Shown piece after piece: positions 1 through 31,821 of a DNA stretch of 31,821 bases. The notes under the pieces were generated by a model, which saw only the letters and a program-made list of their open reading frames with translations, made no database searches and was not told where the DNA came from. Source of the stretch: a virus. The stretch is taken from positions 1 to 31,821 of IMG/VR virus record IMGVR_UViG_3300005914_000045. One strand, written 5' to 3'. Every line of letters begins with the position of its first letter. Position 1 is the stretch's first letter. A program made the position numbers and the translations under genes.

Positions 1-2
1 GG

Positions 3-230
3 TATGTCGTAGTCAACGGTGGCGGCGTGGCCATAGAGGAGCTGAGGTACGACGAGCAGACATGCGAGCACTGCTACGGTGAGGGTCTAATCAGACGTAA
101 CGACCAATCGGGTGCGATGGACAAGTACGCAGAAGAGCTGCGTGAGCATATGGAGTACATGCGACGTGTCGATGGAGGAACGAAGCAAAGATGCAATGTC
201 GAACCGACGATCGCTCCTGACAGGGGCTGA
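3..230 (+). CDS. Small protein with one CxxCxGxG motif, 5' end outside window
   Basis: The frame is open from the first bases of the window to the TGA at 228-230, so this is probably the 3' part of a gene that begins upstream. A GTG at 27 could be a start but has no Shine-Dalgarno sequence. The visible product includes CEHCYGEG, a single CxxCxGxG knuckle of the kind found in DnaJ-type zinc domains, followed by a charged helical stretch (DKYAEELREHMEYMRR). One knuckle alone cannot make the usual four-Cys zinc site; a further Cys lies near the C-terminus (KQRCNVE). It sits where T7-like phages carry small early genes. No function can be given. Confidence 0.5.
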   Translation, partial: YVVVNGGGVAIEELRYDEQTCEHCYGEGLIRRNDQSGAMDKYAEELREHMEYMRRVDGGTKQRCNVEPTIAPDRG

Positions 231-450
231 CCGCAAGGAGTTCGATCAGTTCTACGGGAAGCCTAAGAGCGACCGCCGGCGCACGGGTGCCGGTAAGGGT
301 GACCAGCCACGTGACTACGACGCTGAGCTGTATGCCCTAGGCTGGGAGTCAGCCTTCGCAACCACCTTCGCAGCACGCCGTGCGGCGTCCGAGGAGTGGA
401 AGCGAGTCCATGATGAGAAGGTAGCAAGCAATGCGCAAGGTTCGCAATGA
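196..450 (+). CDS. Hypothetical protein, 84 aa
   Basis: The protein is basic in the middle (KPKSDRRRTGAGKGDQPRDYD) and helical and Ala/Glu-rich towards the end (FAARRAASEEWKRVHDEKVAS). I placed the start at ATG 196, because the longer frame upstream reads through the previous gene. An in-frame ATG at 172 is an alternative, giving 92 aa, but neither start has a well-spaced Shine-Dalgarno sequence. Its 5' end overlaps the previous gene and its 3' end overlaps the next gene by 20 bases, so the three are likely co-translated. I do not recognise the family. The 24-residue segment before the helix resembles disordered nucleic-acid-contacting linkers, but that is only an impression. Confidence 0.55.
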   Translation: MSNRRSLLTGADRKEFDQFYGKPKSDRRRTGAGKGDQPRDYDAELYALGWESAFATTFAARRAASEEWKRVHDEKVASNAQGSQ

Positions 451-733
451 CGTGACCAACGAGTTCATCCGTGAGGGGGACACTGGGTCCATCCACTGGA
501 CCATCACCGTCACCATGATGGGGGTGGCAGAGGAGGGCGGGTGCCCGGGAGACGTGGTGGTCAACCTAGAGGGCACGTGGACTGAGCTGTCCATGTCCGT
601 CATGGATGATCTAGATCAGAGCAACCCGACCGAGCTTGAGCTTGAGGGTGAGGGAGCACACGCGCTTGCGTGCCAGCTCGACCCGGGGTACGAGGATGCC
701 ATCGTCAACCACGAGTGGGAGGCGTCACTGTGA
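431..733 (+). CDS. Hypothetical acidic protein, 100 aa
   Basis: It starts at ATG 431, inside the 3' end of the preceding gene, and ends at TGA 731-733, which overlaps the GTG start of the next gene. The product is acidic and reads like a small beta-rich protein (SIHWTITVTMMG, GDVVVNLEGTWTELSMSV), with an acidic last third (ELELEGEGAHALACQLDPGYEDAIVNHEWE). There are no transmembrane segments and no catalytic motif. Small acidic early proteins of T7-like phages often bind host enzymes; nothing in the sequence shows that here. Function is unknown. The tight overlap with both neighbours supports it being a real gene. Confidence 0.6.
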   Translation: MRKVRNDVTNEFIREGDTGSIHWTITVTMMGVAEEGGCPGDVVVNLEGTWTELSMSVMDDLDQSNPTELELEGEGAHALACQLDPGYEDAIVNHEWEASL

Positions 734-1332
734 GTACGGTTCAGCGACTGATGAGACTGGCGAGGGATGGTGCCGAGTACCGCAACTGGTACGGCATCGC
801 CCTCGATGACGTGATGACGCTGAGCTACGCCAACGAGTGGGAGATCGGAGCCACAGCTGCTGCGCTTGCGTTGTTCTCCCCCCGTGTGACCGTCAAGCGG
901 TCAGTGACGTACGCCGTGCACTACATGCGTACAGGAGAGATCCTACCCACTGTGATGCGCGGCGTGCGTGCTTCTGTCGAGCACTACGAGAGGACCGGCA
1001 CGCTGCGTGGACCTAAGACGGATGCGTTCAGGCGCGCCATCCTAGGCGACCAAGATGCAGTGGTGCTTGACACGTGGATGGCCAAGGCACTACGCATCGA
1101 CGGCAAGCGGTTCGAAGCCAAGCGGGTACGTGAGTCAGCCGAACGGCGTGTAGTGTACGTCGCACACATGATGGACTGGACCCCGTCAGAGACACAGGCA
1201 GCCATATGGTCTGGTACTCTTATGTCCTTCGGGCGTAGAGTCCCGCACCTTCAGCTACCCATCCCAGCAGAGAGCTTCAGACATGCAGACCGATACCCGC
1301 TACACGGCAGAGTTAGTAGCCGAGCAGGATGA
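730..1332 (+). CDS. DUF7178-like protein
   Basis: The product is 200 aa from GTG 730, which overlaps the preceding stop. A longer frame upstream only shadows the previous gene. The pattern of an Ala-rich helix ending in SPR (AAALALFSPRVTVKRSV), then a central KTDAFRRAILGD segment, then AVVLDTWMAKAL matches what I remember of proteins annotated DUF7178 in actinobacterial and other phages, where the equivalents read roughly ALSPQ, KxRAFYRNI and AVTxDxH. The helical layout with a late Asp recalls helix-hairpin-helix glycosylase-type folds, but no catalysis is established. The last 50 bases overlap the 5' end of the RNA polymerase gene, a long overlap that suggests coupled expression. The family call is from memory. 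Confidence 0.6.
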   Translation: MSTVQRLMRLARDGAEYRNWYGIALDDVMTLSYANEWEIGATAAALALFSPRVTVKRSVTYAVHYMRTGEILPTVMRGVRASVEHYERTGTLRGPKTDAFRRAILGDQDAVVLDTWMAKALRIDGKRFEAKRVRESAERRVVYVAHMMDWTPSETQAAIWSGTLMSFGRRVPHLQLPIPAESFRHADRYPLHGRVSSRAG

Positions 1333-3700
1333 GCGTGAGCTGTACTCCATCGACGAGGGCGTGCGCCGCTTCCGTGAGATGATGAAGACAGGGCCCACCA
1401 CACAGCAGCCCGGTGTACGCCAGCTGCTTGCCGCCGCCCTTACCGAGATGGTCGACGGGGTGGAGACGGAGAGGCTGAAGCTGGAGAGCGGCGTAGCCAT
1501 GCGTCACGCTCAGTACTGGGCCGTGCCCTTCCTGCTCATGGACCCCGGCGCAATGTCTCTGGCCACGCTATCGTGGGCGCTGAACCAAGGCACCGTGCGT
1601 GACCGAGGCACCGACATCAACTTCGTCAGCGCCATCAGCGGCATTGGTGCCGCAGTGGAGAATGAGTACCACATGATGGTGCTGCGTACTGAGGCACCCA
1701 AGCTGAAGCGAGTGATGGACCGCAGGGTCAAGCAGTGGACACCCCGAGTCGTAGCTAAGGCACGACAGAAACTGGGTGAGCTTGGTAGGGCGTGGCCTGT
1801 GCAGCACCGACGTTCTGTCGGGCGCAAGATGCTGGAGATCCTGATCCTTCGGTCAGGCGTCTTCGAACCTCACTCAGGGTACGCCCTAGGAAAGCGGTTC
1901 AACCGCATCGTCATCATCCCTGAAGTGCAGGACAGGATCGTCAAGGCCAACGAGCTGGTCGAGACTCACCGCCCGGTGCTGTCACCCATGGTGGTGCCAC
2001 CCAAGCCTTGGTCCAGCGAGGAGAGTGGAGGGTACCGCCTCCTGTCTCACACCACGGACTTCGTGCGTCGACGTGAGCTGGATGGTGTGGGCCCTGAGCC
2101 CCAGCCAGAGGCATGCTACGAATCAGTGAACGTGCTGCAAGACACAGGGTGGCGAACGAACGCCCGTGTGTTGCGCTGCGTCATGAGCATGATCCAAGCA
2201 GGGGGTGGGAGCTGTGGATTGCCCGAGGTTGAGGACCGAAAGGTATCAGCCCCCTTCCCCGAGGCAGGTAGCGAGGGTGAGCAGTCAGAGTGGAAGCGAC
2301 GGGCTGCGGCGATCCACCGTTACAACGGACGGATGGTTACACGGAGGCAGCTGACCTACCAGACGGTAGCCGCTGCCGAAGAGCTGCTCGATCGTGTGTT
2401 CTACTTCCCGTACAACGTGGACTTCCGAGGTAGGGTGTACACCATACCCACCACCCTAGACCCTCAGCGTGGTGACCTCGATCGTGGGCTGCTGACCCTA
2501 GCGGACACCGACCCACTCGGTCCTCACGGGTACGGCTGGCTGCTGGTGCAGTTCGCCAACTGTTGGGGTATGGACAAGGAGGGCTTCGCTCACCGACGCA
2601 GGTGGGCCCAAGACAAGCTGCCCCCTGTGGGCTACATGGAGGCGCAGCCAGAGGACTGGGACCCCATGCACCTGCTGGACTGCTGGGCGCGTGCTGACGA
2701 CCCGTGGCAGGCGCTGGCTGCGCTGATCGAGATCGTGGAGGCCCACCGGCACGGCAGCATACACACCTACGAGTGCTCCCTCCCGATCGGGATGGACGGC
2801 ACCAACTCGGGGCTGCAGCACTTCAGCGCCATGCTCAGGGACGAGGTGGGCGGTGCGCTGGTCAACCTCGTGCCGGCCGACAAGCCGCAGGACATCTACA
2901 GCATGGTGTCCGAGCTGGCCCGAACAAAGGTGATACAGGACACACGGTTGGGGGTAGTTGATGACACAACCATCCCAGACCTGCCCCAGCAGTGGCTAGA
3001 CAACTGGCAAGGGCGCAAGCTGGCCAAGCGTCCGGCCATGACCTACGTGTACAACGTGACCCAGCAGGGGATGAAGGACGCGCTGATGGCGGATGGGTTC
3101 CTCGACTGGTGCGACAACCCGACGCCGGCCGTGAAGTACATCGGCAAGAAGCTGTGGGCCTCCGTTCAGGAGAGCTTGCCCAAGGCCACCGAGGCCATGG
3201 AGTGGCTGAAGACGTGTGCCAAGCTGGCCAACAGGCAGGGGCTCATGCTCCGGTGGACCGCACCGGATGGGTTCATCGTACAGACCAACTACCGAACACG
3301 CACGACGAGCAGGGTACGCTGCCTCGGCTGCGAGGTGACGTTCCAAGACCCGGGGTTCGACGACCCAGTGTCCCCGCACAGGCAGCGCAACAGCGTGGCA
3401 CCCAACTACGTGCACACGTTCGACGCTGCACACCTACGCATGTCAGTGCGTCACGGGTACCACCAGTACGGTGTTACCCAGTGGGCTGTGGTGCACGACC
3501 AGTTCGGCACTACGCCCGGACGCACCACGCCCATGCGTCGGGCCGTAATAGAATCGTTCGTCGACATCTACCGCATTGACCAGCTGGGCCGCTTCCGTGA
3601 TGAGGTGGTACAGCAGACAGGTGAGGACCCGGGCCCGCCGCCTGAGTTCGGAACCCTTGACATCGAGGCCATACTGGAGAGCAACTATGCGTTCAGCTAG
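1283..3700 (+). CDS. Single-subunit DNA-directed RNA polymerase (T7 gp1-like)
   Basis: This enzyme transcribes the middle and late phage genes from phage promoters. It is 805 aa, against 883 in T7, with the shortfall mainly in the N-terminal region. The palm and fingers motifs are clear. Motif A is GMDGTNSG with catalytic D505, followed by LQHFSAMLRDEVGG almost as in T7. Motif B is KRPAMTYVYN (K582 to N591; K and Y correspond to T7 K631 and Y639). Motif C is HDQFG with H738 and D739. FPYNVDFRGRVY also matches the T7 family. The C-terminus ends ESNYAFS, parallel to T7 ESDFAFA. The stretch that aligns with the T7 promoter-specificity loop (near TSRVRCLGCEVTF) differs from T7, so its promoters should differ too. 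A purine-rich AGAGAG precedes ATG 1283. The gene overlaps both neighbours. Confidence 0.98.
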   Translation: MQTDTRYTAELVAEQDERELYSIDEGVRRFREMMKTGPTTQQPGVRQLLAAALTEMVDGVETERLKLESGVAMRHAQYWAVPFLLMDPGAMSLATLSWALNQGTVRDRGTDINFVSAISGIGAAVENEYHMMVLRTEAPKLKRVMDRRVKQWTPRVVAKARQKLGELGRAWPVQHRRSVGRKMLEILILRSGVFEPHSGYALGKRFNRIVIIPEVQDRIVKANELVETHRPVLSPMVVPPKPWSSEESGGYRLLSHTTDFVRRRELDGVGPEPQPEACYESVNVLQDTGWRTNARVLRCVMSMIQAGGGSCGLPEVEDRKVSAPFPEAGSEGEQSEWKRRAAAIHRYNGRMVTRRQLTYQTVAAAEELLDRVFYFPYNVDFRGRVYTIPTTLDPQRGDLDRGLLTLADTDPLGPHGYGWLLVQFANCWGMDKEGFAHRRRWAQDKLPPVGYMEAQPEDWDPMHLLDCWARADDPWQALAALIEIVEAHRHGSIHTYECSLPIGMDGTNSGLQHFSAMLRDEVGGALVNLVPADKPQDIYSMVSELARTKVIQDTRLGVVDDTTIPDLPQQWLDNWQGRKLAKRPAMTYVYNVTQQGMKDALMADGFLDWCDNPTPAVKYIGKKLWASVQESLPKATEAMEWLKTCAKLANRQGLMLRWTAPDGFIVQTNYRTRTTSRVRCLGCEVTFQDPGFDDPVSPHRQRNSVAPNYVHTFDAAHLRMSVRHGYHQYGVTQWAVVHDQFGTTPGRTTPMRRAVIESFVDIYRIDQLGRFRDEVVQQTGEDPGPPPEFGTLDIEAILESNYAFS

Positions 3701-4052
3701 GCGTCCTCGCCTCCCCACGTACGTAGACCTGCACGAGTTCAGGTGGACGATCGAGCAGACGGTGACGCCCCACACCTACGGCACGTTCAGCCTGCATGAG
3801 AGGGCCATACGCATCAACCCGGAGATCAACACCTCCGTGGTGGATGAGATGGACACGCTCACCCACGAGCTTCTTCACTGCATATGGAGGAGTGCATCAC
3901 TACCGAGAAAGCGAGAGGAGCAGTGTGTGACTGATCTGTCCCGTGGACTGACGCAGCTGATGCTGCGTAACCCGCACCTCCTCGACTACTACCGAAAGGC
4001 GGCTGCGCATGAAGCGAGTCTACGTAATGGGTCCGATGAGCGGACAACCTGA
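3687..4052 (+). CDS. Putative zinc metallopeptidase, HELLH motif
   Basis: The product is 121 aa. The HExxH signature is H60-E61-L-L-H64 (TLTHELLHCIW), followed about 13 residues later by acidic E77/E78 that could supply the third zinc ligand. This layout is shared with small phage and ImmA/IrrE-type metallopeptidase-like proteins. The substrate is unknown. ATG 3687 lies inside the last codons of the RNA polymerase gene, six bases after GGAGA, so translation is likely coupled to it. The frame extends further upstream but only as a shadow of the polymerase. Candidate roles are cleavage of a host regulator or defence protein, but that is inference. The motif could also be non-catalytic zinc binding. 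Confidence 0.7.
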   Translation: MRSARRPRLPTYVDLHEFRWTIEQTVTPHTYGTFSLHERAIRINPEINTSVVDEMDTLTHELLHCIWRSASLPRKREEQCVTDLSRGLTQLMLRNPHLLDYYRKAAAHEASLRNGSDERTT

Positions 4053-4452
4053 TCTGAACAGTGAGTCGTTCAGCCGAGCGTTTGAGTACTTCACCACCAA
4101 AGGTTACCACGTCGTATCCCCCCACCACATCGAGCGACCGCTGCGGCTGGGCACTCGGGACGTGGACCTAGGCAAGGGAGAAATCTACCGGCAGGTGATG
4201 CCGATGGATCTGTTCGCCCTTGCGTCGGCCGACCTAGTGGTTGCGCTGCCCGGGTGGGAGCATAGCCCCGGGTGTGGGCTGGAGCGTCACGCTGCTGACC
4301 TGTTCGGCCTCCCGGTGTACGCCTACACCACTGAAGGGTATAACGGGGATCTGGATGAGTGGTTCGGGGAGCTGCTGGACATGGTGATCTGGGATAACAA
4401 CCGTGAGAAGGACCTCGGATACACCGCCTTCGTGCCGGGAGAAGAGATGTGA
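4009..4452 (+). CDS. DUF4406 nucleoside deoxyribosyltransferase-like protein
   Basis: The product is 147 aa. The N-terminus YVMGPMSGQPDLNSESF has the MxGPMxGxPxxNxxxF pattern of DUF4406, a phage and bacterial family with the nucleoside 2-deoxyribosyltransferase Rossmann-like fold. Further on, ADLVVALPGWEHSPGCGLERHAA is the second conserved block, with Ser and Glu placed as in the active site of deoxyribosyltransferase-like enzymes (SPGxxxE). The C-terminal third is more variable. The likely ligand is a nucleoside or nucleotide, but no reaction is proved for the family. The gene begins 44 bases inside the metallopeptidase gene and ends with a GTGA overlap onto the phosphoesterase gene, so the three form one translational unit. 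Confidence 0.85.
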   Translation: MKRVYVMGPMSGQPDLNSESFSRAFEYFTTKGYHVVSPHHIERPLRLGTRDVDLGKGEIYRQVMPMDLFALASADLVVALPGWEHSPGCGLERHAADLFGLPVYAYTTEGYNGDLDEWFGELLDMVIWDNNREKDLGYTAFVPGEEM

Positions 4453-5168
4453 GCAGAGTTCTCGCCATTGGCGACATCCATGCTCCGGCTACGCACCCCG
4501 GGTACTTCGACTTCATCTGCGATACCCAGCGCAAGTTCAGGTGCAACAAGGTGGTGTTCATCGGTGACATCGTGGACTGGCACACCGTCTCGTTCCACGC
4601 CAAGCACCCGGAGGCACCGGGCCCGAAGGATGAGTACCTGCTCGCCCTTCAGCAGGTGCAGAAGTGGTACCGCCGCTTCCCGAAGGCCACCGTCACCATC
4701 GGAAACCATGATGAGCGGCTGATACGCACGGCCGAGAGTGCCGGCGTACCGGGCAGCTTCCTCCGTGGCTACGCTGACGTGTGGAAGACACCGGGATGGG
4801 ACTGGGTGTACGATACCACCATCGACGACGTGTACTACTACCACGGCACGGGCCGGGGCGGCATGCACCCTGCGTACAACTGCACCCGGGACATGACCAT
4901 GAGCGTGGTCATGGGTCACTGCCACTCAGCCGGCGGCATCAAGTGGCTGGCTGCACCCTACTCACGTCGCTTCGGTCTGGACACAGGCTGCGGCATTGAC
5001 GACCGCATGTATGCCTTCGCCTACGGCAAGCACTACAAGCGCAAGTCGGTGCTGTCGTGCGGCGTGGTGCTAGAGGGCAGTGGACAGCACGTCATCATGC
5101 CGTGCGGAGACGGTGAAAAGTACAGCCGAGACAAGTACGACCAGAACCCACTACTCGGAGGGACATGA
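4449..5168 (+). CDS. Calcineurin-like metallophosphoesterase
   Basis: The product is 239 aa from GTG 4449. It carries all the metal-binding motifs of the superfamily in order: GDIH (D9, H11), GDIVD (D40), GNHDE (N86, H87) and GHCH (H157, H159). These coordinate two metal ions and hydrolyse a phosphomonoester or phosphodiester. The substrate could be a nucleotide, a cyclic nucleotide, a nucleic-acid end or a phosphoprotein. Between the third and fourth motifs is an insert rich in Tyr and His (DDVYYYHGTGRGG). GTG overlaps the previous stop as GTGA, and the end overlaps the next start (ATGATG at 5165). Phages encode such enzymes for nucleotide metabolism or end repair; which applies here cannot be told. 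Confidence 0.9.
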   Translation: MSRVLAIGDIHAPATHPGYFDFICDTQRKFRCNKVVFIGDIVDWHTVSFHAKHPEAPGPKDEYLLALQQVQKWYRRFPKATVTIGNHDERLIRTAESAGVPGSFLRGYADVWKTPGWDWVYDTTIDDVYYYHGTGRGGMHPAYNCTRDMTMSVVMGHCHSAGGIKWLAAPYSRRFGLDTGCGIDDRMYAFAYGKHYKRKSVLSCGVVLEGSGQHVIMPCGDGEKYSRDKYDQNPLLGGT

Positions 5169-5881
5169 TGCCTCAGCTGTACTCACGTGTGAATCTTATT
5201 CACCTCGACATCAACTACGACGCAATGACGTGGCCTGTGCCTTCAGGTGACCCATACGAAACGGTGCGCCGGCTGGTCGACAGGCCCGAGAAGGTTTCCC
5301 TGTACTGTCGTGCTTTCTTCGATGACGCCCCCTTCCCCACCGTGCACCCTAATGGCCGGCGGGGTAGGTTCGATCAGGCTGTCTTCCACAAGTACGGCAC
5401 GTACTGGACAGAGCAGCTCCTGCTCAAGATCAGGCACACGAAGCTACTGCGCGACAAGTTCAGGGCCCTGTGGGTGGATCACCCTAGGCTCGGGTGGAAC
5501 CACGACCTGCACATAGCTAACCGCCACCTTCCTGAGGTGAAGGAGATGATGAACGGGTGGCTCGACCGCATCAGCGATGCGCTTGGGTGCCCGGTGTACC
5601 AGTTCGGGCTGCCTACGAACAGCCTCGTGCTGTACCAGTGGCCTCTGCAAGCTGGGGTCACCCGACTACCCGACCCGTACAGGGGTGGGGCATGGGTGAA
5701 CATTCCCGGGCAGTACGCCTTCAACCGCTGGACCACCAGTGAAGACTTCCTGCTACACCTGCACCTGTGCAAGAGGGCGGGGGTGCAGGACATCTGCCTG
5801 TGGGCCAACCCAGCCGAGCCCGTAACCGAGGCACGACAGCTTGAAGTGAAGGCCTCGATCATAGAAGTATTCGGAGAGTGA
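5165..5881 (+). CDS. Hypothetical protein, 238 aa
   Basis: I do not recognise this protein. It is soluble, with no signal peptide or membrane segment, and rich in Trp, Tyr and His (YGTYWTEQLLLKIRH, DHPRLGWNHDLHIANRHLP). The last third (LHLHLCKRAGVQDICLWANPAEP) reads like the end of an alpha/beta barrel, where a strand ends in WxNP, but this is weak. Two possible starts exist at 5165 and 5168. It follows the phosphoesterase with a four-base overlap and lies two bases before the next small gene. Its first codons contain a perfect inverted repeat (5189-5203). It may work with the neighbouring phosphoesterase and DUF4406 protein, but only position supports that. Confidence 0.75.
   Translation: MMPQLYSRVNLIHLDINYDAMTWPVPSGDPYETVRRLVDRPEKVSLYCRAFFDDAPFPTVHPNGRRGRFDQAVFHKYGTYWTEQLLLKIRHTKLLRDKFRALWVDHPRLGWNHDLHIANRHLPEVKEMMNGWLDRISDALGCPVYQFGLPTNSLVLYQWPLQAGVTRLPDPYRGGAWVNIPGQYAFNRWTTSEDFLLHLHLCKRAGVQDICLWANPAEPVTEARQLEVKASIIEVFGE
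5189..5203 (+). repeat. Perfect short inverted repeat in 5' end of a gene
   Basis: GTGAAT and ATTCAC are separated by CTT, giving a perfect 6-bp stem with a 3-base loop about 24 bases after the start of the 238-aa hypothetical gene. It is AT-rich compared with its surroundings. It could be a small mRNA hairpin or a protein-binding site. It encodes ordinary residues (VNLIHL), so chance is possible. Confidence 0.4.
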
Positions 5882-5882
5882 C

Positions 5883-6065
5883 ATGGACAACAAGACTCAG
5901 TGCGCAATCCGCGCAGCCGGGGTGACGCAAGCCGTCATCTCATCGGGCGTTGACCCGACCAAGTGGAAGGACCGTATCGAGTACGGCCTTCGACTCAGCA
6001 ACTACTTCGCTGCCCGCCTGAACAAGCAGAAGACGGCAGCACCACCCCTCAAGGAGAACATCTGA
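5883..6065 (+). CDS. Hypothetical protein, 60 aa
   Basis: The product is a small basic, Ala-rich protein without Trp-rich or metal motifs, apart from one Trp in PTKWKDRIEYGLRLSNYFAARL, which looks like an amphipathic helix. Its start ATG 5883 follows GGAGAG with good spacing, and its TGA overlaps the ATG of the ssDNA-binding protein gene (TGATG at 6063-6067), so the two are coupled. Many T7-like phages carry a small ORF immediately before the ssDNA-binding protein gene. I cannot assign a role. It may assist the ssDNA-binding protein, but only adjacency suggests it. Confidence 0.7.
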   Translation: MDNKTQCAIRAAGVTQAVISSGVDPTKWKDRIEYGLRLSNYFAARLNKQKTAAPPLKENI

Positions 6066-6760
6066 TGGCAGAACGCCGAACCCGTCGCACCAAGCCCAAG
6101 GGACCGACCTACACCACCGAGAGCATCAAACGTGTGCGGTCGCCACGCGCCACCGCTGCGTTCGCTCACCTGTCTGAGCCGGACAACGCCTTCAACAAGG
6201 TGCAGTACACCATCACTGCGTACTTCGACAAGGACGACCCGGAGTTCCAGGAATACGTCAAGGACCTCAAGGCCGAGGCCAAGACGCTGGGCCACTCCGA
6301 CATCCCGATGAAGTCGGTCACGCAGGGCGAGCACGATAAGGCCAAGCAGGGCAAGTACCCTGAGCTGGCCAAGGATGTCGGCACCCCCTACTACCAGTTC
6401 AACTGCGCTGCCACCGATGAGCGTGAGGAGCGTGGAGGCATCCCCGTGTACGGCCCTGACGCCAAGCTCATGGAGGATGGAGAGGTGTGGGGTGGCGATA
6501 CCGTCCGCGTCTCCGGAAGCCTGTGCGAGTGGAAGAGCAGCGAGGGCACGGGCGGCCTCAAGGTTTACCTTGGTGGCGTTCAGTTCCTGAAGCGCAACCG
6601 CATTGCCTCGCCGGCCTTCGAACCGGACACCGACTTCCTCGACGAGGATGACAGTGAGTCGGGTGGCTTCGCCGCTGAGGGTGAAGATGACGTTGACACC
6701 AGCGAGGAGGACGTCGAAGGTGAGGAAGAAGACTTCAACGAAGACGACATCCCCTTCTGA
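6065..6760 (+). CDS. ssDNA-binding protein (T7 gp2.5-like)
   Basis: It would coat single-stranded DNA in phage replication and recombination and bring in polymerase and primase-helicase. Length is 231 aa, close to T7 gp2.5 (232 aa). The N-terminal two thirds contain alternating beta-strand segments of an OB-fold type (KVQYTITAYFD, GDTVRVSGSLCEW, GLKVYLGGVQFL). The C-terminal 45 residues are a strongly acidic tail (DEDDSESGGF, EEDVEGEEED) ending NEDDIPF. An acidic tail with terminal Phe is the hallmark of gp2.5, where it contacts polymerase and helicase. The exact DDIPF tip matches bacterial SSB. Its place between RNA polymerase and the nuclease/primase genes is as in T7. ATG 6065 is chosen because the longer frame shadows the previous gene. 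Confidence 0.92.
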   Translation: MAERRTRRTKPKGPTYTTESIKRVRSPRATAAFAHLSEPDNAFNKVQYTITAYFDKDDPEFQEYVKDLKAEAKTLGHSDIPMKSVTQGEHDKAKQGKYPELAKDVGTPYYQFNCAATDEREERGGIPVYGPDAKLMEDGEVWGGDTVRVSGSLCEWKSSEGTGGLKVYLGGVQFLKRNRIASPAFEPDTDFLDEDDSESGGFAAEGEDDVDTSEEDVEGEEEDFNEDDIPF

Positions 6761-6767
6761 GGAAGGG

Positions 6768-7163
6768 ATGGGTACGGTGTACTTCACCGTCCCGCCTGTG
6801 CCCGCCTCCCGCCCACGGGTGACGAGGTACGGCACCTACTACGGCAAGCGGTACACCGAGTTCCGCAAGCAGATGCAGGCTGCGGTGGAGAACAGCGACT
6901 ACGTCCCGCTGGCGGGCAAGCTGATTGTCACTATCTGCCTGTACGTGGGTCTCCCGAAGACCAAGACCAAGCGGCTTTGGCCCGGGGGAGACGTGGACAA
7001 CTACTCCAAGGGTGTGCTCGACGCACTGAACGGTGTGCTGTGGGAGGACGACGACCAGATCGTCAAGCTCATCGTGACCAAGCAGTGGAGCGACATACGT
7101 GCGGATGGCCCCAAGTCACATGCCACTCGGGGTGAGTTCAGCGTGACACTAGAGAGGGGATGA
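6768..7163 (+). CDS. RusA-like Holliday junction resolvase
   Basis: The product is 131 aa, against about 120 for E. coli RusA. It opens with a beta strand and basic segment typical of the family (VPPVPASRPRVTR) and has the core GDVDNYSKGVLDALNGVLWEDDDQIV. The Asp residues D75, D77 and one of D94-D96 match the three metal-binding carboxylates of RusA (D70, D72, D91). The enzyme would cut four-way junctions and branched replication intermediates before packaging. It stands where T7 encodes endonuclease I (gp3), so it is probably the functional replacement. GAGGAAGGG lies just before ATG 6768. The end overlaps the primase-helicase start (ATGATG). Confidence 0.93.
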   Translation: MGTVYFTVPPVPASRPRVTRYGTYYGKRYTEFRKQMQAAVENSDYVPLAGKLIVTICLYVGLPKTKTKRLWPGGDVDNYSKGVLDALNGVLWEDDDQIVKLIVTKQWSDIRADGPKSHATRGEFSVTLERG

Positions 7164-8938
7164 TGGACGACACCACCACTACCAAGCCGTGCCCTGAATG
7201 CCGCAAGGCGGGCAACGACAAGTCGGGTGACAACCTCGTCATGTACCCGGAGGGTCGTGGTGCTCACTGTTTTGCGTGTGGGTACCACGTGTCAGGACAC
7301 AAGCAGGCAGCTGACGTAGCCCCTCCGTCCAAGGGGTTCGATGTAAAGCGCCCGATCATCGGCAAGGTGATCGCCCTGCCGGGCCGTCGCATCGACAAGC
7401 GCACGGCTCACCTGTTCGACTACCGCACCGCCAAGATCGGCAGCAACCTGATCGAGGTGGCCAACTACTACAGCCACGGTGAGCTGCAGGCGCAGCAGCT
7501 GCGGTTCGTGGAGAAGGACGGTGAGCCGTGCAAGAAGTTCGGGTGGCGTGGCAATACCAAGAAGCTGCCGATGTTCGGTCAGCACCTATGGAATGGCAAG
7601 GGTAAGCGCATCGTCATCACGGAGGGGCAGATCGACTGCCTCACTGTGTCCCAGCTATGGGGCAACCGATGGCCGGTGGTCAGCATCCCCAACGGATCGA
7701 ACAACGCAGCTCAGGCGGTACGTCAGAACCTGTCGTTCATCGCAGGGTACGACGAGATCGTTCTGTGCTTCGACATGGACGATGCCGGGACCAAGGCTGC
7801 AAAGGAATGCGCCGAGCTTCTGCCCCCGGGCAGGGTGAAGATCGCCAGCCTGCCGTACAATGACGCGAACGACTGCGTCATCAAGGGGGAGAGCAAGCGA
7901 CTGCTCTCCTGCCTCTACGAGGCCAAGTCGTTCCAGCCTGACGGTGTCATCCCTGCCTCTGAGGTGGGGAAGCGCACCAAGAAGCAGAAGACGTGGACCT
8001 TCCCATGGCGGGGCCTCACCCTGTCCATGGTGGGGCAGCGATCGGGAGAGATCACGCTGTGGGCATCGGGCACCGGCTCGGGCAAGTCCACGGTACTGCG
8101 TGAGATACTGTACCACCACAGGCAGCGTGGCCGCAGGGTGGGCGCAGCCTTCCTTGAAGAGTCTCCCGAGGAGACCATGATGGACCTGATCGGTCTGCGA
8201 CTGGAAGCTCCTGTGCGGCAGGCTGACGCCAGCAAAGAGATCAACGAGATCCTAGCCCAAGAGGGAGAGGAACCGATCGACTTCGGTATCGACGTGAGCT
8301 ACACGGAGGAGGACTACGACGAAGCGGACTCCTTCTTCCGTGACGGCCCGCTGTTCTTCTACGATCACTGCGGGACCAACGACTTCAACACCCTGATGGC
8401 TCGTATCGAGTACATGGTGGTGGCCCTGCAGTGCGAAGTCATCATCATCGACCACATCACCGCAGTCATCGCCGGCATGGACCGGACTGGCTCGGAGAGG
8501 GAGATGATCGACAGCGTGATGAAGCAGTTCAGATCGCTGGTCGAGCGCACGGGTGTGCACATCGACATCGTCAGCCAGCTGAACAGGCTGGACGGCAAGG
8601 CCGCGGAGGAGGGAGGGCGCATCACGCTCAACAACCTCCGTGGATCAGGTTCGCTAGGTTCGGTGCCCAACAGTGTCATCGCAATCGAGCGCAACCAGCA
8701 AGCAGATGACCCCCGAGAGCGCAACATCATCAAGGTGCGTACGCTCAAGGGCCGGTTCGTGGGTAAGACAGGTGTGGCCTCCTTGTTGGAGTTCGACCCT
8801 GACACCCGACGACTAGTAGAAACCGATTGGAGACCAGATGAGTCAGCAGGATTCGAACCAGAAGAAGAGCCCGCCGAAGACGACGCAGTCCCCTCAGTCG
8901 ACGAACTCTTCCGGGGAGGGCCAGCCAGTGCAGCTTGA
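7160..8938 (+). CDS. Bifunctional DNA primase-helicase (T7 gp4-like)
   Basis: It unwinds the fork 5' to 3' as a hexamer and lays RNA primers. The length is 592 aa against 566 in T7. In order: a zinc ribbon (C11, C14, C37, C40) for template recognition; a TOPRIM domain with ITEGQID (E155) and FDMDDAG (D205, D207, D208); then a RecA/DnaB-like helicase with Walker A GTGSGKS (K309), EESPEE, Walker B VIIID (D431), the DIVSQLNR segment and LRGSGSLGS. KGRFVGKTG aligns with the arginine-finger region of T7 gp4. The C-terminus is acidic (FEPEEEPAEDDAVPS), as needed in T7 to bind polymerase. ATG 7160 and ATG 7163 are both possible starts; 7163 has better spacing from GAGAGG. Its 3' end is overprinted by the next ORF. 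Confidence 0.97.
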   Translation: MMDDTTTTKPCPECRKAGNDKSGDNLVMYPEGRGAHCFACGYHVSGHKQAADVAPPSKGFDVKRPIIGKVIALPGRRIDKRTAHLFDYRTAKIGSNLIEVANYYSHGELQAQQLRFVEKDGEPCKKFGWRGNTKKLPMFGQHLWNGKGKRIVITEGQIDCLTVSQLWGNRWPVVSIPNGSNNAAQAVRQNLSFIAGYDEIVLCFDMDDAGTKAAKECAELLPPGRVKIASLPYNDANDCVIKGESKRLLSCLYEAKSFQPDGVIPASEVGKRTKKQKTWTFPWRGLTLSMVGQRSGEITLWASGTGSGKSTVLREILYHHRQRGRRVGAAFLEESPEETMMDLIGLRLEAPVRQADASKEINEILAQEGEEPIDFGIDVSYTEEDYDEADSFFRDGPLFFYDHCGTNDFNTLMARIEYMVVALQCEVIIIDHITAVIAGMDRTGSEREMIDSVMKQFRSLVERTGVHIDIVSQLNRLDGKAAEEGGRITLNNLRGSGSLGSVPNSVIAIERNQQADDPRERNIIKVRTLKGRFVGKTGVASLLEFDPDTRRLVETDWRPDESAGFEPEEEPAEDDAVPSVDELFRGGPASAA

Positions 8939-9095
8939 GTTTGTCTTCCCGGTGGACCGGGCGCCGAAGTCTCACTCTGTCGGTCAGTTCGACGAGCGAC
9001 ATACCGCTGCGCAGGTACGCCACCTGACCAACGCCGTGTCTGAGCTGCAGACCACCGTACTCGCGCTGCTCAACGCACGGGCTAGCCGCGGCTGA
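8838..9095 (+). CDS. Overprinted 85-aa hypothetical protein
   Basis: ATG 8838 follows TTGGAGACCAG, a good ribosome-binding site, and lies in the +1 frame inside the acidic tail of the primase-helicase gene, overlapping it by 101 bases. The N-terminal half is Ser/Gln/Lys/Pro-rich and looks disordered (NQKKSPPKTTQSPQS). The C-terminal half, outside the overlap, is a likely amphipathic helix or coiled coil (AAQVRHLTNAVSELQTTVLALL). TGA overlaps the DNA polymerase ATG (TGATG at 9093-9097). T7 also places small genes between gp4 and gp5. Function is unknown. A role at the replisome is possible from position only. Confidence 0.7.
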   Translation: MSQQDSNQKKSPPKTTQSPQSTNSSGEGQPVQLEFVFPVDRAPKSHSVGQFDERHTAAQVRHLTNAVSELQTTVLALLNARASRG

Positions 9096-11017
9096 TGCGC
9101 GCCTACACGTTTGACATAGAGGGCGACAACCTCGGCCGGATACGCCTGAAGAAGGGTGTGCTTGAGCCGCGCTTCACGAAGGTGCACCTGCTGTCCATGC
9201 AGGACATGGCCACCAAGGAGGTGTTCACCTATCGTCAGAACGACGAGGAGGACACCATCCAAGAGGGGTGGGATCGGCTGTGCGAGGCCGACGTAGTCAT
9301 CGGGCACAACGTGTTCGATTACGACCTGCCAGTCATGCGTGAGCTGTACGGTGGTGAGGTCAAGGGACGTGTGGTGGACACCTTGGTGTGTGCCCGAGTA
9401 CTGTGGCCTGACCCGCAGAACCACCCGCACGGTGGCAACAACCTCTACCGCCTGTCCGTCGCATCGGGCAGTAAGAACGTCAAGATCGGATACGAGGGAG
9501 GCTTCGATGAGTGGTCCCAAGAGATGGAGGACTACTGTGTTGGGGATGTCAAGGCCACACGCGACGTGTACCGTTGGATGCTGCCGATGCTGCGCCCGTA
9601 CGCCACGGCGCTGCGCCTTGAACACCGTGTCGCAGAGATCATCGCTGACCAATGCTGTCGCGGTGTGTGCATTGACATGGACCTTGCTCGCACCTTCCTT
9701 CGTGAGCTGGATAGCATCGTCGCTGGGATCGGGGACAGCCTAGACACCCTGTTCCCACCCATCACTGCGACTGTTGAGCTACCCAAGAAGTGCTGGTGGC
9801 AGGACCCAACGAGTGGGGAGCTGTACGCCACCAAGAAGGAGGCCCCACGCGATGTCGTCAAGCGCCTTGTACAGGGCCCGAAGCGAACGAAGGAGGTCAC
9901 CACCTTCTTCAACCCGGGAAGCCGGGAGATGGTGGCTCAGCGGCTGGGTGACAAGTACGGGTGGCTGCCCGGCATCACCGACAAGGGCAATGTGTCTGTG
10001 ACCGAGCAGTCGCTGCTTGCCACGGACTACCCCGAGGCCCATGCCGTGGCCAAGTACAACATGGCCAGGAAGAGGATGACGCAGCTCACCGACTGGCTCA
10101 CCCGAGCTGAGCAGGCACCACTCAACGACCAGCTTGGTGTGCTGTACCCGTCCATCAACCCGCACGCCACGCCAACGGCTCGCATGTCGCACTCGCAGCC
10201 CAATCAGACAGCGTGCCCTCGCGTGCTGTCCAACGATGACGGACCCATCCTAGGGTACCTTGGTCGCTGGGGCTACGAGATGCGCAGCATGTGGAAGCCA
10301 AGGCCCGGCATGGTCATGATCGGTGGGGATGCCAGTGGTATCGACCTTCGGGCTATGGCGAGCTACCTGTCGAGGTGGGACGACGGGCTGTACATCGAGC
10401 ACATCCTGTCGGGTGACATTCACACGATCAACCAGAAGGCTGGCGGTCTGGACACCCGACCGCAGGGGAAGGAAACTAGCTACGCCTTCTTCTACGGCTC
10501 CGGCAACGAGACGCTGGGTGACACCATCATGCACCACAGCTCACTGTCGCCCGAGCAGCGCAAGCAGTACGCAGGCAAGAAGATGTCCGACATCGGGGCC
10601 AAGTACAAGCGCACGTTCAAGCTCAAGACCAAGGGGTTCTCTCAGTTCCTGAACTGGTGCAAGGCTGTGGCCCGTAGCAAGGGGTTCATGCGCTTGCCTG
10701 ACGGACGCCGCGGACCTGTGCGCAAGGAGTACGCGGCCCTGAACACCCTCGTGCAGGGTACGGCGGGTATCGTCATGAAGCTGGCCCTCGTGCTGCTGCA
10801 TGACGCGCTGATCGAGTCCGGGCTGGTCAAGAACGTGGACTTCGCGTTCCTGCTGAACGCCCATGATGAGATGCAGCTGGAAGGCAGGCCAGAGCACGCC
10901 GAGTTCATCGGCCGTACGCTGGTGTGGGCCATCGAGGAGGCAGGGAAGCGCCTCAAGCTGAAGTGCCCGATGACGGGCGAGTACAAGGTCGGCTCATCGT
11001 GGGCCGATACACACTGA
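9095..11017 (+). CDS. Family A DNA polymerase with 3'-5' exonuclease (T7 gp5-like)
   Basis: This is the replicative polymerase, 640 aa against 704 in T7. The exonuclease domain has DIE (D7, E9), GHNVFDYD (D77) and YCVGDVKATRD (D151). The polymerase domain has motif A GGDASGIDLR (D412), motif B with R455, K459, Y463 and Y467 (GKETSYAFFYG) and motif C AHDEM (H590, D591). Tyr463 aligns with T7 Tyr526, the residue that lets T7 polymerase accept dideoxynucleotides. D417 stands where T7 has Glu480, the ribose steric gate. Much of the missing length lies before FFNPGSRE, the area that in T7 carries the thioredoxin-binding loop, so that loop may be reduced. The start overlaps the previous stop and has little Shine-Dalgarno, which suggests translational coupling. 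Confidence 0.97.
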   Translation: MRAYTFDIEGDNLGRIRLKKGVLEPRFTKVHLLSMQDMATKEVFTYRQNDEEDTIQEGWDRLCEADVVIGHNVFDYDLPVMRELYGGEVKGRVVDTLVCARVLWPDPQNHPHGGNNLYRLSVASGSKNVKIGYEGGFDEWSQEMEDYCVGDVKATRDVYRWMLPMLRPYATALRLEHRVAEIIADQCCRGVCIDMDLARTFLRELDSIVAGIGDSLDTLFPPITATVELPKKCWWQDPTSGELYATKKEAPRDVVKRLVQGPKRTKEVTTFFNPGSREMVAQRLGDKYGWLPGITDKGNVSVTEQSLLATDYPEAHAVAKYNMARKRMTQLTDWLTRAEQAPLNDQLGVLYPSINPHATPTARMSHSQPNQTACPRVLSNDDGPILGYLGRWGYEMRSMWKPRPGMVMIGGDASGIDLRAMASYLSRWDDGLYIEHILSGDIHTINQKAGGLDTRPQGKETSYAFFYGSGNETLGDTIMHHSSLSPEQRKQYAGKKMSDIGAKYKRTFKLKTKGFSQFLNWCKAVARSKGFMRLPDGRRGPVRKEYAALNTLVQGTAGIVMKLALVLLHDALIESGLVKNVDFAFLLNAHDEMQLEGRPEHAEFIGRTLVWAIEEAGKRLKLKCPMTGEYKVGSSWADTH

Positions 11018-11028
11018 TGGAGAGACAC

Positions 11029-11646
11029 ATGCTTCGAATCATTGCATTCGCAGGGCACGGACGAGCCGGCAAGAGCATCGCTGCTGAGTACGCCGCCAAG
11101 TGGCTGTATAATGCCGGCTACGTACCGCACCCTAGCAGCTTCGCTGGCCCGCTGAAGGAGGCAGTCCACAGCTTGGGCGCCACCAAGGCCGATCAGCCCG
11201 AGCTGTACCGCAAGCTGTGCCAGTGCGTCGGGTCGAGACTGCGTGACCGCAGCTTTGTGCCCGGGGTGACTGGGACCGACTACTGGGTAGACCGGATGGA
11301 GTTCCTGTACCAACAGATCGACGCCATGGCCGGGGGAGACCGGCTGATGGTGATCGACGACCTACGGTACGCCAACGAGGTTCAGTGGGTCCTGTCTCAC
11401 GGGGGCCTCACCGTCTACCTTGACGCCGGCCGTAGGCTGGAGCTGAACCCGAAGCGTCGTCCTTCCACAGGTTGGAGGGCCGACCCAAGCGAGGACTTGG
11501 CGTGGGACTATGATGGCGGATACTGCGACGAGATGTTCGACACCGCGCTGACCAACAACGGAACTCTGAGCGAGCTGGAGATCAGCGTGCGTTCCCGGAT
11601 AACTGCGTACCTCCCATCGCTGCCGCTCAAGAGGGAGACCGAGTGA
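11029..11646 (+). CDS. Deoxynucleoside monophosphate kinase-like P-loop protein
   Basis: The product is 205 aa. The P-loop GHGRAGKS spans G9 to S16 (FAGHGRAGKSIAAEYAA), and later MVIDDLRYANEVQWV resembles the LID/Walker B area of phage dNMP kinases, which read DxRxxNE. The likely reaction is phosphorylation of dNMPs from host DNA breakdown to dNDPs with ATP, feeding the polymerase. I chose ATG 11029 because GGAGAG lies just before it; ATG 11017, inside the end of the polymerase gene, is an alternative giving four more residues. The gene lies between polymerase and the 5'-3' exonuclease, whose products could be its substrate. Specificity for particular bases cannot be read from the sequence. 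Confidence 0.85.
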   Translation: MLRIIAFAGHGRAGKSIAAEYAAKWLYNAGYVPHPSSFAGPLKEAVHSLGATKADQPELYRKLCQCVGSRLRDRSFVPGVTGTDYWVDRMEFLYQQIDAMAGGDRLMVIDDLRYANEVQWVLSHGGLTVYLDAGRRLELNPKRRPSTGWRADPSEDLAWDYDGGYCDEMFDTALTNNGTLSELEISVRSRITAYLPSLPLKRETE

Positions 11647-12395
11647 TGGGTGACCTACACGAGTACCACACCAAGCGCACTGCGCTGATCGACGCCGACT
11701 ACATCGCGTACCAGTCGGCGGCGTGGGCACACAGCCACCAGAAGGATCTTCAGGAACTGGATGACCGACTGATGGAGACCCTCGGGCTGTGGGTGGACAT
11801 GGCCTGCGCCACCAACGCCTTCCTGTTCTTCTCCTGCTCACGCGGTGACAACTTCCGGCGTGACCTGTACCCCCCGTACAAGGCTCACCGTGAATCTGTC
11901 GGGCCGCCGATGCTGGCAGCTGCGCACAAGATGCTGCAGGGCACCGAGTTCCGTTGGTTCAAGCTGGACAACGTGGAGGCCGACGACCTGATCGGTATTG
12001 CCATGACCAACGACAAGGTCGACAACCCGGTGTGCGTTACGCGGGACAAGGACCTGCTCCAGATCCCGGGGTGGCACCTGAATCCGTTCACGCAGGACTT
12101 CCCGTCTTACGTTTCCCCGGATGACGCCGACCGACTGTTCTACACTCAGTGGTTGACGGGTGACTCTGTCGACGGGTTCCCGGGGATCAAGGGCGTCGGG
12201 CCGGCGAAGGCGCAGAAGCTGCTGGAGCGACACACACTGCCATCGCAGATGCGGCTGGCCGTGTTCGAAGCTTACGACAAGGCAGGCATCAGCGAAGATG
12301 ACGCGCTCGTACAGGCGCGGTGCGCTCGCATCCTCCGCGCAGAGGACTGGGACAGCGCGAAGCAAGAGCCGATCCTATGGGGAGCAACAACGTGA
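11646..12395 (+). CDS. 5'-3' exonuclease, FEN family (T7 gp6-like)
   Basis: The length is 249 aa. Metal-site motifs of the flap endonuclease/5' exonuclease family appear in order: LIDADYI (D16, D18), VEADDLIG (E111, D113, D114), TRDKD (D134, D136) and GDSVDGFPG (D173, D176). The last leads into the helix-3-turn-helix IKGVGPAKAQKLL that grips DNA. It would remove RNA primers, degrade host DNA and generate ends for recombination. ATG 11646 overlaps the previous stop (GTGATG); GTG 11643 is an alternative. The 3' end overlaps the next GTG start. Location after the polymerase is as in T7 gene 6. Confidence 0.95.
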   Translation: MGDLHEYHTKRTALIDADYIAYQSAAWAHSHQKDLQELDDRLMETLGLWVDMACATNAFLFFSCSRGDNFRRDLYPPYKAHRESVGPPMLAAAHKMLQGTEFRWFKLDNVEADDLIGIAMTNDKVDNPVCVTRDKDLLQIPGWHLNPFTQDFPSYVSPDDADRLFYTQWLTGDSVDGFPGIKGVGPAKAQKLLERHTLPSQMRLAVFEAYDKAGISEDDALVQARCARILRAEDWDSAKQEPILWGATT

Positions 12396-12886
12396 AATTG
12401 GGGTTATGTGAACAAGCGCACGATGTTAGCCTCCTGTTCGTGGGTCCCATGAGGACCACGCCAAGACCTATCAGGTGGACTCAGAGGCGCTACGCCCACG
12501 TCTACCCCTCCGTCTACGGGATGTATCGCATATCCGTCGATAGCGGCCGAGACACCCAGTGGGTGAACTGGGAGACGATGGCCAGACTGCTGCTGAAGGG
12601 GGGCGATCCGCCCTGTGTGGTGGCCCGGACCACTGAGGAGTCCATGACCGCCCACTGCAACGCGCGCCGTGTCCTAGGGCACAGCGAGTCGGTCTCCGTG
12701 GAGCGCTGGACTACCTATCTTGACATCCTCATGCCATGGGTGGACATCCGCCCGAACAACTGCGTGAGGGTGGCCCGATCGGTGGCCCTGAGCTACATGC
12801 CGAACGCCAACCTAACAGCCAAGACCCCCGCCGGGCTCCTCAAGGAGCTGGAGGGCCGGGGGTGGCGGATCGGGGCCCAACCATGA
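12392..12886 (+). CDS. Hypothetical protein, 164 aa
   Basis: I do not recognise this protein. It is Arg- and Trp-containing, with no membrane segment. RTTPRPIRWTQRRYAHVYPSVYG, then MYRISVDSGRDTQWVNWETMARLLLKGG, look like alternating strands and helices. The C-terminus AGLLKELEGRGWRIG resembles a short helix-strand unit. GTG 12392 gives a GTGA overlap with the exonuclease stop and has GGGAGC upstream; ATG 12377 (five codons earlier) is also possible. It ends with an ATGA overlap onto the next gene. It lies between the replication and structural blocks. The frame upstream of 12377 shadows the exonuclease. Confidence 0.65.
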   Translation: MKLGLCEQAHDVSLLFVGPMRTTPRPIRWTQRRYAHVYPSVYGMYRISVDSGRDTQWVNWETMARLLLKGGDPPCVVARTTEESMTAHCNARRVLGHSESVSVERWTTYLDILMPWVDIRPNNCVRVARSVALSYMPNANLTAKTPAGLLKELEGRGWRIGAQP

Positions 12887-13158
12887 GCGTCGGAAATCTC
12901 CCATTCGTCTCGACCGAGCTGGTCGAGTACCTTGAGACCATCTTCCCGGGGCGCCACCCGGACGTTCTGTCCATGCCACAGCCAGAACAAGCCATCCTCC
13001 ACGTAGCCGCAGAGCAAGGGCGTCGGGAGGTCATGAACCGACTCCGCTCTATGCACGAGTCGCACCACCCGAACCATACCCGAGCCCCGAAGGAACCGAA
13101 ACGTGGACAACCAAGAGCTGCAACATCCAGCTGGGGGCCTGCCGGCGCCCCACCCTGA
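12883..13158 (+). CDS. Small conserved phage protein upstream of portal, 91 aa
   Basis: The N-terminal half FVSTELVEYLETIFPGRHPDVLSMPQPEQAILHVAAEQGRREVM follows a pattern I have seen in small ORFs near the portal gene of T7-like cyanophages and pelagiphages: PxVSxxLVxYLExxFPxxxP, then an aliphatic helix ending in a query GQRxVV. That resemblance is from memory. The C-terminal third is low-complexity and basic (SHHPNHTRAPKEPKRGQPR). It starts at ATG 12883 inside the previous stop and overlaps the following gene by 56 bases. It could be a virion or head-tail assembly component. Function is not established. Confidence 0.65.
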   Translation: MSVGNLPFVSTELVEYLETIFPGRHPDVLSMPQPEQAILHVAAEQGRREVMNRLRSMHESHHPNHTRAPKEPKRGQPRAATSSWGPAGAPP

Positions 13159-13495
13159 TGAGGCTCTGATCGAGAGCCAGAACGCCCGCCGCCTCGGCCG
13201 TCGCCGCCAAGCTGCGGCACTCGCGCTGGAGGTGGACCGTGTCGACGGATCCGATCTCGACCGATTCGGTGAACGCCGCGTCGTCGGTGGCACCTTCGAA
13301 TCCCTGCAGGCTGTGCCTGAGCGAGAAGTAGCCCAGAACACGCAGCTGAGTATGGCTGACATCATGCAGTTCCTCAGTGGGCTGTCATTCGACCCCTCAC
13401 AGGAGACGCTGGGGCTGACTCAGTTCCAGTCATCGTTCGGCCCGAACATCCTCGGCCTGAACACGTCCGGCCTTGACCAAGGAGGCAGCCCGTGA
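13103..13495 (+). CDS. Putative structural/assembly protein upstream of portal, 130 aa
   Basis: The start is GTG 13103, nine bases after AAGGA, inside the preceding gene. The N-terminus is Pro/Ala- and Arg-rich (ARRLGRRRQAAALALEVDR), and the C-terminus is Gly/Ser/Leu-rich and probably flexible (LGLTQFQSSFGPNILGLNTSGL). Its position immediately before the portal gene matches T7 gene 7.3, which encodes a small tail assembly protein, but I see no sequence match to that protein. It ends with a GTGA overlap onto portal. The overlap with both neighbours and low complexity make the exact role uncertain. Confidence 0.6.
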   Translation: MDNQELQHPAGGLPAPHPDEALIESQNARRLGRRRQAAALALEVDRVDGSDLDRFGERRVVGGTFESLQAVPEREVAQNTQLSMADIMQFLSGLSFDPSQETLGLTQFQSSFGPNILGLNTSGLDQGGSP

Positions 13496-15060
13496 GTGAC
13501 CCCATGACCATCGCCAAGCGGTTTCAGGCTCTGGACACCGACAGGCAGACAGCACTGGCCCGGAAGCGCGAGCACGCTCGCATGACCATGCCAACGCTGC
13601 TACCCCCGGCGGGGCATACCGTGCACACTCTGCTCGATGTGCCCTACTCGTCCGTCCCGGCCGAAGGGGCCAGCTCCCTCGCCAGCCGCATCACCTCCAT
13701 GGTGTGGCCGACGACCGGGCAGGCGGTGTTCGAAGCCGAGCTGACCCAAGCCTTCGACCCGGGGGGCCGAGACGACACCGAGCTGAGCGCCAGCTTCCAA
13801 CGGTTCGAACAGCTCGTCATGAGTGTGCTCGCCCCGACCAACCTACGCGCCACGACGTTCCTGTCGTACCAGCACGAGGTGGTTGTCGGTGACTCGCTGA
13901 TGCACATGGATGACGACTTCCACTTCCGCATGTTCCGTGCCGACCAGTTCGTGGTGCGGCGCAAGCATGAGGGAGACTGGCAGGAGATCCTCCTCGTCGA
14001 GGCCGTGCTTCCCGAGTGGGAGCCAGAGCTTGCTCTGCCCAATTCTGGTCCGGGCCCTGTGCAGGCTCCAAAGTACACGTCGTTCCCCTCCTCGCCGCAA
14101 GGTGAGAAGTGGGAGTACCTGTACACCGCGATCACCAAGGACCCGAAGACGGGTGAAGTCACTGTGGTGCAGGAGCACCGCGACCGAGAGGTCGGACGCA
14201 AGCAGTTCAAGACCAGCCCGTACTTCCCCGGCCGCTGGGGCGCCATCGCAGGGGAGCCTTACGGCATCTCCCTCGTGGAGTCCATCTTCGGGGACATCCG
14301 TGCCCTGTCGATGCTGAGCAAGTCGCTCTACGACCTGTCCGCACTCGTGTCCGAGCACCGCTGGGGTGTCAACACTGCCGGTATCACCGAGCTGCAGGAC
14401 ATGCTCGACTCCGTCAACGGCGGAGCGGTCCCAGCTGCACCGGGAGACATCTTCCCGCTGCAGTTCGCGTCCAGTCAGGCGCTGTCGGCCCTGTTCGCCA
14501 CGGTACAACACCGTGAGCAGCTGGTCGGCCGACGCTTCCTGATGAACAGCGCCGTGCAGCCGACAGGCGAGCGCGTCACTGCCCGTCAGGTGTCCATTCT
14601 GGCCCAAGAGCTGGAGGGCATGCTAGGTGGGGTGCTGTCGATCGCCGCGCGCGACAAGCAGGAGCCCGTCATCAAGCGTGTCATCTCCGTGATGGCCGAC
14701 AAGGACATGATCCCCTCCGAGATCAGGGACCAGATCCTCGATCCGGCCGGGTTCGTCAAGCTGCGCATCCGTGCGGGTCTTGAGATCCTGAACCGCGAGG
14801 TCGAGCGCGAGAAGCTCGACTCCATGGTGGTCAACATGCGCAACCTGCCGCCCGAAGCCTTCGAAGGTGTCATCTGGCCCGCCGTCATGCGGGACTGGTG
14901 GCAGTCGCAGGGTATGGAGACCAAGGGTCGCATCATGTCCGAGGAAGAGCTGGCCCAGAAGCGGCAAGCAGAGCAGCAGCAGGCCATGCAGGCCCAAGCA
15001 CAACAGGCAGCGCTAGGTGCCGCCCAAGCAAGAGCAAGTCAGCCGCCTCCGGCTGAATGA
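13492..15060 (+). CDS. Portal (head-tail connector) protein (T7 gp8-like)
   Basis: It forms the dodecameric ring at the capsid vertex through which DNA is packaged and ejected. It has 522 aa against 536 in T7. The N-terminus DRQTALARKREHARMTMPTLLPP followed by SSVPAEGASSLASRITSMVWP is the standard start of podoviral connectors of this group. EPYGISLVESIFGDIRALSMLSKSL and SAVQPTGERVTARQVSILAQELEGMLGG are further conserved helical blocks, the latter in the wing/crown region. The C-terminal 40 residues are Gln/Ala-rich and likely coiled or disordered. GTG 13492 overlaps the previous stop. It directly precedes the scaffold gene, as expected. Confidence 0.96.
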   Translation: MSDPMTIAKRFQALDTDRQTALARKREHARMTMPTLLPPAGHTVHTLLDVPYSSVPAEGASSLASRITSMVWPTTGQAVFEAELTQAFDPGGRDDTELSASFQRFEQLVMSVLAPTNLRATTFLSYQHEVVVGDSLMHMDDDFHFRMFRADQFVVRRKHEGDWQEILLVEAVLPEWEPELALPNSGPGPVQAPKYTSFPSSPQGEKWEYLYTAITKDPKTGEVTVVQEHRDREVGRKQFKTSPYFPGRWGAIAGEPYGISLVESIFGDIRALSMLSKSLYDLSALVSEHRWGVNTAGITELQDMLDSVNGGAVPAAPGDIFPLQFASSQALSALFATVQHREQLVGRRFLMNSAVQPTGERVTARQVSILAQELEGMLGGVLSIAARDKQEPVIKRVISVMADKDMIPSEIRDQILDPAGFVKLRIRAGLEILNREVEREKLDSMVVNMRNLPPEAFEGVIWPAVMRDWWQSQGMETKGRIMSEEELAQKRQAEQQQAMQAQAQQAALGAAQARASQPPPAE

Positions 15061-15071
15061 GGAGAGAGACT

Positions 15072-15959
15072 ATGTCCGTTGAGAAGCCCGATACCAGCAC
15101 CGCCGAGGGGCGTGCAGCCCAGATGGTCCAGTTCAGCATGGCGCAGCCACACAAGGTGCCTGCCAAGTTCAAGCGCGAGGACGGTACGGTGGACGGAGAC
15201 GCCCTCCTGCAGTCCTACACCGAGCTTGAGCGGCGACAGAGCGGAGGCAGCCCTGCTCCCGCCCCTGATCCGGTGGCTGCCACTGACCCGGCCGCAGCTC
15301 TGGAGGACTCGGTAGACGTCGAGGCGGGTGAGAACGCTCTCGCAGCGGCTGAGGGGCAGGAAACTAAGAGCCTCGACGATATCCTCGCCGGGCTGGGCGT
15401 CAAGGGGGATGCCACTGCCCCTTCCATGGCCGAAGCATGGGCTACTGCCGAGGAACAGGCCAAGACTGGCACCCTCACCGAGGACGCCCTCGATGACCTG
15501 AAGGCTGCAGGGGGTACCGACGGCATGCTGCGTGTTCTGGCCGATCGAGCCAAGAGCGTGCAGACTGAGCGCATCGCTGACGCGGTCAGGATCGCCGGCT
15601 CTCAGGGGGATCTGAGCAAAGCCATCAACTGGGCGAAGTCCAAGCTGCTACTGAGTGAGCGGCAGCAGCTCGCGCAGGCTCTGACCGGGCCCAATGCGTC
15701 CATGGTCATGGAGGGTCTTGTTGCACGGGCCCGCGCTGCCGGCGCCATGGGTGAGCCGGGCACGCTGCAGGACGTTCCGGGATCTCCGCCCCTGTCCAGC
15801 AACGCTGCGCTTCGCCCGTTCGCTGACGGCACCGAGTATATGGCCGCGATGGGTAACCCCCAGTATCGCAAGGACCCTGAGTACCGACGCGAGGTGGCCA
15901 AGCGCCACGCCATCACTGTCGGCAAGGATCCTTCACGCTTCGACGGCATCCCCATGTGA
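15072..15959 (+). CDS. Capsid assembly scaffolding protein (T7 gp9-like)
   Basis: It is a 295-aa protein (307 in T7) that guides procapsid assembly and leaves before maturation. It is Ala/Glu/Asp-rich with long predicted helices and little tertiary signature, as typical of scaffolds. KVPAKFKREDGTVDGDALLQSYTELER is the recognisable N-terminal segment, where KF..EDG..D...L..SY.ELE is common to scaffolds of this group. The C-terminus PEYRREVAKRHAITVG may be the capsid-contacting end. GAGGAG lies eight bases before ATG 15072, which sets this start over an in-frame ATG at 15057. Position between portal and major capsid agrees. Confidence 0.93.
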   Translation: MSVEKPDTSTAEGRAAQMVQFSMAQPHKVPAKFKREDGTVDGDALLQSYTELERRQSGGSPAPAPDPVAATDPAAALEDSVDVEAGENALAAAEGQETKSLDDILAGLGVKGDATAPSMAEAWATAEEQAKTGTLTEDALDDLKAAGGTDGMLRVLADRAKSVQTERIADAVRIAGSQGDLSKAINWAKSKLLLSERQQLAQALTGPNASMVMEGLVARARAAGAMGEPGTLQDVPGSPPLSSNAALRPFADGTEYMAAMGNPQYRKDPEYRREVAKRHAITVGKDPSRFDGIPM

Positions 15960-15970
15960 AATATACCCGT

Positions 15971-16043
15971 CTCAGCCGCTCAACGATGCGGGCTGGGGCC
16001 GTGTAAACCGACCGCGCCTCTCGACGATGCGCACTTCGGTCGG
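15971..16043 (+). repeat. Two hairpins with a repeated CTC(A/G)ACGATGCG motif
   Basis: The motif CTCAACGATGCG (15979-15990) recurs as CTCGACGATGCG (16020-16031), 41 bases apart, 11 of 12 identical. Each copy sits in a hairpin. In the first, CAGCCGC (15973-15979) pairs with GCGGGCTG (15988-15995) with one bulged G. In the second, CCGACC (16008-16013) pairs with GGTCGG (16038-16043), with an inner GCGC/GCGC stem. Neither is followed by a T run, so they are not intrinsic terminators. They could be promoter, processing or operator elements acting on the capsid transcript. Confidence 0.5.
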
Positions 16044-16047
16044 TGAT

Positions 16048-16118
16048 GCCATGGTAGTTCAACGGTAGAACACCGGAATTATAGCCCGGCAACGGTGGTT
16101 CGACTCCACCCCAAGGCT
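16048..16118 (+). tRNA. tRNA-like gene, apparent anticodon UAU (Ile AUA), tRNA-Gly-like body
   Basis: A full cloverleaf can be drawn. The acceptor GCCATGG (16048-16054) pairs with CCAAGGC (16111-16117) with one A-A mismatch. The D arm is GTTC/GAAC around AACGGTA. The anticodon stem CCGGA/CCCGG has an A-C mismatch at its inner pair. The T arm is GGTGG/CCACC with loop TTCGACT. The variable loop is CAAC. The 7-base anticodon loop ATTATAG puts T33 at 16079 and anticodon TAT at 16080-16082. The D-arm sequence TAGTTCAACGGTAGAAC and discriminator T at 16118 are as in bacterial tRNA-Gly, which does not fit an isoleucine anticodon. CCA is not encoded. It may be a functional AUA-reading tRNA or a degenerating one. 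The anticodon arm is the weakest part. Confidence 0.75.
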
Positions 16119-16277
16119 TTTGTTAGATCGCCCCGATAGACCTGTACGCATGGCACGAAAGTCCCCAGCAGCAGATAGTCGGTCAGGCCCGCAAGATATG
16201 GACCCCCTGTGAGGGATAATCCAAGCACATCAGTGCAGCGAGAGCGGACAACCTGAATGGCAAGTTCACACTACAAT

Positions 16278-16283
16278 AGGAGG
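16278..16283 (+). promoter_or_regulatory. Strong ribosome-binding site of the major capsid gene
   Basis: AGGAGG lies five bases before ATG 16289, as expected for the most highly translated gene of the phage. Confidence 0.8.
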
Positions 16284-16288
16284 ACAGC

Positions 16289-17371
16289 ATGCCTGTCGCC
16301 AATTCGCTCATTCTGGGCGCCAACTCCGCTCTCGCCCCCGCCTCGTACTCTGACCTCTACATCGACCAGTACAGTGGTGAGGTGATGACCCGGTTCAACG
16401 AGTACCTCGGCATCGCTGATATGGTGAAGCGCAAGAACATCATGACGGGCAACAGCGCCCGCTTCCCCCGCCTCGGCGGCATCGGTGCTGAGCGCCATGC
16501 CCGTGGCACTCGGCTCCTCGGCCTCGACGCTGAGCGCACCGAGCTGAGCATCGGCCTCGATGAGCGCCCCCTCGTGTCCCACTTCCGGGTGGACGACATC
16601 GACGAGATGCTCATGCACTTCGAATCCCGTTCGGAGTACGCCCTGCAGTCGGCTCAGGCCCTCGCTGAGGCGCAGGATCGCTATGCTGCCCGGCTGGCCA
16701 TCAACGCCAGCCGAGCCACCCCCGCCGCCCTGTACGGTGGCACTGCTTCGTCCTTCCCGGGCGGCGGCAGCGACGGTGCTGGTGCGGCCAAGGACGTGGA
16801 CATGCAGAACACTGCAGGTGCCACGCCCTCGGACGACCAGATCGGTAACTTCCTCACTGCCATTGACGAGATCATCGTCCGGTGGGACCTGCTCCGCGTT
16901 CCGTTCAACGCCCGCAAGGCGTGGGTGGACGTGGTCTTCTGGCACGCGCTGCGTCAGTTCGGTTCGCCGCGTTCGGCTGCCGACCTCAACAACGGCCGAC
17001 GCCCCCTGTTCATGACTAACGACGGCACCTATGGTCCCGCCGAAGGTTCGGAGCAGTTCGGCCCGGGCGCTGTCCCCAACTTCAATGAGGCCATCGACTA
17101 CAACGGCATCATGATCCGTCGTTCGAACCTCCTGCCCAACGGTCAGGACCTGTCAAACGACGATGAGGTTCGGTATCAGGGCGACTTCTCCAGCACTCGC
17201 GGCATCGTGATGCAGGAGGAGTGCGTCGGTATCGTGACCAAGATGGACATCCAGACCGAAGCCGGTCGGATGATCGACTATCAGGACTTCCTGTTCGTCA
17301 CCAAGATGCTCTCGGGCGGTGGTACGCTCCGTCCCGAATGCGCCGTCGAGCTGATCGACTCCAACTCCTGA
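16289..17371 (+). CDS. Major capsid protein (T7 gp10-like)
   Basis: It builds the icosahedral head with the HK97 fold and has 360 aa (345 for T7 gp10A). The N-terminus (LYIDQYSGEVMTRFNEYLGIADM), the middle LIGxDERPLVSHFRVDDIDEMLMHFESRSEYA and AALAEAQD-like long helix (QSAQALAEAQDRYAARLAINASR) are the typical N-arm, E-loop edge and spine helix area of this group. A Gly-rich, Ala/Ser segment follows (YGGTASSFPGGGSDGAG). Towards the end, DFSSTRGIVMQEECVGIVTKMDIQTEAGRMIDYQDFL is also family-typical. Codon choice favours C-ending codons, as in highly expressed genes. I see no obvious slippery site at the end to make a longer minor form as T7 does. Confidence 0.95.
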   Translation: MPVANSLILGANSALAPASYSDLYIDQYSGEVMTRFNEYLGIADMVKRKNIMTGNSARFPRLGGIGAERHARGTRLLGLDAERTELSIGLDERPLVSHFRVDDIDEMLMHFESRSEYALQSAQALAEAQDRYAARLAINASRATPAALYGGTASSFPGGGSDGAGAAKDVDMQNTAGATPSDDQIGNFLTAIDEIIVRWDLLRVPFNARKAWVDVVFWHALRQFGSPRSAADLNNGRRPLFMTNDGTYGPAEGSEQFGPGAVPNFNEAIDYNGIMIRRSNLLPNGQDLSNDDEVRYQGDFSSTRGIVMQEECVGIVTKMDIQTEAGRMIDYQDFLFVTKMLSGGGTLRPECAVELIDSNS

Positions 17372-17385
17372 TAGGAGCCTGAATT

Positions 17386-17991
17386 ATGGCTATCGAAAAC
17401 ACTCGCTATACCCCCAAGCGGCGGGGCCCGTCGCTGAATGACGGCCTTGGTGGATCGTCCGAGCGGCCCTCCGCTCAGGTCAGTGACCGCGTCCTCCGGG
17501 TCGTGGGTCACCGCACCGAGGACATCCGCCTCACCCCCACGGGCACTGACGTGTCCGCGGGCGTGGGTGCTCTCTACGACTTCGGTGCTGTCTCCAAGTC
17601 CGCCGTTGGTACCTACATGGTGACCCGTCAGGGTGCTGCCAGTGCTGCCGCGGAACCCCTCGGCGCTCTTGAGCATGTCGAGTTCATCCTGTCCGAGGCC
17701 ACCGCCGGCGTCTTCACTGCGGTCACCCGCCTTGATGACGAGGGCGGTACCGCCACCAACGACGCTGACGACCCCTCGGCGTCTGACGCCACGATGACCG
17801 CTGTTGCTGATGCTGCGCTTGACGGCACGGGCAGTGACTCGCGGGCTACCGTGTTCGTCGCTACCGCGGCTGACGTTGTCGACGCTGCGGCGTGGACTGC
17901 GGCGGCCACTCTGGTGGCCGGACACCTGTACGTGCTCGACGCGGTGGCTGCGGCTACCCACGTCTTCACGGCTCAGCGCCTCACCGGCTGA
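17386..17991 (+). CDS. Putative capsid-associated/decoration protein, 201 aa
   Basis: It lies 14 bases behind the capsid gene, with AGGAG nine bases before ATG 17386, and ahead of a strong terminator, so it is transcribed with the capsid. It is rich in Ala, Thr, Val and Asp, without Cys or Trp-rich core except one Trp, and shows repeated strand-like patterns (ATVFVATAADVVDAAAWTAAATLVAGHLYVLDAV). A basic N-terminus (NTRYTPKRRGPSL) could reach DNA or the capsid lattice. Position and composition suggest a capsid decoration or head-completion protein. I do not recognise a family. Confidence 0.65.
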   Translation: MAIENTRYTPKRRGPSLNDGLGGSSERPSAQVSDRVLRVVGHRTEDIRLTPTGTDVSAGVGALYDFGAVSKSAVGTYMVTRQGAASAAAEPLGALEHVEFILSEATAGVFTAVTRLDDEGGTATNDADDPSASDATMTAVADAALDGTGSDSRATVFVATAADVVDAAAWTAAATLVAGHLYVLDAVAAATHVFTAQRLTG

Positions 17992-18009
17992 TACCCAGCT
18001 CTCTCTCCG

Positions 18010-18045
18010 CCTCATCTCTGCCACTGGTAGAGGTGGGGTTTTTTT
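18010..18045 (+). terminator. Strong intrinsic terminator behind the capsid genes
   Basis: A 13-bp stem pairs CCTCATCTCTGCC (18010-18022) with GGTAGAGGTGGGG (18026-18038), including three G-U pairs, around loop ACT, and is followed by seven T (18039-18045). It corresponds in position to T7 T-phi, which sits just after gene 10 and lowers transcription of tail genes relative to capsid. It ends 10 bases before the next gene, so some read-through must feed the tail and ejection genes. Confidence 0.9.
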
Positions 18046-18055
18046 GGAACCCCTC

Positions 18056-18511
18056 ATGCCCATCCGCCCACGCGAACTGAACGACCAGACTACCGACGCC
18101 CGCCTCAGGGAAGTCATCAGGTACATGGTGAATCAGGAGATCCAGCGTATGGTGCGGACCACCTCAGGCCCCATCGAGGGCAGGGGTGGCGGCAGCGGCG
18201 GGACCACGATCACCGAGACCGTCCTAAACTTCAGCGCGCAGGTGTGGGAACTCACTGTACCCGAGCCACCACTGCTGACGACGTGGGACGCCGACACCTA
18301 CGTACCGGGCGGAGGGTACAACACCTTCTCCTTCAATGCCAAGGTCTTCAACGACACCACTCCGGTGTTCGCTGAGGGAGCACCCACTGTCTCGTACGAT
18401 GTCTCAACCACCACCCTGTCTATCGACTGGGGATCAACTAAGACCGGCACCGTCTCCACCCTCGCCTACGGTAGCGTGGGGTACGGGGTCATCGCCGTTG
18501 CGGAGTCCTGA
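18056..18511 (+). CDS. Hypothetical virion-region protein, 151 aa
   Basis: ATG 18056 lies 10 bases after the terminator T run, with only a weak GGA upstream, so translation may be low. An in-frame extension would read back through the terminator and the previous gene and is rejected. The N-terminal 45 residues are helical and charged (RPRELNDQTTDARLREVIRYMVNQEIQRMVR), then a Gly-rich hinge (GRGGGSGG), then a beta-rich C-terminal domain (TTITETVLNFSAQVWELTVPEPP, TVSYDVSTTTLSIDWG). A helical anchor, a hinge and a beta domain fit a decoration or tail-associated protein. No family recognised. Confidence 0.65.
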   Translation: MPIRPRELNDQTTDARLREVIRYMVNQEIQRMVRTTSGPIEGRGGGSGGTTITETVLNFSAQVWELTVPEPPLLTTWDADTYVPGGGYNTFSFNAKVFNDTTPVFAEGAPTVSYDVSTTTLSIDWGSTKTGTVSTLAYGSVGYGVIAVAES

Positions 18512-18513
18512 AC

Positions 18514-18855
18514 ATGACCTCGATCCAAGAGAAGCAGCTCGGCCAAGTTCGGAATACCACCGGCGGCACAGCTGAGTCCATCTACTCTCCCGGCGCCAGC
18601 ACCACGGCCATCGTCAAGTCCATCGTGATCTGCAACCAGACCGGGACCCCCGACACCTTCGCCATCTACGTAGACGACGACGGCACCACGTACAGCGAGG
18701 AGACTGCTCTCTTCCATGACGTTGCTATCGGCGCCAACGAGACGATCATCCTGAACGTGTGGCTGGCCATGAACAACGCCGCCGGCAACATCGCAGTCGA
18801 AGCGGCCACCACTGACGCCGTCACCTTCACTGCGTTCGGACTGGAAGTCTCGTGA
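18514..18855 (+). CDS. Small beta-rich putative virion protein, 113 aa
   Basis: The product begins KQLGQVRNTTGGTAESIYSPGAST and continues SIVICNQTGTPDTFAIYVDDDGT. The order of a LGQ start, a YxPxAxT stretch, a VCN(Q/R)xG turn with TFxI and a C-terminal FxxFGxEV end matches small proteins common in structural modules of marine and environmental phages, which I recall with the pattern LGQ..P, LYTVPASTxAVVSTxxVCNRG. Their role in the virion is not established. It resembles a single beta-sandwich domain suited to decorate a capsid or fibre. CGGAG lies nine bases before ATG 18514. The end overlaps the next GTG start. Confidence 0.65.
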   Translation: MTSIQEKQLGQVRNTTGGTAESIYSPGASTTAIVKSIVICNQTGTPDTFAIYVDDDGTTYSEETALFHDVAIGANETIILNVWLAMNNAAGNIAVEAATTDAVTFTAFGLEVS

Positions 18856-19274
18856 GTACCAACCAGCCGGGTTCGCTGGATGTCAGCACCGACCTGCTGC
18901 TGGTCGCCAACAACGCCACGACCACCCTCAACGGGAATATCACCGCTGTCGCCACCTCCGTGGTGGTCCTCGACGGCACTGTATTCCCTGCGTCTGACTT
19001 CTACCTGTCCATCGGTGAGGAGATCCTCTTCTGCTCCAGCCGTACAGGCAACAACCTCACGGTTGTGAGGGCGCAGCAGGGCACCTCAGGGGCCACGGCA
19101 GTCACGGGGGCAGCGGCGGTCGGCAACGTCACCGCAGGACATCACGAGACGCTCAGGGACGCCCTCATCGCTACACAGGAGGGCGCCATGCGGCGGCCGT
19201 CCGTCCATGATGGGCCCCTCGGCATCGTGCGGTTCCCTGATGACCCACTCACCAACATCCGGAGGTTCACATGA
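18852..19274 (+). CDS. Putative virion protein with phage tail beta-domain, 140 aa
   Basis: It starts at GTG 18852 in a GTGA overlap, with CTGGAAG upstream. The centre NGNITAVATSVVVLDGTVFPASDFYLSIGEEILFCSSRTGNNLTVVRAQQGTSGATAV follows the repeat common in phage tail and fibre proteins: strand, short turn, F(P)xxG-like segment, IGxExxxVxxxxGNxLTVxRGxxGTxA. This is usually a small beta domain of structural proteins. The C-terminal 40 residues are different and may contact another virion part (HHETLRDALIATQEGAMRRPSVHDG). It directly precedes tail tubular A (ATG overlap). Confidence 0.7.
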   Translation: MSTNQPGSLDVSTDLLLVANNATTTLNGNITAVATSVVVLDGTVFPASDFYLSIGEEILFCSSRTGNNLTVVRAQQGTSGATAVTGAAAVGNVTAGHHETLRDALIATQEGAMRRPSVHDGPLGIVRFPDDPLTNIRRFT

Positions 19275-19918
19275 GCCAGACTAACATGACCAAGCTGGCT
19301 GCAGTGAACCGCATCCTGCGGGCTGCGCGTGAGCATCCGGTGTCGTCCCTCGGGGCGGGGGGTGAGTCGGACACCATCATGGCTGAGGCCGTGCTGGATG
19401 AGATCACCCAGCGAGAGCAGATGGTGGGCGTGCATCAGAACCAGACGGTCTCTCCCTTCACGCCGAACGCCGCGGGCAATGTGGTGCTTCCCATCAACAC
19501 GCTTACAGCGGTGGGGTGGAACCAAGATCACAACCGCAACTACTTCGTGAGGGAGACCTCCGGGCAGATGCTGCTGTACGACGGGGACAAGAGCCCCGCC
19601 ACCCCGGTGTTCACTGACACCACCGTCTACGTGCGACTCGTGCAGTCTATCATTTTCGAAGAGCTGCCGCTGGTGCTGCAGTTCTCCATCGTGGATCAGG
19701 CTGCAGTCGAGTACGCCATGACGGTGCTACCCTCCAACACCCTGCTGCAGCGACTGGAAGCGAGAGCTGCACGGTCTAGGGCAATGGCCCGTGCTGCCGA
19801 CATGCGCAGCCGTCCGTCCAACCTCTTCGAAGACTCACGCTCCCTCGGCCTGCGGCTCGGCACCATCGGTGTCCCGCGTCCGTGGTACTCGTCAGACGCA
19901 CCCCGGAGCACCAACTGA
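19271..19918 (+). CDS. Tail tubular protein A / adaptor (T7 gp11-like)
   Basis: The protein forms the dodecameric adaptor ring between portal and nozzle. It has 215 aa (196 in T7). TKLAAVNRILRAAREHPVSSLGAGGESDTIMAEAVLDEIT is the usual N-terminus of this family (A VN.IL...GE.PV..L). Later conserved patches are GWNQDHNRNYFVRETSGQMLLYDGDK and FEELPLVLQFSIVDQAAVEYA, matching FEELPxxxxxYIxxRAA in relatives. ATG 19271 follows GGAGG with six-base spacing. It overlaps the next gene by one base (TGATG). Gene order agrees with T7. Confidence 0.93.
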   Translation: MSQTNMTKLAAVNRILRAAREHPVSSLGAGGESDTIMAEAVLDEITQREQMVGVHQNQTVSPFTPNAAGNVVLPINTLTAVGWNQDHNRNYFVRETSGQMLLYDGDKSPATPVFTDTTVYVRLVQSIIFEELPLVLQFSIVDQAAVEYAMTVLPSNTLLQRLEARAARSRAMARAADMRSRPSNLFEDSRSLGLRLGTIGVPRPWYSSDAPRSTN

Positions 19919-22203
19919 TGCCCTTCGCCACCATCTCCATTCCGTCCCTGCTGGGCGTGTCTCGTCTGAGCCAGTCCCAGCGGCTGCCCGTAGAGCTTCA
20001 GTCCGCCGTCAACGTCGATCGCCTGCCTCACCGAGGCCTCGACAAGCGAGCCGGCACTGAGCACGTTGCGGGCGCCGGTGACGCCGAGGAGCTGGTGGCG
20101 GCGGACACTGACCAGACCAAGTTCGCCATCTGGATCAACCGATCCGAGACCGAGCGCTTCGTCCTGCTGGTGGACCCGGACCCTACGTCCGACGCCACCA
20201 CCATCCAAGCGTTCAACGTTGTGACCGGCGCCGCCGTGGTGGTGGAGGCTCTGTCCTCTGCTGGCACTGAGCTGGCTCTAGACAACGCCGACGCCGACAT
20301 CGCCGCCATGGTGGGATACCTGCAGTCAGGGAGTCAGACCGCTAGGCAGCGATTCCGGTCGGTGCAGGTCGAGGACGCATCCTTCATACTGAACCGGGAA
20401 GTGAGCACCGCCCTACAGGGCACCGCCATCACCTACCGCGACACGGCCGGCCTCCTCTCCGTGCGCAACCAGAACTACGATCAGAACGTGGCCGTGTGGA
20501 GGGACTTCGTCCAGCCGCCCGTCGATGTCGACACCTACCCGGACACTGACACACTGGTGGCCGGCGGGGACATCGACAACGACGCCATCTGGTACGCCAC
20601 TGATGACGACATCGGGCTGCCGCAGGGCTTCTGGTTCGCTACCTCGGCTACCCAGCCTCCGTGGTTCCGGCGTCTTCCGAGTGAGGGAGCCAACAGCTTC
20701 ATCAACCCGGAGACCATGCCGCTGCGGCTGCAGTTCGACGGCACCAAGTTCATCCTCCAGTTCGTGGACTGGACCGCCCGGTACGCCGGGGACTCGACCA
20801 CGAACCCAGGACCGACCTTCATCGGAACAGCTCTGTCCGACATGACCTTCCATCAAGGGAGGTTCTGGTTCGCGGCCGGGGAACGAATCGTCAGCTCACG
20901 AGCGGGCGACCTGTTCAACCTCTGGATCAACAGCACCTCTCTGGTGACTGATGCAGACCCGATCGACGAGGGGATTCAAGGTGCACGCCAGAGCAACGCC
21001 CTGATGCTTGAGCCATTCCGTGAGTCGCTGGTGGTCCTGACGGACGCCAGCCGGCAACTGGAGGTTCGGGCCAATGGTCCGCTCACCCCGCAGTCGGTGC
21101 AGTTCTACGACGCATCGACCGTGTACAACGCCCCGTACGTCAAGCCCGTCCAGCGTGGCAACCAGATGTACTTCGCTGGCGAACGTGACTTCAGCATGGT
21201 GATGTACGAGTTCGACTACGATCCTGCGCAGGTTAGCAACCGGGCCATGGACATCACTCGCCGCGTGACAGGGTACATCCCTGCCGAGGCGCACTGGATG
21301 GCCGCGTCCCAGACTCACGACCAGCTGTATCTGCTGACTCTGAATGAGCCAGCTAAGGTGTACGTCAACCGGCGCGAGTCGGCAGCTGACGGTACTACCG
21401 CGTTCCACTCATGGTACGAGTGGACCTTCAGCTGCGATGAGATCATCACCTGCTTCCCCTTCGACGACTTCCTGTACCTCGTCATGCTACGAGGGACGGT
21501 GTACTACCTTGAGCGCATGCCCCTCGGTGAGCCTCAGCAGGACACCGATGGAACTCCCGCTCAGACCCTCGGGTACTCCGTGCGCTGCGACCGCAAGGTC
21601 AAGCTGCAGGGTGTGTACAGCACGAACAGCAATGAGACCACATGGACAATCCCATTCGAAGACTCCTCGATCGACTGCGTGCTGCTGGCGGCAACGTGGG
21701 ACACCGCGACCGTGAAGTCCGCAGGAACTATCGTCCCCCTGACCTCGGTTACCGTGGGGACAGATCAGACTGTTGTGGTTGCGGAGGGGGACTGGGAGAA
21801 CAACGCAGACGGAACCAACGCTCCCGCCTACCTCGGAAGAGGGTACGAGGCGAGAGCGGAGCTGAGTGAGCAGTTCGTCCGTGACAATCAACAGAGCGCC
21901 GTACGCGGCGACACGAGCCTCATGCGCATGGCGGTTCGGCATCGAGACAGCGGTGGCTACACAGTCATCGTCACCCCAGAAGGGAGATCACCCATCAGAC
22001 ACACCTTCACCCCTCCCCTGCTCGGGAACACGCCGCTTGATAGCGCGCAGCTCCAGAGCTTCGGTGAGTACCAGTGCAAGGTCATGTCCCACGCCCGCAA
22101 CTGCGGTATCGCGCTGGTGAATGACACTCCTCTACCGACCGCGTGGGTGGACGCAGAACTGACCTGCGAGTTCCTCCCCATGTCGTATAGCTCCACACGC
22201 TGA
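19918..22203 (+). CDS. Tail tubular protein B / nozzle (T7 gp12-like)
   Basis: It forms the six-fold nozzle of the short tail. It has 761 aa against 794 in T7. The N-terminus SIPSLLGVSRLSQSQRLPVELQSAVNVDRLPHRGLDKRAGTEHV matches the G(V/I)S.Q....R.P.Q...N...... GL.KR.G pattern of gp12. The long body is beta-rich as expected of the propeller and platform domains. TDADPIDEGIQGARQSNALMLEPFRESLVVLTDASRQLEV and ITRRVTGYIPAEAHWMAAS are further family segments. ATG 19918 is chosen over an upstream in-frame start because it overlaps the previous stop and has GGAGC upstream. It probably takes part in host surface contact and gating of DNA. Confidence 0.93.
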   Translation: MPFATISIPSLLGVSRLSQSQRLPVELQSAVNVDRLPHRGLDKRAGTEHVAGAGDAEELVAADTDQTKFAIWINRSETERFVLLVDPDPTSDATTIQAFNVVTGAAVVVEALSSAGTELALDNADADIAAMVGYLQSGSQTARQRFRSVQVEDASFILNREVSTALQGTAITYRDTAGLLSVRNQNYDQNVAVWRDFVQPPVDVDTYPDTDTLVAGGDIDNDAIWYATDDDIGLPQGFWFATSATQPPWFRRLPSEGANSFINPETMPLRLQFDGTKFILQFVDWTARYAGDSTTNPGPTFIGTALSDMTFHQGRFWFAAGERIVSSRAGDLFNLWINSTSLVTDADPIDEGIQGARQSNALMLEPFRESLVVLTDASRQLEVRANGPLTPQSVQFYDASTVYNAPYVKPVQRGNQMYFAGERDFSMVMYEFDYDPAQVSNRAMDITRRVTGYIPAEAHWMAASQTHDQLYLLTLNEPAKVYVNRRESAADGTTAFHSWYEWTFSCDEIITCFPFDDFLYLVMLRGTVYYLERMPLGEPQQDTDGTPAQTLGYSVRCDRKVKLQGVYSTNSNETTWTIPFEDSSIDCVLLAATWDTATVKSAGTIVPLTSVTVGTDQTVVVAEGDWENNADGTNAPAYLGRGYEARAELSEQFVRDNQQSAVRGDTSLMRMAVRHRDSGGYTVIVTPEGRSPIRHTFTPPLLGNTPLDSAQLQSFGEYQCKVMSHARNCGIALVNDTPLPTAWVDAELTCEFLPMSYSSTR

Positions 22204-22204
22204 G

Positions 22205-22216
22205 AAGGAGGTGATC
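22205..22216 (+). promoter_or_regulatory. Full-length Shine-Dalgarno sequence before the gp14-like gene
   Basis: AAGGAGGTGATC is a complete 12-base complement to the usual bacterial 16S rRNA 3' end (GATCACCTCCTT), ending one base before ATG 22218. It is the best ribosome-binding site in the window. This suggests separate, efficient initiation for the internal virion protein. Confidence 0.85.
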
Positions 22217-22217
22217 T

Positions 22218-22805
22218 ATGGACGATCAGCAAAGGCAGGTTGGCAACGCCGCTTCGGCCTTCGCAACCATCAGTGGCCGGGCTGCGGTATCAGGCAACAA
22301 CAACCGTCGCAACATCGCCCAGCAGAACATCCGAGCTGCTGAGAATCAGATTGGGCTGGAAGAGACCAGCAACCGCAACAACATCGCGCGATCACTCGCC
22401 CAGTACCAAGGACAGCTCGCAGCAGAGCGTGCCTTCCGTGGTACCGGGGCGACATCGTCCGGCTCCGGCGCCGCCGTTGGTGACGCCGCTACCGCAACCG
22501 CCGCAGACCAAGCTGCGATTGTCGAGTCGAACGCTGCAGCGAAACGTGTTAGTGCGGCTGCGGCTAACCAGTTCATCCCGGATGACCCGCTGATGGCTGC
22601 CCTACAGGGTGGCATTCAGGGGATTGACTTCGGTATGCAGATCAGTCAGGCGCTGCTCTCGGAAGCAGAGATGCAGTCCTCACAGTTCAGCCGGGCCAGC
22701 AACAACCTAGGCCCCGGCGGCATACCCGTCTTCAACAACACCATCCGCACATTCCTCGACATCCCCGGGCTTGACCTAGAGGAGATGTTCGGGACCTTCG
22801 GATAA
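22218..22805 (+). CDS. Internal virion protein B (T7 gp14-like)
   Basis: It is a component of the internal core ejected into the host envelope to form the trans-periplasmic DNA channel, with gp15- and gp16-like proteins. The length is 195 aa (196 in T7). The first 100 residues are helical and Asn/Ala/Gln-rich, with NNRRNIAQQNIRAAENQIGLEETSNRNNIARSLAQYQGQLAAERAFRG, the typical gp14 coiled helix followed by a Gly/Ser-rich GTGATSSGSGA turn. The rest is Ala-rich helix and a flexible end. It lies immediately before the gp15-like gene, as in T7. Function is inferred from order, length and composition rather than a catalytic motif. Confidence 0.85.
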   Translation: MDDQQRQVGNAASAFATISGRAAVSGNNNRRNIAQQNIRAAENQIGLEETSNRNNIARSLAQYQGQLAAERAFRGTGATSSGSGAAVGDAATATAADQAAIVESNAAAKRVSAAAANQFIPDDPLMAALQGGIQGIDFGMQISQALLSEAEMQSSQFSRASNNLGPGGIPVFNNTIRTFLDIPGLDLEEMFGTFG

Positions 22806-22852
22806 CGGGCGTGGTAGGTCTACCGGCCTACCGCCCCATTCAGGAGAAACCC

Positions 22853-25800
22853 ATGGCCACCCCCATCAACCGCAACACTGGTTCACGCACCCCGGACTTC
22901 ACCGCTCCGTCCGTGCCCGTGGCCACCCCCGGTATGGGGCTGACGCCGCAGCAGACTGATCTGGAGCGCTTCCGTGACGTGATGATTACCGCCGCTGGTG
23001 GAGTGGCTCGTGCCGTGAGCGGCCGTGCTGCGATCAACAGTCAGATGAAGCGCCTCAAGGAACAGGCTGTCTCGCGCGTCGAGGCTGACCTCGGCACCGC
23101 GGCCCGTGGGCTGCAGTCACGCCGCTTCGAACGCGCCAACATGCAGCGGGGCCAGATCCTCGCTGAAGCTGGTGAGCGCGGCATGGAGTGGGCTGAGCGG
23201 CAGTTCCGCTCGGCCATGGTGAACGCCGGTTCCGAGCAGGAGTCCCGCATGTGGGAGTCCGCATGGTCGGGAGCTGCCAAGCAGGTAGATCGTACGAACG
23301 AGCAGGCCAAGCAGCAGTCGTTCAACTCCGCCAAGCGCACCATGTCCACCGTCACCCAGCAGCTCAATCAGGAGCTGTCTCAGTCCCCCGAGCTACGGGG
23401 TGAGCTGATCGGTGACGGCTCCGCCATCGGCGCCCGTGTCCAGAACTGGATGCTGGAGCAGCTGGCTGAATCGGTCGACCTAGACACCATGGACCAAGAA
23501 GCCGCTGACCTCCTGATCCATCAGGCAGTGCAGCAGTCCTTCGCCCTCTCCGACTCACTCATCAAGGTCAATCAGCAGCAGGTGCAGGCAGGGAACGAAG
23601 CCCTTGCCACCCGCCAGATTGACGCTGATGCCTTTGCCGCCGCCGCAGGCGACTCCGAGCCCGGTGCCTTCGCGCGCCAGCTTGAGATCACCCTGCGAGA
23701 CCGGCTGTCGCATCTGACCTTCAATCAGCAGAACGACTACGTACGGGGTGTTGTCCAAGAGCAACTCCAGCAGATCGCTTCCGGTTCCACTGGGACTGAC
23801 GCGATCGGCAACCTCGGCACTGCGTCGGACCTGCTGAACATCCGCGTGAATGGCGAACAGCTGTTCTCCGCGGCAGAGCGACAGGAAGTAGCTACCGACC
23901 TGCTGAACAAGGGACGCGCCACCGCTGGCCGACTCATGGACTCAGAGGTAGCTCGACTCCGCGAGGCACAGACTCAGGTGGTCACCCTCCCCGATGGGTC
24001 CACCGTACACCGCCCGGCTGCCAACCCAGATGCAGCGCTGGTCACCCCCGACCCTGTCACCGGCGTCACGCCGCTGGAGGAAGCGGGTAACCGGGTGCTG
24101 CTGGACCTTGGACTACTCGGAGCGGACAACCTCTCCCCCGAGGGAGCACTCATCGTGGAGGCCGTCAGGTCTCGGGCACGCGGCCGGGCAGAAGTGTCCG
24201 GTGCTGCGGCTGCTCGGGCCATAGAGTCGACCAGCAACCAGCGTACGGTCTACAACGGCCTGCCCGGTGGCAACCCCGCCGACGCACACGAAGAGTCGGT
24301 CCAGCGCCGCATCATGATGGATGCCGACGCACTGACCGCTGCCGGGCTGCCCCCGGTGTCTGCTGAGGAAACCAACTTCCTCCGTGGCGCCATGGTGCAG
24401 CTAGCAGGGACCCCCGGGTCCGGTCTGGACATCGACGCCGTCCGCAACTGGGACGGTGGACCGATCGAGTGGAGCCAAGACAACATGCCGCTGATCGAAG
24501 CGGTTCAGGCATTCGAAGCTGCGAAGTGGAGCAACGGAGCCACGCAGGACCTCTACGGAATCCCCAAGAACCTTGCCGATGAGAAGACCGGGCTGCTTGT
24601 CAGCGACGATCCGCTCAAGGTGCAGGCATTCGCAAAGTGGGCGACCACTGCATCCGCCGGAGTAGGCGGGGCGTGGAACAACTACCTTGAGTCCCTAGAC
24701 AGCAACGACCGTGCAGCAGCCGTGTACCTGCGCACTGTGTCGATGCGGGGCACTGGTAGTCAGGGCGTGAGGCCCGACCCACAGCGAATGGTTGGGTCCG
24801 TGCAGGCCATCCGCGGCGCTGAGTCCGTTGGTACGTGGTTCAACCGGGAGACCGGCGAAGTCACGAAGGTGGGCACAGCCAACATCAATGAGATGGCGGC
24901 TGTCCTCACCGATGTCATCAAGGCCGGCAACAAGGGCGTGAGGTTCAAGGGCAACAGCCGTGACCCCCTCGCCCGTGGACTGCAGGCGCAGATGGCTGAG
25001 CTGTTCTCCTCCAGCAGTGGGCACGGCCGCACTCTCCGTGACCTCTACTTCGCTGGCTCTCAGGCCAACCCCTCACTGGACCCCGAGCAGATCGGGACCA
25101 TGGTATGGGGCTGGATGGACTCGGCGGGGTGGTCGTTCCGGGAGATGGCGGGCAAGCAGCAGCTCGTGCTCGACCGTCAAGGCTACACCGGCGAGCCCGG
25201 CGATGACGTGGGCGAGCACATCAACAGCAACATGACGAGGGCATTCAGCCCGTACTACCGACAGTTCCTCGGGCAGGCCCTCGGCCTCAAGGACCCGAGC
25301 CTGATCCCCGTGAACCTGCAGGACCTGTGGGTGAAGCAGTCGGGCGTGCAGCTCGATGACCCGTGGACCCCCGGAGCCCTTGAGCCCACCTACGGGTTCG
25401 ATGACACCGTGACCAACCGCATGATGCGGAGCCGGGCTGACTACGGGGGCTTTGAGTTCCGCGTCCGACTGGACGATGGGTCTGACCTCGGCAACGTGCT
25501 GTCCACGCAGCCAGCTGTCATGGAGTGGCCGGACGGAACGAGTGTGGTTGTGCCAGCAGGCACTCCGCTGAACGTGCTCAACCCTGACCTCTTCGCTGAC
25601 TCCTCCATCATGCAGGTGGCTACCACCGCCGCCATGAACCCCGACTGGCGTGAGACCTTCAGCATAGACACCTCCGGCCTCGCGCCGGAAGCTCCGCAGA
25701 CCGTGCAGGAGTCGGCCCTCAAGGGCTTCCTTCAGTACGAGCCGGCGACGAAGCTGTCCACCATGCCTCGTGACCTGAACGAGCTGGCTAGCTTCATGAC

Positions 25801-25945
25801 GCTTGACCCCACCACGCCCATCCGTCCCGGCGCCAACATCGGGCCCCCGTCTATCGGGTCCAGCTCCGACTCCGTGTTCAACGCAATGGCCGACAAGGCC
25901 GATGCCGCGGCGCGGAAGATGTTCGGCTTCCCTACCACCAAGTGA
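22853..25945 (+). CDS. Internal virion protein C (T7 gp15-like)
   Basis: The product is 1030 aa, larger than T7 gp15 (747 aa). It is largely alpha-helical, Ala/Gln/Arg-rich in the N-terminal 400 residues (NMQRGQILAEAGERGMEWAERQFRSAM, SFNSAKRTMSTVTQQLNQELSQ), consistent with the tube-forming core protein that is ejected into the periplasm. The middle and end (GMEW, RDLYFAGSQANPSLDPEQIGTMVWGWMDSAG, TRAFSPYYRQFLGQALGL) look more globular. I see no lysozyme or peptidase signature. AGGAGAAACCC precedes ATG 22853; an in-frame GTG at 22811 has no such site. The 3' end lies seven bases before the next gene. The assignment rests on order and composition. Confidence 0.85.
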   Translation: MATPINRNTGSRTPDFTAPSVPVATPGMGLTPQQTDLERFRDVMITAAGGVARAVSGRAAINSQMKRLKEQAVSRVEADLGTAARGLQSRRFERANMQRGQILAEAGERGMEWAERQFRSAMVNAGSEQESRMWESAWSGAAKQVDRTNEQAKQQSFNSAKRTMSTVTQQLNQELSQSPELRGELIGDGSAIGARVQNWMLEQLAESVDLDTMDQEAADLLIHQAVQQSFALSDSLIKVNQQQVQAGNEALATRQIDADAFAAAAGDSEPGAFARQLEITLRDRLSHLTFNQQNDYVRGVVQEQLQQIASGSTGTDAIGNLGTASDLLNIRVNGEQLFSAAERQEVATDLLNKGRATAGRLMDSEVARLREAQTQVVTLPDGSTVHRPAANPDAALVTPDPVTGVTPLEEAGNRVLLDLGLLGADNLSPEGALIVEAVRSRARGRAEVSGAAAARAIESTSNQRTVYNGLPGGNPADAHEESVQRRIMMDADALTAAGLPPVSAEETNFLRGAMVQLAGTPGSGLDIDAVRNWDGGPIEWSQDNMPLIEAVQAFEAAKWSNGATQDLYGIPKNLADEKTGLLVSDDPLKVQAFAKWATTASAGVGGAWNNYLESLDSNDRAAAVYLRTVSMRGTGSQGVRPDPQRMVGSVQAIRGAESVGTWFNRETGEVTKVGTANINEMAAVLTDVIKAGNKGVRFKGNSRDPLARGLQAQMAELFSSSSGHGRTLRDLYFAGSQANPSLDPEQIGTMVWGWMDSAGWSFREMAGKQQLVLDRQGYTGEPGDDVGEHINSNMTRAFSPYYRQFLGQALGLKDPSLIPVNLQDLWVKQSGVQLDDPWTPGALEPTYGFDDTVTNRMMRSRADYGGFEFRVRLDDGSDLGNVLSTQPAVMEWPDGTSVVVPAGTPLNVLNPDLFADSSIMQVATTAAMNPDWRETFSIDTSGLAPEAPQTVQESALKGFLQYEPATKLSTMPRDLNELASFMTLDPTTPIRPGANIGPPSIGSSSDSVFNAMADKADAAARKMFGFPTTK

Positions 25946-25952
25946 GACCCCT

Positions 25953-28900
25953 ATGCCCAGTCGCTACATCGCATCCGGCGTTCCGGAAGCCTCGCCCGGC
26001 AGCATCGCTGCTTCCGACGCGCAGCTCCCCACGTACATCGACGGCGACCCTGAGACGGGCTTCCGCACCACCATTGGTCCCCGAGAAGTCGGGTACTGGG
26101 GCGTCACCGCCGTGGCGAAGCAAGTCCTTGCCCTCGACGTTGACCCCGGCAACACCGCCACCTATGTGGCCAACGCCGGAGTCAGCCTCGCGGGTGGGAA
26201 CCAGCGCTTCGTCTCCAAGGGTGCCGCCAACCTGATGGAGCGGCAGCTGGGCATCGAGTCACAGGCCACTGGATGGCAGTACCTATCCAACACCCTGTCG
26301 CCCATCCAGAACGTGGAGGGCATCGACGCCCGCCTTGAGTTCGTGGACGACGACTTCGACGGCGAGAGCGAAGCGGCTGCATGGCTCGGTGAGAACCGTG
26401 ACCTTGCCGCCACCGCGATCCGCTACGGGGTGGACCTCCCGTCGCAGCTGGCTCAGGCCCGCAACCGCGACAACTTCATGCTGATCGCCAACCGTGGCCT
26501 CATGCGGGCGCAGGCCCTGCAGGACGTGGAGCAGTTCGAAGACCGATCGTACGGGGTCACCGCGTTCACCTCGATGCTCCACTCGGCCGTCCAGAACTAC
26601 CTCCTCACGGACCCCACCCTGATCCCGTCCCTCGTGGTCCCCGTGGGCTACGGCGCCCGGGCTGTGTCCACCGTCGCTCGCTTCGCAGGGCCCGCTCTGG
26701 GCTTCCGAGGGGCTATGGCGACTCGGACTGCCTCTGTCGCCGGCAACGCCGTCACACGGGCTTCTGGCGCCATGCACGGGGCAGCTACGACGGGCATCGC
26801 CCACCGGGCTGCCAGTGCCACCGCGCTGGGGGCCTTCGGTGCGGCTATGTCTGTCGGCAGCCAGCAGGGCCGGATCGCTGAGAGCAAGGCCATCTTCGCC
26901 AGCCCTGACCTGCAGGACACGTTCTCGTGGTCCGAGCTAGGGCTAGCCACCGGCTTCTCGTCACTCCTCGGCTTCGCTCTGGTGGCCCGCGCCGCCAACG
27001 GCAGAGGTGATGGGATCGAGGGCATCCAGCGAACCATGGGTGCCGTCCTTGAGCAGTCCGACCAGTACTCGTGGGTCAACCCCATCTTCCACTCGCTGGA
27101 TAACGTGGTCGGGCAGGCGACCCTTGACGGGGCGTCTGTACGGTCGCAGCGTGCTGCCGAGATCCTGATGCCGGGCCGCACCCACGTGATCGGTGAGTTC
27201 TTCGACGACGCCGTGCTGGCAGAGGTTGGACTCACCCGACTGGACATTGATGACATGCTCGTCGGCATGGTCGAGGGGTTCAAGGGCCAGACCATCCCAG
27301 AGGGGCAGGTCGCCAACATCCTTGTGTCCGCCCTGAACGAGGCCCGCCGCATCAGTGCGCTGGGTATCGAGGCGGAGGCCATGACGGTCCAGCTCCAGCG
27401 CTCCGCCTTCTCGGAGGCCATGGGCAGGGCTGGTCGACTGGTCGCTGACGGTGCCCCCGAGGAAGTGTCCGAGATGGCTCGGCGCATCTACCCCGAGGTG
27501 ATCAAGAAGATCGCTGACCGCGCCAAGCGCATCGCTGACTCCCGCGTTCCCAACCGAGGGGGCAGCAGCCGCTACTGGCTGGGCGAGTTCGACGAGCTGC
27601 GTGAGGCCGCCGGAGTTCGCTCACTGACCAACGACGAGATCACCTACCTCATGCGTGTCGAGGGGGAGCTGAAGAAGCGGCAGGCTGTCGAGCCGGGGCT
27701 GGCCTTCCGCTCCATCATCGACGACGTGGCCGAGCAGACTAACCGCTACGGCACCAACCCACTGGAGCTGGCCGCGAGCAACCCGCTCATCGCCTCGCTC
27801 CGAGAGACCCGCCGCCTGCGCAAGCTGGCAGAGACCGCAGGCCGTCGAGGCCAATCCACTGTAGCGCTGCGCAAGCAGCTGGCCGCCGAGATCCGCAAGC
27901 TGCGAGCCCTGACCGGGAACGCGGTGGAGCAGAACACCGAGGACTTCGCTGACGTGCTCAAGCAGACGAACGAGCTGCTGGCTGAGGGACTGGAGCGCAT
28001 CGCGCAGCAGCCCAAGGTGGCACGGAAGGCTCCGGCCGTCATCGACCCCGATGATGTCATGGGCTCCTATCGCTCGGTCATCGACTCCATGGACCTGTCA
28101 GAGACCACCCTCATCGAGGACGTGGGCGTACGCAACCGGCTCCTCTGGGGCTGGGGGCTTGGTAAGTTCGTGCGTCGTGTAATCGGTTCGGGGCCCGGCC
28201 TGTCAGAGACCAGCCGCTCAGCGTTCGACGCTGTCCGGATGATCGCGCAGGAGATGGACCCGAACAAGCTGGCGATCGGTGACCTCACCGGCCGCGGGGC
28301 TGTCAAGACGATGCAGTCGACCCGCAATGACATGGAGGCTGTGACCTCCGGCATCGTGGGAGAGATGAGCCGGCTCGTGTCCAAGGGGCGCTTCGGCAAC
28401 CAGCTGAACCCCATCAAGCGAGCCGAGCTGATGCTCGACTTCAACAAGCAGGTTATCCGGCATGTCCGCGGTGACGTGGTAGCCACTGACACTGACGTTG
28501 TGCAGATCGCCAAGATGTGGACGGAGGCTGCCGGCAAGGTTGGCCAGACTGCCGAAGACATCGGGATCTTCAAGCAGCTCAACAACTTCTTCCCCAACCG
28601 GATGCAGGTGCACGCCATCGCGGCGCAGCCTCAGCGGTTCGTCCAGCGCCTGTCGCAGAACTACGTCAAGTTCTGGACGGGGACGGACGAAGTATTCCTC
28701 GACGCCCTCGTGAAGCTCGACGTGCTCAAGCGAGCCACCAACAAGCAGGGTGACGCTGCGTGGAGTCTGGTCTCGGACGGTAGCGAGGTGGCCTCCGGGT
28801 CGCTGAAGCGTTCCGACCTGCAGCGCCTCGGCGTGGGCGAGCAGCTCTACCTTGACACCCTCCCCGGTGTCCTTCAGGACTCTGCTTTCAACACTCGTGC

Positions 28901-30869
28901 TCGCCTATTCGGTGATGACGTGTACAACGAGGCAGCTGATGGCGGCATCGTCAGGGTCACGGCTGGCAACGTCCAGTCCTCCGAGCAGTCACGCCGCATG
29001 ACGGCTGCGCTGTGGAGCGACCCAGACATGGAGGAGTTCCTTGACTGGAACTTCCTCGGTACCGTCCATGACTACTTCCGAACCACGGGGTTCAAGGTCA
29101 TGGATCGTCAGCGCCACCAGCAGCGGTGGGGTATCCCCGGCGGCAGCATGGATTCCCTGCTCGATGCGGTGAAGTCCATGGCGCCCAAGGAGATGGTGCC
29201 CGAAGAGATTGCGAAGTGGAACGCCGGCATCAACAACCTCCGAGAGAAGGTCATGCTGGCCGAGGGCCGTATGCCTTCGCTGCGCTCGACCTCCAACAAG
29301 GTGGCCGAGTTCCTGTCCGATACCGGGCAGGCATCCGCCGCGCTGGCCTTCGGCTCCACCATCGGAGCTGCCGTGCTGTCGACGGAGGTTCTGCAGTCAC
29401 TGCTCAAGGGCATCCACGCCCCGGCAGACATCACTCGCAAGGCCATGGAGGTGTTCCGAATCGCCGCACGCACGGGCGAGACCAAGGAGCTGATGGAGGT
29501 GGTGGGTCTCACGACTCGCCAGTTCCGCTACCACACCCTTGAGCGATTCACGGGCGGCGCAGTGAACATGGACACGTTCCAGTTCGGCGTCATCCCCAAG
29601 GTCGTGGCCCCGTTCGTCGACCTCTTCAGCAAGAGCGGCTCGGCTCTCCCCGGACAGGGGAACCCCGTGGCCGGTCTCTTCCGGGCGGTCGGTGGTTCCA
29701 GCATGACGCTGGGTGCCATGGACTACTTCAGTCAGTTCGCCCGCGTGCTGCAGGTGATGGACGGGCAGGCCAAGATTGGTCGGTTCCTTCCCGCTGCCCG
29801 CAAGATGGCGGTGATGCTGGAGGAGAACGCTGACGAGCTGGCGAACATCCGAACCACGCAGGGCGACGACGCCTACTTCAAGGCGTGGCGCGGCATGGCT
29901 CGCAAGTCTGGCTTCGGTGCCAACTGGGATGTGGCGGATATGTTCTCGCGGTCCAACCTGCTGAACACTGCCAACCTCGACACCCTCGACCGTGCAGGTG
30001 CCGCCACTGGCGCCATCCGCAGCAGGGGCCGTGTCAAGGTGGTGGACTTCAACGCCCTCATGCGGCATGTCCCGGACGATGCCGACAAGGCTGTGTTCGA
30101 CGAGGTGACCACCGGGCTGCGTGACTCGATCATCGGTACGATGAACAAGCGCGTGTCCGAGCAGAACCTCCTGCAGACCCCAACGTCAGCGAACGATCGC
30201 ACGGCGTGGGGCCAGCTCATCAACAGCATGACGACGTTCTCCCGGTCGTGGGCGGACAACAACCTGCTGGATACGGCGCAGCTCCCGACCCGAACGGGGA
30301 CGGCGCTGATCGCCATGCACATCTTTGGTGAGACCCTCAACCGCACCAGCCGCGAGCTTCTTCGGGGGCGGGAGATGGACGACATCATCTCGGACTTCGA
30401 AGAGGACCCGGACAACTACCTTGCCCGCGTGCTCACCAACGTCCCACTGGCTGGCCAGTGGACTCCCTTCCTCAAGGGCATGACCGAGGCCATCACGGCC
30501 AACGACCGCATGCTGACCTCCGACCCTGTGTCGTCGGCCGGCATGGGCGCCATCGCCAGTGCGCAGGACACCGTGCTGAACTCGATCCAAGCAGTCTCGC
30601 CACTGAGCGGGGATGCCGAGTTCCGCTCGCAGAGCCTGCGCTACGCTGCACGTATCACCCCGTTCTACAACACGTGGTGGTTCGGAGGAGCGAACGAGGT
30701 GGCCCGCAAGACGCTGGGTACCACCGACCTCCGTGCACCTGTCAAGGATGACCGCGGCCCCCGTGCCCGAGGGTACAAGACCGGGGCCATCACTGTTCAG
30801 GACATGCTGCCCAGCACCGAGCTGGCGCCGCGCTTCGAAGGCCTCGATCTCAACATCCCGGAAGGGTGA
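25953..30869 (+). CDS. Internal virion protein D (T7 gp16-like ejection protein)
   Basis: It is the largest protein here, 1638 aa, against 1318 in T7. Together with the gp14- and gp15-like proteins it forms the ejectosome and pulls DNA into the cell. The N-terminal third has Gly/Ala-rich hydrophobic stretches that could insert in membrane (LIPSLVVPVGYGARAVSTVARFAGPAL, then ATGFSSLLGFALVARAA). The rest is long, charged and helical. Conserved-looking elements are KMWTEAAGKVGQTAEDIGIFKQLNNFFPNRM and SFRATSNK-like SNKVAEFLSDTGQASAALAFGS. T7 gp16 starts with a lytic transglycosylase domain; I could not see a comparable Glu-Ser motif here. ATG 25953 is chosen; the longer frame overlaps the previous gene. 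GAGACCC upstream is only a weak ribosome-binding site. Confidence 0.88.
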   Translation: MPSRYIASGVPEASPGSIAASDAQLPTYIDGDPETGFRTTIGPREVGYWGVTAVAKQVLALDVDPGNTATYVANAGVSLAGGNQRFVSKGAANLMERQLGIESQATGWQYLSNTLSPIQNVEGIDARLEFVDDDFDGESEAAAWLGENRDLAATAIRYGVDLPSQLAQARNRDNFMLIANRGLMRAQALQDVEQFEDRSYGVTAFTSMLHSAVQNYLLTDPTLIPSLVVPVGYGARAVSTVARFAGPALGFRGAMATRTASVAGNAVTRASGAMHGAATTGIAHRAASATALGAFGAAMSVGSQQGRIAESKAIFASPDLQDTFSWSELGLATGFSSLLGFALVARAANGRGDGIEGIQRTMGAVLEQSDQYSWVNPIFHSLDNVVGQATLDGASVRSQRAAEILMPGRTHVIGEFFDDAVLAEVGLTRLDIDDMLVGMVEGFKGQTIPEGQVANILVSALNEARRISALGIEAEAMTVQLQRSAFSEAMGRAGRLVADGAPEEVSEMARRIYPEVIKKIADRAKRIADSRVPNRGGSSRYWLGEFDELREAAGVRSLTNDEITYLMRVEGELKKRQAVEPGLAFRSIIDDVAEQTNRYGTNPLELAASNPLIASLRETRRLRKLAETAGRRGQSTVALRKQLAAEIRKLRALTGNAVEQNTEDFADVLKQTNELLAEGLERIAQQPKVARKAPAVIDPDDVMGSYRSVIDSMDLSETTLIEDVGVRNRLLWGWGLGKFVRRVIGSGPGLSETSRSAFDAVRMIAQEMDPNKLAIGDLTGRGAVKTMQSTRNDMEAVTSGIVGEMSRLVSKGRFGNQLNPIKRAELMLDFNKQVIRHVRGDVVATDTDVVQIAKMWTEAAGKVGQTAEDIGIFKQLNNFFPNRMQVHAIAAQPQRFVQRLSQNYVKFWTGTDEVFLDALVKLDVLKRATNKQGDAAWSLVSDGSEVASGSLKRSDLQRLGVGEQLYLDTLPGVLQDSAFNTRARLFGDDVYNEAADGGIVRVTAGNVQSSEQSRRMTAALWSDPDMEEFLDWNFLGTVHDYFRTTGFKVMDRQRHQQRWGIPGGSMDSLLDAVKSMAPKEMVPEEIAKWNAGINNLREKVMLAEGRMPSLRSTSNKVAEFLSDTGQASAALAFGSTIGAAVLSTEVLQSLLKGIHAPADITRKAMEVFRIAARTGETKELMEVVGLTTRQFRYHTLERFTGGAVNMDTFQFGVIPKVVAPFVDLFSKSGSALPGQGNPVAGLFRAVGGSSMTLGAMDYFSQFARVLQVMDGQAKIGRFLPAARKMAVMLEENADELANIRTTQGDDAYFKAWRGMARKSGFGANWDVADMFSRSNLLNTANLDTLDRAGAATGAIRSRGRVKVVDFNALMRHVPDDADKAVFDEVTTGLRDSIIGTMNKRVSEQNLLQTPTSANDRTAWGQLINSMTTFSRSWADNNLLDTAQLPTRTGTALIAMHIFGETLNRTSRELLRGREMDDIISDFEEDPDNYLARVLTNVPLAGQWTPFLKGMTEAITANDRMLTSDPVSSAGMGAIASAQDTVLNSIQAVSPLSGDAEFRSQSLRYAARITPFYNTWWFGGANEVARKTLGTTDLRAPVKDDRGPRARGYKTGAITVQDMLPSTELAPRFEGLDLNIPEG

Positions 30870-30871
30870 CA

Positions 30872-31821
30872 ATGACTACCGAGTCCCGTGACTCCTTCTA
30901 CACCACCCGGCGCGACGGCATCACCCTCACGGACTACACCGTGTGGACCGTGCCGCTGACGCTGCTGGACACACAGTACGCCCGCTACCAAGACCAGATG
31001 CGGGTGTTCCTGAACCAGACGGAACTCACGTACGACGATGGCACCGACCCCACCCTAACCACGAACAAGTGGACAGCGGTTCCGGGGCCGGTCCTCGTCG
31101 GGCGAGAGATCATGGGTGTTCGGTTCTCACCGCTGCCCTTCACTGGTGGGTCGTGTCGTGTCACCGAGCTGGCCATCTGGGAGAATGACGAGTACATGGC
31201 GTACTCCGACTTCGCCAGTGGCACCGCCCCGGGGTACTACGACGGAGACAACACCACAGGGCAGACCTTCAGCATCGGCACCGGCATCTCGGTGAACTTC
31301 GACTACCCGAGGCTGGTCACCAAAGTGGGCCTCACCCGTAGCAATACGTCTACCCGAGATGCCCACACCGTGACTATCTCGGTGAACGTGGGGACGCTAG
31401 ACGACCCCGAGTGGGTCACGGTAATAAACGGGGCGGCTGTCGGCGCGCTGCCGGCGCTGTCGAACCCGTACAATCCGGACACTGACACTGTGCAGTTCGC
31501 GCTGGAGCCATCGACCTTCGTGTCGGTGACTCGTCCAGTCGTGACCATAACCCCGGCCCCGGCCACCAACAGTGACCGTGTGACCTTCATGCGGGAGACT
31601 CGTCAGGATCGTCCATGGGTATACCCGGTGGGCAACAGCTACGTCATCGGCAGGGACCTGCACAAGTTTTGGACGCAGGCCCGGTTCATCGCGCAGGAGA
31701 TGTGCGACCTCAGGGATCTGGCACCCTACATCGGGCTGCCGCCGGCATCGCTGAACTTCAACGACTTCACCACCGGCAGCCAGCTGGCTCTCGGGGTGAA
31801 CGACGGAACCAGCCGTGACCT
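30872..31821 (+). CDS. Tail fibre / receptor-binding protein, 5' part (runs off the window)
   Basis: ATG 30872 follows GGAAGGG two bases after the preceding stop, and the frame stays open through 316 codons to the window edge, so the gene is truncated only by the window. Its place directly after the gp16-like gene is that of T7 gene 17. The N-terminus (YTTRRDGITLTDYTVWTVPLTLLDTQYARYQDQMRVFLNQTELTYDD) fits an attachment domain that docks to the nozzle. A beta-rich middle follows (SCRVTELAIWENDEYMAYSDF, HTVTISVNVGTLDDPEWVTV), then RPWVYPVGNSYVIGRDLHKFWTQARFIAQEMCDLRDL, a helical piece. The receptor-binding end is outside the window. Fibre identity is inferred from position and composition. Confidence 0.8.
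   Translation, partial: MTTESRDSFYTTRRDGITLTDYTVWTVPLTLLDTQYARYQDQMRVFLNQTELTYDDGTDPTLTTNKWTAVPGPVLVGREIMGVRFSPLPFTGGSCRVTELAIWENDEYMAYSDFASGTAPGYYDGDNTTGQTFSIGTGISVNFDYPRLVTKVGLTRSNTSTRDAHTVTISVNVGTLDDPEWVTVINGAAVGALPALSNPYNPDTDTVQFALEPSTFVSVTRPVVTITPAPATNSDRVTFMRETRQDRPWVYPVGNSYVIGRDLHKFWTQARFIAQEMCDLRDLAPYIGLPPASLNFNDFTTGSQLALGVNDGTSRD

Follow-up and report, generated by a model that had tools for sequence, protein, structure and literature searches.

AbiF, a ribonuclease of the Abi_2/HEPN type, is a toxin of abortive infection that is held in check by its antitoxin, the abiF RNA (PMC12373285). In C. difficile this RNA (RCd22) contains two abiF motifs, binds AbiF directly and neutralises it whether supplied in cis or in trans; neutralisation is lost with stem-breaking changes and kept with changes that restore the pairs (PMC12373285). 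Complete AbiF loci are also carried by prophages (PMC12373285). AbiF has been described as a family of RNA-controlled toxins that is ancestral to Cas13 or related to the Cas13 ancestor. Mimicry of a toxin's RNA antitoxin is known from phage PhiTE, whose pseudo-ToxI acts against ToxIN (PMC3475682), and the Racr RNA anti-CRISPRs are phage-borne, solitary units of defence RNA that serve as decoys (PMC10651486). In cyanophage S-CREM1 an abiF RNA has been reported as an sRNA whose role is unknown, and the available sections of that report discuss neither its stand-alone occurrence nor its linkage to a tRNA (PMC9964418). An annotated sRNA of unknown role is likewise all that the accessible parts of the literature make of a phage abiF RNA (PMC9964418, PMC12197685).

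The DNA studied here (the window, meaning the whole stretch of 31,821 nucleotides, a 31.8-kb viral record) belongs to a T7-like phage, with PHROG matches to RNA polymerase, primase/helicase, DNA polymerase, head-tail adaptor, head assembly and major head protein. An earlier note on this stretch had described a cloverleaf tRNA with a TAT anticodon between scaffold and capsid genes; ARAGORN and Rfam agree on the tRNA, and PHROG places a head assembly gene upstream and a major head protein gene downstream. The note overlooked an abiF RNA that ends 3 nt upstream of the tRNA. The features of this region are as follows.

15057-15959, + strand: scaffold (capsid assembly) gene, the upstream neighbour (PHROG 1052 head assembly, E 4e-16)
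about 15967-16003, + strand: copy 1, a second, rearranged abiF-like hairpin in which the core CUCAACGAUGC is kept
16008-16044, + strand: abiF RNA (RF03085), complete motif, with a 6-bp stem, a 3-bp stem, the loop CUCUCGACGAU and the 3' strand CACUUC
16045-16047, + strand: spacer of 3 nt that separates the abiF stem from tRNA position 1, from the sequence
16048-16118, + strand: tRNA-Ile(UAU)-like gene (ARAGORN, Rfam), with U73 and mismatches at 4-69 and 31-39
16143-16288, + strand: conserved leader of the capsid gene, from alignment with the cassette-less relative L330
16289-17371, + strand: major capsid protein gene, the downstream neighbour (PHROG 267 major head protein, E 2.5e-32)

The complete abiF RNA scores 40.3 bits against an Rfam gathering threshold of 37, all nine of its nine pairs are standard, and it is the same in the sister contig (L001). 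The canonical core (CUCUCAACGAU-GC, with CA..UC on the 3' side) is present with one difference, the window having CUCUCGACGAU and keeping CACUUC. With 40 bits and a G instead of an A in the core it is a low-scoring copy, and the G variant is found in other viral copies too. Compared with RCd22 and AbiFr, a type III-like toxin-antitoxin system of the same family (RF03085), the window has the same motif with all of its pairs and nearly all of its loop bases, and where RCd22 holds two motifs in tandem the window holds two only loosely. It differs from that system in having no abiF gene, in lying among late phage genes and in having a tRNA attached where that system has a terminator and a toxin. 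Copy 1 is non-canonical: one long hairpin replaces the canonical 6+3 bp, and it scores under Rfam detection. Its exact 11-base core stands at 15979-15989, 41 nt upstream of the second core, these two being the only exact abiF cores in the window, and the 88-nt leader that contains it folds with a z of -3.2. Position 15978 is G in the window and T in three contigs of the same virus (L001, L029, L032), where copy 1 has the full core GCCTCTCAACGATGC. An Rfam match to mir-1181 (E 0.36) was discarded as chance. Tandem motifs occur elsewhere as well, two of them in each of the viral contigs L033 and L039, and three near the AbiF gene of a bacterial Ignavibacteriales MAG (L136).

An AbiF toxin-antitoxin locus has an Abi_2 gene adjoining the RNA, and the window does not: the PF07751 profile finds no Abi_2 gene in it. 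The bacterial controls were positive, with Abi_2 (PF07751) in 8 of 10 genomes that have abiF RNA, at about E 1e-53, and an Abi_2 gene directly downstream of the RNA in all four bacterial loci inspected; one bacterial Abi_2 protein matches the solved AbiF 8VZ6 at 3e-95. The same profile has no match in 101 other virus and phage records (51 + 50), nearly all of which carry the abiF motif (RHEph01 and a few others lack it). The abiF RNA therefore stands alone in phages, and many of the named phages that carry it are complete genomes. A defence RNA without its effector gene is also what a phage RNA anti-defence mimic would look like.

Stand-alone copies are common: a 37-base query was matched in 74 phage records, whereas a plasmid collection of three times the size gave 10 matches, most of them partial. 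T7-like carriers include Aeromonas and Vibrio phages, Roseobacter phage CRP-143 and Rhizobium phage RHEph21, and others are the T4-like Acinetobacter phage Acj61, Salicola phage CGphi29, Arthrobacter phage Mimi, the Synechococcus phages S-CREM1, S-SZBM1 and S-SRM01 and several groups of mycobacteriophages; two scans of viral contigs added further abiF RNAs. Among T7-like phages the RNA occupies three different late-gene gaps, namely connector/scaffold (Aeromonas), scaffold/capsid (the window, CRP-143, RHEph21) and capsid/tail (Vibrio VH-5), which suggests that they acquired it repeatedly.

Structure was assessed over 142 unique viral places that were chosen by the core alone, the outer stem being disregarded. 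At least 5 of the 6 outer positions pair in 118 of them; random positions in the same loci reach about 10%, and swapped arms 36%. In the inner stem the free pair, 8-24, is A-U in 33, U-A in 28, C-G in 19 and G-C in 2 cases and is paired in 85 of 103, compared with a maximum of 59 in shuffles, which ignore relatedness. Judged by this pattern, selection maintains the structure of the viral copies. By their flanking proteins the 118 loci fall into at least 30 unlinked contexts; 61 of the loci belong to one linked, cyanomyovirus-like group, and the flanks of the 30 unlinked contexts have no protein family in common.

In 36 of the 118 loci the hairpin is followed by a tRNA on the same strand whose start lies 2-8 nt away, usually 3-5 nt; random positions would be expected to give 0.65. 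The tRNA is mostly Arg(UCU), and Thr, Ala, Gly, Ile, Met, Tyr and Leu also occur; in S-CREM1 the sRNA, of the same Rfam family, lies 4 nt upstream of a tRNA-Gly, and in the mycobacteriophages Lolly9, Douge and GenevaB15 the abiF RNA precedes tRNAs for Asn, Lys and Val. Rfam adds tRNAs missed by ARAGORN (low-scoring in L225, cut off in L257), and in L003, L229, L232 and L264 a group I intron downstream of the abiF RNA interrupts an apparent tRNA half, the tRNA being recognised by eye. A tRNA start within a few nucleotides, recurrent and with varied tRNAs, is what a tRNA-matured RNA would have, and most of the present cases fall in one linked group. A pattern search for the abiF core joined to a T-arm gave no match, its permitted gap being too short.

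A run of U follows the stem in 29 of the 82 loci without an adjacent tRNA versus 1 of the 36 with one (p 6e-5, kinship uncorrected), and the two are thus nearly exclusive as 3' neighbours of the abiF RNA. This fits two ways to a defined 3' end, either cleavage by RNase P at the tRNA or termination. The gaps between tRNAs in the tRNA arrays of the same loci are often below 10 nt as well, and the tight linkage may be a matter of array packing. Because the cyanomyovirus-like group holds almost all tRNA-adjacent cases, the abiF RNA-tRNA unit is, as far as flanking genes indicate, present in about three independent lineages, of which the window represents one.

Starting from what is observed, that is, the motif and its completeness, a record without AbiF, recurring stand-alone copies and a recurring tight tRNA linkage, we contend that a phage mimic of the AbiF antitoxin, with the tRNA as its maturation signal, is the best explanation of this locus, and we put its probability at roughly two in three. 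The cassette of abiF-like hairpin, complete abiF RNA and tRNA would be transcribed with the late head genes. Takeover of an AbiF-bearing host by the phage would normally deplete the antitoxin and so release the HEPN RNase, and the phage abiF RNA would hold AbiF inactive by binding it, thereby acting as a counter-defence. RNase P would cut at tRNA +1 and give the decoy a short, defined 3' end, with the spacer 16045-16047 as its 3' tail, and processing at the 3' end of the tRNA would separate the decoy from the capsid message. Of the readings that had been offered earlier, that of a tRNA-shaped processing signal is the best supported, although the likely beneficiary would be the adjacent abiF RNA and not the capsid mRNA only.

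One precedent, pseudo-ToxI, is likewise a phage-borne, toxin-neutralising RNA without a toxin, and it suppresses abortive infection; it concerns another toxin and another RNA fold and consists of one phage's 1.5 repeats that need expansion, whereas the abiF RNAs are complete and widespread. Racrs share with the phage abiF RNA that they are a solitary unit of the defence system's own RNA, but they mimic CRISPR repeats, and the proposed target here is the AbiF toxin. As many unrelated phages carry the hairpin without a toxin gene, often joined to a tRNA, it is probably a widespread RNA counter-weapon of phages. The broader proposition is one that we advance tentatively, namely that stand-alone AbiF antitoxin RNAs serve lytic phages of many families as general counter-defence, that decoy-tRNA units were built repeatedly and their decoys released by host RNase P, and that the tRNA of the window may be mainly a processing handle.

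A first alternative is that the tRNA is a working, AUA-decoding tRNA which the abiF RNA merely adjoins, tRNA clusters being landing sites for small RNAs. The tRNA at 16048-16118, the only one that ARAGORN finds in the whole window, is real, the Rfam E of 8e-10 (56.5 bits) excluding chance; its cloverleaf is good, and with its UAU anticodon it resembles the tRNA-Ile(UAU) genes of other phages, such as that of S-CREM1. AbiF RNAs also lie within large tRNA arrays in several phages. A73 is the usual discriminator of tRNA-Ile. The window tRNA has U73, no encoded CCA, an A31-C39 mismatch with A32 and G38, all as first noted, and a further mismatch, A4-A69 in the acceptor stem, which had escaped notice, so that it lacks the A73 and the paired acceptor and anticodon stems of a functional tRNA-Ile. 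It differs from those phage tRNA-Ile(UAU) genes also in being alone and tied to an abiF hairpin rather than part of an array, which still leaves a dual role compatible. The mismatches at 4-69 and 31-39 would fit the suggestion, made at the outset, that the tRNA is decaying.

The in-frame ATA codons that had been listed exist, but ATA is rare in the window, with 16 of 8466 codons (1.9 per 1000) in its 17 main ORFs, and AUA decoding may be possible yet is, at that frequency, little needed. The idea that the tRNA serves to read AUA also gains nothing from relatives, none of which keeps the tRNA, or from the isotypes beside abiF RNAs, which vary freely. A glycine-type body had been proposed too; similarity searches gave only partial and uninformative matches to Met, Phe, Asn, Ile and Thr tRNAs and did not confirm it, and placing Gly at AUA through a Gly-charged tRNA is speculation. 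The earlier note had named a homologous tRNA in close relatives as its own test, and the relative L330, 80% identical in its connector, has none at that place; the window tRNA is therefore accessory. Taken together, we regard a decoding tRNA that the abiF RNA merely adjoins as unlikely.

A second alternative, which we consider distinctly less likely, is that the hairpins and the tRNA act only in cis, as elements that process or stabilise the head-gene mRNA and separate the scaffold and capsid transcripts, like the RNase III sites of T7. The position of the cassette between scaffold and capsid speaks for it, and so do the other tRNA-like elements of this gap: a tRNA-Asn in the Rhizobium phages RHEph01 and RHEph21 (L062:1686-1759, L063:1502-1754), and in L331, whose connector is 51% identical, a tRNA-like domain of the tmRNA type at 2175-2257 (52.7 bits). 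Yet the abiF loop is conserved over unrelated phages and at varied sites, some of them in tRNA arrays distant from the head genes, a conservation for which a cis element would have no need, and L330 and several other relatives have nothing at the place of the cassette.

In L330 the scaffold end and the conserved capsid leader are as in the window, but its scaffold-capsid gap contains neither hairpin core nor tRNA. Given so close a relative without it, the whole hairpin-abiF-tRNA cassette is accessory by this comparison, and with nothing in L330, a tmRNA-like domain in L331 and tRNA-Asn in the Rhizobium phages, tRNA-like elements come and go in this gap.

Some further details of the region may be recorded. 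At the place of the abiF RNA, L330 has a CCCGCC/GGCGGG hairpin with a GAAA loop (7733-7790), in which the abiF outer stem is present and the abiF loop absent. The tmRNA-scoring structure of L331 has only about 15 nt where the message part would be, and in the gap of RHEph21 there is also an abiF RNA (38 bits), together with another stretch that is tRNA-like. The capsid leader common to the window and L330 (16143-16288) reads GCATGGCACGAAAGTCCCCAGC...GGTCAGGCCCGC...GCGGAnAACCTGA; the predicted fold of 16119-16288 is no better than that of shuffles, no Rfam ribozyme or other Rfam family matched the leader, and no phage promoter stood out among the direct repeats. The nearest capsids, from Rhizobium, Roseobacter and cyanophage Autographiviridae, are about 30% identical; the capsid search of viral contigs returned the same virus only, and the cassette region had no blastn match in 50,697 phage records.

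That the abiF RNA partners another HEPN RNase or another protein, encoded by phage or host, and not AbiF is improbable: detection with a single Abi_2 profile could miss very divergent HEPN proteins, but the unlinked contexts have no flanking protein family in common, and the motif is AbiF's cognate one in bacteria. Least probable of all is a functionless relic of a lost AbiF module, which the unusual core base of the window copy, the rearranged copy 1 and the complete AbiF loci of prophages (PMC12373285) would suit, since stem covariation and a conserved loop over many stand-alone viral copies argue for continued selection without a toxin gene and the 101 records hold no PF07751 toxin remnant.

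If phages routinely carry the AbiF antitoxin RNA, AbiF would be a strong and widespread selective pressure, RNA decoys would extend beyond CRISPR and ToxIN, and phage tRNA genes may exist partly for RNA processing rather than for decoding. Many carriers are cultured phages with M. smegmatis, Aeromonas or Synechococcus hosts, which makes a direct test of the antitoxin mimic possible. AbiF itself is sporadic even in plausible host clades, strong hits being found in 12 of 248 genomes in a sample of Rhodobacteraceae and 3 of 148 in a sample of Mycolicibacterium, and most of the Abi_2 genes in these samples are without a recognisable RF03085 RNA. One Rhodobacteraceae locus (L314) has a canonical abiF RNA beside AbiF (49.5 bits). 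In two Bacteroides loci (L129, L138) the abiF RNAs overlap or adjoin an ORF that looks, by eye, RhuM-type-like and not AbiF, and Abi_2 is present elsewhere in these genomes.
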